The position numbers and the translations under genes were made by a program. From contig NZ_CP058559.1 in assembly GCF_014467015.1 (NCBI RefSeq), positions 3,224,001 through 3,288,000 on the forward strand: 64,000 nucleotides of DNA, given 5' to 3'. The DNA comes from Alkalicella caledoniensis. GTDB taxonomy: Bacteria; Bacillota; Proteinivoracia; Proteinivoracales; Proteinivoracaceae. Below the pieces are notes generated by a model that was not told the origin of the DNA, made no database searches, and saw only the letters and a program-made list of their open reading frames with translations. Shown piece after piece: positions 1 to 64,000 of this stretch (within the stretch, counting starts at the first letter, position 1; the number at the start of each line of letters is the position of its first letter).

Positions 1-111
1 GAGATAAATACTCTCGAATTTTTATTAAACCACTATCTATATCCTATAAAATAAGATAATATGGGATTAATAATACGTGGACAAGCTACTTTTGGGGTGG
101 AGGTATAATAA

Positions 112-672
112 ATGATAAAAATACTTAATGAAGAAAAAGGATCAGGGTTGATATTAATACTCATTGTAATGATGTTAATGACAGTATTAGGCACAACAGC
201 CCTTTATTCCATGGGAACAGAAGGAAAACAAGCAACACTTCACAACTATAAAACTCAAGCATACTACTTGGCAAGGTCTGGAGTAGAAATAGGGCAGCAG
301 TGGTTAAAGAACAAAGAGTTCAATATAGCAGGGGTGGTGTACCTAAGTGGAGATCTAGGAGGGAATTTTGTAGAGGCAAGTGACAGTTCAAAGGCAGTAA
401 ATATTACAATAACAGAAAGTGGAAATATATATACCATTAAAGCCACTGGGCAACACAATGGCCAAAAAGAAGTGGTGAGCTTAGAAATCAAAAATACAAG
501 TGAATCAAGTTTTCCAACGGGTAATAATGCACTCTATGTATCTAATAGCATTACATTCTCAGGAAGTACAAGGATTTTAGGTTCTGTTGCAACTGATTTT
601 AACTCACCAACTCAAATAGCTTTTAACAGTAGTGGTGGGCAATATATTTCAGGAGACGTATATATATATTGA
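112..672 (+). CDS. PilX-like pilus/surface protein, N-terminal part (frameshifted)
   Basis: The 186-residue product starts with a short basic/acidic leader ending in EKGSG, then a hydrophobic helix (about residues 12-32) and a conserved tail of the type YYLARSGVEIG (about residues 51-61). This is the layout of PilX-like and prepilin-type proteins, which are cleaved and assembled into or near a pilus. A GGAGG-type site precedes the ATG. The frame stops at TGA 670-672 directly after a (TA)5 run, and the next frame continues with the same beta-rich, Asn/Ser/Gly-rich composition. The two parts are therefore probably one protein of about 455 residues. No pilus machinery is visible nearby, so the role in adhesion or secretion is inference. 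Confidence 0.7.
   Translation: MIKILNEEKGSGLILILIVMMLMTVLGTTALYSMGTEGKQATLHNYKTQAYYLARSGVEIGQQWLKNKEFNIAGVVYLSGDLGGNFVEASDSSKAVNITITESGNIYTIKATGQHNGQKEVVSLEIKNTSESSFPTGNNALYVSNSITFSGSTRILGSVATDFNSPTQIAFNSSGGQYISGDVYIY
659..668 (+). repeat. (TA)5 dinucleotide tract at a frame break
   Basis: Five TA units sit exactly where the PilX-like reading frame is lost. With four units the upstream frame (112) would run directly into the downstream frame (669) and stop at 1481. This is either a natural slippage (phase-variation) tract, a fixed frameshift or a sequencing error. Confidence 0.75.
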
Positions 673-1481
673 ATCCATCCATTAGTAAAAGTCAAATAAA
701 TTATGGATTTAAGATACATGGACAGGTCAAGACTTCAGATGAGCCACTAACATTTTCTATGCCAAATTTTCCTGTTTTCCCTAACCTTCCAATTCACCCC
801 AATATGGTAGAAGGAACTCACAATGTTATTGCAGAAGGTAACCTAAATATAACAAACTATCAAGTTGCAAACTTTACCCTACATCTAAATAGTGACTATA
901 AATTTAACCAAATTAACATGAACAGTGGTAGAACACTTAATATCAATATAGGTAATCAAGATCGCGTAATAGTGGTAGAACAGTTAAATATTGAAAATGG
1001 TTTTATAAATATTCTGGGTACAGGAAAACTGACTATTTATGTAAATAATAATATAACCTTTAACAATGGTAGAATTAACAGTGAGGATAAAACCCAAAAC
1101 TTGACCATTTATTTAAAGGGTTCAGGTAATCCATCTCATCCAAAGGTAGTAAACATAAGTGGTAGCCAAAAAATATATGCTTCACTGTACGCAGAGGATG
1201 CAGATGTTCAATTATTCAATTCAGGGGGTTTTCAAGGAAATATTATAACAGGTGGAAAAAACGTAAATCTTAGTGGATCTGCCACCGCCAATGTAAGGGC
1301 AATCTATGCCCCAAACGCCAAGGTGAGTGTAGATGCAGGGGCAAATGTTAAAGGAGTTGTTATTTCTAATGAGTTTTCCATGAGTGGTAACACTACCTTA
1401 GAATATACTGATGTAAAGGGAGATCCGTTTTTGGAATCACTTTTCGGCGGAAATGTATCATACAAACCAATATGGAAATAA
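669..1481 (+). CDS. PilX-like surface protein, C-terminal part (out of frame)
   Basis: About 270 residues continue the upstream PilX-like protein in another frame. The TTG at 669 has no ribosome-binding site and is only the first possible codon. The sequence is a repetitive beta-type region rich in Asn, Gly, Ser and Ile (stretches such as GSGNPSHPKVVNISGSQKIYASLYA and NVRAIYAPNAKVSV). It resembles the C-terminal domain of PilX-like proteins (DUF7305-type) in Firmicutes. Translation would need a tract of four TA units or a -1 ribosomal slip. A strong terminator follows, so this is the end of the transcript. Confidence 0.65.
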   Translation: MNPSISKSQINYGFKIHGQVKTSDEPLTFSMPNFPVFPNLPIHPNMVEGTHNVIAEGNLNITNYQVANFTLHLNSDYKFNQINMNSGRTLNINIGNQDRVIVVEQLNIENGFINILGTGKLTIYVNNNITFNNGRINSEDKTQNLTIYLKGSGNPSHPKVVNISGSQKIYASLYAEDADVQLFNSGGFQGNIITGGKNVNLSGSATANVRAIYAPNAKVSVDAGANVKGVVISNEFSMSGNTTLEYTDVKGDPFLESLFGGNVSYKPIWK

Positions 1482-1484
1482 TCA

Positions 1485-1517
1485 AAAACTGTAGCCATTA
1501 AAGCTACAGTTTTTTTA
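1485..1517 (+). terminator. Rho-independent terminator
   Basis: A perfect 10-bp stem (AAACTGTAGC / GCTACAGTTT) with a 7-nt loop is followed by a T-run. It ends the PilX-like transcript and isolates it from the operon starting at 1699. Confidence 0.85.
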
Positions 1518-1698
1518 TACCACGAACTTTATCACACAATTATTGTATCGCCCTTTAGTGTAAGTTAGTGGCCAAATGTTTTTTTCTGTAAGATTCTCTG
1601 CCTATTGTTTAAGTGTCAAAAAATTAACAAAAAATTCATACCCAAAACACCTAAAATAAGCTAATATTAAAGTAATAAATAAAAAGGGGGTATAACAC

Positions 1699-3906
1699 TT
1701 GAAAAAAGCCATAGCACTTATTCTATTAACTATTATTACACTAACGCTTAGCCCAAGTATGGCCTCGGCTGACGAGAAGATCAAGGCAACATATACATCA
1801 AACTTCGGGCAAGGGATACAAAGGGAAAACTGGAACAGGGTTGAAGTGGAAATAGAAAATCAAGGGGATCAAGATTTTACAGGGCAAGTGGAAGTTGATG
1901 CTGGAGGTAAATACATACAAGAAATATTTATAGAAAGAGGAAAGAAAATCACAGTGGAGTTTTACATACCTCCCATGGGTGTGGAAAATATAAATCAGGT
2001 GGATGTATATGTGAAAAATAAGAACAACAAGGCGGTATCTTCACACCGATTTAGTGTAAGCTATTACCGTGGTTCGGGCACAAGCCATTACATAGGAGTG
2101 GTATCAAAAAATCCAGACAGATTCAAAAGAATACAAAATTTTATCGACCTAGAGACAGTGCCAATGAAAGAGGAACACTTTAATAATCACCTTTTTATGG
2201 AGAACCTAGGTACTATTATTATAGATGAGTTAGACAATCTTACCCTTTCAGCACAGCAAAAGGAAAACCTAGAGCTATGGCTAAAAAGGGGAGGAAATTT
2301 AGTAATTGGTGGTGGACGCACAACCGTTGAGAACACCAGTATAATAAACCCGGATATCATGCCATATAGGGTGAGCAATAACTTAGAAAAAGAGCTAAAT
2401 ATACCATTTTTTGAAGGAAAATCAAATGTGTTATTTACAAGTGGTGAGGTTTTAGGTGATATAGCCTTAGGCACAGAAGAACTTCCACTAATAATCACAA
2501 AAGATACTAATCAAGGGAGAGTAGTTTTTTCCACTATAAACTTTGCTGATAGTTTTTTTGATAATGTAAATGACTTTGAAAAATATCTAGAAGCAATAAT
2601 CCTTAGTAACCCACCTAGATACCAAGGCACTGAATATAGGGTGGGAGAGGCTAATAGATTATTAACCTTAATGAGTGTTGACTTAGGTGGGCTGAATTTC
2701 TTATCACCTGGTTTTCTATTTTTTGGTCTAATTGCTTATATTCTCTTAGTGGGGCCATTCAATTTTGCCATGCTTAAAAAATATAACAAGATGGACTATG
2801 GTTGGATTACAATCCCTGCCTTATCCGTTGTATTTACAATAATACTATTCCTTGTGGGTAGCACGGGGAGAAGCAAAGATATGGCTAACACTCAACTAAA
2901 TGTTATTGAATACTTTAACAACGGCACAGCCTATGTGGAAAGCTACAATAACTTCTTTATGCCAAACGGTAGAACTAAAAAAATGCAGGCTAACTTCCTA
3001 AGTGTAGCACCAACAACCAATGGGTTAACTTTGATAAACAACACAACCCTTGAGACATCTCAAGCTAGAATATGGTCTAATCAAAGGGCAGTTATAAGTA
3101 CCACTAAGAACATGTCTGGGCCTATTGTAAAACTTGAACTTCTTGAAAAGGAGACCGCAGCAAGCATCACTAATAACTATGATTACGAGATATTTGACGG
3201 TTATCTAGTGGTAGGAGATAGATGGTACAGAGTTGGTGAGATAAGTCCCGGTGAAACAAAAAAGCTTTCTTTAAAAGCAAACTCAGTACATGTGGACTAC
3301 CAAAGCCTGTTCCAAAGGCTAGGAGTAACCTCCCATATGTACTCACAGGTTATTGAGTCTATGGCCTTAAGTTCAGGGAACTACACCTTTATAGCATTTG
3401 ATGATAAATATACACCTATAGAGTTCCAAGGGTCGCCCATAACAAAGCTAATGAACTTTAGTATAGTACATCAAAACAATATGGAAATAGACATAAAAGA
3501 AACAACAGCAGTTTCAAACATATCAGCAGTTGTTTCTAAGGTTGACTTTCAGCACTATGATAACTGGAGAACCCATCAGTACTATATAAGTGGTGCTGGG
3601 GAAATGGAAATGGTTTTTGAGCTCCCTAAGGGTGTGGATTACCAAGGTTTTACTGGTCGAGTTAACATAAACGGCTTTAGGGCCTATGGAAATGTGGAAT
3701 ATCAGGTACTTAATCAAGAAACTTCACAGTGGGAAAAGCACCAAGTTGGCGGTATGGGTGGAAGTTTTGATCTTCCAAAATTAGAAAACTACGTCAGGAA
3801 CAATATTTTGTCCATAAAACTAGTAATTAGTGATGAAAATAGCAATGTTGACCTTGAACTATCAGGAATAAAATTCTCTGTGATTGGAGGTGCTACTAAT
3901 GATTAA
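1699..3906 (+). CDS. Secreted/membrane ectodomain protein of a MoxR-VWA-ABC cluster
   Basis: The protein has 735 residues. It starts with TTG behind a strong AAAGGGGG site, and its signal peptide ends near ASA-DE (residues 22-26). A beta-sandwich-like region follows, then a Rossmann-like segment (about 130-300) resembling the GATase-1-like folds of such clusters. Two transmembrane helices lie at about 338-400 (FLFFGLIAYILLVGP and the helix after it), with another extracellular beta-rich region to the C-terminus. It is the first gene of an overlapping operon with an ABC exporter, MoxR, DUF58 and VWA genes, and its stop overlaps the next start. A scaffold or substrate-binding role at the outer membrane face is inference. 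I do not recognise a precise family. Confidence 0.75.
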   Translation: MKKAIALILLTIITLTLSPSMASADEKIKATYTSNFGQGIQRENWNRVEVEIENQGDQDFTGQVEVDAGGKYIQEIFIERGKKITVEFYIPPMGVENINQVDVYVKNKNNKAVSSHRFSVSYYRGSGTSHYIGVVSKNPDRFKRIQNFIDLETVPMKEEHFNNHLFMENLGTIIIDELDNLTLSAQQKENLELWLKRGGNLVIGGGRTTVENTSIINPDIMPYRVSNNLEKELNIPFFEGKSNVLFTSGEVLGDIALGTEELPLIITKDTNQGRVVFSTINFADSFFDNVNDFEKYLEAIILSNPPRYQGTEYRVGEANRLLTLMSVDLGGLNFLSPGFLFFGLIAYILLVGPFNFAMLKKYNKMDYGWITIPALSVVFTIILFLVGSTGRSKDMANTQLNVIEYFNNGTAYVESYNNFFMPNGRTKKMQANFLSVAPTTNGLTLINNTTLETSQARIWSNQRAVISTTKNMSGPIVKLELLEKETAASITNNYDYEIFDGYLVVGDRWYRVGEISPGETKKLSLKANSVHVDYQSLFQRLGVTSHMYSQVIESMALSSGNYTFIAFDDKYTPIEFQGSPITKLMNFSIVHQNNMEIDIKETTAVSNISAVVSKVDFQHYDNWRTHQYYISGAGEMEMVFELPKGVDYQGFTGRVNINGFRAYGNVEYQVLNQETSQWEKHQVGGMGGSFDLPKLENYVRNNILSIKLVISDENSNVDLELSGIKFSVIGGATND

Positions 3907-4831
3907 GGTAAAAAACTTAGTGAAAAAATACGGCAACTTCACAGCAGTGAATGATATAAGCTTTGAGGTAAACAAAGGTAGCATCTTTGGACTTATAGGT
4001 CCAAATGGAGCTGGTAAAACAACTACCATGAGGATAATGTCTACACTTTTGACTAAAACAGATGGAGATATAGAGATAGGTGGTCAGTCTCTTTTCTCAG
4101 ATATAAAAAGATCTAGAAGGATGCTTGGTTACATGCCCGATTTTTTTGGAGTTTATGATGATTTGAAGGTTTATGAATACCTAGAATTCTACGGTGAAGC
4201 GTCGGGATGCACTTTAGCAGATGTAAGAAAGATGAGCCCAGACTTGCTAGAGTTAGTAGGCCTAAATCACAAAAGAGACGATTATGTGAATAACCTGTCT
4301 AGGGGTATGAAACAAAGGCTATGTTTGGCCCGTACCCTTATTCATCAACCAGATGTTCTGATTCTAGATGAACCTGCATCAGGGTTAGATCCAAGGGCCA
4401 GGGTGGAATTAAGAAATATACTTAGGGAACTCCGAAAAATGGGCAAAACTGTGATTATTAGCTCCCATATTTTACTGGAGCTTTCGGAGCTTTGTACTGA
4501 TATAGGTATAATTGTTAATGGGCAGATGCCCATATGGGGTCCCATAGATCAGGTTCTCTCTAGGGTTCAAGGAGATGTTCTTTTAGATATCAAAGTCTTA
4601 GAAAATATTGATGAAGCAAAGGTTTGGCTACTGGAGCAGAGTTCAATAAGGGATGTTAATATAAACAACTTAGGAAGTTTTGAAGTTTTATTCTCGGGGT
4701 CTGATCATGAGATTGGTCAGCTTTTAAGGGAAATGTCCAACAGGTTTTTAGTGACAGGATTCAACCCTAAAAAGCAGAACCTAGAAGAAATATTTATGCA
4801 ATTGACGGAGGTGGAAAAATATGAAGGTTAA
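3899..4831 (+). CDS. ABC transporter ATP-binding protein
   Basis: The 310-residue nucleotide-binding subunit has Walker A GPNGAGKTTT, the signature LSRGMKQR, Walker B VLILDEPASGLD and the switch His in ISSHIL, so all catalytic elements are intact. The C-terminal extension of about 90 residues is typical of the CcmA/GldA/NatA type of exporter. ATG 3899 is chosen because GGAGG lies 8 nt upstream. The start overlaps the previous gene by 8 nt and the end overlaps the permease by 11 nt. Coupling to the following permease is certain from context; the substrate is unknown. Confidence 0.93.
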   Translation: MIKVKNLVKKYGNFTAVNDISFEVNKGSIFGLIGPNGAGKTTTMRIMSTLLTKTDGDIEIGGQSLFSDIKRSRRMLGYMPDFFGVYDDLKVYEYLEFYGEASGCTLADVRKMSPDLLELVGLNHKRDDYVNNLSRGMKQRLCLARTLIHQPDVLILDEPASGLDPRARVELRNILRELRKMGKTVIISSHILLELSELCTDIGIIVNGQMPIWGPIDQVLSRVQGDVLLDIKVLENIDEAKVWLLEQSSIRDVNINNLGSFEVLFSGSDHEIGQLLREMSNRFLVTGFNPKKQNLEEIFMQLTEVEKYEG

Positions 4832-5675
4832 TCCTCTGTTGACAAATGAACTGAGACTTAGGATGCGTAATTGGCGTACTTTTGGTATGGTATCTGTTTA
4901 TCTTTTAGTACTAGGGGGAATAGGGATACTATTTTTCTCCACATCCCTTTGGGAAATCCGTAGCGGGTATGCAGACTTAGCAAAAGTAGGAAGATTTTTA
5001 TTTATATTCCTAAGTGTCATACAGTTTTTGATGATATTTTTCTTAGTACCAGGGTTTACTGCAAACTCCATATCCAGCGAAAAGGAAAAGCAGACCTTCG
5101 ATCTTCTGGTGTGTACTCAACTATCCCCACTTAGTATTGTGGGGGGGAAGCTATTTGCAGCCCTAAGCACTGTGGTTCTAGTAATATTTGCATCACTACC
5201 CGTATATGGTTTTGTTTTTTTACTGGGTGGGGTTTCCTTGGGAGAAGTTATTAAACTAGTTGTTATATACATCTATGCTGCATTTGTTTACGGTAGTTAC
5301 TATATCTTTTTATCAACCAAGTTCAAAAAGAGTCAGTCAGCAGTAATTTTTAGCTATGGTGTAGCATTAGTATTATTAGGACTAACCCTTATCATGACGG
5401 CTATAATAGTAGCAATATTTCAAAGTCAAGGGAAAGATGGCCCATTTCCATTTTTACTGGTGTTAAACCCCGGTATCATTGCAGAGTGGATTTATCCAGA
5501 AATTGAGGAACCCCTTAGATTCTTTAGCTTTGGATTGTATCCCTTTGTAGGATTTTTTAGCTGGTTGAAGTTTTGGCATATGGGAGTGGTAACCAATTTA
5601 ACCCTAAGTGTGCTATCACTGTACGGAGCTACAGTAGCGGTAAATCCACTAAAGAAAGGTAAAAGGAGCGGATAA
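4821..5675 (+). CDS. ABC transporter permease
   Basis: The 284-residue integral membrane protein has about six predicted helices. It carries the ABC-2 motif region ending in SSEKEKQTFDLLVCTQLS (about residues 87-104), the coupling element typical of NatB/GldF-type permeases. It overlaps the ATPase gene by 11 nt, which indicates translational coupling. The two should form an exporter or an energy-transducing complex of the envelope. In Bacteroidetes, GldA/GldF-like ABC proteins serve in gliding and envelope assembly. Whether this pair moves a substrate or powers the neighbouring VWA proteins cannot be told. Confidence 0.9.
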   Translation: MKVNPLLTNELRLRMRNWRTFGMVSVYLLVLGGIGILFFSTSLWEIRSGYADLAKVGRFLFIFLSVIQFLMIFFLVPGFTANSISSEKEKQTFDLLVCTQLSPLSIVGGKLFAALSTVVLVIFASLPVYGFVFLLGGVSLGEVIKLVVIYIYAAFVYGSYYIFLSTKFKKSQSAVIFSYGVALVLLGLTLIMTAIIVAIFQSQGKDGPFPFLLVLNPGIIAEWIYPEIEEPLRFFSFGLYPFVGFFSWLKFWHMGVVTNLTLSVLSLYGATVAVNPLKKGKRSG

Positions 5676-5677
5676 TT

Positions 5678-7093
5678 ATGAAATGGCCCCAAGAACTAGA
5701 TAGATTACTGCCATTAGTTCGAAAATATATCCTGAAGTACTGCCTTTTATCTCTAATAAAAGCTATAACTATTTTGGCCATGGTCAATATACCATTACAA
5801 ATCCTAGGAGGGGTTATGCAAGATAACCCTTCCTATGGGTTTATTTTTATAACCCTTAATCTATTAACACTACTTGTAACTCTAATATACTTTTACCTAC
5901 ACAGGCCTAGGGTAGAAGAAATAGCTTTGGTTTTAGATAAACAACTGGAAACTAAGGAGAGGATTATAACTTTCTTGGAGTATGAAAAGGAAAGTGAATC
6001 TAAAAGGGGAGTAACTGCCATGCGTGGTGAAGTGAAATCCTTTATATCTAAAGTAAACCTTAGCTTTGATTGGGATAAGAAAAAATTTAAAAGTAATATA
6101 TTAACTGCTACAATTATGATATTAATTTTAATTGCCAGTATATTGGTGGCACCACAGATTTCCCAAAGCATTGAAAGAGAGTCGGGTCTGAAAGAAAAAC
6201 AACAGGAAGTCGTTGCGGAAATAGACGAGGTCTTAGAAGGGTTACTTGAGATAGACCAAGAGAAATACGACCAGCTTATAGAAGAACTAGAGGCCCTTAA
6301 AGATATAGCTCAAAATGCTAAAGAAAGTGAAGAACTAGAAATAATCCTAAAGGAGTTAGAGGAACTTCTATTAAAGGAACTAGAAGATCAACAGGAGATG
6401 TTAAAAGATATATCTGAGCTTCGAGATTTACTTGGCACATCAACTGACTTGGAAAATGAACTGAAAGATAACCCACTATTAAAGGAAGAACTGCTAGAAA
6501 GAATTGAGAATCTTCAAGACCATAACCTAAGTACTAACCAAAGGGAAAGACTACAGGAATTATCAGACGCCATAAATACAAATCCTACAACAGAGAACTT
6601 AGCACAGCTAGGAGAATTATTAGAAGAACTACAAGAAAGCAATGGTACTGCCCCCCTTGAGGAAATGCTAGGGGAAGGAGCCAATGGACCAGGTAGTGAA
6701 GTTGAGCCAGGACCAGGAGAATCGCCGGGTGAAGGATCAGATGGCCCTAGTGGTGAAGGTGAAGGCTCTCAAGGTGGAGAAGGCGGTGCCTCAGAGGGAG
6801 AAGGCGGTGAAGGTGAGGGGCAAGGCAGTGGTTCAAGTCCCACAGGTGGTGACACATCAACTCCAGAGGATTATGTATATATACCCAGTGATAAGGAGTT
6901 AGTTTTAGATGGTGATGAGGGAGAATATACTTTGCGTGATATTATGCGAATGAACCCAAACATTATAAATAGCCCCTATAAGGATATATACAAAGGTTAT
7001 CACAAAGAGGCCATCACATCTGTGACAGGATTAGACATACCTAAACCCTTAGAGGACTATGTTAGAAAATATTTTCAATCCATCGCACCTTAA
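5678..7093 (+). CDS. Coiled-coil membrane protein with Gly/Glu/Ser-rich linker
   Basis: The 471-residue protein has two N-terminal transmembrane helices (about 22-75) and one near 146-165. A long Glu/Leu-rich coiled coil (about 178-325) follows, then a low-complexity linker rich in Gly, Glu, Ser and Pro (about 340-395), and finally a short conserved-looking C-terminus. It lies between the ABC permease and MoxR genes, 2 nt after the former. I do not recognise an exact family. The layout suggests a membrane tether, possibly comparable to BatC/BatD-like partners in other MoxR clusters, but that is inference. The flexible linker is encoded by a locally GC-richer stretch (about 6690-6850). Confidence 0.75.
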   Translation: MKWPQELDRLLPLVRKYILKYCLLSLIKAITILAMVNIPLQILGGVMQDNPSYGFIFITLNLLTLLVTLIYFYLHRPRVEEIALVLDKQLETKERIITFLEYEKESESKRGVTAMRGEVKSFISKVNLSFDWDKKKFKSNILTATIMILILIASILVAPQISQSIERESGLKEKQQEVVAEIDEVLEGLLEIDQEKYDQLIEELEALKDIAQNAKESEELEIILKELEELLLKELEDQQEMLKDISELRDLLGTSTDLENELKDNPLLKEELLERIENLQDHNLSTNQRERLQELSDAINTNPTTENLAQLGELLEELQESNGTAPLEEMLGEGANGPGSEVEPGPGESPGEGSDGPSGEGEGSQGGEGGASEGEGGEGEGQGSGSSPTGGDTSTPEDYVYIPSDKELVLDGDEGEYTLRDIMRMNPNIINSPYKDIYKGYHKEAITSVTGLDIPKPLEDYVRKYFQSIAP

Positions 7094-7106
7094 GGAGGAA
7101 AAAGAT

Positions 7107-8063
7107 ATGGAAGTTTTAGAGAAAATTAATCAGGTAAAAAAAGAAATTTCGAAGGTTATTGTTGGGCAAGAAGAAGTCATAGACCTATCCCTTATAGCAA
7201 TTTTTTCTGGTGGTCATGTACTCCTTGAGGGTGTACCAGGCCTAGGTAAAACCATGCTGGTTAAAACCCTATCTGATGTGCTCCAAATAAGTCACAACAG
7301 AATTCAATTCACACCAGACCTCATGCCATCGGATATAACAGGTACAAATATCATAGTGCCAGGGTCAGATGATGATTTTCAGTTTAAGAAAGGTCCTGTT
7401 TTTGCTAACTTAGTGTTGGCAGATGAAATCAACAGGGCTACCCCAAAGACCCAAAGTGCTCTTTTGGAGAGCATGCAGGAAAAAAAGGTAACGGTGTTTG
7501 GAAAAACCCACCAGTTACCTGCACCTTTTTTTGTAATTGCAACTCAAAATCCATTGGAGATGGAAGGAACCTATCCTCTGCCAGAGGCTCAGCTTGACCG
7601 CTTTTTGTTTAAAATAAATGTAGCTTACCCTAAATTTTCTGAACTGAAGGAAATTGTCCTACGTACCACAGGGGGAAATCCTCAGCAGGCTGAAAAAATC
7701 ATGGATGGAAACGATATTCAGGAAATAAACAAACTTGCCCGGGAAATACCTGTAGCTGAAAAGGTCCTAGACTATAGTATAAAGGTGCTGTCTGCAACAC
7801 ATAAAACAGAAACCTATGCCACAGATATGGTTAAAAAATATGTGGATGTTGGAGCGAGCCCCAGGGGAATTCAAAGTATTATCCTAGCTGCTAAGGTATC
7901 TGCCATGATGGATGGACGTTTTAATGTAAGCTTTAGTGATATCGACAAAGTGGCTATACCAGCTTTAAGACATAGAATTATCCTTAACTTTGAAGCTTTA
8001 GGTGATGGAATAATGGCAGATGAGATTATCAAAGATATTATAGCTAAAGTTGAAAAGGGCTAG
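7107..8063 (+). CDS. MoxR-family AAA+ ATPase
   Basis: The 318-residue AAA+ protein has Walker A GVPGLGKT, Walker B with the MoxR signature LADEINRATPKTQSALLESM, sensor-1 ATQNP and the arginine-containing PEAQLDRF block. MoxR proteins are chaperone-like ATPases that work with VWA-domain partners encoded next door, as here. ATG 7107 is chosen over upstream codons because TAAGGAGGAAAAAGAT directly precedes it. It should hydrolyse ATP to remodel or insert metal or ligands into the DUF58/VWA proteins that follow. The target is unknown. Confidence 0.93.
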   Translation: MEVLEKINQVKKEISKVIVGQEEVIDLSLIAIFSGGHVLLEGVPGLGKTMLVKTLSDVLQISHNRIQFTPDLMPSDITGTNIIVPGSDDDFQFKKGPVFANLVLADEINRATPKTQSALLESMQEKKVTVFGKTHQLPAPFFVIATQNPLEMEGTYPLPEAQLDRFLFKINVAYPKFSELKEIVLRTTGGNPQQAEKIMDGNDIQEINKLAREIPVAEKVLDYSIKVLSATHKTETYATDMVKKYVDVGASPRGIQSIILAAKVSAMMDGRFNVSFSDIDKVAIPALRHRIILNFEALGDGIMADEIIKDIIAKVEKG

Positions 8064-8074
8064 GGGCTTGTAAT

Positions 8075-8953
8075 ATGGGCTGGAATTTTGCGCTAGATTA
8101 CAGTAAATTAAATCAGCTTGCTCTTGCCTTTAAAGGTGGAATCACAGGTAATAACAGTGGAAAAAGGCTAACAAATAAGTATGGGGCATCCCTGGAATTT
8201 GCAGACTTTAGGCAATATATCCCTGGAGATGATGTTAGGCGTATTGATTGGTCCTTGTATGGCAGGTCACAAAGACTATATACAAAGCTTAATCGTAGTG
8301 AAGTGGATGCAACCATCAACATTGTTGTTGATGGCAGCAAATCCATGGATTATGGGAATCCACATAAGGGGCTTAGGGCCATGGAACTAGCTTTATCTTT
8401 TGCGTACATTAGCCTTAAAGCCTATGATAGGGTTTCCGTGGCTGTTGGAGTTAAGGGTTTAGAGAACTACCTGGCACCAGTACATGGGATTCAGAGCTAT
8501 AATAAGATATTAAGGTTTATGGAAAACCTAGAGTTTAACGGAACTGGTAACTTAAACGGCAGTTTAAATTCCTTAAAGAAGGTACTTAAACCTAAGCAGG
8601 TTACACTGGTTTTTTCTGACTTCCTTGATGAAGAGGGCTACCAACAAGGGATAAATAAGCTTATTGAGATGAAGCAAGATGTTTGGGTATTTCAGATGGC
8701 AAGTCCTGAAGAGATAGATCCAGACTTTAAAGGCGGTCTTAAGCTTTTAGACTCTGAGACGGGAAAAGCCAAAGACGTTGATATGGACTATTGGACTGTT
8801 GGAGCTTATAAAGAAGCTTTTAATGAACACTCAAATAGTATAAAGGAGTTCTGTACAAATAGGGGTATCAACTATGTATTTGTAAATAGTCAACAAAACA
8901 GTTTAGAGGTATTACATAGTATTAAAAATAACGTCACAACAGGGAAACTTTAG
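8075..8953 (+). CDS. DUF58 domain protein
   Basis: The 292-residue cytoplasmic protein has the DUF58 signature LEFADFRQYIPGDDVRRIDW (about residues 41-60) and a VWA-like MIDAS DGSKSM (about 90-95). DUF58 proteins almost always sit directly after moxR and are thought to be the adaptor or substrate of the ATPase, linking it to membrane VWA proteins. The gene is 11 nt after moxR in the same operon. No transmembrane helices are visible, unlike longer DUF58 proteins that carry N-terminal helices. Confidence 0.9.
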   Translation: MGWNFALDYSKLNQLALAFKGGITGNNSGKRLTNKYGASLEFADFRQYIPGDDVRRIDWSLYGRSQRLYTKLNRSEVDATINIVVDGSKSMDYGNPHKGLRAMELALSFAYISLKAYDRVSVAVGVKGLENYLAPVHGIQSYNKILRFMENLEFNGTGNLNGSLNSLKKVLKPKQVTLVFSDFLDEEGYQQGINKLIEMKQDVWVFQMASPEEIDPDFKGGLKLLDSETGKAKDVDMDYWTVGAYKEAFNEHSNSIKEFCTNRGINYVFVNSQQNSLEVLHSIKNNVTTGKL

Positions 8954-8972
8954 TTAGGGGAGGAATGAGGTC

Positions 8973-10760
8973 GTGGGATTCTTAACACCAATAGCTTTTG
9001 CAGGGCTTATATCTTTACCTATTATTCTTTTATTATATATGATGAGAAAAAAGACAACACCCAGGGTTGTCTCCAGTATTTTGCTATGGAAAAGGCTAGA
9101 TAAACTGACATCCTCGGCCCTAAACATAAATAAAATCCTAAAAAACATGCTTCTATTCCTACAACTTTTTTTGGCATTGTTGTTGGTGCTTTCTTTAGCT
9201 AGGCCTGTCCTTTTGGGGATGGGTCAAAATACCAATGACAGTGTGATTATAATAGACACTTCAATTTCCATGGCAGTTTTAGAGGATGGCCAGTCCAGGT
9301 TAGATAAAGCCATTGAACAACTGGAAAGTCAAATAAACAAAAAAAAATCCAACACAAAAATGGCAATAATAGCTGCAGGGAATCAGGCTGAAATTATAAT
9401 TGGACTTACAAGTAGCAAAAATCAACTACTGGATAGCTTAGAAAATATCCACCTATCCACTGGCTCGCCCAATATAGAAGAAGCATTTTTAATGGCAGAG
9501 AGTATGACCGAAGATACTGCTGAATTAGATATTATTCTCATCAGTGACGGTAACTTTGAAGAGGTTAGTTATCCAATTGGTGAATTTGAGTTTATACATA
9601 CAGGCAATGGTAATGTAAGCAATCTTTATATAGAGAATGCAATTGTAGATAATCAGAGGCTAAGTGTCCTAGTTGGTAACAACGGATCAACCACTTTAAA
9701 AGGAAATATATCTGTTTATGATCACTTAAACAATAGGGTTGGAAGACGCTTGGTGGAACTTGAACCCCAAGCTAGACAAAATTTAATCTGGCGCAACCTT
9801 CCAGGGGAATCCCCATGGTTTAAAGTAGAGGTTGAGTCCCAAGGAGATCAACTTTTGGAGGATAATATTTTTTATAGTGTGAACACAGCATCCAAAAACA
9901 CCAAAGCACTCTTAATTACAGAGGGGAACGTTTTTTTGGAAAAAGCACTTCTACTAAGTGATGCTCTAACCATAAGCAAGGTACAACCAGATAAATTTCA
10001 TGATGATTTGTTGGATAAATATGATATCTACATTTTCGATGGTTTCTTGCCACAGAGCCTACCATCTGCACCTGTACTTATCTTTGATCCTCCATATCCC
10101 AATAGGCATTTTTCTTTATCCCAACCAGTGAAGATAGACACAATTACCCCAGGGCAAAGTGAACTGGTAAGGTATGTGGATTTTTCTGATGTTACAATAC
10201 ATTTCAGTAAAGTCTTACAAGGGGGAAGAGCAATCCTGACTAGTACCAATGGGAATCTAGTGGTAGAGCTAGAAAATGCTGGATATCCCATGGTGGTATT
10301 TGGATTTCCCGTCCAAGGGGGAGATTTTCACTTGCGTCCTGCCTTTCCCATAATGTTAATAAATGTCATGGACTTTCTGATGGACTACCAGATCGACGTC
10401 CAAGGCTTTAGTTTATACAATTACCCCACATATTCACCACCCCTTGGTGTACACCAGTTGACATTGGTTGACCCTAGTGGGGCTAACAAAAACATAGAAG
10501 GTACTTTCCCCATATTAGGTGAGAAGATAGCACAAACAGGGGTTTATACACTGAAATGGATGGAAAATACCATGTATTTACCTGTGAACCATCCTAGAAC
10601 AGGGGAAGGTTTGTCATCCAGAGAAAACATAAAAGTAGTTGGAGCAAGGGATATAGAAGGAGATAGGGGTAAAAGAAATTTTAATTTAACATGGATTTTA
10701 TTGCTACTGGCTTTGGTGGTAATATCCTTTGAATGGTGGGTTGATAATTATGTCTATTAG
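8973..10760 (+). CDS. BatA-like VWA membrane protein
   Basis: The 595-residue protein has the BatA-type N-terminus: a helix at residues 7-24, then RKKTTPRVVSSILLWKRL and a second helix at about 57-75. A VWA domain follows with MIDAS IIDTSISM (about 91-98), then a beta-rich middle and a single C-terminal helix (about 572-590). The VWA domain should face outside and bind a metal and protein ligands. The GTG start follows GGGGAGG at some distance, so initiation is less certain than elsewhere. The end overlaps the next VWA gene by 11 nt, so the two probably work as a pair. Confidence 0.85.
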   Translation: MGFLTPIAFAGLISLPIILLLYMMRKKTTPRVVSSILLWKRLDKLTSSALNINKILKNMLLFLQLFLALLLVLSLARPVLLGMGQNTNDSVIIIDTSISMAVLEDGQSRLDKAIEQLESQINKKKSNTKMAIIAAGNQAEIIIGLTSSKNQLLDSLENIHLSTGSPNIEEAFLMAESMTEDTAELDIILISDGNFEEVSYPIGEFEFIHTGNGNVSNLYIENAIVDNQRLSVLVGNNGSTTLKGNISVYDHLNNRVGRRLVELEPQARQNLIWRNLPGESPWFKVEVESQGDQLLEDNIFYSVNTASKNTKALLITEGNVFLEKALLLSDALTISKVQPDKFHDDLLDKYDIYIFDGFLPQSLPSAPVLIFDPPYPNRHFSLSQPVKIDTITPGQSELVRYVDFSDVTIHFSKVLQGGRAILTSTNGNLVVELENAGYPMVVFGFPVQGGDFHLRPAFPIMLINVMDFLMDYQIDVQGFSLYNYPTYSPPLGVHQLTLVDPSGANKNIEGTFPILGEKIAQTGVYTLKWMENTMYLPVNHPRTGEGLSSRENIKVVGARDIEGDRGKRNFNLTWILLLLALVVISFEWWVDNYVY

Positions 10761-13374
10761 TTTTCTAAAGCCAATCTATTTATTATTACTTATACCATTG
10801 ATGCTGTTTTTATGGTTCGGGGGAAAGAAAACCAAGTATACAGAACGTAAAGGAAGTGTTTTGTTCCTAAGGGCATTTGTTATCATCCCTTTGATAATAG
10901 CCTTATGCCAGCCACAATTTGTTCAAAGATTTAAAGGTCAGTCCATTATCTATTTATCCGATAGTTCTCAAAGTATGCAATATACAGAAGGGTTTGAGGA
11001 TTGGATTAGGGAAAGCCAGAGTTTTAAAGGGAAAAATGATCAGTGGGCCGTTTTGGCAATGGGGCTAGATACCCAACTGATGAATTCCTTTGAGAGCAAT
11101 AATCCCGTTAACTTTGCCAATGTACAAGTTAAAAGAGACTTTACAAATATTGAGGGGGCAATGAAGACTGCCCATGGGCTACTCCCTAGGGATAGCAATA
11201 ATAGGATAGTAATAATAAGTGATGGTTATGAAAATGTAGGTGATAGTTTGTCCTACGCAAAAATTCTTAAGGCAAACAATATCCCAGTGGATGTTTATCC
11301 CTTGAAAATTGGGATAGATACTGAAGTGGCCATTAGCCAGGTAAGTTTGCCCTCAGTGAGCTTTGCAGGCCAAAGGATAAGTGTTGAAATAGAATTAGAA
11401 AGCACTGTAAATACCAGTGGAGTGCTTTCGTTATTCATGAATGAACAGTTAATTTATAACGGTGAAGTAAATATCAGTTCAGGGAGACAAAAAACTGTAT
11501 TTCCTGTGGAGATAAAAGGATCTGGTTTTCAGCGGGTGACTGCAACAATTCAACCAAAAGCAGATACCATAGGTCAAAACAATAAAGCCCAAGGGCTTAC
11601 CTTTGTGGAGGCTGCACCAAAGGTGTTGTTAGTGGAAGGAAGCCGTGGTGTCGGTCAGTCACTTATTGATGTTTTCGCCTATAATGGGGTGGATGTTGAT
11701 CCCATAACAGTTAATCAGTTTCCAAATAGCTTAGAGGGTTTACTTAATTATAAGACAATAATATTCGTGGATGTACCTGCGTATTTTTTAAGTGATACTC
11801 AAATGAAAAACATAAAAAACTTTGTTGATGTTATAGGTGGAGGTTTTATTGCCACAGGTGGTAGAAATTCCTTTGGTGTAGGGCTATATCAGGATACTCC
11901 CCTTGAGGAGATTTTACCCATCACCATGGAAGTTGAAAACGAAGAAGAGATGCCTGGTGTAGACCTAGTGTTAGTCATAGACAAATCCGGGAGTATGAGT
12001 GGGGAAAAGCTAAATATGGCTAAAAATGCAGGGGTCTCAGCCCTTGATATACTAACTGAAAAAGATAGGCTGGGTTTAATAACATTTGACCATGGATACA
12101 CAGTTGATTTTCAATTAACACCCACATCAGAAAAGGATAGACTGAAGAATATAATTCAAGGGATTCCATTAGGTGGTGGTACTTCCATTCACCCTGCCTT
12201 AGAAAAAGCCGTGGAACTATTTGATAGCAGCAGTAAAAACAAACATATCATCCTCCTAAGTGATGGTGTTGAAGGACCCCAGAACTATGAACCCTTATTA
12301 GAAAAAATGCGGGATAGCTCCATTACATTATCAAGTATTGCCCTAGGTGATGACGCAGATATCAGGCTAATGGAGTACCTAGCAGTAAATGGGGGAGGAC
12401 GATTTTACGATGTCCGTAATGTTCAAGATTTACCTGGGGTATTTGCTAAAGAGACAATCCTAGCTGGGGGGAACTACATCATTGAAGAGGATTTTGTTCC
12501 CTCTGTTGTTAGGAGTTCCTTTACCCCATTTAGCTCTGGATTACCCGAGTTTAATGGTTATATAGGCTCTACGCTAAAACACCAAGGTGAAGGTATAATC
12601 TTCACCCACAGGGAGCACCCCCTATATGCTCGAATGCAATACGGCCTAGGTAGGACTGTTGCTTTTACAACTGATACATTTGGGATGTGGTCGAAAAACT
12701 TCATGCAAGGGGCTGATTTCCCCAGCTTTTGGATGGATACCCTAAGTTGGGTATCTGGTAGAGGGAATTATGGTGATATTTCAGCTGCCATAACACTAAA
12801 AGATGCTGGTGCTCAAATTGATATATTAGTTGGAGAACCCCTAGATGAAGATGAGAGCATACAGCTAAGTATCATCGACGAAGAAGGAAACAGGGAAAAT
12901 ATTGTTCTGTCTGCTGCTTCAAGCAATAGCTATAGGGCAACAACACCTGCTCTATCACAAGGGATATACTTTATAAATGCCACAAGAAAGCAAGGGGAGC
13001 AAATAAGGGCTCTGAGCATGAATGGCTTTGTTGTACCATATTCCAAGGAATTTGCCATAGAAAACCTAAAAAGCTCCTCTAATATGTTAGAGGAGCTGGC
13101 AAAAGCAACTGGAGGAAGGATACTAACAAGACCCTCAGAAGTCTTTAATGCAAACTACAACCCTGTGAGAAGAAGTGTAGATATAAGCTGGATATTCATA
13201 CTGTTATCACTACTAATATGGCCATTGGACATAGCCTTTAGGCGCTTTGCACCAACTGTTAGGCTGCCTAAGATTAAAAAGAAAGAAAATACACCTGAAG
13301 AGCAGATAGAAGCAGGGGAAGACGCCATGTCTAGGCTGCTTAAGGCTAAGAAAGGTAGGCACAAGAACAATTAG
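10750..13374 (+). CDS. Large membrane protein with two VWA-type domains and a GATase-like domain
   Basis: The 874-residue protein has N-terminal helices (about 8-28 and 38-57). A first VWA-like domain with MIDAS SDSSQSM (about 76-82) precedes an Ig-like region. A GATase-1-like region with VEGSRGVG and FIATGGRNSFG follows (about 290-385), then a second VWA with MIDAS VIDKSGSMSG and DGVEG. A C-terminal helix and a basic tail complete it. It matches the long glutamine-amidotransferase-like/VWA proteins found with MoxR clusters. ATG 10750 is preferred over the TTG at 10729 because GGTGGG lies 9 nt upstream. It ends the operon, and the probable ligand-binding surface is extracellular. Confidence 0.85.
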   Translation: MSISFLKPIYLLLLIPLMLFLWFGGKKTKYTERKGSVLFLRAFVIIPLIIALCQPQFVQRFKGQSIIYLSDSSQSMQYTEGFEDWIRESQSFKGKNDQWAVLAMGLDTQLMNSFESNNPVNFANVQVKRDFTNIEGAMKTAHGLLPRDSNNRIVIISDGYENVGDSLSYAKILKANNIPVDVYPLKIGIDTEVAISQVSLPSVSFAGQRISVEIELESTVNTSGVLSLFMNEQLIYNGEVNISSGRQKTVFPVEIKGSGFQRVTATIQPKADTIGQNNKAQGLTFVEAAPKVLLVEGSRGVGQSLIDVFAYNGVDVDPITVNQFPNSLEGLLNYKTIIFVDVPAYFLSDTQMKNIKNFVDVIGGGFIATGGRNSFGVGLYQDTPLEEILPITMEVENEEEMPGVDLVLVIDKSGSMSGEKLNMAKNAGVSALDILTEKDRLGLITFDHGYTVDFQLTPTSEKDRLKNIIQGIPLGGGTSIHPALEKAVELFDSSSKNKHIILLSDGVEGPQNYEPLLEKMRDSSITLSSIALGDDADIRLMEYLAVNGGGRFYDVRNVQDLPGVFAKETILAGGNYIIEEDFVPSVVRSSFTPFSSGLPEFNGYIGSTLKHQGEGIIFTHREHPLYARMQYGLGRTVAFTTDTFGMWSKNFMQGADFPSFWMDTLSWVSGRGNYGDISAAITLKDAGAQIDILVGEPLDEDESIQLSIIDEEGNRENIVLSAASSNSYRATTPALSQGIYFINATRKQGEQIRALSMNGFVVPYSKEFAIENLKSSSNMLEELAKATGGRILTRPSEVFNANYNPVRRSVDISWIFILLSLLIWPLDIAFRRFAPTVRLPKIKKKENTPEEQIEAGEDAMSRLLKAKKGRHKNN

Positions 13375-13504
13375 TTGGCGTGCTTCGCAAGGGGATTCTA
13401 TTTATATTTTTTTGTAAATATAGATAAATATAATTAAAACTTAAAGGAAAAGGACAAGGTCTTGTAGAAATAAGTTTAGAATCAACTATGTGAAGGAGAA
13501 AAAA

Positions 13505-14278
13505 ATGTATCTAATTAAGATTTTTAAAAGATCAATACTAGTAAGTGTTATTCTATTGTTAATATGGGTTTTTGTTGATGCAGTAACCACAAAAGACGTA
13601 TATCTGTTGTTTTTGCCAAAAGAGAATGAAGTAATTCCAAACAATAAGTCCCAAATGGAAGCTCTACATAATGAAAAAGATCTAGAAAATAATGGATTTA
13701 CTCCAGTTTTTGAGATCATGGATTTGCCTAATTATATCATTGATAAAATCACAGGGGTATCCTGGCATGAAGATGCACCTGTAGGTTTAGAGGACTTGTC
13801 ATATTTAAATCTTACATATTGGGATTTTGATGAACAGTTACAGATAGGAGAACTAATTGTTCACAGAAAAGTTGCACAAGAAGTGGTTGAAATTTTTCAA
13901 GAGTTATACGAGGCTAAGTATCCCATTGCAAAAATGAGATTAATTGATGAATATTATGCAGATGACAATTTATCAATGAAAGATAACAATACATCTGCTT
14001 TTTGCTACAGAGTAGTAGAAGGCACTAACGTTATATCAACCCATTCATATGGCTTAGCAATTGATATAAATCCTGTTCAGAACCCATATATTGTTGGAGG
14101 TAAAGTTCTACCCATAGAGGGGAAGGAGTTTCTTGACAGGGAGAATGTTAGGAAAGGTATGATAGTCAAAGGAGACCCAGCTTATAATGCTTTCAAAAGT
14201 CGAGGTTGGACTTGGGGCGGTGATTGGACAAGGGTAAAGGATTATCATCACTTTCAAAAGGATATCGATTTGAATTAG
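13505..14278 (+). CDS. M15-family peptidoglycan peptidase (CwlK/VanY-like)
   Basis: The 257-residue protein has an N-terminal membrane anchor or signal (about 8-25) and a C-terminal M15 domain. Zinc-site motifs are present: THSYGLAIDINP (SxHxxGxAxD) and WTWGGDWTRVKDYHHFQ. The WGGDW...HHF ending matches the M15C group of L-alanyl-D-glutamate peptidases (CwlK, phage endolysins) better than VanY carboxypeptidases. It should trim peptidoglycan stem peptides outside the membrane. ATG 13505 has GAAGGAGAA just upstream and is preferred to the GTG at 13490. It is a separate transcription unit, 130 nt after the VWA operon. Confidence 0.85.
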   Translation: MYLIKIFKRSILVSVILLLIWVFVDAVTTKDVYLLFLPKENEVIPNNKSQMEALHNEKDLENNGFTPVFEIMDLPNYIIDKITGVSWHEDAPVGLEDLSYLNLTYWDFDEQLQIGELIVHRKVAQEVVEIFQELYEAKYPIAKMRLIDEYYADDNLSMKDNNTSAFCYRVVEGTNVISTHSYGLAIDINPVQNPYIVGGKVLPIEGKEFLDRENVRKGMIVKGDPAYNAFKSRGWTWGGDWTRVKDYHHFQKDIDLN

Positions 14279-14416
14279 GTGGCTGTTTGCAGATAAGTAA
14301 AAGTGAACAAAATAAAGTTATTTTAAAATTATTATTGCTGATCAAGTTTAATTTTACTACAATTTTTGTTTTAGTTAGTATATAATTATGTACAGAAAAA
14401 AAGGGGGTATTTTTAA

Positions 14417-15529
14417 ATGGCTGATATTCGTTTACAGAAATTAGCAAAGCTTTTGGTGGAGTATTCCACAGAAGTTAAGCCTGGCGAAAAGGTTTTTATA
14501 TCATGTGAGGATGTAGGCATCCCATACATAGTTGAGGTGGCTAAGGCTGCTATCAGAAAAGGTGCTCAGGTTGAGTACATTGTTACACTTCCAGAGATAG
14601 GGGAGACATTATTAAAAGAGGGTACAGAGGAACAGATAAGCACTCCTAGTTTATCATTTAAAAATGTTGTGGATAATGCAGATGTTTATTTAACTGCATG
14701 GGGGACCAGCAACACCAGGTCTAGCTCTAACCTGGATCCTAAAAAAATACAACTTCGTGCTAGGGGAAACAGTGAAACAAGAAAAGAATTTTCTCGAAAA
14801 ATGGGTACTAAAGAAATCAGATGGTGTGGGACTCAATTCCCAACTCATGCCGATGCACAAGAAGCAAACATGTCCCTAAGTGAGTATGAAGATTTCGTTT
14901 ATGGTGCTGGACTATTAGATAAAGAAGATCCCATAGCCCAGTGGAAAAGAATCCATGACGAGCAAGAAAGATGGGTTAAATACCTAGATACAAAAAAAGA
15001 ACTTCATTTTGTATCAGAGGGAACTGACATAAAGGTTAGTGTTGAAGGTAGAAAGTGGATAAACTGCGATGGTAAAGTTAACTTTCCCGATGGGGAAATT
15101 TTTACATCCCCCGTGGAAGACGGAATAAATGGACATATAACATTCTCTTTCCCAGGAATTTATGCAGGTAAAGAGATAGAAAACATTTACCTAGAGGTTG
15201 AAGCTGGCAAGGTAGTAAAAGCAACGGCTTCAAAGGGTGAAGATTTATTACAGGCACTTTTAGATACTGATGAAGGAGCTAGGTTCTTTGGTGAAGTAGC
15301 CATAGGAACTAACTACGGAATCCAAAAATTCACTAGGAACATGTTATTTGATGAAAAAATCGGTGGAACTATCCACATGGCAGTGGGCGATTCCATGCCT
15401 GAAGCCGGTGGGAAGAACAGATCCGCAATTCATTGGGATATGCTATGTGATATGAGAAGCGGTGGAAAGATATATGCCGATGGAGAGTTGTTCTATGAAA
15501 ATGGACAGTTTATAGAAGAAGTATTATAA
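14417..15529 (+). CDS. M29 family aminopeptidase
   Basis: The 370-residue protein matches the AmpS/aminopeptidase T (M29) family in length and motifs. The metal-binding region includes FPDGEIFTSPVEDG, a conserved GxNxGI-type segment (GTNYGIQ) and NRSAIHWDM near the C-terminus. These cytosolic enzymes remove N-terminal residues from peptides with two divalent metal ions, consistent with a peptide-fermenting lifestyle. AAAGGGGG precedes the ATG, and a TATAAT-like box sits at 14381-14386 without a clear -35 element. Two terminator-like hairpins follow. Confidence 0.92.
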   Translation: MADIRLQKLAKLLVEYSTEVKPGEKVFISCEDVGIPYIVEVAKAAIRKGAQVEYIVTLPEIGETLLKEGTEEQISTPSLSFKNVVDNADVYLTAWGTSNTRSSSNLDPKKIQLRARGNSETRKEFSRKMGTKEIRWCGTQFPTHADAQEANMSLSEYEDFVYGAGLLDKEDPIAQWKRIHDEQERWVKYLDTKKELHFVSEGTDIKVSVEGRKWINCDGKVNFPDGEIFTSPVEDGINGHITFSFPGIYAGKEIENIYLEVEAGKVVKATASKGEDLLQALLDTDEGARFFGEVAIGTNYGIQKFTRNMLFDEKIGGTIHMAVGDSMPEAGGKNRSAIHWDMLCDMRSGGKIYADGELFYENGQFIEEVL

Positions 15530-15551
15530 AGGAGCCCTTTGGGTTTCTTTA
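15527..15551 (+). terminator. Weak G-U-rich hairpin at the end of the aminopeptidase gene
   Basis: AAAGGAGCCC can pair over 10 positions, with two G-U wobbles, with GGGTTTCTTT. It overlaps the stop codon and precedes the stronger terminator at 15571. Confidence 0.45.
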
Positions 15552-15570
15552 TAGTTGGTTTGAAAGAAAT

Positions 15571-15604
15571 AAAATGAGCCCTCAGCTAGTGGGCTCATTT
15601 TTTA
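15571..15604. terminator. Bidirectional terminator between convergent genes
   Basis: The stem AAAATGAGCCC / GGGCTCATTTT is flanked by A-runs on one side and T-runs on the other. It can therefore stop both the aminopeptidase transcript and the convergent minus-strand gene at 15632-16090. Confidence 0.85.
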
Positions 15605-15631
15605 TCTTTTAGGGGGTTTGAGTGTGTTGTT

Positions 15632-16090
15632 TTATCTGTTCTTTAAAAGGGGACTGCTTTCTAACCAGGTTTTTAATTCTTCAACTGAAACACCGTGTCG
15701 CTGAGCCATTTCACTTAGAAAATCTTCGTTTTCTAAAAGTTTTTCCATTTTTTCGCCCATGTCCATGTGTCTAGTACCTTTATCCATATGACCTTGGCCC
15801 TTTTCGCCGAACTTTAAAAATCTGTCTTTATGTTCAGATATTACATCTCTAACTTCATCGACGGTCATACCATTGTGTTCGGCAATTTTTGCAACAACTT
15901 CCTCATCCTCTAAGAACTCAGGGGTAATAAGGGCATTGTCCTCCTTTGAACCAAAAAGTCTCATTCTAACACGTTGTTGTATAGTCATAGTATTATCTTT
16001 CTCTACAATATCTTGAGCTGAAACAAAACCTATACCAACAACCAGTAAGGTTAGAACCATAATAGATAAAATTAGTAATTTTTTGTCCAT
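15632..16090 (-). CDS. Small secreted protein with duplicated helical module
   Basis: The 152-residue protein has a clear signal peptide (hydrophobic residues 6-22, cleavage near VSA-QD). The mature part contains two similar segments, EDEEVVAKIAEHNGMTVDEV (about 59-78) and ENEDFLSEMAQRHGVSVEEL (about 117-136), separated by a His/Met/Gly-rich linker. I do not recognise the family with certainty; it recalls YckD/DUF2680-type secreted proteins. ATG at 16090 is chosen because GGAGG (minus strand, 16103-16099) lies 8 nt upstream. It is the only minus-strand gene in the window. Function unknown. Confidence 0.75.
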   Translation of the reverse strand: MDKKLLILSIMVLTLLVVGIGFVSAQDIVEKDNTMTIQQRVRMRLFGSKEDNALITPEFLEDEEVVAKIAEHNGMTVDEVRDVISEHKDRFLKFGEKGQGHMDKGTRHMDMGEKMEKLLENEDFLSEMAQRHGVSVEELKTWLESSPLLKNR

Positions 16091-16307
16091 ATTTTTCACC
16101 TCCTATTGTGGTTATTATTTAGTATAGCCTGAAATTATAATACTAAATTAAACAAGCTGTAAATAAACTGTAAAATACTAAAGACGTAAAATTTTTTTTA
16201 GTCGGAGCCTTTAGTTTAGGCTAATGGTAAGAATTTTCTTAGCGGAAGCAGGATTTTACCTTTCCATATTGAAAATAATATAAGGTGAGATAGAGGGGGT
16301 AAGTTTT

Positions 16308-17207
16308 TTGCTTAAGGTTAGAATTAAAAATAAAGGTGAACTATTGCTTATATTAACCACAATAATATGGGGGACTACTTTTGCCATATCCAAAACTGCA
16401 CTAGATAGTTTGGGTCCATATGGTTTGATAGCCACTAGATTTACTATGGCAACGGTGGTTGGTATATTGTTCTTTTGGAAAAGCTTAATAAAGATAAATA
16501 GAACAGAAATTTTAGGTGGAGGAGTACTTGGTCTTTTCCTAACGGGAGGTTTTTTGTTTCAGATAGTGGGACTTCAATATACCACAGCTTCTAAAGCTGC
16601 CTTTTTAACGGGGCTTGCAGTGGTTTTTGTTCCTTTTTTTGAAAAAATATCTGGTTCTATAATCCAAGGTAAAACTAAGGTTGCTGTTATATTAGCTGTT
16701 GTTGGAACTGCTATGCTTAGTTTTGAGAGTGGTCAGGGGTACTTTTTAGGGTTAGGTGATTTCTTAGTATTGATGTGCGCAGTATGCTTTGGAGGATATA
16801 TTTTTGTCCTTGAAAAAGTAGCTAACAAAGGTAATACATACTGCTTTACTGTTGTGCAAATATCCGTTACTGCAATAATCACATGGATTTTAACTTTATT
16901 TTTTGAGGGAATACCTAGACTAACAGATGGTAGGCTTGTGATTGAAATACTTTATTTGGCCTTGTTTGCTACCATATTATCAACAGTGCTACAAACAACT
17001 GGTCAAAAGACAGTGAATGCTCAAAGGGCAGCTGTGATATTTACCTTAGAACCAGTATTTGGGGCCATGTTTGCATTTTTTGTTATTCATGAGAGATTTA
17101 CAACTATACAAGTTTTTGGGTCTTTGGTAATTCTAGGGGCAATACTGTATAATGAAACCAATGGATTTCGCAATATGAGAAAAACGGAGTCACTAAAATC
17201 CAAATAA
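16308..17207 (+). CDS. EamA/DMT-family transporter
   Basis: The 299-residue protein has about ten predicted transmembrane helices in two EamA repeats. The first begins LLLILTTIIWGTTFAISK with the conserved WG; the second begins near LGLGDFLVLMCAVCFGGYIFVLEK. These drug/metabolite exporters move amino acids or other small molecules out of the cell; the substrate cannot be read from sequence. It starts with TTG behind GAGGGGGTAA. It is monocistronic or leads weakly into ddl. The 208-nt gap upstream (16100-16307), between divergent genes, contains short inverted repeats. Confidence 0.85.
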   Translation: MLKVRIKNKGELLLILTTIIWGTTFAISKTALDSLGPYGLIATRFTMATVVGILFFWKSLIKINRTEILGGGVLGLFLTGGFLFQIVGLQYTTASKAAFLTGLAVVFVPFFEKISGSIIQGKTKVAVILAVVGTAMLSFESGQGYFLGLGDFLVLMCAVCFGGYIFVLEKVANKGNTYCFTVVQISVTAIITWILTLFFEGIPRLTDGRLVIEILYLALFATILSTVLQTTGQKTVNAQRAAVIFTLEPVFGAMFAFFVIHERFTTIQVFGSLVILGAILYNETNGFRNMRKTESLKSK

Positions 17208-17229
17208 GTGAAAAATATTAGTGCTTTTA

Positions 17230-17259
17230 TTGATAATAGTAATATACTAATAATAAGAT
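17230..17259 (+). promoter_or_regulatory. Candidate sigma-A promoter for ddl
   Basis: TTGATA (17230-17235) and TAAGAT (17254-17259) are separated by 18 nt, about 20 nt ahead of the ddl start. The region is AT-rich, so the match could be chance. Confidence 0.4.
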
Positions 17260-17280
17260 TTTGCTAAGGAGGAGTTAAAA

Positions 17281-18354
17281 ATGAAAAATATAGCAGTTAT
17301 TTTTGGAGGGAAATCTGGAGAACATGAGGTTTCTTTACAATCTGCCAAATTTATTATGGAGATGATTGATAAAGAAAAACATAATGTTGTTCCTGTAGGT
17401 ATAAGCAAGGATGGTCAATGGTATACAGGTGATGATGTAAGAGAAGGCCTTTTGAACAAAGAGTTAAGGGGAAAGCCAATTTCCATAAAACTTTTTGGCA
17501 AAAATAAAGGATTTATGGTGAAGGAAGAAGATAGCTGGAGAGAGCTAGATATAGATTTAGTTTTCCCTGTATTACATGGAACCTACGGTGAAGATGGAAC
17601 ACTACAAGGTATGTTGGATCTTCTGAATATCCCCTATGTTGGAAGTGGTGTGCTGGGATCTTCAGTGGCTATGGATAAAGGTATGATGAAAGAGGTATTT
17701 AAGTCCCAAGGTTTGCCTGTTGGGCCATACGTTGTTTTCAACAAGTACTTATGGGATAATGAGCAAGAAAATCAAGTGAATAAAATGGAAGAATTAGGTT
17801 ACCCACTTTTCGTAAAACCTGCTAACTTAGGTTCTAGTGTTGGTATATCTAAAGCCAAAAATAGAGAGCAACTTCTAGCTGCTGTTGAAGAAGCCTTCCA
17901 GTATGACTTAAAACTTGTTGTGGAAAAAGGTCTTAAAGCTAGGGAACTTGAATGCAGTGTACTAGGCAATGACGATTTGTTTGTGTCCACTGTGGGTGAA
18001 ATTGTTCCAGGCAATGAGTTTTATGACTACAATGCAAAATACATCGATGATAACTCAGAAATTATTATCCCTGCTGACTTACCAGAAGGGGTTGAAGGAC
18101 AAGTACAAGAACTAGCAAAACTTGCTTTTAAAGGTCTAGACTGCTTAGGTCTTTCTAGGGTAGACTTTTTCTTTGATGAAGATGGTAAGGTGTGGATCAA
18201 TGAAGTGAATACTTTACCAGGGTTTACCAGTATTAGTATGTATCCGAAACTCTTAGAAGCATCTGGGGTAACAGCAAAGGATTTAGTGAAGATGTTAATC
18301 GACTTAGCTCTTAACAGACACGGTGCCATGAATAAATTGAGGCGAGACTACTAA
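17281..18354 (+). CDS. ddl: D-alanine--D-alanine ligase
   Basis: The 357-residue ATP-grasp enzyme joins two D-Ala for the end of the peptidoglycan stem peptide. Visible motifs are GGKSGEHEVSLQSA at the N-terminus, HGTYGEDGTLQG, KPANLGSSVGISK, EFYDYNAKY and NEVNTLPGFTSISMYPKL. The Tyr in EFYDYNAKY fits D-Ala-D-Ala rather than D-Ala-D-lactate ligases. AAGGAGGAG precedes the ATG. The next gene starts within the stop codon region (TAATG), so both are translationally coupled. Confidence 0.96.
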   Translation: MKNIAVIFGGKSGEHEVSLQSAKFIMEMIDKEKHNVVPVGISKDGQWYTGDDVREGLLNKELRGKPISIKLFGKNKGFMVKEEDSWRELDIDLVFPVLHGTYGEDGTLQGMLDLLNIPYVGSGVLGSSVAMDKGMMKEVFKSQGLPVGPYVVFNKYLWDNEQENQVNKMEELGYPLFVKPANLGSSVGISKAKNREQLLAAVEEAFQYDLKLVVEKGLKARELECSVLGNDDLFVSTVGEIVPGNEFYDYNAKYIDDNSEIIIPADLPEGVEGQVQELAKLAFKGLDCLGLSRVDFFFDEDGKVWINEVNTLPGFTSISMYPKLLEASGVTAKDLVKMLIDLALNRHGAMNKLRRDY

Positions 18355-19022
18355 TGGTTAGAATAATTTTTACTCGACACGGAGAAACAAAGTGGAATGT
18401 AGAAGGTAGATGCCAGGGGCAAACTGATATTGAACTTACAGAAAAAGGGGTGAGTCAAGGGAAAACCTTGGCTCGACGCCTTAAAAATTTTAATATCGAT
18501 GTTATACTTACAAGTGACCTCAAAAGGGCATATGACACTGCATATCAAGTTAAAAGGAAGTTTGATAAACACAATAAAGAGTTTCACCTCAAGGCTGTAG
18601 AAATTATTAAAGATCCCTTACTTAGAGAATATTCCTTTGGTCTTTGGGAAGGATTAACAACTAATGATATAAAGATGAAATACTGTGACTTGTATGAAGA
18701 ACGAAATTTAGACCCTAACATAGATATACCAGAAGCTGAGAAGTACAGCGACTTAGTAAAAAGGTGTAAAGAGTTTGTGGATAAATGTGTAGAACTTTAC
18801 CCAGACAGTACAGTTTTAGCAGTGACCCATAGTGGCTTCATTAAGGCACTCTTACATCATTATCTTGAATTGCCATGGAGTGTTATTAAAAATCAAATGT
18901 ATGTGGGTAACTGCAGTTTAACTGTATTAAAGTGTGGGGATAAGATAGTTGTGGAAACCATAAATGACACTGCACACTTTGAAGGAGAAAGTGAAGTGAG
19001 ATTGGTGGAAGCAAGACATTAA
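18354..19022 (+). CDS. Histidine phosphatase family protein
   Basis: The 222-residue cytosolic enzyme has the phosphoglycerate mutase-like fold. The catalytic histidine is in FTRHGETKWNVEGRCQG (RHG motif), the second active-site part is REYSFGLWEG and the C-terminal His is in VLAVTHSGFIKALL. The substrate may be a phosphosugar, alpha-ribazole phosphate or another phosphate ester, and the sequence does not decide. Its start overlaps the ddl stop (TAATG), which suggests cotranscription but not a shared pathway. Confidence 0.88.
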   Translation: MVRIIFTRHGETKWNVEGRCQGQTDIELTEKGVSQGKTLARRLKNFNIDVILTSDLKRAYDTAYQVKRKFDKHNKEFHLKAVEIIKDPLLREYSFGLWEGLTTNDIKMKYCDLYEERNLDPNIDIPEAEKYSDLVKRCKEFVDKCVELYPDSTVLAVTHSGFIKALLHHYLELPWSVIKNQMYVGNCSLTVLKCGDKIVVETINDTAHFEGESEVRLVEARH

Positions 19023-19040
19023 AAAAGGGGAGGTCATTAA

Positions 19041-19673
19041 ATGTTCAAGGATTTAACCGTTGAAGAGTTTTTGCAAAACCTAGGGGAGGGGAGCGCCACA
19101 CCTGGTGGTGGTACCGCTGCTGCAATTTCAGGTGCCATGGGTGCAAGCTTAATCTCTATGTTCTGTAGAGTAACTGCAGGTAGGAAAAAATATGCTGAAA
19201 TCAAAGGGGAGATGGAGAAAATCGCCTCTGAAGTTGATAAGTGGAGAGAAAAACTTATCAAACTGGCAGATGAAGATTCTAACTCTTACATAGAAGTAAT
19301 GAATGCATTTAAACTACCTAAAGATACAGAGGAAGAAAAATCCATTAGAGCTGAAAAAATTGAAGTGGCTAGCCAAAGGGCTACTGAGGTGCCTTTTGAG
19401 ACAGCCATAGTAATATTGCCAATTCTAGAGAAGGTGTCCAGTCTCGCAAATAAAGGAAACCCCAATGCAATTAGTGATTTAAAGGTTGGGCTTGAATTAT
19501 GTCATACAGGTTTTATAGGAGCCATATCAAATGTTGAGATCAATCTGCCAACATTAAATGACAAAGAGTTCAGCCGTGAAATAAAAGAAAAGATGATGGA
19601 GGCCCAAGTTAGAGCCCAAAAGGCTGTTGATGAGGGAAGAGAGAGCATATTTAACATATTCGAACAATACTAA
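19041..19673 (+). CDS. fchA: Cyclodeaminase/cyclohydrolase family protein (FchA-like)
   Basis: The 210-residue helical protein has the N-terminal motif SATPGGGTAAAISGAMGASLI, typical of formimino-THF cyclodeaminases and clostridial methenyl-THF cyclohydrolases (FchA). It would interconvert one-carbon forms of tetrahydrofolate, which fits the glycine cleavage genes 3 kb downstream and folD at 41.3 kb. It lacks the glutamate formiminotransferase domain of the fused enzyme. AAAAGGGGAGG precedes the ATG. The exact reaction (cyclodeaminase versus cyclohydrolase) is uncertain. Confidence 0.8.
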   Translation: MFKDLTVEEFLQNLGEGSATPGGGTAAAISGAMGASLISMFCRVTAGRKKYAEIKGEMEKIASEVDKWREKLIKLADEDSNSYIEVMNAFKLPKDTEEEKSIRAEKIEVASQRATEVPFETAIVILPILEKVSSLANKGNPNAISDLKVGLELCHTGFIGAISNVEINLPTLNDKEFSREIKEKMMEAQVRAQKAVDEGRESIFNIFEQY

Positions 19674-19698
19674 AAGAGGCCTTAGGGCTTCTTTTAGT
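19669..19698 (+). terminator. Hairpin at the end of the fchA gene
   Basis: ACTAAAAGAGGCC pairs with GGCTTCTTTTAGT over 13 positions with one G-U. The trailing T-run lies within the stem, so termination may be partial. Confidence 0.55.
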
Positions 19699-19819
19699 AT
19701 TATGGGTACACCATCAAAACCATTTTTATGATTAAAAAGACTTGCGCCTTACTGACCTCTTAAAGGGAATTTTTTTTGTAGCACAGGGAATATTATTTTT
19801 GATAAGGGGTGATAAAAAA

Positions 19820-20875
19820 ATGAGGCTTAGGGAAATTCAAACTAGTGAATTAAGTAAATATGATGATTTTAATAGAAACAATCCAAACGGTCATTTATTG
19901 CAATCCCCTGCTTGGGCTAATGTGAAGAAAAACGAGTGGGAAAGTCATTTTTTAGTCATTGAAGAAGGGGAAGAGATTGTTGGTTGTTTATCAGCAATGA
20001 TCAGGTCTATTCCCTACATAAAGAAAAAAATTTTATATATACCTAGGGGACCTATTTTTAAAGACTATGACAATACAAAATTATGGGAGCAGTTTACCCA
20101 AGATATTAAAGAGTATGCCAAAGAGAAAAACTGTGTTTTAGTGAAAATTGATCCTGCCATAGAAGAAGGGCAGGGAGTTGAAGAAGTATTAAAGGGGTTA
20201 GGTTATGTTAATTTAAAAGAAGAAGAAGGGTTTGGTGGTATGCAACCTGCTGCTACCATGAGATTGGATATAACCCCAGAGCCAGATGATTTACTAGGTG
20301 GCATGCCCAAAAAAACAAGGTACAATATTACTTACCCTGAAAAAAAAGGTGTAGTATACAAAAAAACTAATCTTGATGGATTAGACGACTTTTCTAAAGT
20401 AATGGAAGCAACCAGTTCTAGGGCAAATTTTTTATCTCGTCAGAAGAACTACTATAAACTACTTCTAGATTCCCTCGGTGAGGATGCATGCCTAATAATT
20501 GCTTATTACGAGGATATACCCATCGCAGGAGGGATTACCCTTGTTTATGGAGACAAGGCATGGGCCATGTATGGTGGGGCAGCCAATGTACACACTAATT
20601 TAAAAGCCTACTACGGCTTAAACTATCAAAGGATGCTATGGGCTAAAACCCGTGGTGCAAAACTATTTGATTTTTTTGGCATACCCATTAAAAGGGAACC
20701 TGGTGAAAAATTGTATGGCTTGTATCAGTTTAAAAAGTCTTTTGGGGGCCGGGATTATGATTTTATAGGTGAGCATGATCTAGTTGTAAATAGACTATTT
20801 TATTTTATCTGGCAAGGAGCTAAACAAGGACATAAGCTAATTAAAAAAATAAAACTTTTCAAAAAAAAGGAGTAG
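19820..20875 (+). CDS. FemAB/FemX-like aminoacyltransferase, copy 1
   Basis: The 351-residue GNAT-type protein has two acyltransferase-like subdomains. Family features include GHLLQSPAWANVKK near the N-terminus, YIPRGPIF, the central KKTRYNITYPEKKGV and the C-terminal block DFFGIPIKREPGEKLYGLYQFKKSFGG. FemABX proteins transfer amino acids from aminoacyl-tRNA to lipid II to build peptidoglycan cross-bridges at the inner membrane face. ATG 19820 is chosen because AAGGGGTGAT lies just upstream; longer forms have no supporting site. A paralogue follows after 60 nt. The amino acid transferred is not predictable. Confidence 0.88.
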   Translation: MRLREIQTSELSKYDDFNRNNPNGHLLQSPAWANVKKNEWESHFLVIEEGEEIVGCLSAMIRSIPYIKKKILYIPRGPIFKDYDNTKLWEQFTQDIKEYAKEKNCVLVKIDPAIEEGQGVEEVLKGLGYVNLKEEEGFGGMQPAATMRLDITPEPDDLLGGMPKKTRYNITYPEKKGVVYKKTNLDGLDDFSKVMEATSSRANFLSRQKNYYKLLLDSLGEDACLIIAYYEDIPIAGGITLVYGDKAWAMYGGAANVHTNLKAYYGLNYQRMLWAKTRGAKLFDFFGIPIKREPGEKLYGLYQFKKSFGGRDYDFIGEHDLVVNRLFYFIWQGAKQGHKLIKKIKLFKKKE

Positions 20876-20935
20876 GTAAAAAAAGGTGGAATAATATTCT
20901 AGTAAGAAGTTTTAAATAGGGAGAGGATTTTACAT

Positions 20936-22000
20936 ATGTTTCTTAGGGAAGTTACTGAATTGGATTTAGGAACTTATACAGACTGGCTATGTAGCGCAGT
21001 TAATGGTCATCTATTGCAGTCTGTTAATTGGTCAAAAGTTAAAAGGGAGGACTGGAGATCAAGGTTTTTCATGGTTATTGATAATGAGGAAATTATAGGC
21101 AGTTTCTGTGTTTTAATCCGAAAACTGCCTATTATAAATAAATCCTTTATTTATATACCAAGAGGACCTGTTCTGAAAGATACCTTGGATTTTTCTGTGT
21201 GGAAATTCATAAAGGATGAAATTATAAAAATTGGTAAAGCTGAAGATGCTCTTTTTATCAAAATTGATCCTCAAATTACCGATGCTAGAGTTGAGACTTT
21301 CTTAAAGGAATTAGGTTTTCAAAGTAAAAAGGATAATGAAGGTTTTGGTGGAATCCAACCTGCATCAACAACAATTCTAGACATTTCAAATTCTGATGAA
21401 AATATTTTAAGTAACTTTAGCAAGGGGATTAGATATAACATAAAATACCCCTCTAAAAAAGGTGTTACATACATAAATACTGGTATAGAAGGAATAGAAG
21501 ATTTCAGCAAGATAATGAAGCAAACTGCTATCAGGGGTGAGTTCACCACCCGTAATCAAATCTATTATAAAAGACTTTTTGAATTATTAGGTGAGGATGT
21601 AAGCTTAATAATAGGTTATTATGACAATAAACCTATTACCGGAGGAATTACTGTTGTTTATGGCAATAAGTCTTGGGCTTTATATGGAGGGGCTAGCAGT
21701 GAACACAGGAATCTAAAAGCTTACCATGGATTGATATGGGAAAGGATTTTATGGTCAAAAAGTAGAGGGGCAGACTCCTTTGACTTTCATGGTATACCTG
21801 TGGACAGGGCAGAAGAAAGCTGTAAGAACAGTAAAGAGTATGGTATATACCAGTTTAAGAAATCCTTTGGTGGGGATGAATATGATTTTATTGGTGAATT
21901 TGATTTACCTTTGAATATTCCCCTATACCACTTAAGTCAAAAGGGTATACAGGCGAGGAGCTTGATGAATAAACTGAAGAAAAAAATAAAGAATCAGTAA
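20936..22000 (+). CDS. FemAB/FemX-like aminoacyltransferase, copy 2
   Basis: The 354-residue protein is clearly paralogous to the preceding gene. The shared blocks are NGHLLQSVNWSKVKR, YIPRGPVLK, FSKGIRYNIKYPSKKGV and FDFHGIPVDR...YGIYQFKKSFGG. The tandem pair suggests stepwise addition of two bridge residues, as in FemA/FemB systems, but sequential action is inference. GGGAGAGG precedes the ATG. It ends about 90 nt ahead of a glycine riboswitch that begins a new transcription unit. Confidence 0.88.
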   Translation: MFLREVTELDLGTYTDWLCSAVNGHLLQSVNWSKVKREDWRSRFFMVIDNEEIIGSFCVLIRKLPIINKSFIYIPRGPVLKDTLDFSVWKFIKDEIIKIGKAEDALFIKIDPQITDARVETFLKELGFQSKKDNEGFGGIQPASTTILDISNSDENILSNFSKGIRYNIKYPSKKGVTYINTGIEGIEDFSKIMKQTAIRGEFTTRNQIYYKRLFELLGEDVSLIIGYYDNKPITGGITVVYGNKSWALYGGASSEHRNLKAYHGLIWERILWSKSRGADSFDFHGIPVDRAEESCKNSKEYGIYQFKKSFGGDEYDFIGEFDLPLNIPLYHLSQKGIQARSLMNKLKKKIKNQ

Positions 22001-22052
22001 AGTTAAAGTTCTTTTTTTCACTTCCCTATAAAAAGAAGGAATTTTAAATAAT

Positions 22053-22061
22053 TGGTAGAAT
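22053..22061 (+). promoter_or_regulatory. Candidate extended -10 promoter of the gcv operon
   Basis: TGGTAGAAT is an extended -10 element (TGn + TAGAAT). It would start transcription near 22068, about 20 nt ahead of the glycine riboswitch. No good -35 element is visible, as expected for extended -10 promoters. Confidence 0.5.
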
Positions 22062-22088
22062 AGATTTATTAATGACAAGTAAATACGT

Positions 22089-22288
22089 GTGGATGAGCGT
22101 TTAGGGAGAGACCTTTCATAGGCGCCGAAGGAGCAAGTTGTTTTTCCTTGCAGAAAACAAATCGAAACTCTCAGGCAAAAGTACCTAAATAGTGACACAT
22201 CTCTGGAGAGCATGTTAATGCACCAAAGGGGAATAATCTCTCAGGTAAAAGGACAGGGGAAAGCAAACGCTTTTACCTGTCCTTTATA
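22089..22288 (+). promoter_or_regulatory. Tandem glycine riboswitch with expression platform
   Basis: Two consecutive glycine aptamers are visible. The first runs from GGGAGAGACC (about 22104) to CTCTCAGGCAAAAG (about 22181). The second runs from CTCTGGAGAGC to CTCTCAGGTAAAAGG (about 22201-22252). These cores, and GGATGAGCG upstream (the probable kink-turn leader), are diagnostic. The expression platform shows two exclusive pairings: GGACAGG (22251-22257) with CCTGTCC (22276-22282), followed by a short U-rich tail as terminator, and AGGTAAAAG (22243-22251) with CTTTTACCT (22270-22278). Known members are ON switches for gcv operons, which fits gcvT immediately downstream. Confidence 0.93.
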
Positions 22289-22365
22289 TATTGTGATTTT
22301 TTTAGCATACACTGAATTGGTTAATTTGTAATACCTTTACAAAAAATAAGATGGAGGTGCAACAG

Positions 22366-23469
22366 ATGGAAAACCTAAAAAAAACCCCTCTCTTTGGTTT
22401 GCATGTGGAACTAAAGGGGAAAATAGTTGATTTCGGTGGATGGGCGCTACCAGTCCAATACACAGGAATAATCGATGAAGTAAAGGGCGTAAGAACTCAG
22501 GCAGGTCTTTTTGATGTGTCACACATGGGAGAAATCATGGTTACAGGTCCTAACGCTTTAAAGTTTCTACAAAAAATGGTCACAAATAATGTGGAAAAAT
22601 TAAAATACCATCAAGTTCAATACACTCTTATGTGTTATGAAAACGGCGGTGTTGTTGATGATTTGCTGATTTACAAACTAGGTGATGAAAAATATTTCCT
22701 TGTAGTAAATGCTTCAAATGTTGATAAAGACTATCAGTGGCTTTTAGATCATAAAATTGAAGGTGTAGAAATAGAAAATATATCTGGGGATGTTTCTCAG
22801 ATTGCATTTCAAGGGCCAAAAGCTCAGGAAATTTTACAGACAATCACTGATTACGACCTTAGTAATATCAAGTTCTTTTACTGTGATGAAGAGGTTGACA
22901 TAGCTGGACATAAAGCATTGGTATCTAGAACAGGGTATACTGGAGAAGATGGATTTGAAATTTATTGTAAAAATGAGGATGCACCACATATATGGAATAA
23001 AATATACCAAGCTGACAAAGACCAGATAGTGCATGCGGGTTTAGGGGCTAGGGATACACTAAGGTTTGAAGCTTGTTTACCCCTATATGGCCATGAGATT
23101 GATAAGGATATAACTCCTATTGAAGCCAGTTTAAAAAGGTTTGTTAAATTTAAAAAACCTGAATATATAGGTAAAGAGGTTATTCAAAGGCATGCAGAAG
23201 AAGGTGCTCCTAGAACTACCATTGGGTTTAAAATGATTGACCGTGGAATTCCCCGTGGGGATTATCCTGTTTATAACCCACAAGGTGAAGAGTTAGGCCA
23301 TGTAACCACAGGCTCCTTTTCGCCAACACTAAACTTAAATATTGGTTTAGCTTTAGTTAAAAACACAGGATTTAATGTAGGTGATGAGATTTTTATAGGT
23401 GTTCGTAACCGTCAGCTGAAAGCTGAGATTGTAAATATACCATTTTATATAAGGGAGGATGTTAAGTAA
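22366..23469 (+). CDS. gcvT: Glycine cleavage system T protein (aminomethyltransferase)
   Basis: The 367-residue enzyme takes the aminomethyl group from lipoyl-GcvH and makes 5,10-methylene-THF and ammonia. Motifs are FGGWALPVQYTGI, LFDVSHMGEI with the conserved Asp/His, GYTGEDGFEIYCKNED and the C-terminal TTGSFSPTLNLNIGLA. ATG 22366 is preferred because GGAGGTGC lies 6 nt upstream. It is the first gene of the riboswitch-controlled gcvT-H-PA-PB operon, and its stop overlaps gcvH by one base. Confidence 0.97.
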   Translation: MENLKKTPLFGLHVELKGKIVDFGGWALPVQYTGIIDEVKGVRTQAGLFDVSHMGEIMVTGPNALKFLQKMVTNNVEKLKYHQVQYTLMCYENGGVVDDLLIYKLGDEKYFLVVNASNVDKDYQWLLDHKIEGVEIENISGDVSQIAFQGPKAQEILQTITDYDLSNIKFFYCDEEVDIAGHKALVSRTGYTGEDGFEIYCKNEDAPHIWNKIYQADKDQIVHAGLGARDTLRFEACLPLYGHEIDKDITPIEASLKRFVKFKKPEYIGKEVIQRHAEEGAPRTTIGFKMIDRGIPRGDYPVYNPQGEELGHVTTGSFSPTLNLNIGLALVKNTGFNVGDEIFIGVRNRQLKAEIVNIPFYIREDVK

Positions 23470-23852
23470 TGGCTGTTAGAGAAGGTTTGTTGTATTCAAA
23501 GGATCATGAGTGGATTTTAGTTGAAGGTAACAAAGCAAAAGTGGGTGTAACTGATTATGCCCAGGCACAATTAGGTGATATCGTTTTTGTTGAACTGCCC
23601 CAAGAAGGTGACAGTGTAGCCAAAGGTGATGGCATTATAGTAATTGAGTCTGTAAAGGCTGCAGCGGATGCTTATTCCCCTGTAAGTGGATCAATTGCTG
23701 AAGTAAACGAAGACTTAATGGATGCTCCTGAGACCATCAACGAAGATCCCTATGAAGGAGGATGGTTAGTAGTAATAGAATTAGATGATGAAAGTGAGTT
23801 AGAGGAACTATTATCTCCTGAGGAATACCAAGGTTTCATTGAGGAGGAATAG
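23469..23852 (+). CDS. gcvH: Glycine cleavage system H protein
   Basis: The 127-residue lipoyl carrier shuttles the methylamine group between P, T and L proteins. The lipoylated lysine is Lys63 in VIESVKAAADAY, and DHEWI near the N-terminus and YEGGWLVVI near the C-terminus are typical. It overlaps gcvT by one base. No lipoate ligase gene is present in the window. Confidence 0.97.
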   Translation: MAVREGLLYSKDHEWILVEGNKAKVGVTDYAQAQLGDIVFVELPQEGDSVAKGDGIIVIESVKAAADAYSPVSGSIAEVNEDLMDAPETINEDPYEGGWLVVIELDDESELEELLSPEEYQGFIEEE

Positions 23853-23855
23853 AAT

Positions 23856-25205
23856 ATGACTTTTAGATATATACCCAAAACCGATGCAGAAAGGCAGGAA
23901 ATGCTAGAAAGTATCGGTAAAAAAAACACGGAAGACCTGTTTAAAGATATACCGGAAAAGGTTAAGTTAAAGAGGGATATGGATATACCTGGTCCCCTTT
24001 CTGAACTTGAATTGACCAGTGAAATGCAAAAACTGGCTAATAAAAATAAAAGTAATGATAAAATCATAAGTTTCTTAGGTGGAGGCAGCTACGACCATTT
24101 TATACCTTCTGTTGTAAACCATATTTTACTGAGGTCTGAGTTTTACACAGCTTATACACCTTACCAACCTGAGATAAGCCAAGGCACCTTACAAACAATT
24201 TTTGAATTCCAGTCAATGATTTGCCGTTTAACGGGCATGGATGTCTCAAATGCTTCCATGTACGACGCAGCTACAGCTATGGCTGAAGCTGCAATCGTGG
24301 CAATTAACACAAACAGAAAGACAGATACCATCTTAATTTCCGAGGCTGTTAATCCAAGCTACAAAAAGGTATTAAAGACCTATGCCGATGCTTTAGATAT
24401 CAAGGTTGTGGTTGTCCCTATTAATAAGGAGACCGGTCAGACTGATTTAAAAGATATTAAAGAAAAAATTACTGATGAAGTTGCGGGAGTTATAGTTCAA
24501 AGTCCAAATTATTTTGGCGTAATTGAAAATATGCCTGAAATTGGTGGATACTTAAAGGATATAAAACAACTATTCGTATCCGTTGTTGATCCAATATCCC
24601 TGGGTATTTTAGCTAAGCCAGGAAGTTACCATGCAGATATAGTAGTGGGTGATGGCCAAGCACTGGGGATCCCAGTTGCATTTGGTGGCCCATACCTTGG
24701 ATTCTTTGCATCTACTAATAAATTAATGAGAAGAATGCCTGGTAGAATCGTTGGAGAAACCGTTGATAAAAAAGGCAAAAAAGGCTTTGTTTTAACACTT
24801 CAAACACGGGAACAACATATTCGCAGGGACAAAGCTACTTCAAATATTTGCTCTAACCAAGCATTATGTGCACTGGCTGCATCTGTTTATATGTCACTCC
24901 TAGGTGAACAAGGATTTAAACAAGTTGCCGCACTTTCTTTACAGAAGGCTAATTATATGAAAGAAAAAATAAAAGGTGTTAAGGGAATTAAACCACTATT
25001 TACAGGCCCTACATTTAAGGAATTTGCCTATAGTGTTGAAAACCCTGAAGTATTATCTAAATTAAAATCAGAAGATATCTATCTAGGAATTTCTCTAAAT
25101 AAAGATTTCCCACAGCTAGATAAAGGAGTTTTGACAGCAGTAACAGAAAAAATGACTGTAGGCGAAATAAATAAAACCCTTAACAGATTGGAGGAATTAG
25201 TATGA
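23856..25205 (+). CDS. gcvPA: Glycine dehydrogenase (decarboxylating) subunit 1
   Basis: The 449-residue N-terminal-type subunit of the P protein occurs as two chains in Firmicutes. Typical features are [15 protein letters not shown] at the start, [29 protein letters not shown] and [19 protein letters not shown]. With GcvPB it decarboxylates glycine and loads the aminomethyl group on GcvH. It overlaps gcvPB by 4 nt (ATGA-type coupling), consistent with a 1:1 complex. Confidence 0.97.
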
Positions 25206-26665
25206 GAGATGAAGTGAAAATGATATTTGAGAAATCTGTTTCTGGTCATGTGGGCTTCTCCCTACCTAATTCCGATGTCCCAGAGGTGGATATTAACTCT
25301 ATAATCCCCCAAGAGTTATTAAGGGAAGAGAGACTAGAACTTCCAGAGGTTAGCGAGATAGAGGTTGTTAGACACTATGTTGAATTATCCACAAGGAATC
25401 ATGGTGTTGATAGTGGTTTTTATCCACTGGGTTCTTGTACCATGAAATACAACCCTAAAATAAATGAAGATATGGCAAGATTACCAGGTTTTGCGAATTT
25501 ACATCCTCATATGGATGACTCAGGTGCACAAGGTGCACTGGAAATGATGTATAACCTGCAAAATCACCTAGGTGAAATTACTGGGATGGATGCAGTGACT
25601 CTACAACCTGTTGCTGGTGCACATGGTGAATTAGTTGGTCTGATGCTTATTGATGCTTACCATAAAAATCGAGGAGATAAAAGAAGAACAGTACTAGTTC
25701 CTGATTCTGCCCATGGTACCAACCCAGCCAGTGCTGCTATGGCGGGCTTTAAGGTTGTGGAAATAAAATCTAACTGTGATGGCGGAGTTTGTATGGATAG
25801 TTTAGCGGAAGCTCTAAATGATGATATTGCTGCTCTTATGCTTACAAATCCTTCTACACTGGGTTTATTTGAAGAAAATATAGTAGAAATAGCCGACCTA
25901 GTCCATAAAGCAGGTGGTTTGTTATACTACGATGGTGCAAACACCAACGCCATTATGGGAATAACACGCCCAGGGGATATGGGATTTGATGTTGTTCATC
26001 TGAACTTGCATAAGACTTTTTCCACACCCCATGGTGGTGGTGGACCTGGTTCTGGACCTGTGGGAGTTAAAAAAGAACTTATGGAATTCTTACCAACTCC
26101 TATGGTAGAAAAACAAGGTGAGAACTATGTGTTAAATTACAATATACCGAAGTCCATAGGTAGGGTACATGGATTCTATGGTAATTTCGGGGTAAATGTA
26201 AGGGCATATAGCTATATCCTAACTATGGGTGCTGAAGGTTTAAAGCAAGTAAGTGAGGATGCAGTGCTAAATGCAAACTACATCATGGAGCATTTGAAGG
26301 AATACTATTTCCTTCCAAATGATAGAACATGCATGCATGAGTTTGTTTTCTCTGGGAAAGAGTTTAAAAAGTATGGTGTAAGGACTTTAGATATTGCTAA
26401 GGCTCTTTTAGATTATGGCTATCATCCGCCAACAATCTATTTCCCAATGATTGTTGAAGAAGCTCTCATGATAGAGCCAACTGAAACAGAAACTAAAGAA
26501 ACACTAGACAAATTTATTCAGGCAATGAAAGATATAGCTACTACAGCTAAAAATGATCCGGAAAAAATAAAAAATGCTCCACATACTACCTTCTTAGATA
26601 GACTAGACGAAGTAGGGGCTGCAAGAAACCCAATAGTATGCTGTCAGATTAACTGGAAAGAGTAG
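25202..26665 (+). CDS. gcvPB: Glycine dehydrogenase (decarboxylating) subunit 2
   Basis: The 487-residue PLP-carrying subunit of the P protein has the PLP lysine in [19 protein letters not shown]. Other conserved parts are [15 protein letters not shown] and [16 protein letters not shown]. It is the last gene of the riboswitch-controlled operon. A strong terminator follows before lpdA, which provides the L protein from its own transcript or by read-through. Confidence 0.97.
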
Positions 26666-26672
26666 TTCACTA

Positions 26673-26711
26673 AGTTGGATTCAGTTGGTTAGTTGGCTAG
26701 TAGACAGTTGG
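26673..26711 (+). repeat. AGTTGG-type intergenic repeat, copy A
   Basis: AGTTGG occurs at 26673, 26683, 26691 and 26706. The core CAGTTGGTTAGTTG (26682-26695) reappears as its reverse complement in the gap near 58.4 kb, and a variant lies near 28.27 kb. No coding potential is seen. It looks like a dispersed short repeat. Confidence 0.6.
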
Positions 26712-26734
26712 TAAGGAAAAGATTAAATAAAGCA

Positions 26735-26766
26735 AACTGCCGGTTATTTTAACCGGCAGTAGTTTT
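26735..26766 (+). terminator. Terminator of the gcv operon
   Basis: ACTGCCGGTT / AACCGGCAGT is a perfect 10-bp stem followed by AGTTTT. It separates gcvPB from lpdA. Confidence 0.85.
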
Positions 26767-26818
26767 ATGGACAGAAATTATAGTGGCTTTAATATTCAAA
26801 AAGGGAGGCTGAATTCTT

Positions 26819-28210
26819 ATGTATGATATTATTGTAGTGGGTGGAGGTCCTGGCGGATATGTTGCAGCTATCAAAGGCGCTCATCTTGGCAAAAAAGTTG
26901 CCTTGATCGAAGATATTCGTTTAGGAGGGACATGCCTAAACAGAGGTTGTATTCCTACCAAAGCTCTTTATAGATCAAGTTATGTGGGCAAGTTAATTCA
27001 GAAGTCTTCTGAATTTGGGTTTGATATTGAAGGATATACAGTGAACTACACGAGAATAAAAGAAAGAAAAGATGAAATTGTAGATAACCTTGTGAAGGGT
27101 ATAGAAGGCTTGATTAAGGCTAACAAAATCGACTTTTTCCACGGTAAAGGTATTTTTCTAGATAACAACACAGTCCAGGTAGAAGGTGTAGACGAAACCT
27201 TAAAGGGTGATAAAGTTATTATAGCAACTGGCTCTAAGCCCTTTGTCCCACCGATTCCAGGAGCTGATTTGCCTGGTGTCCTAACATCTGATGACATACT
27301 AGAATTAGATAACCTACCAAAAAGTATGGTTGTAATTGGTGGTGGTGTTGTAGGTACTGAATTTGCTGGGATTTTTGCGCAGTTGGGTGTGGAGGTTACC
27401 TTAATCGAGATGTTACCTAGGATTTTGTATAATTTTGATGAAGAACTTGTACGTAGACTAAATGTGTTTTTGAAGAAGTCTAGTGTAAATATTTTAGCTG
27501 GATCTAAAGTTAAAAACATTAGCAAAGGAGAAGAAGGACTAATAATAGCTGTGGAAACTAAAAAAGGTGAAGTGGAAATAGATGCACAGATATGCTTGAT
27601 GGCTGGTGGTAGAAGGCCGAACCTTAATGGTCTAGATAATTTAGATTTGACACTTAAGCAAAATGGCGGAATTTTAACCAATGAGAAGATGGAAACAAAT
27701 ATTCCCAATGTGTATGCCATCGGGGATTGTACTGGTGGAATAATGCTAGCACACGTGGCATCTGCTGAAGGGATTGTGGCTGTTGAAAATATTGTAGGGG
27801 AAGAAGATTCTGCTATGGATTATAGCTGCGTGCCAAGTGTAGTGTTCACATACCCAGAGCTTTCTAGCGTTGGTCTATCCGAAGAAGAGTGTAAAGAAAA
27901 AGGAATAGAATGTACTGTGAGTAAGTTTAACTTTGCAGCAAATGGTAAAGCACTGGCAGAAGGTGAGCCAGAAGGAACTGTGAAAATTGTAGCTGACAGT
28001 AACAGTACAATCATCGGGGTGCACATTTTAGGGCCCCATAGTAGTGATTTAATAGCTGAGGGAGCTTTAGCTGTTCAAAATAAACTAAAGGCTTCAGATG
28101 TGTATAAAACAATTCATGCCCACCCTACACTAGCAGAAACCTTCGCAGAAGCAGCCCATGGTATAGACGGAGAAATAATCCATCAAGCACCAAAAGCTAA
28201 AAGGAAGTAA
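26819..28210 (+). CDS. lpdA: Dihydrolipoyl dehydrogenase (L protein)
   Basis: The 463-residue flavoprotein reoxidises the lipoyl group of GcvH with NAD+. It has the FAD motif GGGPGG at the N-terminus, the redox disulfide GGTCLNRGCIPTKAL, an NAD motif IGGGVVGTEFAG, the second FAD motif NVYAIGDCTGG and the catalytic HAHPTLAET near the C-terminus. GGGAGGCT precedes the ATG. Its place right after gcvPB supports a role in glycine cleavage, though it could also serve other 2-oxo-acid complexes. Terminators lie on both sides, so it is probably monocistronic. Confidence 0.96.
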   Translation: MYDIIVVGGGPGGYVAAIKGAHLGKKVALIEDIRLGGTCLNRGCIPTKALYRSSYVGKLIQKSSEFGFDIEGYTVNYTRIKERKDEIVDNLVKGIEGLIKANKIDFFHGKGIFLDNNTVQVEGVDETLKGDKVIIATGSKPFVPPIPGADLPGVLTSDDILELDNLPKSMVVIGGGVVGTEFAGIFAQLGVEVTLIEMLPRILYNFDEELVRRLNVFLKKSSVNILAGSKVKNISKGEEGLIIAVETKKGEVEIDAQICLMAGGRRPNLNGLDNLDLTLKQNGGILTNEKMETNIPNVYAIGDCTGGIMLAHVASAEGIVAVENIVGEEDSAMDYSCVPSVVFTYPELSSVGLSEEECKEKGIECTVSKFNFAANGKALAEGEPEGTVKIVADSNSTIIGVHILGPHSSDLIAEGALAVQNKLKASDVYKTIHAHPTLAETFAEAAHGIDGEIIHQAPKAKRK

Positions 28211-28245
28211 CAATAAAAGGCCACCACCAGTGGTCTTTTATTGTT
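28209..28245 (+). terminator. Terminator of lpdA
   Basis: AACAATAAAAGGCCAC pairs with GTGGTCTTTTATTGTT over 16 positions with one G-U. It overlaps the lpdA stop codon. Confidence 0.8.
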
Positions 28246-28268
28246 ACTTAATGTTTTGATTTTCCTTT

Positions 28269-28290
28269 CCAACTAACCAATTGTCCAACT
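28269..28290 (-). repeat. AGTTGG-type intergenic repeat, copy B (inverted)
   Basis: A 22-nt element (CCAACT at both ends) agrees at 20 of 22 positions with 58404-58425 and is the reverse-complement type of copy A. Copies A and B flank lpdA in opposite orientation. Confidence 0.6.
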
Positions 28291-28383
28291 TTTTAAAGTT
28301 TTAATTTTGTCCATGCTATTGCTATATAATCCCATAAGGATTATAATAATAAAAGAAAAAAATGGAATATAAGGGTTGATAAT

Positions 28384-28827
28384 ATGAACATGATGGTTAT
28401 ACACGGACCTAATTTAAACCTATTAGGTACAAGGAAACCAGAGATTTACGGTAAAAAAACTTTAAATGAAATAAATTCCGAAATTTTATGTTATGCTAAG
28501 GAAAACAATATAAAAGTGGAAATATTTCAAAGCAACAGTGAAAGTGAAATAATTGATTTGTTACATAAGTCAAAGGAAATTTTTCAATCTCAGGGTATAG
28601 TATTAAACCCTGCAGCATACACCCATTATAGCTATGCCATAGCAGATGCAGTAGAAGCTATTGAGATACCTGTGGTTGAAGTGCACCTCTCAAATATTCA
28701 CGGAAGGGAAGAATTCCGAAGAAAATCTGTAATTGCACCTTTTGCTATGGGACAGGTTTCAGGTTTTGGAGGTCATGGCTATATTTTAGCAATGGATGCC
28801 TTGTTGAATAAAAAAAGGAGGGGTTAA
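28384..28827 (+). CDS. aroQ: 3-dehydroquinate dehydratase, type II
   Basis: The 147-residue enzyme of the shikimate pathway converts 3-dehydroquinate to 3-dehydroshikimate. Motifs are HGPNLNLLGTRKPEIYG, QSNSESEIIDLLH, LNPAAYTHYSYAIADA with the catalytic His region, and VEVHLSNIHGREEFRRKS. The catalytic Tyr-containing loop is IYGKKTL. It lies 1 nt ahead of the peptidase gene with which it is often paired in Firmicutes ahead of efp. A TATAAT-like box is at 28325-28330. Confidence 0.95.
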   Translation: MNMMVIHGPNLNLLGTRKPEIYGKKTLNEINSEILCYAKENNIKVEIFQSNSESEIIDLLHKSKEIFQSQGIVLNPAAYTHYSYAIADAVEAIEIPVVEVHLSNIHGREEFRRKSVIAPFAMGQVSGFGGHGYILAMDALLNKKRRG

Positions 28828-28828
28828 A

Positions 28829-29896
28829 ATGGAAAGATTAGCGAAGATTAAGGGTAAAATAAAAGAGCAAAATATTGATGCTTTTTTGGTTCTGCAACCA
28901 CAAAACAGATACTATTTATCGGGTTTTACTGGAAGTAGTGGATATTTAATCATAGCTGAGAATGAAGGGATATTTTTAACAGACTTCCGCTACAAAGAGC
29001 AAGCAAGAACACAGGTACAAGGGTTCACAATAGTTCAACATGGGCTAGATGTATTAGGGGATATATATACTGAACTTAAGAGGTTAGGTGTGAAACGTTT
29101 AGGATTTGAACAAGAACATATTACCTATTCCCAATACTTAAACTTTACTAATGCTTTTGAAGGTATTGAACTAATCAACATTAAACCAATTGTTGAAGAG
29201 CTAAGAATGTTCAAGGATGAAGGTGAAATATCAAAAATTGAGTATTCCATAGATATCGCCGGAAGAGCCTTTGCACATATACTAGGGTTTTTAAAGCCTG
29301 GAATTACTGAAAGGGAAGTTGCTTTAGAACTTGAAGTTTTCATGAAAAAAGAGGGTGCATCAGGTTTAGCATTTACAACTATTGTTGCCTCTGGACAAAG
29401 ATCATCTTTACCCCATGGTATTGCTTCAGAGAAGTGTCTAGAAAAAGGTGATTTTGTAAAAATGGATTTTGGCTGTGTTTACAATAACTACTGTTCAGAT
29501 ATTACTAGAACTGTTGTTTTAGGCAAAGCAACCGATAGGCAAAAGGAAATTTACAACACTGTTCTACAAGCTCAGCAGAATGCCCTTGAAGGAATAAGGC
29601 CAGGCATGACTGGTATGGAAGCTGACAGTTTAGCTAGGGATATTATCTATAAAAATGGCTTTAAAGACAATTTTGGTCATGGATTAGGTCATAGTATAGG
29701 CATGGTTGTACATGAGAATCCTAGATTAGCTCCTAAATCATCAGATATTTTACAACCAGGTCATGTTTTCACTGTTGAACCTGGGATCTATATAGAGGAC
29801 TTTGGCGGTGTAAGAATTGAAGATATGATTGTTATTACCGAAAATGGCAATAGAAATTTAACAAAGGTTACAAAAGAATTAATAGAAATTAACTAA
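28829..29896 (+). CDS. Xaa-Pro aminopeptidase/prolidase-type M24 peptidase
   Basis: The 355-residue protein has a creatinase-like N-terminal domain and a pita-bread M24B catalytic domain. Metal ligands are visible in KMDFGCVYNNYCSDITRT (two Asp), GHGLGHSIGMVVHENPR (His), FTVEPGIYI (Glu) and GGVRIEDM (Glu). It cleaves peptides next to proline in the cytosol. The aroQ-pepP/Q-efp order is common in Firmicutes. Its likely role is peptide catabolism, and which of PepP or PepQ activity it has is not certain. Confidence 0.93.
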   Translation: MERLAKIKGKIKEQNIDAFLVLQPQNRYYLSGFTGSSGYLIIAENEGIFLTDFRYKEQARTQVQGFTIVQHGLDVLGDIYTELKRLGVKRLGFEQEHITYSQYLNFTNAFEGIELINIKPIVEELRMFKDEGEISKIEYSIDIAGRAFAHILGFLKPGITEREVALELEVFMKKEGASGLAFTTIVASGQRSSLPHGIASEKCLEKGDFVKMDFGCVYNNYCSDITRTVVLGKATDRQKEIYNTVLQAQQNALEGIRPGMTGMEADSLARDIIYKNGFKDNFGHGLGHSIGMVVHENPRLAPKSSDILQPGHVFTVEPGIYIEDFGGVRIEDMIVITENGNRNLTKVTKELIEIN

Positions 29897-29914
29897 TATT
29901 AAGGAGGACAACTA

Positions 29915-30472
29915 ATGATTTCACCAAATGACTTCAGAACAGGACTAACTATTGAGTACGAAGGAGCAGTATTTCAAATAGTAGACTTCCAACACGTTAA
30001 GCCTGGCAAGGGAGCTGCCTTTGTAAGAACTAAAATTAAAAATGTTGAAACAGGAGCAGTGTTAGAAAGAACTTTTAACCCTAAGGAAAAAATTGAAAAA
30101 GCACATATTGATAGAAGAACAATGCAATACCTTTATGCTACTGGTGAAGAGTATATGTTCATGGATACTGACAATTATGAGCAGATTGGTTTAACAGAAG
30201 AACAACTTGAAAACAATGTTAAGTTTTTAATTGAAGAGATGAATATTACAATCCTATATTATAAAGAAAGAGCTATAGGAATAGAATTACCTAATTCTGT
30301 TGTTTTAGAGGTTGTTGAAACAGAGCCAGGTATCAAAGGTGATACTGCTTCAGGTGGTTCTAAACCAGCAACTTTACAAACTGGTTTAACTGTACAGGTT
30401 CCATTTTTTATAAATGTTGGCGATAAATTAAAGATTGATACCAGAAGTAGTTCTTACGTTGAAAGAGCTTAA
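29915..30472 (+). CDS. efp: Elongation factor P
   Basis: The 185-residue three-domain factor relieves ribosome stalling at polyproline sequences. The tip loop [12 protein letters not shown] carries Lys32 at the position modified in Bacillus (5-aminopentanolylation there), and not the epm-type context of Enterobacteria. The C-terminal [13 protein letters not shown] is typical. AAGGAGGAC precedes the ATG, and the gene is 18 nt after the M24 peptidase gene. Confidence 0.97.
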
Positions 30473-30538
30473 TTTATTGGATAATTTTTATAAGATGGGG
30501 CATGTTAAATATTAGTTAAAAAAAGGAGGTTATTACAG

Positions 30539-31012
30539 ATGGCTGAGCTTAAAGAGAAAATTTCTTACATTCAAGGACTTGCAGATGGTTTGAACATCGA
30601 TGATAAAAGTGCAGAGGGTAAAGTTTTAGTACACATGCTAGAGGTCTTAGAGGATATGGCTGAAATTATCGAAGATATTGATGTAAGTCAAGCAGAACTT
30701 GAGGATTATGTAGAAGCTATAGATGAAGATTTAGCAGAGCTTGAGACTGACTTTTTAGAAACTGAAGTTAGTGGATGTTGTGGTCATGACCATGATGAAG
30801 ATGAATATCTAGATGATGAGTATTTAGATGAGCTAGACGATATAGACTTAGAAGATGATGAAGACGTAGAAGTAGAGTGCCCACACTGTGGGGAATTAGT
30901 ATATGTAGAAGAAGACGACCTAGCAGACGAAGAATTAGAGATTCTATGTCCATCATGCAACTTAGTAGTATTTGAAAGCAATGACGAATTAGAAGAAGAA
31001 GAGATATTCTAA
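30539..31012 (+). CDS. Acidic zinc-ribbon protein of the CD1247 N-terminal domain family
   Basis: The 157-residue, extremely acidic protein has an N-terminal helical region (about 1-65, EKISYIQGLADGLNID). An Asp/Glu-rich linker with HDHDEDE follows, and a C-terminal zinc ribbon CPHCGELV...CPSCN (about 119-141). The N-terminus matches the CD1247-type domain common in Clostridia next to efp. Function is unknown; the zinc ribbon and acidity suggest binding to RNA polymerase or ribosomes, which is speculation. AAAAGGAGG precedes the ATG. Confidence 0.8.
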   Translation: MAELKEKISYIQGLADGLNIDDKSAEGKVLVHMLEVLEDMAEIIEDIDVSQAELEDYVEAIDEDLAELETDFLETEVSGCCGHDHDEDEYLDDEYLDELDDIDLEDDEDVEVECPHCGELVYVEEDDLADEELEILCPSCNLVVFESNDELEEEEIF

Positions 31013-31017
31013 ATGCC

Positions 31018-31042
31018 AAAGACCCGCGAGGGTCTTTTTTTT
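31018..31042 (+). terminator. Terminator after the CD1247-like gene
   Basis: AAAGACCC, GCGA tetraloop and GGGTCTTT are followed by a long T-run. Confidence 0.9.
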
Positions 31043-31108
31043 GTCTTTAAAAAATTTTAGATCATTTTTTGTGATAACTGTACTCAAACAACTGGTAAAC
31101 TATAAAAA

Positions 31109-31145
31109 AAATAAATGCGCCCCTTCTGGGTGCATTTATTTTTTT
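31109..31145 (+). terminator. Second terminator ahead of spoIIIA
   Basis: AAATAAATGCGCCC pairs with GGGTGCATTTATTT, followed by more T. With the previous hairpin it insulates the sporulation operon from read-through. Confidence 0.85.
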
Positions 31146-31174
31146 GTCATAATAACGCTTGTTTTCAAATATCT
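31146..31174 (+). promoter_or_regulatory. Possible sigma-E promoter of the spoIIIA operon
   Basis: GTCATAATA (31146-31154), and CAAATATCT about 11 nt later, resemble the sigma-E -35 (GTCATATT) and -10 (CATACANT) elements only loosely. spoIIIA operons are sigma-E-dependent in Bacillus subtilis, so a mother-cell promoter is expected here. Confidence 0.3.
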
Positions 31175-31199
31175 ATTATTTAAGAAGGAGGAAGTATGT

Positions 31200-32135
31200 A
31201 TGGAAAATTCTTTTACACAGATTCTTATGTATTTTCCCAGTGACATAAGGCCATATGTGGAACAAATGCTTACTAAACATCCCGAGACACTTGAGGAAAT
31301 AAGGATTAGGATAAACCGCCCACTATCTTTTCTAATTGCAGGTAAGGAAATACATAATTTAGGAACAACAGTAATTGATAAAGAAACCCTAGAGAAGATA
31401 TTTCATATTATCACAAATTATTCATATTACTCCGTGGAGCAAGAACTGCAAAATGGTTACATAACTATACCAGGGGGACACCGTATAGGCATATGCGGTA
31501 AAGCTGTTGTTGAGCAAGGAAAAATTAAAACATTAGTGGATATAAACAGCTTAAATTTTAGGCTTGCAAGGCAAAAAAAAGGTGTTGCAGATAAGGTTTT
31601 GCCGTATCTATTTAATAACAGGGAATTTTTAAGCACTATAATTCTTTCACCACCAAACTGCGGGAAAACTACTTTGCTTAGGGATATAATTAGGAATTTA
31701 GCTGGGACCGCAAAATACCATTACAAAGTTGCAGTAATAGATGAAAGATCAGAGCTTGGGGGCTGTTACAAAGGTATCCCTCAGCTAGACCTAGGCTTGA
31801 GAAGTGACATCGTTGATGGGTGCCCTAAAAGAGATGGCATGATAATGATGATAAGGGCAATGTCTCCGCACATAGTTGCCACAGATGAGTTAGGTAAAAA
31901 AGAAGATGTGGAAGCACTGGAGTATGCCATTACAGCAGGGGTTAAGGTGCTAACAACGGTACACGGTCATGACCTACATGACCTGAAGAAAAAACCTTAC
32001 TTTGATCATATTCTCCATCTAAAGCTTTTTAAAAGGTTGGTGATAATGTCCAACAAAAAAGGAATGGGAACCATAGAAGATATTTATAGTCTAGAAACGG
32101 GTAAAAGTGTATTAGGAGGGGTGTTAAATGTTTAA
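31200..32135 (+). CDS. spoIIIAA: Stage III sporulation protein AA (secretion-type ATPase)
   Basis: The 311-residue mother-cell ATPase is related to type II/IV secretion ATPases and powers the SpoIIIA-SpoIIQ feeding-tube complex. The P-loop reads ILSPPNCGKTTLLRD, so the first Gly of the usual GPPxxGKT is Ser, while GKT is intact. Other motifs are VIDERSELGG, VATDELGKKEDVEAL and TTVHGHDL. ATG 31200 is chosen because AAGAAGGAGGAAG precedes it; an upstream extension would run into the terminators. It overlaps spoIIIAB by 8 nt. Confidence 0.95.
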   Translation: MENSFTQILMYFPSDIRPYVEQMLTKHPETLEEIRIRINRPLSFLIAGKEIHNLGTTVIDKETLEKIFHIITNYSYYSVEQELQNGYITIPGGHRIGICGKAVVEQGKIKTLVDINSLNFRLARQKKGVADKVLPYLFNNREFLSTIILSPPNCGKTTLLRDIIRNLAGTAKYHYKVAVIDERSELGGCYKGIPQLDLGLRSDIVDGCPKRDGMIMMIRAMSPHIVATDELGKKEDVEALEYAITAGVKVLTTVHGHDLHDLKKKPYFDHILHLKLFKRLVIMSNKKGMGTIEDIYSLETGKSVLGGVLNV

Positions 32136-32640
32136 ACTTGTGGGTGCTGTATGTATTGTTTTTGCTACAAGTAGCTATGGTTTTCAAAAGGCTAAGAATT
32201 TTAGAAATAGAACTGAAGAGCTGAGGCTTTTCCAAGATGGGCTTTCCATGCTGCAAACAGAGGTTACATATGGTCTGACTCCCTTACCTGAAGCTTTGAG
32301 GAAAATCGGCAAGATAGTTAAGGCACCTGTAGGCGATTTTTTTCAAGAAGTTTTTTCTAAACTCATGAGGGGAGATGGAAACCTCTTTACAAGCTATTGG
32401 GATGAAACTCTAGACAGTTTTCCTACGGCCCTTAATCAAGAAGATAAAGAGATAATTAGAAATCTTGGATACAGTCTTGGGAGAAGTAGTGTATCTGAGC
32501 AAAAGAAGCATATTGATATTACTCTAAAGCAACTATATACGGCTGAAAGGGAAAGTAAAGAGCAGTGCGCTAAAAACGAAAAAATGTGGAAGTATCTTGG
32601 CTTTTTTTCAGGATTGGCCTTAGTTTTAGTACTGTTATAA
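32128..32640 (+). CDS. spoIIIAB: Stage III sporulation protein AB
   Basis: The 170-residue protein is related to GspF-like secretion platform proteins. An N-terminal helix (about 2-18) and a C-terminal helix (about 153-170, LGFFSGLALVLVLL) flank a cytosolic helical domain. It is part of the channel assembly between mother cell and forespore. Its GGAGGGG site lies inside the end of spoIIIAA. Confidence 0.93.
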   Translation: MFKLVGAVCIVFATSSYGFQKAKNFRNRTEELRLFQDGLSMLQTEVTYGLTPLPEALRKIGKIVKAPVGDFFQEVFSKLMRGDGNLFTSYWDETLDSFPTALNQEDKEIIRNLGYSLGRSSVSEQKKHIDITLKQLYTAERESKEQCAKNEKMWKYLGFFSGLALVLVLL

Positions 32641-32660
32641 AGGTGAAAGGGGAAAATTAG

Positions 32661-32858
32661 ATGCCAAACATTAACTTGATTTTTCAGATTGCGGGCTTAG
32701 GAGTTCTAATTGCGATTTTTAGTATAGTTTTGGAACAAGCACAGAAAAAAGAACATGGGCAGATGCTTACATTAGTGGGGGTTATAGTTGTTTTATTGAT
32801 AGTAATTCAGCTCATCGCTGAGCTCTTCACTACCATTAGAACTATATTTAATATGTAG
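32661..32858 (+). CDS. spoIIIAC: Stage III sporulation protein AC
   Basis: The 65-residue membrane protein has two helices (about 5-24 and 38-60) with the conserved start NINLIFQIAGLGVLIAI and a central KKEHGQ turn. This is the usual size and layout of SpoIIIAC. It lies in the outer forespore membrane with AD and AE in the SpoIIIA channel. Confidence 0.95.
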   Translation: MPNINLIFQIAGLGVLIAIFSIVLEQAQKKEHGQMLTLVGVIVVLLIVIQLIAELFTTIRTIFNM

Positions 32859-32869
32859 GGGTGGTACAA

Positions 32870-33256
32870 GTGGATATTATACAAATTGTGGCTTTTGGCT
32901 TAATTTCTACAGTTATTATTATTCTTATCAAGCAACAAAAACCGGAAATAGCCATGCAGATAACTTTAGCTGCAGGGGCCATGATTTTTCTGGCCTTGGC
33001 AGGTTCCATTTACACAGTAATGAAAACCTTCGAGGAACTGGCATATAAGGCAGATTTAAATATGATTTTTTTGGGAACCATGCTCAGAATCATAGGAATT
33101 GCTTATGTTACAGAGTTTGGGGCACAGGTATGTAGAGATGCGGGAGAAGGAACCATAGCAAACAAGGTTGAATTTGCAGGTAAAATAATGATGATTTTGC
33201 TGGCTGTACCAATTATAAGTACAATACTTAACACTTTGATTTACATATTGCCCTAA
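32870..33256 (+). CDS. spoIIIAD: Stage III sporulation protein AD
   Basis: The 128-residue protein has about four helices. It starts DIIQIVAFGLISTVIIILIKQQKPEIA and carries the family segment YVTEFGAQVCRDAGEGTIANKVEFAGK. GTG 32870 is preferred to GTG 32861 because AGGGG lies 8 nt ahead of it. It forms part of the membrane channel with AC and AE. Confidence 0.95.
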   Translation: MDIIQIVAFGLISTVIIILIKQQKPEIAMQITLAAGAMIFLALAGSIYTVMKTFEELAYKADLNMIFLGTMLRIIGIAYVTEFGAQVCRDAGEGTIANKVEFAGKIMMILLAVPIISTILNTLIYILP

Positions 33257-33276
33257 AAGCCATAGGAGGAAAAAAC

Positions 33277-34410
33277 ATGAAAAGAGTCATCATCATAACC
33301 TTAGGAATAATACTGCTATTTAGCTTAAACGTAATGGCTGAGGAAGTTGAAAGTGAATACATAGATTTAACAGAGATTGAGGGATATTGGTACCAGTTAG
33401 AGGAAGAATTTGGGCAATATGTGCCTACACTAAATATTAGAGAAATGCTCAGGGGCGAACAGTCTATTCCATTAAGCATAGGTGAGCTTTTTAAAAATGT
33501 AACATCCTTTTTGTTTCGTGAGGTTGTTGCTAATTTTCGCTTAATGGGGCAGCTAATTATTTTGGCTGTGCTAGCAGCCCTTTTGGAAAACCTAAAAAGT
33601 GCATTTGCTCAAGATACTGTGGCAAAGCTAGCACAAGGTGTAGTATTCTTAGTGCTTTTTACCATAGCTATCAACAGCTTTAGACTAGCCTTAGATCTAG
33701 GCAGAGGAGTTATAGATAACATGATAGATACCATGCAGGCTTTGATACCTTTGCTTCTTACCCTAATGGCAGGTATGGGATCTGTGACCAGTGTAGCCTT
33801 ATTTAAGCCCCTAGTGTTTTTGATAGTAAATTTAGGTTCAATTGTAATTAAAAACGTTGTTTTTCCAATGATTTTTTTAGCGACTATTTTATATATGGTG
33901 GATAACATCAGTAACTATAAACTTAACAAGTTAGCGGGATTCTTAAAGGACGCCAGTATGTATATTTTGGGATTCACTTTAATCTGTTTCGTTGGTGTTA
34001 CTGCCATTCAGGGAGTTGGCGCTGCGGTTGTAGATGGTGTAGGGATAAAAACTGGTAAATTTGCAGCCAAGGTATTCATACCAGTGGTGGGGGGATTGTT
34101 TGCCGATGCTTTTGAAACTGTGGTAGGCGCCTCTTTGGTTCTTAAATCGGCGGTGTCAGTTTATGGACTAGTATTGGTTCTAATGATATCTATTTTTCCA
34201 CTAATTAAAATAATTGCCATGACTTTAATATATAGGCTAACAGCAGCAATACTTCAGCCCCTTGGGGATACACCTATAGTTAAAACTTTGGAGACCATGG
34301 GCAATTGTCTGACTTTTATGTTTATAGCAGTTTTAGCCTCATCGGTTATGTATTTTATGACCTTGGCTATTATCATGGGGGCGGGCAACATAACACAGAT
34401 GATTAGGTAG
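33277..34410 (+). CDS. spoIIIAE: Stage III sporulation protein AE
   Basis: The 377-residue protein has a signal peptide (about 4-21, ending VMA-EE), a short extracellular segment and about eight transmembrane helices from residue 80 on. It is the largest membrane subunit of the SpoIIIA complex. AGGAGG precedes the ATG, 20 nt after spoIIIAD. Confidence 0.95.
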   Translation: MKRVIIITLGIILLFSLNVMAEEVESEYIDLTEIEGYWYQLEEEFGQYVPTLNIREMLRGEQSIPLSIGELFKNVTSFLFREVVANFRLMGQLIILAVLAALLENLKSAFAQDTVAKLAQGVVFLVLFTIAINSFRLALDLGRGVIDNMIDTMQALIPLLLTLMAGMGSVTSVALFKPLVFLIVNLGSIVIKNVVFPMIFLATILYMVDNISNYKLNKLAGFLKDASMYILGFTLICFVGVTAIQGVGAAVVDGVGIKTGKFAAKVFIPVVGGLFADAFETVVGASLVLKSAVSVYGLVLVLMISIFPLIKIIAMTLIYRLTAAILQPLGDTPIVKTLETMGNCLTFMFIAVLASSVMYFMTLAIIMGAGNITQMIR

Positions 34411-34418
34411 GTGAAAAA

Positions 34419-35000
34419 ATGGATGTTTTAAACAGTGTAGTTAGAAATTTAGTAATTTTAGTTATTGTAATGACTTTTTTAGAAATGTTGTTGCCTGAAA
34501 ACAAGCTTAGAAATTACGCTAAGCTCATATTTGGCCTTATGATAATTGCAACAATTTTAAACCCTATAATAGTTCTATTAAGTGATTTAGGTAGAATTGA
34601 GTTTACAGAATTTGTTTTTTCAGGGGAAATAGAGATGGAAAATGAACAAGATATTCAAGAGGCCTATAATGAAAAGACACTGAATCAATACATAAAAAAT
34701 ATAGAGGATACAGCACTTGGAATAATAAAACCACATACTGAAGGGTATGAAGTACAGGTTGAAGCACATATAGATAATAATTTTGATAGTGCTGATTTTG
34801 GGAAGCTTATGTATGTAAATATTTTTATGACCAAAATACATGAAGGAGTCAAACCAATAAAACCAGTGGTAATTGGTAAGGACAATACAGTAGAGTTTGT
34901 TGAATACCAAGACGATGAAGAAATTAAAAAAGCTATAAGTGACCATTTCCAGATTTCTAGATCCATAGTAAATGTAAAAGTTGAGAGGGAGGAGGGATAA
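34419..35000 (+). CDS. spoIIIAF: Stage III sporulation protein AF
   Basis: The 193-residue protein has two N-terminal helices (about 9-26 and 34-55) with the conserved PENKLRNYAKLIFGLMIIATIL. A C-terminal ring-building-motif-type domain faces the intermembrane space, as in other SpoIIIAF proteins. The spoIIIAG start lies just after its stop codon. Confidence 0.92.
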   Translation: MDVLNSVVRNLVILVIVMTFLEMLLPENKLRNYAKLIFGLMIIATILNPIIVLLSDLGRIEFTEFVFSGEIEMENEQDIQEAYNEKTLNQYIKNIEDTALGIIKPHTEGYEVQVEAHIDNNFDSADFGKLMYVNIFMTKIHEGVKPIKPVVIGKDNTVEFVEYQDDEEIKKAISDHFQISRSIVNVKVEREEG

Positions 35001-35001
35001 A

Positions 35002-35571
35002 GTGGATAATAATTTCTTTGGAAAGTTGACTAAGCAGCTAAAGGGAAACAAGAAAAACAAAACACTTCTAATACTCATAGTTATTGGGATATCATTACTT
35101 ATAATTAATAAAATGATTTCACCTGGAGGTAGTGGGAAAAGCCCTGCTACTACTTCGCCTAAAGTAGAGACCCTAGAAAGCTTTGAAAATGATATACAAA
35201 GGGAATTAGAAACTATGCTCAATAGAATGAAGGGCGTAGGTAAAGTACATGTAATGGTTACCCTTGATAGTGGACCAGAAACTATCTACAGTGAAAATGT
35301 TACAGAAAGTCAAAAAGATATGAATGAACAAGATAATCAAGGTGGTGTAAGAACCACTGTAGAATACAACCGTACAGGGCAATTAGTAATAGTGAGAAAA
35401 GGCGGAGGAGAAGAGCCTGTTATTATTAAAGAAGTTATGCCAAAGGTAAGGGGGGTACTTGTGGTAGCAGAGAAAGCTTCAAACCCAAAGGTGCGGCAAG
35501 AAATACAAAAAGCAATTCAAGGGATTTTAGACGTTCCAGCATATAAAATTTCTGTGGTTGAGGGAGAATAA
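35002..35571 (+). CDS. spoIIIAG: Stage III sporulation protein AG
   Basis: The 189-residue protein has one N-terminal helix (about 18-35) and an extracytoplasmic ring-building domain (FENDIQRELETMLNRMKGVGKVHVMVTLDSG onward). In Bacillus it forms the large secretin-like ring of the feeding tube. GTG 35002 is chosen because GGGAGGAGGG lies 6 nt upstream; the TTG at 34981 would overlap spoIIIAF. Confidence 0.93.
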   Translation: MDNNFFGKLTKQLKGNKKNKTLLILIVIGISLLIINKMISPGGSGKSPATTSPKVETLESFENDIQRELETMLNRMKGVGKVHVMVTLDSGPETIYSENVTESQKDMNEQDNQGGVRTTVEYNRTGQLVIVRKGGGEEPVIIKEVMPKVRGVLVVAEKASNPKVRQEIQKAIQGILDVPAYKISVVEGE

Positions 35572-35587
35572 GAGAGGAGGATTACAA

Positions 35588-36157
35588 GTGACAGATAAAA
35601 AGTTTACAATACGGGCAATGAAATTAACTGACTTGAAAACTTGGGGTATAGTATTGGCAATAGTGTTAATATTAGCAATTGGCATAGGCAGCTTTATAGG
35701 GTTTGGCTCGTTCTTTAGTAGCGAAAAAAATGATAGCAAAGGAGAAGATCAAGACGTCTTTTTACAAGACCCAGAGGACGAAGACAACTGGAAGCTTGAA
35801 AGATCAGAAGAATTCTTTGTTGAGTACCGTTTAGAAAGGGAACGGGTAAGAAGCAAGGAACTTGATTTACTGCAACAAATGATAAACAACCCAAATACCA
35901 GTAGTGATTCAAAGCGGGAAGCAGAACTTAAGGTAATGCAGTTAAAAGAACTTATGGAATTAGAACTAAATGTTGAAAGCTCTTTAGTGGCCCTTGGTTA
36001 TAATCACGCCATACTTTTCTTTCAAAATGGAAATGCAAATGTTGTGGTAAATGCCGAAGCATTAACTAGGGAAGAAAAGGCTCATATAGCAGAGATTGTT
36101 AGTAAAGCAACGGGTGTAGAGAGATATCAGGTAACAATAACTGAAAAAGGTAATTAA
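35588..36157 (+). CDS. spoIIIAH: Stage III sporulation protein AH
   Basis: The 189-residue protein has an N-terminal helix (about 14-37) and a C-terminal YscJ/FliF-like ring-building domain that should bind SpoIIQ of the forespore. GTG 35588 has GAGGAGGA just upstream and is preferred to a TTG at 35558. It is the last gene of the complete eight-gene operon. spoIIQ is not in the window. Confidence 0.92.
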   Translation: MTDKKFTIRAMKLTDLKTWGIVLAIVLILAIGIGSFIGFGSFFSSEKNDSKGEDQDVFLQDPEDEDNWKLERSEEFFVEYRLERERVRSKELDLLQQMINNPNTSSDSKREAELKVMQLKELMELELNVESSLVALGYNHAILFFQNGNANVVVNAEALTREEKAHIAEIVSKATGVERYQVTITEKGN

Positions 36158-36169
36158 AATAAATTTGTT

Positions 36170-36197
36170 TTGTAATTCTATGTTTTTTTGGTATAAT
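36170..36197 (+). promoter_or_regulatory. Sigma-A extended -10 promoter of the asp23 module
   Basis: TTGTAA (36170-36175), a 16-nt spacer and TATAAT (36192-36197) preceded by TGG make an extended -10 promoter. The start would be near 36204, 45 nt ahead of the asp23-like gene. Confidence 0.7.
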
Positions 36198-36248
36198 ATA
36201 CTATAAATGAACTTATGATTACCTTATACATAATATGGAGGTGTAGAA

Positions 36249-36647
36249 ATGGAACACAATTTTACTGTACAACAGGGAAATGGAACAGTTAGGATCGCTG
36301 ATGAAGTTGTTTCTATAATTGCAGGTATAGCTGCTACTGACATCAAAGGAGTAGCAGGAATGAGTGGTGGAATAGCAGGCGGTTTTGCTGAGATGCTAGG
36401 TAAAAAGAACCTTTCTAAGGGTGTTAAAGTTAATGTTGGTGACACTGAAGCTACCATTGACTTATATATTATTGTAGAATATGGATTTAAAATACCTGAG
36501 GTTAGTGAACAAATTCAAATAGCTGTTAAACAAAACGTTGAAACAATGACTGGATTAAATGTATTAGAAATCAATGTTCATGTACAAGGTGTTAGAATTC
36601 AGGGTCTAAACACCGACAAAGAAAAAGAAGAAATGAAACTTAAATAA
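36249..36647 (+). CDS. Asp23/Gls24 family envelope stress protein
   Basis: The 132-residue protein has the family features IADEVVSIIAGIAATDIKGVAGMSGGIAGGFAEMLG and VDLYIIVEYGFKIPEVSEQIQ-like segments. Members are membrane-attached through AmaP and respond to alkaline or envelope stress in staphylococci. The neighbours encode AmaP- and DUF2273-like proteins, which supports this. GGAGGTG precedes the ATG. A hairpin between this gene and amaP may give higher expression of the first gene. Confidence 0.93.
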   Translation: MEHNFTVQQGNGTVRIADEVVSIIAGIAATDIKGVAGMSGGIAGGFAEMLGKKNLSKGVKVNVGDTEATIDLYIIVEYGFKIPEVSEQIQIAVKQNVETMTGLNVLEINVHVQGVRIQGLNTDKEKEEMKLK

Positions 36648-36658
36648 TAAATCAAACT

Positions 36659-36683
36659 ATCCCCTGTTTATTCAGGGGATTTT
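36659..36683 (+). terminator. Attenuator-like hairpin between asp23-like and amaP genes
   Basis: ATCCCCTG / CAGGGGAT with a 6-nt loop is followed by TTTAAAA. The T-run is short, so partial termination or mRNA stabilisation is likely. Confidence 0.6.
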
Positions 36684-36703
36684 AAAAAGGGGTGAGTTTG
36701 GAC

Positions 36704-37237
36704 ATGCTATTTAAACAGATACTAGGTATTTTACTCTCTTTGTTTGTTCTTTTGGCTGCGGGCTTAATGTTCGTTATTTCACTAGATGTAGGTGTTTTAC
36801 CACAAAGGGGCTTGGATTTTTTAACTAATATACAAGGGGTGAGGGAGCTTGCTTTCATCTTCTTCGGTATTATTGTTCTGGCAATAATGTATTTAGTGCT
36901 AAATTTTAAAGGAAAGGGGCAACCCACATCCATACTAATTCCCTCAGAGCTAGGAGAAGTTAGGATATCCTTAGAGACAATTGATAGCCTTGTGCACCAG
37001 GGAACTAAAGGGGTTAAAGGTATCAAAGATTTAAAAACTAGAATTGTTGTCAGAGAAGGTGGATTATTTATCTATGTAAAGGCTGTATTGTACGGAGACA
37101 GGAATATCCCTGAGCTCAGTCAAACAATGCAAGGGGTTATTGGAGACCACGTTTTTAAAATTTCTGGGGTAAACGTCACCGAAGTAAAAGTATTAATAGA
37201 AAATGTAGCCACTGATATCAAGGCTAGGGTTAGCTAA
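36704..37237 (+). CDS. amaP: AmaP-like alkaline shock response membrane anchor protein
   Basis: The 177-residue protein has two N-terminal helices (about 3-25 and 45-62) followed by a cytosolic domain distantly like Asp23. This is the layout of AmaP, which tethers Asp23 to the membrane. ATG 36704 is preferred with AGGGGTG 9 nt upstream; TTG 36698 or GTG 36692 are possible. It is followed after 13 nt by the DUF2273 gene. Confidence 0.85.
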   Translation: MLFKQILGILLSLFVLLAAGLMFVISLDVGVLPQRGLDFLTNIQGVRELAFIFFGIIVLAIMYLVLNFKGKGQPTSILIPSELGEVRISLETIDSLVHQGTKGVKGIKDLKTRIVVREGGLFIYVKAVLYGDRNIPELSQTMQGVIGDHVFKISGVNVTEVKVLIENVATDIKARVS

Positions 37238-37250
37238 AGGAGTGGCAGCT

Positions 37251-37472
37251 ATGTGGCAAGATATTAAAAAAATGGTTTTACATAATAAAGGAAAAGTAGC
37301 TGGATCACTAGTGGGGCTATTGTTTAGTCTATTTTACATTTACTTTGGTTTCATTAAGGCTACTTTCATAGTTCTATGTATCACGATTGGCTTTTTCGTG
37401 GGAAAACGCCTAGATGATGGAAATGATTTCATCCAAAGCATTAAAAAATTATTAGGCCCTCGGGATTTTTAA
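37251..37472 (+). CDS. DUF2273 small membrane protein
   Basis: The 73-residue protein has two helices (about 19-34 and 36-52) with GKVAGSLVGLLFSLFYIYFG and VGKRLDDG. This is typical of DUF2273 proteins found with Asp23/AmaP. ATG 37251 has AAAGGAG 8 nt upstream, which excludes the earlier GTG. The role is unknown, probably in membrane anchoring of Asp23-family proteins. Confidence 0.88.
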   Translation: MWQDIKKMVLHNKGKVAGSLVGLLFSLFYIYFGFIKATFIVLCITIGFFVGKRLDDGNDFIQSIKKLLGPRDF

Positions 37473-37496
37473 GCCAAGCCTTTTTGGCTTTTTTTG
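37471..37496 (+). terminator. Terminator of the asp23 module
   Basis: AAGCCAA / TTGGCTT with a 6-nt loop is followed by a T-run. It overlaps the stop codon of the DUF2273 gene. Confidence 0.8.
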
Positions 37497-37608
37497 TTTC
37501 GGGCTCTGCCTTTGGATTCCACTGCCCCTTTTAAGGATTTTCGGATCCATATATAGGAGTGTTAGCGACTTTTTGCAAAAAACCTTTACATATAAGGAGG
37601 CAATATAC

Positions 37609-38013
37609 ATGTCTAGAAAACTTGCTAGGGAGTTGGCTTTTCAAGGATTATATCAATTAGATATAACCAAGGAGCCAGCTAAACAAGTTATAAAAAACAT
37701 ATTAGAAGAGAACGAATTAAAGGATATTGATTACTTTACAACAATTATTACAGGTGTAGAGGATAAAAAAAGTAGCATCGACGAAGCCATACAAAAATAT
37801 ACGAAAAAATGGAAGGTTGAACGCCTTTCAAAGGTTGACAAAGCAATTCTACGTTTGGCCACATACGAAATGCAATATAAAGAAGATGTGCCAAATATTG
37901 TTGCAATAAACGAAGCTGTTGAGCTTGCAAAAAACTTTAGCAATGCTGAATCACCTAAGTTTATAAATGGTGTACTAGATGAAATTCGTAAGGAAATGGA
38001 AGAAGGTAAGTAA
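37609..38013 (+). CDS. nusB: Transcription antitermination factor NusB
   Basis: The 134-residue helical protein starts SRKLARELAFQGLYQLD and has the family segment LSKVDKAILRLATYEMQYKEDVPNIVAINEAVELAKNFSNAESPKFINGVLD. With NusE and NusG it supports antitermination in rRNA operons. ATG 37609 has TAAGGAGG just upstream. The following TsaD-like gene starts 3 nt after its stop. Confidence 0.96.
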   Translation: MSRKLARELAFQGLYQLDITKEPAKQVIKNILEENELKDIDYFTTIITGVEDKKSSIDEAIQKYTKKWKVERLSKVDKAILRLATYEMQYKEDVPNIVAINEAVELAKNFSNAESPKFINGVLDEIRKEMEEGK

Positions 38014-38016
38014 AAA

Positions 38017-38949
38017 ATGCAGTACTTTTTAGGGATAGATACAAGTAATTACACCACATCAATGGGTGTGGTGGATGAAAAAAATAAAATCATAATAGAC
38101 TTTAGGGAAATACTTAAGGTTAAAAAAGGGGAAAAGGGCTTACGTCAATCGGAAGCCTTTTTTCAGCATTGTAACAACTTCCCCATAATGTATTCTAGGC
38201 TATGTAAATCCATAGATGTGACTAAGATTACAGCAGTGGCAGTATCAACACAGCCTAGGTTTAAGGAAGGCTCTTATATGCCGGTATTTAAGGCTGGAGA
38301 GAAATTTGCCAAAGTAGTGTCTGATACATTGAGAATTCCTTTGGTGGAATGTTCACACCAAGAAGGACATATATATGCAGGGATGGCTACTTTAGATATA
38401 GAGCCTCCTTTTTTAGCTTTACATCTCTCTGGAGGTACCACTGATTTAATGTATGTTAAACCATCTGGTAACTATCGCCTTGATATTGAGATGCTGGGTA
38501 CTTCAACTGATTTACATTGTGGTCAATTTGTGGACAGATTGGGTGTAGCCATGGGTATGGATTTTCCAGCAGGTAAAAACCTAGATTTACTTTCTCAAGG
38601 AATTAAAGATACTGGTCTTGTAATTCCATCCTCGGTTAGAGATGGGAATGCTAGTTTCTCAGGTCCTCTCACTAAAGCATTGGGTTTTCTAAAAGAAGGA
38701 AAGCATGATAAAGAGGTAGCCCTTGCGGTATTTAAATGTATAGGTAAGACTGTGGAAAAAATGCTCAAATATGCCATGGATGAGACAGGTGAAAGTAAAG
38801 TTTTAATAGTTGGAGGCGTTGCAGCTAATAGCTACATACGAAGTTATATTCATAGGAAAATTAGAGGGCAAGTTTTCTTTGCCGATGTGACGCTTTCCCC
38901 TGATAACGCCATCGGAGTGGCTAGTATGGGAAAAAAAGAACTTGTGTAA
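38017..38949 (+). CDS. TsaD/Gcp-like protein (O-sialoglycoprotein endopeptidase family)
   Basis: The 310-residue ASKHA-fold protein has the metal motif SHQEGHIYAG (HxxxH) and the phosphate-binding segments LALHLSGGTTDLMYV and LIVGGVAANSYIR. It is shorter and more diverged than housekeeping TsaD (about 340 residues). It belongs to the second, clostridial TsaD-like group often found between nusB and nfn/xse genes. Its substrate is not known, and it may or may not make threonylcarbamoyl-adenosine in tRNA. A true tsaD should exist elsewhere. Confidence 0.8.
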   Translation: MQYFLGIDTSNYTTSMGVVDEKNKIIIDFREILKVKKGEKGLRQSEAFFQHCNNFPIMYSRLCKSIDVTKITAVAVSTQPRFKEGSYMPVFKAGEKFAKVVSDTLRIPLVECSHQEGHIYAGMATLDIEPPFLALHLSGGTTDLMYVKPSGNYRLDIEMLGTSTDLHCGQFVDRLGVAMGMDFPAGKNLDLLSQGIKDTGLVIPSSVRDGNASFSGPLTKALGFLKEGKHDKEVALAVFKCIGKTVEKMLKYAMDETGESKVLIVGGVAANSYIRSYIHRKIRGQVFFADVTLSPDNAIGVASMGKKELV

Positions 38950-39067
38950 ATAGTTAAAATAAAGCAACAAATTGCAGGGATTTAGTTCGGTCTTATAGAA
39001 ATAAATACTTCAGGATTAAATTTTGGTTAAAATGTAAAATAATAAGGATTAGGGAGGGAGTATTTGG

Positions 39068-39901
39068 ATGAATAAGATTCTGCAAAAACAGGTTTTAGCA
39101 CCTACTCTAAAGCAGATCATAGTGGAAGCACCACTTATTGCTAAGAAGGCTAAGGCTGGACAATTTGTTATTTTGAGGATTCATGAAAAAGGAGAAAGAA
39201 TTCCTCTGACCATTGCAGACTATGACAGAGATAATGGAACAATCACTATGATTTTTCAGGAAGTTGGATCTTCTACTAAAAGGTTGGGCCTTTTGGAAAT
39301 TGGTGACGAGATCCTAGACTTAGTTGGACCTTTGGGTCAACCGACTGAACATCCTGCCGGTGCAAAACGTATTGTTTGCGTAGGTGGAGGTGTAGGAGTT
39401 GCTCCTGTGTACCCAGAAGCGAAAGAGTTACATGAATCTGGTGTAGAAATTATTTCAATTGTTGGTGCTAGAAACGAAGAATTATTATTTTATTTAGATA
39501 ACATGAAAGCAGTAAGTAAGGAACTACACGTGACCACTGACGATGGTAGTAAGGGTAGAAAAGGCTTTGTTACAGATGTCTTAAAGGAATTGATTGAGTC
39601 AGATAAGGGAATAGATGCTGTTATTGCCATAGGCCCTATGCCTATGATGAAGGCAGTTAGTGACTTGACAAAGAATTATGGACTTAAAACTATAGTTAGT
39701 TTGAATTCACTTATGGTAGATGGAACGGGAATGTGTGGTGGTTGCAGGGTGACCATTGGAAACGAAACTAAATTCGCTTGTATTGATGGGCCTGCTTTCG
39801 ATGCCCACGAAGTTGACTTTATAGAACAAATGAGACGTTTGAGAATGTACCAGATAGAGGAGAAGGTAGAAGATTGCAGATGTGGGGAGGGGATGGAATA
39901 A
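39068..39901 (+). CDS. nfnA: NfnA/SudB-type FAD and [2Fe-2S] subunit
   Basis: The 277-residue protein of the ferredoxin-NADP reductase superfamily has an FAD domain at the N-terminus, an NAD-binding segment RIVCVGGGVGVAPVYPEAK and the C-terminal [2Fe-2S] Cys cluster GTGMCGGCRVTIGNETKFAC. It overlaps nfnB by one base. The pair resembles electron-bifurcating NfnAB, which couples NADH and reduced ferredoxin to NADP+ reduction, and also sulfide dehydrogenase SudBA. For an anaerobic fermenter, Nfn is the more likely role. Confidence 0.88.
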   Translation: MNKILQKQVLAPTLKQIIVEAPLIAKKAKAGQFVILRIHEKGERIPLTIADYDRDNGTITMIFQEVGSSTKRLGLLEIGDEILDLVGPLGQPTEHPAGAKRIVCVGGGVGVAPVYPEAKELHESGVEIISIVGARNEELLFYLDNMKAVSKELHVTTDDGSKGRKGFVTDVLKELIESDKGIDAVIAIGPMPMMKAVSDLTKNYGLKTIVSLNSLMVDGTGMCGGCRVTIGNETKFACIDGPAFDAHEVDFIEQMRRLRMYQIEEKVEDCRCGEGME

Positions 39902-41289
39902 TGGCTGGAACTAAGAAGAACCCCATGCCCTGTCAACCTGGTGAAGAGAGGGTAAAAAACTTTTTAGAAGTTGCCCTAGGATACGACGAAGATGTTGCTA
40001 TAAATGAAGCTAAAAGATGTATCCAGTGTAAAAATCCTAAATGTGTTTCAGGATGCCCTGTAGGAATTGAAATACCAAAATTTATAGAAAAGATAGCTGA
40101 AGGTGATTTCCAGGGAGCCATTGATACACTTAAAGAAAAAAATTCACTGCCAGCAATTTGTGGTAGGGTTTGTCCTCAGGAAGAACAGTGTGAAAAAGTT
40201 TGTATTGTTGGTATAAAAAATGAACCAGTGGGTATTGGACGCTTAGAAAGATTTGCTGCTGACTGGGAGAGGAAAAATCGCAAAGAACAATCCAAAATAT
40301 CAAACACAGAAGGTAAGAAAGTTGCCATAGTTGGATCCGGGCCTGCTGGATTAACATGTGCAGGAGAATTAGCTAAGATGGGCTATCAAGTTACTATATT
40401 TGAAGCGTTCCACCAGGCAGGTGGCGTACTTATGTATGGAATACCAGAATTCAGGTTGCCTAAAGAGATTGTACAAGAAGAGATTAACGCTCTTTTGAAT
40501 CTTGGTGTAGAGCTTAAAACCAATGTAGTAATTGGTCAAACTATAACAATAAAAGAGCTTATGGAAGAAGAAGGCTATGAAGCTGTTTTTGTTGGTTCTG
40601 GAGCGGGTTTACCATATTTTTTAAACATACCTGGTGAAAACCTAAATGGTGTATATTCTGCAAATGAGTTTTTAACAAGGGTTAACCTAATGCGGGCATA
40701 CCTGCACCCACAGTGGGATACACCTGTTAAAGTTGGTAAAAAGGTAGCTGTAGTAGGAGCAGGTAACGTTGCCATGGATGCTGCTAGAACAGCAAAGAGG
40801 TTAGGAGCTGAGGATGTTTATATAGTTTATAGGAGATCAGAAGATGAAATGCCTGCAAGAATAGAGGAGATTCATCATGCTAAAGAAGAAGGTATTGATT
40901 TCAGGCTACTGACAAACCCTATGGAAGTTTTAGGAAACTCTGAAGGCTGGGTAACTGGGTTGAAGTGTTTAAAAATGGAATTAGGAGAACCTGATTCCTC
41001 TGGTAGAAGAAGACCAGTGCCAATTGAAAATTCTGAGTTTGAATTAGATGTGGATGTTGTAATAATAGCCATAGGCCAGGGACCTAACCCACTAATTCCA
41101 AGATCTACCCCAGAGCTTCAAACGTCTAAATGGGGTAATATTACTGCAGACGAGTCAACAGGAAACACTTCCATGGAAGGTGTATTCGCCGGTGGTGATG
41201 TTGTAACTGGGGCAGCCACCGTTATCAAAGCCATGGGTGCAGGGAAAAATGCAGCTGTTGCCATGGATCAATATATTAAAAATAAATAA
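39901..41289 (+). CDS. nfnB: NfnB/SudA/GltD-type flavoprotein subunit
   Basis: The 462-residue protein has two N-terminal [4Fe-4S] Cys motifs ([16 protein letters not shown] and [15 protein letters not shown]), an FAD motif [15 protein letters not shown], the NADPH motif [16 protein letters not shown] and the C-terminal FAD segment [15 protein letters not shown]. It is called homotetrameric glutamate synthase in many genomes, but with the adjacent small FAD subunit it fits NfnB. ATG 39901 is at the nfnA stop with GGGGAGGGG upstream. Confidence 0.9.
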
Positions 41290-41305
41290 TTTTGGAGGGG
41301 AAAAA

Positions 41306-42148
41306 ATGGCTGGTACTTTAATTGATGGTAAACTGATAGCCAAGAAAGTTAGGGGAGATATCCAAAAAAGAGTAGATAAACTAAAGGAAAAAGGGGTTAC
41401 TCCAGGTCTTGCAGTTGTACTTGTTGGACATGACCCTGCTTCTCAAGCTTATGTGGGTATGAAAGAAAAAACCTGCATAAAATTAGGAATTCACTCAGAA
41501 GTTTACAGGTTAGCAGAGGAAACCACACAAGAGGAACTTCTGGGGTTAATTACTAAGCTTAACAACGACCCTAAAATTAACGGAATCCTTGTTCAATTAC
41601 CACTACCTAAACATATAGATGAAGGTAAAGTCTTAGACACTATAGACCCCGAAAAAGATGTTGATGGATTTCATAGTATAAATGTTGGGAATCTAGTAAT
41701 AGGGAAAGATGCATTTGTGCCTTGTACACCCTATGGAGTTATAGTTATGCTTGAAGAATCTGGAGTTGAACTAACGGGCAAGCATGTGGTTGTTGTGGGT
41801 AGAAGCAACATAGTAGGTAAACCTGTTGCAACACTAGCTCTTCAACGCCATGCAACTGTAACAATAGCCCATTCAAGAACTAAAAATCTCCCAGAAATAA
41901 CTAGGCAGGCAGATATTTTAATCGTGGCTGTGGGGAGAGCTAATATGATTACAAAGGAAATGGTAAGGGAAGGAACAGTTGTTATTGATGTGGGAATTAA
42001 CAGGGTAGAAACTGGACTAGTTGGAGATGTGGATTTTGAAGGAGTAAAAGAAGTAGCTGCTCAAATAACACCAGTTCCTGGCGGTGTAGGTCCTATGACA
42101 ATTACAATGTTGATGCACAATACAGTACTATCAGCAGAAAGAAGGTAA
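41306..42148 (+). CDS. folD: Methylene-THF dehydrogenase/methenyl-THF cyclohydrolase
   Basis: The 280-residue bifunctional enzyme interconverts 5,10-methylene-THF and 10-formyl-THF. Motifs are [14 protein letters not shown] (catalytic Lys region), [26 protein letters not shown] (NADP binding) and [16 protein letters not shown]. It uses the methylene-THF produced by the glycine cleavage operon. ATG 41306 has TTTGGAGGGG just upstream. It starts the folD-xseA-xseB-ispA gene order known from Bacillus. Confidence 0.97.
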
Positions 42149-42152
42149 GTAA

Positions 42153-43358
42153 ATGTTTAAAAGCCCCATAACAGTTAGTGATCTTACAAACACAATAAAA
42201 GACACCATAGAATATAATCCTGAACTCACAGATGTGGTTGTAAAAGGAGAAATCTCCAACTTTAAAAGTCATGGGTCTGGGCATTTTTACTTTACACTTA
42301 AAGATAAAGATAGTGTTATTAAGTCAGTGATGTTTAAAAATGCCAATAGGAAGCTGAACTTTACCCCAAGGGATGGTCAGCAGGTCATAATAACTGGTTA
42401 TGTGGGTGTATATCCTCAAGGGGGGAGCTACCAGCTTTACGTCTCCTCCCTCCACCCTTTGGGTGAAGGCGACTTAACACAAGCTTTTAATGAACTAAAA
42501 GATAAACTAAGCAACGAAGGATTGTTCGATCCAATACATAAAAAAGAAATTCCTAAGTTTCCTAGGAAAGTAGCTGTTATTACTGGAGATAGATCTGCTG
42601 CACTGAAGGATATTCTTATAACATTAGAAAATAGAAACCCTTCTGTTGAAGTGGTAGTTTGTTGTTCCTTGGTACAGGGGGTTTTTGCAAAGCGTGATAT
42701 AGTGGAGAAAATACAGATTCTACAAAAAAGAAAAGATATAGATAGTATTATCCTTGCAAGGGGTGGAGGTTCTTTAGAAGATCTTTGGCCATTTAATGAA
42801 GAAGATGTGGCTAGGGCAATATTTAATTGCCCCATACCTATTATTACGGGAATAGGACATGAGACTGATTTTACTATTGCCGACTTTGTCGCAGATGCAA
42901 GGGCTGCAACTCCTACCGCAGCTGCACAAGAAGTGGTACAGGATTTAAAAGAGCTGGAAAATAACCTTGAAATTTACAGAGTTACCTTAAAAAATGCACT
43001 GTTAAATAATCTTAGACAAAAACAAGAAAGGCTAGAGCTCCTTAGCTCACGGCCCATATTGAAACGGCCACTTTCAATGCTGAATACGTTCTACCAAAAC
43101 ACAGACATTATTTACAGGGAGCTCGTTAAAGAATATAGGAATCATTTATTTAATAATAAAGAGCAAATAACTGCCCTTGAAAACCAACTTTTAGGCCTTT
43201 CACCCAATGAAGTGTTAAAAAGGGGATATGCTTTAGCCAAGATTCAAAACCAAATACTAAAAAGAACAAAACAAGCAAATGTGGGTGACTCTGTAGAGTT
43301 GATACTATATGATGGCAAATTAATATGCGAAATTACTGAAAAAGTAGGTGTGAAATAG
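42153..43358 (+). CDS. xseA: Exodeoxyribonuclease VII large subunit
   Basis: The 401-residue protein has an N-terminal OB fold (VVVKGEISNFKSHGSGHFYFTLKD) and the catalytic domain with RKVAVITGDRSAALKDI, ARGGGSLEDLWPFNEE and GHETDFTIADFVADARAATPTAAA. The C-terminus contains the coiled coil. It degrades single-stranded DNA together with XseB. It begins 4 nt after folD and overlaps xseB by 1 nt. Confidence 0.97.
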   Translation: MFKSPITVSDLTNTIKDTIEYNPELTDVVVKGEISNFKSHGSGHFYFTLKDKDSVIKSVMFKNANRKLNFTPRDGQQVIITGYVGVYPQGGSYQLYVSSLHPLGEGDLTQAFNELKDKLSNEGLFDPIHKKEIPKFPRKVAVITGDRSAALKDILITLENRNPSVEVVVCCSLVQGVFAKRDIVEKIQILQKRKDIDSIILARGGGSLEDLWPFNEEDVARAIFNCPIPIITGIGHETDFTIADFVADARAATPTAAAQEVVQDLKELENNLEIYRVTLKNALLNNLRQKQERLELLSSRPILKRPLSMLNTFYQNTDIIYRELVKEYRNHLFNNKEQITALENQLLGLSPNEVLKRGYALAKIQNQILKRTKQANVGDSVELILYDGKLICEITEKVGVK

Positions 43359-43546
43359 TGGAAAAAAGATTTGAAGAAGCCTATAACCAGTTACAAGATA
43401 TTGTTCGGAAATTAGAAGAAGGAAATTTAGACCTAGAAGACGCATTATCACAATTTGAAGAAGGTATGAGCCTGTTGAGTATTTGTAAAGAAAAAATTAA
43501 GACAGCAGAACAAAAGATTGAGGAATTAACTGAAAAAAACTGTTAA
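43358..43546 (+). CDS. xseB: Exodeoxyribonuclease VII small subunit
   Basis: The 62-residue helical protein has the family motif RFEEAYNQLQDIVRKLEEGNLDLEDALSQFEEGM. The GTG start overlaps the xseA stop by one base, so both subunits are translationally coupled. Confidence 0.96.
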   Translation: MEKRFEEAYNQLQDIVRKLEEGNLDLEDALSQFEEGMSLLSICKEKIKTAEQKIEELTEKNC

Positions 43547-43558
43547 GGAGAAAAAAAC

Positions 43559-44449
43559 GTGCTAAAAGAAGAACTAGTGTTAAAAGATAAGCTACAAGAG
43601 TATAAAAATATAGTAGACGAGAATTTATTGAAATTTATTCCAGATGAAGCTCCAAAGACATTAGTCAAGTCCATGGAATATAGTTTATCTGCAGGTGGAA
43701 AAAGAATAAGACCCATTTTACTACTTATGGTATGTGATGAATATAGTATTCCTAGGGATATAAGTTTACCTATAGCTGTTAGTATAGAATATATACATAC
43801 ATACTCATTAATCCATGATGACTTGCCAGCAATGGATGATGATGATTATAGACGAGGAAAACTAACAAATCATAAGGTTTTTGGTGAGGCTATGGCTATT
43901 TTAGCAGGGGATGGACTACTAACTCATGCTTTTAGCATAGTTGCTAGTATTGACAGCCTAGACCCTAATAAAAAGAATAAAATTATCAAGTTGTTGTCTG
44001 ACTTTTCAGGACCTAGTGGAATGATTAAAGGACAGGTTTTAGATATGGAAAATGAGGGTAAAATAGTTACCGAGGATAAGCTTATAGAGATTCACAATAA
44101 TAAAACAGGAAAGTTACTCTTAGCACCACTTCTAATAGCCTCTGTTCTTTGCGATTTTACACAAAAACAATTAAATGGGATCAAAGGATATGGAAAATGC
44201 CTAGGTTTGACATTTCAAATAACTGATGATATATTAGATTTTTGTGGTAAATTTGAAGAAACTGGGAAACCAATAGGTAGTGATGAACAGAACAATAAAG
44301 CTACCTATGTAACCATATACGGTCTTAATAAAGCTAGAGAGTTGGCACTGAAATATGCTTCACAAGGAAGTAAATATTTAGAGGAAAGTCAGCTTGTCAT
44401 ACCCTATTTGAACAAGATTATTAACTACCTCGTAGATAGAAAAGGCTAA
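43559..44449 (+). CDS. ispA: Farnesyl/geranyl diphosphate synthase
   Basis: The 296-residue trans-prenyltransferase makes short-chain isoprenoid diphosphates from IPP and DMAPP. The first Asp-rich motif is LIHDDLPAMDDDDYRRG and the second is QITDDILDF. GGKRIRP and the AGDGLLTHAF segment are typical. The GTG start follows AAGGAG. It is followed by the DUF212 protein, OLE RNA, oapA and dxs, so isoprenoid genes flank the RNA. Confidence 0.95.
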   Translation: MLKEELVLKDKLQEYKNIVDENLLKFIPDEAPKTLVKSMEYSLSAGGKRIRPILLLMVCDEYSIPRDISLPIAVSIEYIHTYSLIHDDLPAMDDDDYRRGKLTNHKVFGEAMAILAGDGLLTHAFSIVASIDSLDPNKKNKIIKLLSDFSGPSGMIKGQVLDMENEGKIVTEDKLIEIHNNKTGKLLLAPLLIASVLCDFTQKQLNGIKGYGKCLGLTFQITDDILDFCGKFEETGKPIGSDEQNNKATYVTIYGLNKARELALKYASQGSKYLEESQLVIPYLNKIINYLVDRKG

Positions 44450-44466
44450 AGTTAGGGGTGCTCTAA

Positions 44467-44901
44467 TTGAATATATTTGATAATAGATATTTTGTTATAC
44501 CTGTAATTGCCTGGGCAATAGCTCAAACACTTAAAGTTATCATAGAATTACTTATAAATAGAGAATTTAATGCTCATCGTTTCGTTGGGTCTGGTGGTAT
44601 GCCAAGTTCCCATTCGGCGTTGGTTATGGGGCTAACTACTACCTTGGCAATAGATTTGGGTTGGAATGACCCTATTACAGCTGTGGCATTTATTTTTGCC
44701 CTGGTGGTCATGTATGATGCAGCTGGTGTTAGAAGGGCTGCTGGTAAACAAGCAAAAATTTTAAATCTTATAATATCTGAACTACAACAAGGCAACAAGT
44801 TAGTAGATGAGAAAGAGAAATTGAAAGAATTACTGGGACATACGCCTGTAGAAGTAATTGCCGGTGCCTTATTGGGTTTTTTGGTACCATATTTGTTTTA
44901 A
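44467..44901 (+). CDS. Divergent PAP2 family membrane protein (YuiD-like, DUF212)
   Basis: The 144-residue membrane protein has the conserved segments RFVGSGGMPSSHSALVMGLTT and VVMYDAAGVRRAAGKQAKILN. These belong to the DUF212/YuiD family, distantly related to PAP2 phosphatases. A role with prenyl phosphates is plausible given ispA and dxs as neighbours, but this is inference. The TTG start follows TTAGGGGTG. It ends 8 nt ahead of the -35 element of the OLE promoter. Confidence 0.88.
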   Translation: MNIFDNRYFVIPVIAWAIAQTLKVIIELLINREFNAHRFVGSGGMPSSHSALVMGLTTTLAIDLGWNDPITAVAFIFALVVMYDAAGVRRAAGKQAKILNLIISELQQGNKLVDEKEKLKELLGHTPVEVIAGALLGFLVPYLF

Positions 44902-44908
44902 ATTGGGA

Positions 44909-44937
44909 TTGAAAATATATTATTAAAATGTTATTAT
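44909..44937 (+). promoter_or_regulatory. Sigma-A promoter of OLE RNA
   Basis: TTGAAA (44909-44914), a 17-nt spacer and TATTAT (44932-44937) make a near-consensus promoter. Transcription would start near 44944, about 15 nt ahead of the first OLE stem. Confidence 0.7.
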
Positions 44938-44943
44938 GATTAT

Positions 44944-45565
44944 TACTACATCAAAAAACGGTGGTGCAGTATTCTAGTCAAAACACTATATTCGAAGACG
45001 GGCCTAAAAATCCGTTAAGGGCACATCGATGAAGTTCCTGGTGCTGGCTTACGACGCCCAGTCGGGGGCTGGTGCTGGGAGTTAAGGGGGATGGGGCGAT
45101 CTACAATGGCATGTAGGCGTTGACCCCACCCCCGTGGAGACCTAAGTGTGTAGCTTATCACAATGGATGGGGTGCTAAGTTATGGCTTGGGATTAAACCT
45201 GTATGCGGTTCTACCCGAAATCAAGGGCTGTGTACAGTGTAGCCTGCCTTGAGTGGTAATGGTGGATGTGTATGAATGAACTTTTTTTCGAATAGGCCTA
45301 ATTTGAAAAAAGGTTTGCTGAAACCATTATTGCAAAAGAGGCTAGAATATTAGTAAGTTTTGTTGAGGAAAGCTCCTAGACTGTTCCTTCGTGAGGTACA
45401 AAGGGGATTAAAGTGCGGACTCAGTGGCAATCTAGCCCTGTATAATGGAAACATTACAGAGAGAATTTTAAAGGGAAACCGCCCAATTGGCGACAATGGG
45501 TAATTCTCTGGGAAAACCTGCTAGACCTTAAGCCGCAACATTTACCTTTTGTGCCACCACCGCTT
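44944..45565 (+). ncRNA. ole: OLE RNA (ornate, large, extremophilic)
   Basis: This stretch of about 620 nt between the DUF212 gene and oapA has no coding frame of note and is clearly GC-richer than its surroundings. It is closed by a terminal stem: CGGTGGTG (44959-44966) pairs perfectly with CACCACCG (45555-45562), and GCA/TGC extends it around one bulge. Many internal complementary segments are visible, for example around CCTGGTGCTGG...GGGGCTGGTGCTGGG and GGGGTCAACGCC-type pairings. Length, location in an isoprenoid operon (ispA...dxs) and an immediately following oapA are the known hallmarks of OLE RNA in extremophilic, mostly anaerobic Firmicutes. There it forms a membrane-associated ribonucleoprotein linked to Mg2+, cold, ethanol and energy stress. 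Identification rests on recalled features, not a covariance search. Confidence 0.9.
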
Positions 45566-45598
45566 TATTACATATGATGAGTTCGAGGTGTAGCAAAA

Positions 45599-46159
45599 GT
45601 GAAAAGTAAGAATTTGTGGATCGTTAAAATAACCATATGGACGTTTTTTTTAGCAGTTATATTTACCCTCTTATCCCAAAACCTATTGGGGAAAGTGGGT
45701 TTATTTACTGCCTTTTTTATTTTGTTTTTTATAGTCCTAATGGGAATAATATCCGATATGATTGGTGTGGCTACAACTGTAGCGTCCATCCAACCTTTAA
45801 ATGCAAAGGCAGCAAAAAAAATCCCTGGAGCAAAACAAGCACTATTCTTTGTTAGAAATTCTGAAAGGGTTGCTAGCTTTTGTAATGATGTTATAGGTGA
45901 TATAAGTGGTATAGTTAGCGGTAGTGCAGCAACTGTGATTATAATAGGTATTTTTCAGCAAGGCCAATATATAGCTGCCATAATATTGACATCAATCGTT
46001 GCAGCTATTACAGTAGGGGGGAAGGCTATTGGCAAAACAGTGGCCATAAACAATTCCACTGAAATAATGGTTTTTGTAGGAAGAATCCTTTTCTATATTG
46101 AGAAAATCTTTAAAGTAAATCTTACACATAACAAGGTGAAAAAGAAAAAAGGGATGTGA
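45599..46159 (+). CDS. oapA: OLE-associated membrane protein OapA
   Basis: The 186-residue integral membrane protein has about four helices (roughly 8-27, 29-52, 103-120 and 125-142) with DUF21-like character. It ends in a very basic tail (KVNLTHNKVKKKKGM). The segment DMIGVATTVASIQPLNAKAAKKIPGAKQA is typical of OapA. It binds OLE RNA and anchors it at the membrane in Bacillus halodurans. It begins 34 nt after the OLE terminal stem; its GTG start has GAGGTG 9 nt upstream. It is followed by dxs after 4 nt. Confidence 0.9.
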   Translation: MKSKNLWIVKITIWTFFLAVIFTLLSQNLLGKVGLFTAFFILFFIVLMGIISDMIGVATTVASIQPLNAKAAKKIPGAKQALFFVRNSERVASFCNDVIGDISGIVSGSAATVIIIGIFQQGQYIAAIILTSIVAAITVGGKAIGKTVAINNSTEIMVFVGRILFYIEKIFKVNLTHNKVKKKKGM

Positions 46160-46163
46160 AAAA

Positions 46164-48095
46164 ATGGATGATTCAATCCTTAAGAATATAAAAAGCCCAG
46201 ACGATGTTAAAATCTTAAATGAAGAAGAGATACATAAGCTAAGCCTTGAGATTAGAGATTTCTTAGTTGAAAACATATCAAAAACAGGGGGACATCTTGC
46301 ACCAAATTTAGGTGTTGTTGAGTTAACACTTGCTTTACATAGGGTGTTTCAAAGTCCCAAGGATAAAATTATATTTGATGTAGGTCATCAAAGTTATGTA
46401 CATAAACTACTTACAGGAAGATGGGATAGATTTCATACCCTAAGGCAATTTGAAGGGCTTAGTGGTTTTCCAAAGTTTTCTGAGAGCGACCATGACCATT
46501 TTGAAACTGGACATAGCAGCACATCAATATCTGCAGCACTAGGTATGGCCTTGGCCAGGGATGTAAAAAAAGAAGAAGGCGAGGTTGTGGCAGTAATAGG
46601 GGATGGAGCCTTGACTGGTGGTATGTCCTTTGAGGCCTTAAACTATGCTGGGCATAACAAAGACTGTAAACTAATTGTTGTTCTAAATGATAACGAAATG
46701 TCAATTTCCGCTAATGTCGGGGGGTTAAGTTCCTATTTAAACAGATTGAGGACAGACTCTAAATACACTAAAATAAAAGGGGATATTCAATATTTATTAA
46801 AAAAGGTCCCTGCAATTGGAGGTAAGTTATATAAATCCCTTGAAAGGGTAAAGGGTAGCCTAAAATACTTACTTGTGGCAGGAATTCTATTTGAAGAACT
46901 TGGTTTCAAATATTTAGGTCCCATAGATGGGCATAATATACATAATATCGAAGAAATACTCCAAAAGGCAAAAAAAGTAAAAGGACCAGTGTTAGTCCAC
47001 GTAATTACTAAAAAGGGTAAGGGTTACTTGCCGGCAGAAGAAAACCCTGATGTATTTCATGGAGTTGGTGTATTCGACAAAGACACTGGACAAGTTAAAG
47101 AATCTAGTGGGACTAGCTACACGAGTGTCTTTACTAAAAGCATCCTTGTTGCAGCAGAAAAAGATGAAAGAATAATCACTATTACCGCTGCAATGAAAAA
47201 TGGAACAGGTCTTAAGGAGTTTGCAACTAAATATCCTCATCGCTTCTTTGATGTTGGAATAGCTGAACAAAATGCTGTTACAATGGCAGCAGGTTTAGCA
47301 AAAGCAGGGCTTAAACCTGTGTTTGCAGTATATTCTACATTTTTACAGCGTGGATATGACCAAGTACTGCACGATGTTTGCCTTCCAGAGCTACCAGTAA
47401 TTTTAGCAATCGATAGGGCTGGCATAGTAGGTGCCGATGGTGAAACTCATCAAGGGATTTATGACATTGCTTTTCTGAACCATATTCCAAACATGACCAT
47501 TATTTCACCAAGAAATGGACAACAACTCCATCAAGCTGTCATCACTGCATTTAAGTTAAATTCTCCAGTAGCAATTAGATATCCTAGGGATGTAATACCA
47601 GAAGCTCTAGTTGATTATACAAGGGAAACAATAATTACTAATAAAGTAGAAAAGCTAACAGATGGTAAAGACATTCTAATAGTTACTACTGGCGCTATAA
47701 CAGATGTTGTGTTAAAAGCCACTGAAACTTTGAAACAAAGGGGAGTTAGAGGCACAGTTCTACACTTCCCCTTCATAAAACCCTTTGATAAAAAAGGTCT
47801 ATTAGAGAACACTAATAAACAAGACTTTACAAACACTTTGATTATTGAAGATCATGTAGAAATCGGAGGATTGACCTCTATTGTTTCAAGAATATATACT
47901 GAAGCAGGTATAGGCAGCAAAATTACATCCTTAAGTTTGCCTGATAAATTTATAGAACATGGCTCAAGAAATGAAATACTGCATAAATATGGAATGTCAG
48001 AGCAAGGTATTTCGGACAAGGTCCTTGAAATATTGGGATTGACAGGAGATAAAAAATATGGAAAAGAAAATAAGATTAGACCAGTTGTTGGTTGA
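46164..48095 (+). CDS. dxs: 1-deoxy-D-xylulose-5-phosphate synthase
   Basis: The 643-residue thiamine-diphosphate enzyme condenses pyruvate and glyceraldehyde 3-phosphate, the first step of the MEP isoprenoid pathway. Motifs are HLAPNLGVVELTLALH, FDVGHQSYVHKLLTGR, GDGALTGGMSFEALN (ThDP binding), RFFDVGIAEQNAVTMAAGLA and DRAGIVGADGETHQG. A GGGATG site precedes the start. Its 3' end overlaps tlyA by 38 nt, an unusually long overlap. Confidence 0.97.
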   Translation: MDDSILKNIKSPDDVKILNEEEIHKLSLEIRDFLVENISKTGGHLAPNLGVVELTLALHRVFQSPKDKIIFDVGHQSYVHKLLTGRWDRFHTLRQFEGLSGFPKFSESDHDHFETGHSSTSISAALGMALARDVKKEEGEVVAVIGDGALTGGMSFEALNYAGHNKDCKLIVVLNDNEMSISANVGGLSSYLNRLRTDSKYTKIKGDIQYLLKKVPAIGGKLYKSLERVKGSLKYLLVAGILFEELGFKYLGPIDGHNIHNIEEILQKAKKVKGPVLVHVITKKGKGYLPAEENPDVFHGVGVFDKDTGQVKESSGTSYTSVFTKSILVAAEKDERIITITAAMKNGTGLKEFATKYPHRFFDVGIAEQNAVTMAAGLAKAGLKPVFAVYSTFLQRGYDQVLHDVCLPELPVILAIDRAGIVGADGETHQGIYDIAFLNHIPNMTIISPRNGQQLHQAVITAFKLNSPVAIRYPRDVIPEALVDYTRETIITNKVEKLTDGKDILIVTTGAITDVVLKATETLKQRGVRGTVLHFPFIKPFDKKGLLENTNKQDFTNTLIIEDHVEIGGLTSIVSRIYTEAGIGSKITSLSLPDKFIEHGSRNEILHKYGMSEQGISDKVLEILGLTGDKKYGKENKIRPVVG

Positions 48096-48861
48096 ACGAG
48101 GGTTGATTGAGTCTAGGGAAAAAGCCAAAAGGACTGTTATGGCAGGCCTTGTTTATAGCAAACAACAAAAACTTGATAAACCAGGAACTTTAGTAGATCG
48201 GGGCTCAGAATTAGAGGTAAGGGGTAAGGAAAATCCTTTTGTTAGTAGGGGGGGACTTAAACTTCAAAAAGCCATAGATTGTTTCACATTAGATTTAAGT
48301 GATAAAATTATTGTAGATGTGGGCGCGTCCACTGGGGGATTTACCGATTGTTCTTTACAACATGGCGCAAAACTTGTTTATTCTGTGGATGTAGGCTATG
48401 GTCAGTTAGCATGGAGCCTTAGGACTAACCCCAAAGTTATCAACATGGAAAGAACTAATTTTAGGCATGTTGAACCAGATAACTTCGATCCAAAGCCCCA
48501 AATAGCAGTTATTGACGCAAGTTTTATTTCCCTAAAGCTCCTTTTACCTAAGGTGAAAGAAATTTTAGTTCCTGAAGGATTTGTTATGGCACTAATAAAG
48601 CCTCAGTTTGAAGCAGGAAGGGAGAAGGTTGGAAAAAAAGGTGTGGTAAGGGACTTTAAGGTTCATGAAGAGGTGATACAGAGCATAGTATCCTTTTGTA
48701 CCCAAAACTACATTACGCCCCAGGATCTAAGTTACTCTCCCATAACTGGGCCCGAAGGGAACATTGAATACTTACTCCTTGCACAGATGTGTCAAAATGA
48801 AAACAAAGTAGACCATTCAAAAATCACAGAAGTGGTAAACCAAGCCAAAAACAACTTTTAA
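48058..48861 (+). CDS. tlyA: TlyA family rRNA 2'-O-methyltransferase
   Basis: The 267-residue protein has an N-terminal S4 RNA-binding domain (IRLDQLLVERGLIESREKAKRTVMAGLV) and a Rossmann SAM methyltransferase domain with VDVGASTGGFTDCSLQ and LIKPQFEAGREKVGKKGVV. It should methylate rRNA ribose positions. It starts within dxs and cannot start much later without losing the S4 domain. A strong terminator follows. Confidence 0.95.
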   Translation: MEKKIRLDQLLVERGLIESREKAKRTVMAGLVYSKQQKLDKPGTLVDRGSELEVRGKENPFVSRGGLKLQKAIDCFTLDLSDKIIVDVGASTGGFTDCSLQHGAKLVYSVDVGYGQLAWSLRTNPKVINMERTNFRHVEPDNFDPKPQIAVIDASFISLKLLLPKVKEILVPEGFVMALIKPQFEAGREKVGKKGVVRDFKVHEEVIQSIVSFCTQNYITPQDLSYSPITGPEGNIEYLLLAQMCQNENKVDHSKITEVVNQAKNNF

Positions 48862-48887
48862 AGTAGTCCATAAGGACTACTTTTTTT
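48860..48887 (+). terminator. Terminator after tlyA
   Basis: AAAGTAGTCC / GGACTACTTT with a 4-nt loop is followed by a T-run, ending the isoprenoid/OLE transcript. Confidence 0.9.
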
Positions 48888-49028
48888 GGAGCAGTGGTGA
48901 AAAGATAGCTGAGCCTCATACCAGCAACTAATATACAGGTTTATTTCGGAATTAAAAAAGGTTTTTACCAAAAAAAAGGATTATACTTCCAATATGCCGA
49001 ATAAGGTTGTAAAATGGGGGTGGTGCTA

Positions 49029-49547
49029 GTGTTAAGGACAATTGATAAAGTTTTGTTGCTAATTCTAGCTTTGGGGACATTATACTATTATATAACAACA
49101 AAGATCAGTCAATATAAGGTTAAAAAGTTTATAAAATCAGGCAAAACTGCTGACAAAAGGATAGTAAGTGGTTTAGAGAAGCAGGGGTATTCCATTGTAA
49201 ATATCAGTCCTGCTAAAAGAATCCAGTACTTTAAAGAAGGGATGACACAAGAGGAGTACACTGAACCAAAGTTAGTTGTTAAACATAATGGAAAAAAATA
49301 TGTAGTAGAAAGATATTCAGGGTCACAAACAGTTTCATTACGAGATTATCAAACCAAATTAAAAATAATTACCAATATGGTATGTTATAATATTAAAGGA
49401 GTACTTTTTATTGATAATAAAGGCGATAATATAAGGGAATGTTCAATTAAAATATCCCATGAATACATATTTGTAAAACTGGTAAACAAAATCATAATTC
49501 TATCAGTCTTTGTCCTTATAGGTTTTTATATGAGTCGGTTTATGTAA
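49029..49547 (+). CDS. Membrane protein of unknown function
   Basis: The 172-residue protein has one N-terminal helix (about 7-22), a cytosolic middle part and a C-terminal helix (about 152-170). The middle part has a beta-alpha pattern (KLVVKHNGKKYVVERYSG, VLFIDNKGDN) that faintly recalls PD-(D/E)xK-type nuclease folds, without a clear catalytic set. GTG 49029 is chosen with GGGGGTGG a few bases upstream. It occupies the place between tlyA and nadK where ahrC/argR often lies in Bacillus relatives. Function unknown. Confidence 0.7.
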   Translation: MLRTIDKVLLLILALGTLYYYITTKISQYKVKKFIKSGKTADKRIVSGLEKQGYSIVNISPAKRIQYFKEGMTQEEYTEPKLVVKHNGKKYVVERYSGSQTVSLRDYQTKLKIITNMVCYNIKGVLFIDNKGDNIRECSIKISHEYIFVKLVNKIIILSVFVLIGFYMSRFM

Positions 49548-49561
49548 AGGGAGGCGCTTAA

Positions 49562-50425
49562 ATGATAAAAAACATAGCCATATTTCTTAATTTTTCTAAG
49601 GAGCAGGGTGTAGACATAGCTACAAAAATTATTCAAACTTTGGAAGGGAAAGGATTTAACCTATATAGCTCTGCAGACTGTTACTTAGAAGGTACAATTT
49701 CCTTTAAGCACAAAGAGCTGCCCCCAGGTATAGATCTGTTACTGGTGCTAGGTGGGGATGGAACCTTTTTAAAAATTGCTAGAGAACACGCCATAAATCA
49801 AGTTCCAATCTTAGGTGTGAATCTAGGGACCTTGGGATTTTTGACAGAAGTAGAAATCAAAGACATAGAAGATGCCATTGATAAAATACATAAAGGCTTG
49901 TATACAATAGAAGAGAGACAGCTCATTTCAGGGGAATTGTTAAGGGAAGGAAAAGTGATTGAAAAAGTTGTAGCATTAAACGAAATTACAATTTCTAAAG
50001 GACCATTAGCACGTATAATTAATTTAACTGCATACGTTGATGGTGTCTATCTTGAGACTTACCCAGGGGATGGTATATTAGTTAGTACGCCCACAGGCTC
50101 AACTGGCTACTCATTATCCGCTGGTGGACCAATAGTGACCCCAGCCTTGCCTGTGTCTGTAATTACCCCAATTTGTCCTCATACATTACATTCAAGAAGT
50201 GTTGTGGTAAGTAACCGCTCCACTATTGATGTAACTTTATGTTCTACAAACCAGGATGTAATACTAACTGTAGATGGCCAACACGGGATAAACCTATTAT
50301 CAGGAGATGTTGTATCTATTAAAGGCAGCAAGTATCATGTAGCCGTAGTGAGATTAAAGGGAAAGAACTTCTTTGATATTTTAAGGTATAAAATGAATAA
50401 TGATTCCCGTAGATCAAATTTTTAG
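49562..50425 (+). CDS. nadK: NAD kinase
   Basis: The 287-residue enzyme phosphorylates NAD+ to NADP+. The motifs are VLGGDGTFLKIAREH (GGDG), GVNLGTLGFLTEVE, STPTGSTGYSLSAGGPIVTP and the NE motif in ALNEITISKG. It supplies the NADP+ used by nfnAB. AGGGAGGCG precedes the ATG and recN follows after 12 nt. Confidence 0.97.
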   Translation: MIKNIAIFLNFSKEQGVDIATKIIQTLEGKGFNLYSSADCYLEGTISFKHKELPPGIDLLLVLGGDGTFLKIAREHAINQVPILGVNLGTLGFLTEVEIKDIEDAIDKIHKGLYTIEERQLISGELLREGKVIEKVVALNEITISKGPLARIINLTAYVDGVYLETYPGDGILVSTPTGSTGYSLSAGGPIVTPALPVSVITPICPHTLHSRSVVVSNRSTIDVTLCSTNQDVILTVDGQHGINLLSGDVVSIKGSKYHVAVVRLKGKNFFDILRYKMNNDSRRSNF

Positions 50426-50437
50426 GAGGGCTATTGA

Positions 50438-52123
50438 ATGCTAGATAGAATTAGTATTGAGAATTTTGCATTGATTGATAGTCTAGAATTGGACTTTAGA
50501 GAAGGATTAACAATACTCTCTGGTGAAACAGGTGCAGGGAAGTCCATAATTATTGATGCTCTAACCCTTTTAACTGGAGGAAGATCCTCCACGGAGTATA
50601 TAAGATCAGGTTTCGATAAAAGCACAATTACTGGGATATTCTCAGTGTCTAATGCAAAGGGTAAGGAAATTACACAACAATATGATATTGAAGTGGAAGA
50701 TCAACTTATTGTCACAAAGGAAATATATCTAAATGGAAAGAGTATTACAAAAGTAAACAACAAACTAGTTACAGTTAATTTGTTAAAAGAACTGACCAAG
50801 GATATGGTTGATATTCATGGTCAACATGAACATCATTCCCTATTAGATCCACAAAAACATTTAGATATATTGGATATGTTCGGAGGTTTAGAAATTAGAA
50901 AAATTTTAGATGAGTATTCTGAACTTTTTAATGAACGTAAAAATATTAAAAATGACTTGGACAAGCTTTACAGTAGTGTTGAAAACAGAGAAAGAAAAAT
51001 GGACTTACTAAAATACGAAATTGATGAGATATCAAAGGGTAATCTAAAAATTGATGAAGATGAAGAATTACTAAACCAAAGAAAAAAGATGATGAGTGCG
51101 GAAAAACTTTACAATGCCAGTACTAAAGGATATGAAAAGCTATATCAAGGGGAGGAAAACCCCTCGGTCATAGAACAAATTGGTGAAATAATCTCTGATT
51201 TACAAGCAATAAGTAAATTCGACGATAAAATAACTCCCATGCTGGGTTTGTTAGAATCTGCCCTTTATCAAGTTGAGGAGGTATCTAGGGAGTTATTAAA
51301 TTATAGCCATTCTCTAGATTTAGATCCAGAAGCTTTATCTTCCATTGAAATGAGAATAGACGAAATAAATAGACTAAAAAGAAAGTACGGAGCAGACATA
51401 GAGGATATATTATATTATCATGAAATAAAAGTGCGGGAATTGGAGGATCTGGTTAATAGTGAACAACTCTTTGTTGAACTAAAGGGTAAACTATCTAAAA
51501 CAGAAGAGAAAATGAAAGCAGTTGGGCAAAAACTCACATCAACAAGGAAAAGTACTGGGGAGCTAATGGCAACCCAGATAACTAAGCAACTAGCGGATTT
51601 GTCAATGGAAAAAACTATCTTTCAAATATTTTTTAAAGAAAATACATGGGAGTTTTTTGAGCATGGCTTAGATGATGTAGAGTTTTTAATATCACCCAAC
51701 CCTGGAGAACCCCTTAAACCACTGGCAAAAATCGCAAGTGGTGGTGAAATGTCAAGAATTATGCTAGCCATGAAAAATATATTGGCTGATATAGATAATA
51801 TAAAAACCTTAGTATTTGATGAGGTAGATACTGGAATCGGTGGAAGAACCGCTCAGAAGGTTGCAGAAAAACTGGCAAACGTAAGCAAAGGTAGACAGGT
51901 GCTTTGTGTTAGCCATTTGCCTCAGATCTGTGTTATGGCAAATACTCATTTTAAAATAATGAAAAAAGAGACACAAGGAAGAACTGTTTCCTTTATCGAA
52001 GCCCTTGATGAAAAAGAGAAAATAATAGAAATAGCTAGAATGATTTCAGGTGCTGAAGTTACTCAAGCAACAATAAATCATGCAAGGGAAATGCTCTCAT
52101 TAGCCCAAAATTTTAAGAGTTAA
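50438..52123 (+). CDS. recN: DNA repair protein RecN
   Basis: The 561-residue SMC-like ATPase is of normal length. It has Walker A LSGETGAGKSIIIDAL at the N-terminus, the Q-loop-type DIHGQHEHHSLLDP, a long central coiled coil and the C-terminal ABC signature and Walker B in IASGGEMSRIMLAMKNIL and LVFDEVDTGIGGRTA. It acts early in double-strand break repair. AGGAGGGC precedes the start, and a strong terminator lies downstream. Confidence 0.97.
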   Translation: MLDRISIENFALIDSLELDFREGLTILSGETGAGKSIIIDALTLLTGGRSSTEYIRSGFDKSTITGIFSVSNAKGKEITQQYDIEVEDQLIVTKEIYLNGKSITKVNNKLVTVNLLKELTKDMVDIHGQHEHHSLLDPQKHLDILDMFGGLEIRKILDEYSELFNERKNIKNDLDKLYSSVENRERKMDLLKYEIDEISKGNLKIDEDEELLNQRKKMMSAEKLYNASTKGYEKLYQGEENPSVIEQIGEIISDLQAISKFDDKITPMLGLLESALYQVEEVSRELLNYSHSLDLDPEALSSIEMRIDEINRLKRKYGADIEDILYYHEIKVRELEDLVNSEQLFVELKGKLSKTEEKMKAVGQKLTSTRKSTGELMATQITKQLADLSMEKTIFQIFFKENTWEFFEHGLDDVEFLISPNPGEPLKPLAKIASGGEMSRIMLAMKNILADIDNIKTLVFDEVDTGIGGRTAQKVAEKLANVSKGRQVLCVSHLPQICVMANTHFKIMKKETQGRTVSFIEALDEKEKIIEIARMISGAEVTQATINHAREMLSLAQNFKS

Positions 52124-52200
52124 AGATAACTTGGTTTTAGTGTAAATAATAGAGGAAGAAACATTTTAAACGTATAAGTGAATATAAGTTTTAAGATACT

Positions 52201-52245
52201 AAAATAGCCTTGATTTTGTATTAAAATCAAGGCTATTTTTATTTA
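52201..52245 (+). terminator. Terminator after recN
   Basis: A perfect 17-bp stem (AAAATAGCCTTGATTTT and its complement) with a 5-nt loop is followed by T-rich sequence. The rest of the 300-nt gap (52124-52425) is AT-rich with no visible gene; the spoIVB promoter must lie between 52250 and 52410. Confidence 0.9.
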
Positions 52246-52425
52246 TTTTTTGAATTTACTTAAAATCACTTGAAAAGCTTCCAATTAAATATTGTCTTTA
52301 ATGCCAAATATTAAACTATGTTATGGAAAGTTACCAGCATAAAAAGAACCTCCAAAGTACACATTAAAAATAAGACAGATTGACAAAAAAATCATATATA
52401 AAACTAATCTAGGAGGTGAGGGATT

Positions 52426-53733
52426 TTGCAAAAAGAAGGCGAAAATATGAACATGAAGAAGCTTTTAGGCATTATACTTGCCTGTGTCATAGCTGCAATT
52501 GCTCTTAGTGCACCTATGAGGACCTTTTATAGATTCCCTGACAACGTACAAATGTTTTCAGGTGAAGAACACTTTTTTGAACTGGGGCTTCCCTTAGGTG
52601 TTACTGCTTCAAATAAAGGTGAGAACATATTTATAAATGGAATTTCTGTAAAAGAAGAAAGTGTCACAATAGATACTTCCCAAGGAATTAATTTGAAGCC
52701 TGAAAACTTAGGTAAGCATGAAATTCAGTTTAACCTTTTTGGTGTAATTCCAATTAAAAGAATGAGTGTTGAAGTTGTACCTCCTGTAAAAGTGTACCCC
52801 GGTGGAGACTCCATAGGAGTTAAAATAAGTCAGCAGGGAGTTTTAGTTGTAGGATTGGATAAAATAACCACTACAAATGGTGAAACTGAACCAGCTAAAA
52901 AAGCTGGGATAGAGGTAGGGGATACAATTTTAAAAATAAACGGCGAGGAAGTCTCCGATGTTGATAGCGCTGCTGTTTATATTGAAGACTTTGGGGCAAA
53001 GGGAGAAGAGTTGCAATTCACCATTAGAAGAAAAGATAAAATATTTGATATAAAGGTTGCACCACAAAAATGTACCAAAACAAACACATATAGAATCGGA
53101 TTATTTATTAAGGACTCAACTGCGGGAGTGGGTACAATGACCTTTATTGATCCTAAGAGTAGAACTTATGGAGCACTAGGTCATATCATAGCTGATTCTA
53201 CTACCCAAGAGGCCATTGATTTAGATCACGGAAGAATCATGGAATCAACTATTACAGGGATAGTACCTGGGCAGAGAGGAAACCCTGGTGAAAAAAGGGG
53301 AACTTTGAAATATAATAGTAGGTTTGAAGGAGATATAAAAATAAACTCCCAATTTGGCATATTCGGGAAGTTGAAGGATACTAATAAGTTAACTGAAAAA
53401 GAACTAATGCCCATAGCCCTAAAACATCAAATAAAAACAGGGCCTGCACATATAATGACTGTAGTTGACGGAGATAAAGTAGAGAAATTTGACATCGAAA
53501 TACAAAAAATTCTCATACAAAACAATCCAGCACCAAAAGGTATGGTAATAAAAGTGACTGACGAAAGGCTAATTGAAAAGAGTGGCGGGATTGTACAAGG
53601 AATGAGTGGAAGTCCAATCATACAAGATGGCAAAATTGTTGGAGCAGTCACTCACGTTTTTGTTAACGACCCAACTAAGGGATATGCTTGTTTTATAGAA
53701 TGGATGATATTAGAATCAAATATGCTAGATTAA
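52426..53733 (+). CDS. spoIVB: SpoIVB serine peptidase (S55)
   Basis: The 435-residue protein has an N-terminal helix (about 12-30), a PDZ domain (about 130-215, GIEVGDTILKINGEEV) and a C-terminal SpoIVB/S55 peptidase domain. Catalytic His is in YGALGHIIAD and Ser in GMSGSPIIQDGKIVGAV. Made in the forespore, it triggers pro-sigma-K processing by cleaving SpoIVFA. TTG 52426 has an ideal AGGAGGTGA 6 nt upstream; the ATG codons at 52447 and 52453 are alternatives without a site. A terminator follows. Confidence 0.95.
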   Translation: MQKEGENMNMKKLLGIILACVIAAIALSAPMRTFYRFPDNVQMFSGEEHFFELGLPLGVTASNKGENIFINGISVKEESVTIDTSQGINLKPENLGKHEIQFNLFGVIPIKRMSVEVVPPVKVYPGGDSIGVKISQQGVLVVGLDKITTTNGETEPAKKAGIEVGDTILKINGEEVSDVDSAAVYIEDFGAKGEELQFTIRRKDKIFDIKVAPQKCTKTNTYRIGLFIKDSTAGVGTMTFIDPKSRTYGALGHIIADSTTQEAIDLDHGRIMESTITGIVPGQRGNPGEKRGTLKYNSRFEGDIKINSQFGIFGKLKDTNKLTEKELMPIALKHQIKTGPAHIMTVVDGDKVEKFDIEIQKILIQNNPAPKGMVIKVTDERLIEKSGGIVQGMSGSPIIQDGKIVGAVTHVFVNDPTKGYACFIEWMILESNMLD

Positions 53734-53736
53734 TGT

Positions 53737-53775
53737 AACTAAGGGAAAGAATGTTATCCCTTAGTTTTATTTTTA
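53737..53775 (+). terminator. Terminator after spoIVB
   Basis: AACTAAGGGA / TCCCTTAGTT with a 10-nt loop is followed by a T-rich run. Confidence 0.85.
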
Positions 53776-53809
53776 GTATACAATATATGTAATAAAAAAA
53801 TACAATTTA

Positions 53810-53816
53810 TGTCGAA
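53810..53816 (+). promoter_or_regulatory. Spo0A box (distal)
   Basis: TGTCGAA is an exact match to the 0A-box core (TGNCGAA), 126 nt ahead of the spo0A start. With a second exact box at 53899 it suggests direct autoregulation. Confidence 0.65.
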
Positions 53817-53882
53817 AAAAAAGACCTAAAGTCGTATTATGTTGATTAAAAAGAATTTTGAAAAAAATTATAAAAAAAAGAA

Positions 53883-53908
53883 GGGAATCTTTACAGCTTG
53901 TCGAATAT
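53883..53908 (+). promoter_or_regulatory. Candidate sigma-H promoter of spo0A with overlapping 0A box
   Basis: GGGAATC (53883-53889) and GAAT (53903-53906) are spaced like the -35 and -10 elements of sigma-H promoters (AGGAATT and GAAT). An exact 0A box TGTCGAA (53899-53905) overlaps the -10 element. spo0A of Bacillus has a sigma-H promoter flanked by 0A boxes, so the layout is expected, but the -35 match is imperfect. Confidence 0.6.
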
Positions 53909-53941
53909 GTTGTATGAGATAATAAGAGGGGGATGATTTAA

Positions 53942-54724
53942 TTGGTTAGAGTTTTCATTGCTGACGATAATGTGGATTTTTGTGATATGTTGAATCAGTT
54001 TTTTTCTGAGCAACATGATTTAGAGGTGGTTGGTATAGCAAATAACGGAATAGAAGCACTAGATGCTATCGGGCAGTGTCAGCCAGATGTAATTGTTTTA
54101 GATATCATTATGCCACATCTAGATGGCTTAGGAGTATTAGAAAAGGTCAAATCCATGCAACTTAACCCAGATCCTAAGGTCATCATACTTACTGCTTTCG
54201 GACAAGAAAGAATAACTAAAGAGGCACTAGAACTAGGAGCAGACTATTATGTACTAAAGCCTTTTAATATGGATGTATTAGTTGAAAGAATTAGACAACT
54301 GAACTCCAGTAGAGTTAGTCTAAACAGAGTTCTAAAGAGCTCTCAAATTCCTGTTAAAAGAGACTTAGAAGATGTAATCACTGGTGTTCTACTAGAGGTA
54401 GGAATACCAGCACACATAAAAGGATATATGTTTTTAAAAGAAGCCATTTCCTTAGTCATCAATGACATGGATATTATCAATAGTGTTACAAAGCACTTGT
54501 ATCCATCCATAGCAGAAAAATTTGATACAACACCTTCAAGGGTAGAAAGAGCAATAAGACACGCAATAGAGTCTGCTTGGAACGGAAGAAATAACATGCA
54601 AGCTGTTAGTAAGTTTTTCCGCTACTCAATAAGAAATGACAAAGGCAAACCAACAAACTCTGAATTTATAGCACTTTTAGCAGACAATATTCGTATATCG
54701 CAAAAAGAGAAAATAGCTAACTAA
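53942..54724 (+). CDS. spo0A: Sporulation master regulator Spo0A
   Basis: The 260-residue response regulator has a receiver domain with acidic pocket ADDN, phosphoacceptor Asp54 in VIVLDIIMPHLDG and Lys in YYVLKPFNMD. The C-terminal DNA-binding domain carries the recognition helix TPSRVERAIRHAIESAWNGRNN. Phosphorylated Spo0A starts sporulation by binding TGTCGAA boxes. Its TTG start has GAGGGGGA 8 nt upstream; the ATG at 53933 is excluded by an in-frame stop. A terminator follows. Confidence 0.97.
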   Translation: MVRVFIADDNVDFCDMLNQFFSEQHDLEVVGIANNGIEALDAIGQCQPDVIVLDIIMPHLDGLGVLEKVKSMQLNPDPKVIILTAFGQERITKEALELGADYYVLKPFNMDVLVERIRQLNSSRVSLNRVLKSSQIPVKRDLEDVITGVLLEVGIPAHIKGYMFLKEAISLVINDMDIINSVTKHLYPSIAEKFDTTPSRVERAIRHAIESAWNGRNNMQAVSKFFRYSIRNDKGKPTNSEFIALLADNIRISQKEKIAN

Positions 54725-54733
54725 TATCATTTA

Positions 54734-54775
54734 CGCTTCTTATTTTGACTCACTATAAGAAGCGTTTTTTATTTT
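54734..54775 (+). terminator. Terminator after spo0A
   Basis: CGCTTCTTAT / ATAAGAAGCG with an 11-nt loop is followed by a T-run. The rest of the gap to 54953 is AT-rich; a TATAAT box at 54917-54922 without a clear -35 may start the steA transcript. Confidence 0.88.
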
Positions 54776-54953
54776 GAAGCATATTAAGGACAATAAGCAT
54801 ACTATATCACTTGATTGTTGCAATGAATTTAGGTCTTCCTCCCTTTACAATAATATGTTATAGTAAACTATTGTGGATATGACCCACTGTTTTGGTATAT
54901 TTTAAAATTTTCAAACTATAATACATTTAATGACTGGTTTTGGGGTGAAATTA

Positions 54954-56063
54954 ATGGAAATACAAGCAATAATAAAAAAAAGTAAAAAAACTAAAGACTT
55001 AATCACTGAGTTAAACCCTGGTGATATAGCTTTGATTGCACATAAAGATATTGACGAGATTGCAGCTTTAGGTCTTATTGAAAAAAAAATCAAAGGAGTT
55101 ATAAATATACACCAATCCATATCTGGCTCATACCCCAATCAAGGTCCGAGGATGCTTGTGGAAAAGGGGATATTATTATGGGACAATGTTTCAGCTGAAA
55201 TATGGGAGAAGATAAATAATGAAGATATCATGACTTTAACTAAGGATCATATAAAGAATATAGAGTTTTTTTTAGGAGATCCTTTGACAATGGATGATAT
55301 AGGTGCAATGCTCCAAAAAGCGGAGGCCAACTTTAACAATGTCCTTGACGGCTTCATAGAAAATACTTTAAGTTATGCTAAAAAAGAAAAAAGCCTTGTG
55401 ACAGGAAATGTAGAGATACCCCAAGTGGATGTAAAAATAAAAAATAGACCTGTTGTGGTATTAGTCAGAGGAAAGAACTACAAGGAAGATCTGTTGGCTA
55501 TACGTTCTTTTATAAAGGAAATGAAGCCTGTTTTAATTGCTGTAGATGGTGGGGCAGATGCTTTTTTAGAGCATCGCTTTAAGCCTGATATTATAATAGG
55601 AGATATGGATAGTGTCTCAGATGCAGGGCTCCATAGTGCAAAAGAATTAATAGTGCACGGCTACGTTGACGGAAGGGCCCCAGGACTAGAGAGGCTTAAT
55701 GATTTAGGGCTAAATGGGAAAGTCTTTAAAGCTCCTGGAACCAGCGAAGATATTGCTATGCTTTTAGCTTATCATTATCAAGCTGAAATTATAGTTGCAT
55801 TAGGAACACATTCAAACATGATAGACTTTTTAGAGAAGGGTAGAAAAGGCATGGCCAGTACATTTCTAGTGCGTTTGAAGATAGGACAAAAGTTAGTAGA
55901 TGGCAAAGGGGTAAGTATACTTTATAATAGTCCTCTTAAAGCAAGGAGCTTAGTATGGCTGGTTGTAGGTATGCTACTTCCATTTTTAGTCATAACCTTT
56001 TACTCACCCACGGTTCAGCAAATAGTTAAATTATTTTTAATGAGGCTAAGATATAGTTTTTAG
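54954..56063 (+). CDS. steA: SteA-like putative cytokinetic ring protein
   Basis: The 369-residue protein has a cytosolic part with a thiamine-pyrophosphokinase-like region (about 170-330, LIAVDGGADAFLEHRFKPDIIIGDMDSVSD). One C-terminal helix follows (about 332-352, SLVWLVVGMLLPFLVITFY). It matches the SteA family, which in corynebacteria acts with SteB in cell separation. ATG 54954 is chosen with TGGGGTG upstream. It is 11 nt ahead of the steB-like gene, as in actinobacteria. Confidence 0.85.
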   Translation: MEIQAIIKKSKKTKDLITELNPGDIALIAHKDIDEIAALGLIEKKIKGVINIHQSISGSYPNQGPRMLVEKGILLWDNVSAEIWEKINNEDIMTLTKDHIKNIEFFLGDPLTMDDIGAMLQKAEANFNNVLDGFIENTLSYAKKEKSLVTGNVEIPQVDVKIKNRPVVVLVRGKNYKEDLLAIRSFIKEMKPVLIAVDGGADAFLEHRFKPDIIIGDMDSVSDAGLHSAKELIVHGYVDGRAPGLERLNDLGLNGKVFKAPGTSEDIAMLLAYHYQAEIIVALGTHSNMIDFLEKGRKGMASTFLVRLKIGQKLVDGKGVSILYNSPLKARSLVWLVVGMLLPFLVITFYSPTVQQIVKLFLMRLRYSF

Positions 56064-56074
56064 GAGGAGAAAAT

Positions 56075-56866
56075 ATGCCAGGTTTTAAATTTCATATAGT
56101 AACTGTTGTGGGGATTTTTGTTGCCCTTGCCCTAGGTATTGTAATAGGTACATCCCTTAGTGATAACATAATTATAGAAAGCCAAATGTCTACTATAGAG
56201 TTAATGCAAAATAGAATAAACAATTTGGAAGATGACAAAAGCGAGATACTTGCTCAACTGCAAAATATGGCGGACGAAAACCACCTCCTTAAAAGAAACG
56301 AGGAAGTACTCTTTCAGTCAGCCTTAGGGCAATTTGATGATAAAAGTAACCTTACGGCAATAGCATATGGTCAAAGTTTGGACTTATTAGAATTACAAAT
56401 GGTTACAAATAACAAAGTGCGTTTTCAAAACGTCATACTGATTAACTATACTGAAGTAAATGAATCAGAACAATTAAAGGAGTTTTTAGGTATTGAAGAA
56501 GAAAACACATTAGAGGTATTTACTGATAAGCTGGTTGATATAATTGTATCAGAGGATAATACTTCTTTGAAATACTTGGAAGAAATACAAATCCTTACTT
56601 TCGTTGGAGACTATATTTTTTCAAATCAGGAATTTGTATTTTATTACCAAGATACAGAAGGTGATCCATCCCTTAGATTAGCTAACGAAAAATTGAATGA
56701 ACTAAACTATTCTTCCATCGCCGTAGCAAGATCAAATGTGGACTCTGATGAGTTAGGAAAATTAAACAAGAACATAGAACGTTTTCAAAACATAGATACA
56801 ACTACAGGTCAAATTGAGTTTTTACAATCCCTAGAAGATAATTATAGACCTGTTAACGCAGACTAA
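56075..56866 (+). CDS. SteB/MctB-like membrane coiled-coil protein
   Basis: The 263-residue protein has one N-terminal helix (about 6-27, TVVGIFVALALGIVIGTSL), a coiled coil (about 38-75) and an extracytoplasmic domain. It belongs to the DUF3186 group annotated as copper transporter (MctB) or SteB. A partner of the adjacent SteA-like protein in envelope or division functions is more likely than copper export, since no Cys/His/Met-rich motif is visible. AGGAGGAG precedes the ATG. Confidence 0.82.
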   Translation: MPGFKFHIVTVVGIFVALALGIVIGTSLSDNIIIESQMSTIELMQNRINNLEDDKSEILAQLQNMADENHLLKRNEEVLFQSALGQFDDKSNLTAIAYGQSLDLLELQMVTNNKVRFQNVILINYTEVNESEQLKEFLGIEEENTLEVFTDKLVDIIVSEDNTSLKYLEEIQILTFVGDYIFSNQEFVFYYQDTEGDPSLRLANEKLNELNYSSIAVARSNVDSDELGKLNKNIERFQNIDTTTGQIEFLQSLEDNYRPVNAD

Positions 56867-56882
56867 GTAAGGGGGGGAGATT

Positions 56883-57542
56883 GTGCTCACAATACTAATA
56901 CCGGCTTATAATGAAGAAGAAACCATAAAGGCTACTATTGAAAGCTTGAGAACCATACCTGAAGTGCAAAAAATTTGTGTTGTGGATGACGGATCTAAGG
57001 ACAACACTTTTTTGGAAGCTAAAAAAGCTGACCCTGATGTGCTAATTAAGTCCGAGGGTAACCTAGGTAAAGGAGGAGCACTCAATCGTCTCATTGAGTA
57101 TGTGGATACTCCTTTTGTAGGAATGGTAGATGCAGATCTAGGACAGTCAGCTGTGGAACTTAGAAAGTTAATTAGCCCTGTTTTAAACGGAAACTACGAT
57201 TTATCAATAGCAGGATTCCCCAAAAAGAAAAAGGGTGGATTGGGTATCACCATGAAAGTTGCAAAGAAAGGTACTAAACTTAAGACTGGCTTAGACTTTG
57301 ATTTTCCCTTATCAGGTCAAAGGGTTATGTCTTTGGACGTGTTTAAAGCCTGTACACCTTTTGCACAAGGTTTCGGTGTGGAAACTTTCATGAATCTAAT
57401 TGTAGCGAAGAAAAAGTATAGATTCATCGAAGTGGATACAAATATGTCACATAGGTATACTGCAAACGATTTTAAGGGATATGTTCACAGAGGAAGACAG
57501 TGCCTAGCCATACTGAGTCAGTTAGCTAGAGGGGTGAAGTAA
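56883..57542 (+). CDS. Family 2 glycosyltransferase
   Basis: The 219-residue GT-A enzyme has the N-terminal ILIPAYNEEETIKATIESLR, the nucleotide-binding VVDDGSKDNT and the metal-binding MVDADLGQS. No membrane helix is visible. It uses a nucleotide sugar, probably with a lipid-linked acceptor made by the neighbouring GT4-like protein; the sugar is unknown. GTG start behind GGGGGGAG. Confidence 0.88.
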   Translation: MLTILIPAYNEEETIKATIESLRTIPEVQKICVVDDGSKDNTFLEAKKADPDVLIKSEGNLGKGGALNRLIEYVDTPFVGMVDADLGQSAVELRKLISPVLNGNYDLSIAGFPKKKKGGLGITMKVAKKGTKLKTGLDFDFPLSGQRVMSLDVFKACTPFAQGFGVETFMNLIVAKKKYRFIEVDTNMSHRYTANDFKGYVHRGRQCLAILSQLARGVK

Positions 57543-57543
57543 A

Positions 57544-58329
57544 ATGCATTATCTTCATTTAGCTTTAGGGATCATCTTTGCTGCTGCTTTGTCAATACCC
57601 ATATTAAAGATGGCCAAAGATGGTGGATTGACTGTAACTAACTATAGGGAAGAAAAAATTCCAGTTGCCATAGGCATTGCAATTTTTGCCTCTATTATAG
57701 CTATGGCTTTAGCTAGTCACCTAATGAACTTAGAGGTTGATTATAAGTACCTATTTGTTATTACAGGGGTATTTGTTATCGGATTTTTAGATGATATAAT
57801 ACAAGACAAAGAAAACAAAGGATTTAAAGGGCATTTTAAGGCTTTTTTTAAAGGTACTCTTACCACAGGATTTCTAAAAGCAGCAGGTATACCTCTACTT
57901 TTGCTTTTTTATTTTTCTTGGGATGAATACACAATAATTATAGATCTTATTTTTATTTCTTTAGCTGTTAACTTACTTAATTTTTTTGATCTTAGACCTG
58001 GGCGTTGCCAAAAAGTCTTTTTAGGGTGGAATATTTTATTACTTCCATTTTTCACAGTGATAAACCCCATTTATCTTGGTGCATTAGGGATGGTATCCTT
58101 TACGTTGTTATTAGATCTGAAAGAGAAAGGTATGTTAGGGGATGCAGGGGCAAACTTACTGGGAATAATAACTGGGCTAAATCTACTTTACTTGCCCTTG
58201 GAAATTAAATATATAATGTATACTATAGTAGTAATACTAACCATCATAGGTGAAAGATACTCTTTCACAAAAATAATCGAAAAAAATCCTTTCCTCCGCT
58301 TTTTAGATATGCTAGGGAGAAGGAAATGA
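57544..58329 (+). CDS. GT4/MraY-like phosphosugar transferase family membrane protein
   Basis: The 261-residue protein has about eight helices and motifs of the polyprenyl-phosphate N-acetylhexosamine-1-phosphate transferase family: IGFLDDIIQD (Asp-Asp), AVNLLNFFDLRPGR instead of the usual NAxNLxDGxDG, and GMLGDAGANLLG. The altered middle motif and the short length show a divergent subgroup, and the activity may differ. It follows the GT2 gene by 1 nt and ends the steA-steB-GT2-GT4 set, consistent with an envelope polymer. Confidence 0.82.
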   Translation: MHYLHLALGIIFAAALSIPILKMAKDGGLTVTNYREEKIPVAIGIAIFASIIAMALASHLMNLEVDYKYLFVITGVFVIGFLDDIIQDKENKGFKGHFKAFFKGTLTTGFLKAAGIPLLLLFYFSWDEYTIIIDLIFISLAVNLLNFFDLRPGRCQKVFLGWNILLLPFFTVINPIYLGALGMVSFTLLLDLKEKGMLGDAGANLLGIITGLNLLYLPLEIKYIMYTIVVILTIIGERYSFTKIIEKNPFLRFLDMLGRRK

Positions 58330-58351
58330 TAATTTTTACTGTGCAATTATC

Positions 58352-58390
58352 AAAACGGCCCTCGTTAATGAGGCCGTTTATTTATTTTAT
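58352..58390 (+). terminator. Terminator after the steA-GT4 set
   Basis: AAACGGCC..CTC pairs with GAG..GGCCGTTT around a one-base bulge and is followed by a T-rich run. Confidence 0.85.
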
Positions 58391-58403
58391 TTCTAGTTCC
58401 TGT

Positions 58404-58449
58404 GCAACTAACCAACTGTCCAACTGTTCCAAACTACACCTATCCAACT
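58404..58449 (-). repeat. AGTTGG-type intergenic repeat, copy C
   Basis: CCAACT occurs at 58412, 58420 and 58444. 58404-58425 matches the copy at 28269-28290 in 20 of 22 positions and contains the reverse complement of the copy-A core. Intergenic and non-coding. Confidence 0.6.
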
Positions 58450-58505
58450 TCTCATTTTCATGTTAAAATTATTGTGTAACACTTATTAGGGCGAGGAGGA
58501 AGTCT

Positions 58506-60227
58506 ATGGGTAAAAGAGTCTTAGGGCTTCACGAAATACAGGTTATTTTAGACAGTATCTATGATGCAATAATGGCTGTTGACCTCCAAGGGAAAATAAT
58601 TCTGATGAATAAGGGAGCCGAAAAGATAGTAGGAGTCCCTTATGAGCAATGCTTAGGTAAAGACGTTGTGGAAATGGTCCCAAGTACAAGGCTTCCAAGG
58701 GTTTTAGCAGAAAAAAAACCTGAACTCAATAAAAAGCAAATGGTAGGGGATATATCCATAGTAACAAATAGAATGCCTGTTTTTAATCAAAGGGGACAAC
58801 TAGTAGGAGCTGTGGCAGTTTTTAGGGATATAACAGAGGTTAAACAGCTAGCAGAAAAAGTTACCAACCTAAGGGAAGTTCAAGTAACCCTAGAATCAAT
58901 AATAAACTCAACTGAGGATGCTATTTCCGTTGTGGATCAAGATGGAAAGGGTATAATGATTAACCCAGCATATAAGAAACTAACTGGGTTTACTGAGAAC
59001 GATATAATTGGTAAACCAGCCAGTGTGGATATAAGTGAAGGGGAAAGTGTACATGAAAAAGTTTTACAGACCAAGCAACCAGTTAAGAGTGTAAAAATGA
59101 AAGTAGGGCCCTTAAACAAAGAAGTCCTTGTTGATGCTGCTCCTCTGATAGTAGACGACAAATTAAAGGGTAGTGTAGCAGTAATTCATGATATATCTGA
59201 ACTAAAAAGACTAAACGAAGAACTAGATAAAGCAAAGAGGATAATTCGCAAATTAGAAGCTAAGTATACCTTTGAAGATATTATAGCTGAAGAGCCAAAT
59301 ATGAAAATGGCAATCGAACAGGCAAAAAATGCTGCTGTAACACCTGCAACTGTGTTACTAAGGGGCGAAAGTGGTACAGGAAAAGAGCTTTTTGCCCATG
59401 CTATCCATAATTCATCAAATAGAAAATATAACCAGTTTATAAGGGTTAACTGTGCAGCTATTTCTGAGAATCTTTTGGAAAGCGAACTTTTTGGCTATGT
59501 GGATGGAGCTTTTACAGGGGCTAAAAGGGGTGGCAAAAAAGGTCTTTTTGCCCAAGCAAGTGGGGGGACTATTTTTCTAGATGAAATAGGTGAGATTAGT
59601 CTTAATCTGCAAGCAAAGCTACTTAGAGTACTTCAAGAAAGAGAGATTGTTCCTGTGGGAGATACTAAGTCCCAAAATGTCGATGCAAGGGTTATAGCTG
59701 CTACAAATGTGAACTTAGAGGAAGCAATAAAGGAGGGAAAGTTCAGGGAAGACTTATACTTTAGAATAAGTGTAGTACCTATATTTATACCCCCTCTACG
59801 CAAGAGGCACAAAGAGATTGCACTTTTAGCAACACATTTATTAAGGAAGTTTAATCAAGAATATGGTAGGAGCATCAAAGGGATTTCAGAAGAAGCCCTT
59901 AGGATACTACAAGGCTATTACTGGCGAGGGAATGTTAGGGAGCTTGAAAACGTAATAGGTAGAGCAATAATAAACATGGATTTTTCTGAAAATGTGATAG
60001 GGCCAAATCATTTACCCCACCTAGGTGAAGAGAAGCAAAATATCAACACTCCAAAATTAGAAATATCAAATAACGTACCTCTAGCTAGTGTTTTAGACTC
60101 CGTGGAAAAAGAATACATTGAGAAAGTTTTAGAAGCAAACAAATACAATAAAACTAAAACTGCCAAAGACTTGGATATATCTATTCGAAGTTTGTACAAT
60201 AAAATAGAAAAATATAATCTGCAATAA
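58506..60227 (+). CDS. Sigma-54-dependent activator with two PAS domains
   Basis: The 573-residue bacterial enhancer-binding protein has two PAS domains (about 10-110 and 125-235), an AAA+ domain (about 255-490) and a C-terminal Fis-type helix-turn-helix (about 535-573, KTKTAKDLDISIRSLYNKIEKYNL). Walker A is GESGTGKELFAHAIH, the sigma-54 contact loop is GAFTGAKRGG, and Walker B is GTIFLDEIGE. Downstream of it lie three palindromic sites and a -24/-12 promoter, so it very likely activates the adjacent leucine-dehydrogenase/buk/ptb operon. The PAS domains may sense a metabolite or redox state; the ligand is unknown. GCGAGGAGGAAG precedes the ATG. Confidence 0.93.
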   Translation: MGKRVLGLHEIQVILDSIYDAIMAVDLQGKIILMNKGAEKIVGVPYEQCLGKDVVEMVPSTRLPRVLAEKKPELNKKQMVGDISIVTNRMPVFNQRGQLVGAVAVFRDITEVKQLAEKVTNLREVQVTLESIINSTEDAISVVDQDGKGIMINPAYKKLTGFTENDIIGKPASVDISEGESVHEKVLQTKQPVKSVKMKVGPLNKEVLVDAAPLIVDDKLKGSVAVIHDISELKRLNEELDKAKRIIRKLEAKYTFEDIIAEEPNMKMAIEQAKNAAVTPATVLLRGESGTGKELFAHAIHNSSNRKYNQFIRVNCAAISENLLESELFGYVDGAFTGAKRGGKKGLFAQASGGTIFLDEIGEISLNLQAKLLRVLQEREIVPVGDTKSQNVDARVIAATNVNLEEAIKEGKFREDLYFRISVVPIFIPPLRKRHKEIALLATHLLRKFNQEYGRSIKGISEEALRILQGYYWRGNVRELENVIGRAIINMDFSENVIGPNHLPHLGEEKQNINTPKLEISNNVPLASVLDSVEKEYIEKVLEANKYNKTKTAKDLDISIRSLYNKIEKYNLQ

Positions 60228-60231
60228 TTTG

Positions 60232-60291
60232 CAAGCAAAAAAATGCAAGGCTCTTGCAAAAAAATGCAAGGCTCTTGCAAAAAAATGCAAG
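60232..60291 (+). promoter_or_regulatory. Three helically phased activator sites (UAS) for the sigma-54 operon
   Basis: CTTGCA-N6-TGCAAG palindromes occur at 60253-60270 and 60274-60291. A third copy at 60232-60249 has two mismatches in its left arm. The spacing is exactly 21 bp, two DNA turns, so all sites lie on one face of the helix. They sit right after the stop codon of the activator gene and about 120-190 bp ahead of the -24/-12 promoter, the usual enhancer distance. They are likely the binding sites of the activator's Fis-type domain. Confidence 0.85.
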
Positions 60292-60328
60292 AAAAGCATC
60301 TTCGTACATGGGGATGCTTTTTTATTTT
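60292..60328 (+). terminator. Terminator of the sigma-54 activator gene
   Basis: AAAAGCATC / GATGCTTTT with a 12-nt loop is followed by a T-run. It directly follows the activator sites. Confidence 0.85.
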
Positions 60329-60408
60329 CTAAAAAATAACTACTTATTACATTTTATTTTATAGTATTCCAAATAATAAATATGATTAAGGAGGTTTAAA
60401 TAAATTTT

Positions 60409-60426
60409 TTGGCATATAAGTTGCAT
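60409..60426 (+). promoter_or_regulatory. Sigma-54 (-24/-12) promoter
   Basis: TTGGCATATAAGTTGCAT matches the consensus TGGCAC-N5-TTGCA in both boxes except the last base of the -24 box. GG (60411-60412) and GC (60423-60424) have the required 10-nt interval. The start would be about 60437, 26 nt ahead of the ATG. Confidence 0.9.
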
Positions 60427-60462
60427 ATATACTAAGATGATAATTTCTAAGGAGGGAACCCA

Positions 60463-61536
60463 ATGAAAATCTTCGAAATGATGGAAAAAGAAGGTCATGA
60501 GCAGCTAGTTTTTAACCACGATAAAACTTCTGGATTAAAGGCACTTATAGCTATACATGATACTACTTTAGGACCGGCTTTAGGTGGATGTAGGATGTGG
60601 CCATATGAGACAGAGGAAGAAGCAATAAGAGATGTTTTAAGATTGTCTAAAGGTATGACTTACAAATCAGGTGCTAGCGGGTGTGACTACGGTGGTGGTA
60701 AGTCGTTGATTTGGGGTGATCCTAAAAAAGATAAAAGTGAAGCAATGTTTAGAGCTTTCGGTAGATATGTTGATTGTTTTAAAGGGAGGTTTAGTACTGG
60801 AACAGATGTAGGTACTACTTTCCATGACTTTATTATAGCTAGAAAAGAAACTCCCCATGTAGGGGCACTACCAGAAGAATACGGTGGGGGAGGAAACTCT
60901 TCAATTATCACTGCTTTTGGAACATGGAAGGGAATCAAAGCTGCTGCAAGTGAAGCTTTTGGAACTGATTCCTTAGAGGGTAAAACAGTATCAGTACAAG
61001 GCTTAGGTAAAGTTGGTTATTACTTAGTTAAACACTTGATAGAAGAAGGAGCAAAGGTTGTGGGTACAGATATAGTACAAGACCATATTGATAAAGTGGT
61101 GGCAGACTTCCCACAAGTAACTATAGTTAAACCAGAAGAAATTTACTCCCAAGAGTGTGATATATTCTCACCTAACGCACTAGGAGCAATTATAAATGAC
61201 GATACAATTCCACAACTTAAGTGCAAAGCCATTGCTGGTGCTGCTAACAATCAGTTAGCTGAACCAAGACATGGTGACATAATTCGTGAAAAAGGAATTG
61301 TATATGCACCAGACTATGTTGTAAATGCTGGTGGATTAATACAAGTTGTAGATGAAATGGAGCCAGGTGGATACAATAAGGGCAGAGCTTATCGAAAAGC
61401 AGCTACAATCTACGATATGTTAATCCAAATATTTGACATATCAAGAAGAGACAACGTGCCTACACATATAGCAGCAGATAAACTAGTTGAAGAGAGGATT
61501 GCAACTATCGGAATAATTAAAAGAACTAAGAAATAG
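60463..61536 (+). CDS. Leu/Val/Phe/Glu dehydrogenase family protein (divergent copy)
   Basis: The 357-residue NAD-dependent amino acid dehydrogenase has the catalytic Lys in [11 protein letters not shown], the Asp-containing [11 protein letters not shown], the nucleotide-binding [15 protein letters not shown] and the conserved NAGG in [11 protein letters not shown]. It oxidatively deaminates branched-chain or related amino acids to 2-oxo acids. Compared with typical leucine dehydrogenases, the substrate-pocket blocks differ ([26 protein letters not shown]), so its substrate may not be leucine. AAGGAGGGAACCC precedes the ATG. It heads the sigma-54 operon. Confidence 0.9.
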
Positions 61537-61550
61537 TTAGGGGCGATTTA

Positions 61551-62606
61551 ATGTTTAAAATCTTAGCTATCAACCCTGGATCAACTTCGACCAAGATTGC
61601 AGTTTTTGAGAACAAAAAACTCATCATGAGTGAAAATTTAAATCACAGTGTGGATGAATTAAAAAAATACAACAAAATAGTTGACCAGCTAGAATTTAGG
61701 TACAACTCCATAATGGGTTGGTTAAATGAGAACAACTTTAAATCCTTTGACTCAATAGTAGGTAGAGGTGGATTGTTAAAACCTATAGCCAGCGGAACTT
61801 ACACTGTAGATGACAATATGATCTCTGATCTCAGAGTTGGCGTGCAAGGAGAACACGCGTCTAATTTAGGTGGTCTTATAGCAAAGAAAATAGCTGATAT
61901 CTTCCAAATCGATGCATATATAGTTGACCCAGTTGCAGTTGATGAAATAGAAGACATTGCTAGAATATCAGGAATGCCTGAGATACCTAGGAAAAGCTTA
62001 CTACACGCCTTAAACGTAAAAGCTGTTGCTCATCGTTTGGCCAAAGATTTAGGAAATTCCCTTGAAGAAATGAACCTAATAGTTGCACATCTCGGTGGAG
62101 GCATATCAATAGTGCCCCTTCAAAAAGGGAAAATGGTGGATGTAAACAATGCCAACGAAATGGGGCCATTTTCACCAGAACGTACTGGTGGCCTACCTGT
62201 TGGTGACTTAGCAAAAATGGCTTTTTCGGGGAATTACGACCTAGCTACACTAAAGAAAAAGATTACGCGAGAAGGTGGTTTGGTAGGTTATCTAAACACC
62301 AATGATGCTAGAGATGTTGAAAAGCTCATAGAACAAGGTAATAAAAAAGCCAAACTAGTATATGACGCCATGGCTTATCAGATAGCTAAAGAAATAGGCG
62401 CCATGGCTACTGTGTTAAACGGCCATGTAGATAACATAGTGCTAACAGGTGGTATGGCCTATTCGCAATATTTAACAGATAAAATAGGGAGTTATGTAGG
62501 CTTTATAGCGGAGATTGTTAAGTACCCAGGGGAAGATGAAATGATTGCACTAGCAGAGGGTACCTTAAGGGTACTAAATAAAGAAGAAGAAGCTAAAACT
62601 TATTAA
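61551..62606 (+). CDS. buk: Butyrate kinase
   Basis: The 351-residue acetokinase-family enzyme forms ATP from an acyl phosphate (butyryl, isobutyryl or isovaleryl). Motifs are LAINPGSTSTKIAVF (phosphate binding), GRGGLLKPIASGTY, VAHLGGGISI and VLTGGMAYS. Between two amino acid dehydrogenase genes the likely substrates are branched-chain acyl phosphates. It is 14 nt after the dehydrogenase gene and 14 nt before ptb. Confidence 0.95.
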   Translation: MFKILAINPGSTSTKIAVFENKKLIMSENLNHSVDELKKYNKIVDQLEFRYNSIMGWLNENNFKSFDSIVGRGGLLKPIASGTYTVDDNMISDLRVGVQGEHASNLGGLIAKKIADIFQIDAYIVDPVAVDEIEDIARISGMPEIPRKSLLHALNVKAVAHRLAKDLGNSLEEMNLIVAHLGGGISIVPLQKGKMVDVNNANEMGPFSPERTGGLPVGDLAKMAFSGNYDLATLKKKITREGGLVGYLNTNDARDVEKLIEQGNKKAKLVYDAMAYQIAKEIGAMATVLNGHVDNIVLTGGMAYSQYLTDKIGSYVGFIAEIVKYPGEDEMIALAEGTLRVLNKEEEAKTY

Positions 62607-62620
62607 AGGAGGCTAGTCTG

Positions 62621-63526
62621 ATGTTAACAACCATACAAGGAATTATAGATAAAGCAAAACAAGTCCCAAAACAGACCTTAGTAGTAGCTGCAGCCGAGGA
62701 TAATGAGGTTTTAGCTGCAGTTAGTGAGTCAGTAAAACTTGGAATTGTAGATGCAGTTTTAGTGGGTGATGAAGAACAGATTAACTCAATAGCCAAAGGA
62801 AATGGCTATGATATATCTGGTTGTAAGGTAATAAATGAAATTAATAAAATCAAAGCTGCTAGGAAATCTGTTGAAATGGTATCAAAAGGTGAAGCTGATC
62901 TTGTAATGAAAGGCTTACTTGGAACTGCGGATATTCTTAGGGCAGTACTAGATAAAGAAATAGGTCTTAGAACAGGTAAAGTATTAAGTCATGTGGCTGT
63001 ATTAGAAGTTCCTGGCTTTGAAAGACTTTTTTTATTGACAGACGGAGCTATGAACATAGCGCCAGATTTAAGTCAAAAAGCTCAGATAGTGCAAAATGCT
63101 GTAACGGTTGCTAAAGCTATAGGTAACAACATGCCTAAAGTTGTTCCCCTAGCTGCAGTAGAATTAGTAAATCCCGATATGCAACCAACTTTAGACGCTG
63201 CTAACCTTTCTAAAATGGCAGATAGAGGTCAAATAAAAGACTGTATAATAGATGGACCATTAGCCTTGGATAATGCAATATCTTTAGAAGCTGCAGAGCA
63301 TAAAGGTATTACCAGTCCTGTGGCAGGAAAAGCTGACATACTTTTGGTTCCAAATATTGAGGCTGGAAATGTACTATATAAATCTATGGTATATTTCGCT
63401 AAAGGGAAAACTGCAGGTATAATCGCTGGAGCAAAAGCTCCTGTTGTTCTTACTTCAAGGTCTGACACTCACGAAGCTAAGCTATATTCAATTGCACTAG
63501 GTGTATTAGTAGCTGCTAATAAGTAG
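62621..63526 (+). CDS. ptb: Phosphate butyryltransferase
   Basis: The 301-residue enzyme exchanges CoA for phosphate on butyryl- or branched-chain acyl-CoA, giving the substrate for Buk. Typical segments are VVAAAEDNEVLAAV near the N-terminus, DLVMKGLLGTADILRAVLDKE, FLLTDGAMNIAPDL and DGPLALDNAIS. GGAGGCTAG precedes the ATG. The acyl-CoA-forming oxidoreductase is not within the window and may follow downstream. Confidence 0.95.
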   Translation: MLTTIQGIIDKAKQVPKQTLVVAAAEDNEVLAAVSESVKLGIVDAVLVGDEEQINSIAKGNGYDISGCKVINEINKIKAARKSVEMVSKGEADLVMKGLLGTADILRAVLDKEIGLRTGKVLSHVAVLEVPGFERLFLLTDGAMNIAPDLSQKAQIVQNAVTVAKAIGNNMPKVVPLAAVELVNPDMQPTLDAANLSKMADRGQIKDCIIDGPLALDNAISLEAAEHKGITSPVAGKADILLVPNIEAGNVLYKSMVYFAKGKTAGIIAGAKAPVVLTSRSDTHEAKLYSIALGVLVAANK

Positions 63527-63563
63527 TTACTGTAAATATTAAAAAAACCAAGGAGGAATTTAA

Positions 63564-64000
63564 ATGGAAATTTTCAAGTACATGGAAAAATATGACTACG
63601 AGCAATTGGTAATATGCCACGACAAAACTTCAGGTTTAAAAGCTATTATTGGTATCCATGATACAACTTTAGGACCTGCTTTAGGTGGTACGCGTATGTG
63701 GAACTACGCCACTGAAGAAGAGGCAATTGAAGATGCACTAAGACTTTCTAAAGGTATGACTTATAAAGCAGCAGCAGCAGGGCTTAACCTAGGTGGAGGT
63801 AAAACTGTTATCTGGGGTGACTCAAAAACTCAAAAATCTGAAGAGCTTTTTAGAGCCTTTGGTCGTTATGTACAAAGTTTAAATGGCCGTTATATAACTG
63901 CTGCGGACGTTGGAACCGTAGTAGATGATATGGATAATATCAGGCTAGAAACTAACCATGTAGTAGGTATTTCTTCATCTCAAGGTGGTAGTGGTGACCC
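63564..64000 (+). CDS. Leucine dehydrogenase-like protein, second copy (runs off window)
   Basis: The first 145 codons of a second amino acid dehydrogenase are present; the end is beyond the window. It keeps the typical leucine-dehydrogenase blocks [46 protein letters not shown] and [14 protein letters not shown]. It is thus closer to classical leucine/valine dehydrogenases than the copy at 60463, with which it shares the N-terminus closely. AAGGAGGAATTTAA precedes the ATG, 37 nt after ptb and without a terminator, so it belongs to the sigma-54 operon. Confidence 0.92.

Follow-up and report, generated by a model that had tools for sequence, protein, structure and literature searches.

What is encoded between the DUF212 gene and oapA in Alkalicella caledoniensis, and how would the 3′ end of its transcript be formed? 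The initial annotation of the stretch of DNA analyzed here (64,000 nt; hereafter, the window) had placed an OLE RNA gene at this position. OLE ranks among the largest bacterial RNAs whose biochemistry is unknown; published accounts describe its 3′ end as presumably processed. Here, we briefly describe the RNA, its promoter and its protein partners, and then focus on a conserved hexamer beyond the closing stem P1, which the initial annotation overlooked and which may be a site for the MazF-type toxin EndoA.

The OLE assignment was borne out by the search that the initial annotation had proposed. The Rfam OLE covariance model (RF01071) matched the window along its full length (positions 1-616 of 616), with a score of 533.3 bits (E 2.2e-154) against a gathering score of 50 (Table 1). 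The region is non-coding as claimed: no protein frame traverses the OLE span and no ORF of at least 60 aa lies inside it, while the closest ORF, on the minus strand at 45568-45789, only touches the OLE 3′ tail. The predicted fold of 44944-45576 is stabler than those of shuffled sequences (z -4.7, 20 shuffles). This is the only OLE copy in the A. caledoniensis genome (3.70 Mb, single contig), and the covariance search gave no matches in 14 control genomes. OLE is also found in all four same-family relatives and in 217 of the 300 genomes sampled from the window's phylum, so its presence in A. caledoniensis is expected. The same phylum sample, together with many Bacillaceae that carry OLE, contradicts the earlier statement that the RNA is restricted to extremophiles and anaerobes. 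The locus does add one more representative to the family, but this is unremarkable by itself because 2,822 OLE matches in Bacillota have already been published (PMC11332333).

Table 1. Features of the OLE locus and its flanking genes, in window coordinates.
Feature	Position	Strand	Basis
ispA-type polyprenyl synthase	43559-44449	+	PF00348, E 2.8e-58
DUF212 (divergent PAP2) protein	44467-44901	+	PF02681, E 1.8e-50
ole promoter, TTGAAA-17-TATTAT, extended TG at 44929-44930	44909-44937	+	sequence; conserved in family
OLE RNA, full-length type	44945-45576	+	RF01071 match, model 1-616
P1 closing stem, 5′ strand, CGGTGGTG	44959-44966	+	8/8 pairing with 45555-45562; covariation
P9 apical loop palindrome, UAGGCCUA, contains GGCC	45293-45300	+	sequence; published kissing loop
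P1 closing stem, 3′ strand, CACCACCG	45555-45562	+	8/8 pairing with 44959-44966; covariation
UACAUA, candidate EndoA/MazF site 7 nt past P1, cut expected at U45569/A45570	45569-45574	+	conservation; EndoA specificity
Likely ribosome-binding site of oapA, GAGGTG within CGAGGTG	45584-45589	+	sequence; inference
oapA, 186-aa membrane protein, GTG start	45599-46159	+	family downstream of OLE; weak CNNM match
dxs, 1-deoxy-D-xylulose-5-phosphate synthase	46164-48095	+	PF13292, E 4.6e-123

The long-range stem that had been read from the window is exact, corresponds to P1, and shows covariation over 227 loci. All eight pairs form in 47% of these loci, compared with 15% when the 5′ strand is swapped between loci, and the outermost pair is G-C in 109, A-U in 84, U-A in 11, and C-G in 9. 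Stems other than P1 are supported via the RF01071 match. In a published cryo-EM structure, OLE dimers make their kissing-loop contact (bridge B3) through the P9 loop GGCC that the window RNA also has (PMC12286853). Compared with known full-length OLE RNAs (RF01071; H. halodurans, C. acetobutylicum, and C. botulinum), the window RNA shows no departure: it shares the P1 to P15 architecture, the P4 A-rich loop, and the P9 GGCC loop. The locus is likewise typical, with its own promoter, oapA next to it, the ispA/dxs context, and OapB, OapC, and bS21 encoded in the genome. Altogether, the feature is an ordinary full-length OLE locus.

Pfam searches confirmed the proposed neighbors, with ispA and DUF212 genes upstream and dxs downstream. 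The 186-residue protein had been taken for OapA, and this agrees with its family being found within 250 nt downstream of OLE in 215 of the 227 loci and with its 40-51% identity to relatives in named genomes. Its CNNM match is weak (27.4 bits, slightly below the cut-off). Magnesium exporters of the MpfA family combine CNNM, CBS, and CorC_HlyC domains, whereas the window protein has only the weak CNNM-type match and lacks CBS and CorC_HlyC; it is therefore OapA rather than MpfA. Each of the three observations that the initial annotation had named as able to overturn it thus came out the other way: the covariance model matches overwhelmingly, the region is free of any through-going protein frame, and the gene downstream encodes OapA. 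Elsewhere in the genome, the OapB gene lies between map and infA (with a weak match to the PDB OapB, E 1.1e-8), OapC is the L7Ae protein encoded between rpoC and rpsL, and a bS21 gene is present.

The host genome also encodes three complete MpfA-type proteins with CNNM, CBS, and CorC_HlyC domains [L115:1489-2751(-), L116:1456-2784(-), and L117:1471-2730(-)], while MpfA was found in none of four genomes of the host's family. MpfA has been reported to anticorrelate with OLE and usually to occur in at most one copy (PMC11332333). The anticorrelation holds over the 61 genomes compared here, with MpfA in 16 of 50 OLE-positive and 9 of 11 OLE-negative genomes (p 0.005), so A. caledoniensis, with three MpfA proteins and OLE, is an exception.

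The sigma-A-type promoter proposed ahead of OLE is present as described, with its TATTAT ending 7 nt ahead of the start of the RF01071 match. By itself, it is weak evidence because such sites are frequent by chance: a 5.5-kb stretch holds 32 promoter-like sites, compared with 18.8 in shuffles. Conservation makes the better case. An extended -10 element (TGNTATAAT, at least 7 of 8 matches) is kept just before OLE/P1 in 85% of 75 dereplicated loci; the corresponding rates are 15.5% for shuffled sequence and 2.3% for coding windows upstream. A promoter of its own is already known for ole in H. halodurans, according to PMC9723947, which cites Ko and Altman 2007. The predicted promoters extend that report across the family and are no discovery.

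In the window, the OLE-oapA interval yielded no terminator-like site, so polymerase should continue into oapA-dxs. What this interval does contain is a UACAUA hexamer shortly after P1, preceding the oapA ribosome-binding site. A lone hexamer means little without comparison because the genome is AT-rich and UACAUA occurs often in it (35 times on the + strand of the window). We counted hexamers across OLE loci in the flank 3′ of a conserved GACCUAAGCCGCA box, leaving out five loci with a misplaced box (L082, L182, L212, L213, and L219) and L023, which remained unplaced. Over the 70 nt that follow this box, TACATA is the commonest of all hexamers, occurring in 77 of 108 loci and, after dereplication, in 38 of 65. 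Shuffled flanks gave means of 5.4 and 2.6 loci, respectively, and the background is 2.3% per 70-nt window. In a larger set, UACAUA lies within ~60 nt, 3′ of P1 and before oapA, in 101 of 228 loci. These divide into 64 of 81 genome_contigs loci (mostly Bacilli) and, within the window's phylum, 37 of 147 genomes, with the window locus counted in both sets. Sampling covered loci other than those of H. halodurans and of the Clostridium species for which OLE structures have been solved.

The hexamer marks one particular place. First occurrences peak 20-39 nt past the box (94 loci), with a thin scatter further down, and structure prediction leaves UACAUA unpaired more often than the sequence around it (0.63 vs 0.52, p 3e-6). 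The oapA gene follows within 250 nt in 99 of 100 UACAUA-bearing and 116 of 127 UACAUA-free loci. There is no such marking at the 5′ side of OLE (4 of 107 loci); in the window, C comes after the TACAT at 44947-44951, which therefore does not make an EndoA hexamer. Inside OLE, depletion of UACAUA is unremarkable (rank 20 among 60 permutations), and the window's own OLE contains none. The distance from the promoter to the candidate cut has a median of 611 nt in 73 loci and is 625-626 nt in the window; the OLE RNA of H. halodurans is given as ~630 nt in PMC9723947. A literature search, covering sources other than Ko and Altman 2007, the paper that first described OLE in 2006, and supplementary alignments, found no relevant mention of UACAUA beyond P1 or of OLE together with MazF, and no mapped ends of OLE transcripts. 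The conserved UACAUA 3′ of P1 is thus firmly shown and apparently undescribed, although priority is not certain.

Loci that depart from the usual arrangement were also seen. In three Bacillus-type loci (L069, L078, and L081), a GAGGGG/CCCCTC hairpin follows P1 and UACAUA occurs only past it, ~55 nt after the GACCUAAGCCGCA box, which indicates that the hexamer moved along with the new 3′ boundary. Three Clostridia-type loci without UACAUA (L034, L058, and L064) carry, in the OLE-oapA interval, a strong terminator-like hairpin followed by T-rich sequence; their RNA may end in a different way. A terminator hairpin is present in 14 of 126 UACAUA-free and 7 of 106 UACAUA-bearing loci, a weak tendency of the two to exclude each other.

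EndoA of Bacillus subtilis cuts U/ACAUA with six-base specificity (PMC11780869). The OLE 3′ hexamer coincides exactly with this cutting sequence, including its sixth base: A comes after TACAT in 79 of 80 cases in the OLE flanks, compared with 273 of 816 in the rest of this DNA. The host has an EndoA-type MazF with 89 of 116 residues (77%) identical to the B. subtilis enzyme (NdoA; PDB 4MDX, 4ME7), and an antitoxin-like gene lies just upstream of its gene. Across the phylum sample, UACAUA occurs in 0 of 16 OLE genomes without PF02452, mostly draft assemblies from 10 families, and in 37 of 131 with it (Fisher p 0.007). Counting one entry per family gives 0 of 10 vs 23 of 75 (p 0.034), which corrects for ancestry only in part and draws on few independent losses. 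Given the GC content of their flanks, 4.5 of the PF02452-free genomes would be expected to carry the hexamer (P of zero, 0.005). A cut-off of 1e-33 for "strong" MazF was chosen post hoc, and nothing rests on it. Conversely, 94 of the 131 MazF-bearing genomes do not have UACAUA, some showing a terminator-like hairpin in its place, so the hexamer is not required everywhere and is one solution rather than a rule. Judged from these comparisons, use of UACAUA by MazF would be the best-supported reading.

Several other readings of the hexamer have to be weighed. One keeps the ordinary OLE locus and takes UACAUA as a site at which a protein or RNase other than MazF binds or cuts and thereby forms or protects the 3′ end. 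We regard this as possible but rather doubtful. The many MazF-bearing OLE genomes without the hexamer speak for it, as does the production of OLE by H. halodurans without obvious stress. Against it, UACAUA is the exact EndoA hexamer to its sixth base and is found in no MazF-free OLE genome (0 of 16, mostly drafts, from the 10 families above). To our knowledge, no other Bacillota nuclease has UACAUA specificity, which we also count against this reading. At the other extreme, the enrichment could reflect common descent or a chance effect of AT-rich flanking sequence, since UACAUA is frequent in the host genome and the Bacilli loci are interrelated. The present data already contradict this, and we give it almost no credence: 60 same-letter permutations of UACAUA gave a median of 2 loci in the 228-locus set, the reverse complement was found 3 times in each set, and single-base variants reached 13 at most, whereas UACAUA itself persists in the 38 of 65 dereplicated loci and in 23 of 83 families of the phylum sample. 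Nor does its rate fall with GC (0.28, 0.32, and 0.26 by GC tercile).

UACAUA could instead act as DNA, for example as the -10 box of an oapA promoter, or belong to the OLE fold. Its AT-rich sequence and its position 15 to ~100 nt ahead of oapA would suit a promoter. It is, however, a poor -10, with C at position 3 and A at position 6, and sequences that would serve better, TATATA among them, seldom occur there (10 of 147 and 5 of 81). Its spacing from P1 and the bases that follow it also vary, so that no -35 could be held in register; we consider this reading improbable. A place in the fold is suggested by a conserved GUGUA within OLE that could pair with UACAU. Such pairing would tolerate G-U and would need no sixth A, yet single-base variants are rare, and the sixth base is nearly always A (79 of 80). 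Over half of the full-length OLE loci also have no such hexamer, and where present it lies at varying distances from P1, which makes this reading still less probable than a promoter box. We rejected both: the promoter box for its poor -10 and lack of register, and the pairing segment for the rare variants and the variable distance from P1.

The explanation that we prefer, and hold to be slightly more probable than its negation, is a full-length OLE RNA with its own promoter and a candidate EndoA cut at U/ACAUA that releases OLE from the oapA transcript. In this scheme, transcription of ole would start at its extended -10 promoter just ahead of P1, with read-through from the ispA-DUF212 operon also probable, as in H. 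halodurans. The RNA would fold into the known P1-closed structure and should form a complex with OapA, OapB, OapC, and bS21, while polymerase would run on through oapA-dxs. Cutting by EndoA after P1 would then yield an OLE RNA of ~626 nt (44944-45569). The remaining oapA mRNA would carry a 5′-hydroxyl end and, with the cut upstream of it, would keep its ribosome-binding site intact.

Because EndoA is restrained by its antitoxin, release of OLE could be coupled to stress. Two reports weigh against the proposal: EndoA cutting was not seen in wild-type B. subtilis during ordinary growth (PMC11780869), whereas H. halodurans makes OLE in abundance when unstressed (PMC9723947). The former suggests that cutting is regulated and not constant. 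We infer that EndoA may cut UACAUA in cells, form the mature OLE 3′ end, and respond to stress. The broader proposal, that EndoA/MazF is the physiological enzyme of OLE maturation or release in many Bacillota and that the OLE particle at the membrane is thereby coupled to a toxin-antitoxin stress switch, seems to us evenly balanced between right and wrong. Known EndoA/MazF is a toxin-antitoxin mRNA interferase, for which we found no role in structured-RNA maturation in the literature. If the proposal is true, a MazF toxin gains a conserved target beyond mRNA decay, and two stress systems are linked. A conserved MazF-type site at the OLE 3′ boundary names both an enzyme and a bond; without it, the locus would only add to a family that is already well sampled.

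Further features of the genome and the window lie apart from the OLE locus. The argR gene often sits between nadK and recN, and ArgR is a reported but unpublished OLE partner. In the window, the nadK-recN gap is only 12 nt (50425-50438) and argR is absent there; the sole PF01316 match in the genome falls below the cut-off (22.9 vs 27 bits). Between tlyA and nadK is a 177-aa open frame (49014-49547, +) with no Pfam or NCBIfam match. The window also contains a glycine riboswitch aptamer (RF00504) at 22093-22196 (+), with a score of 62.1 bits.
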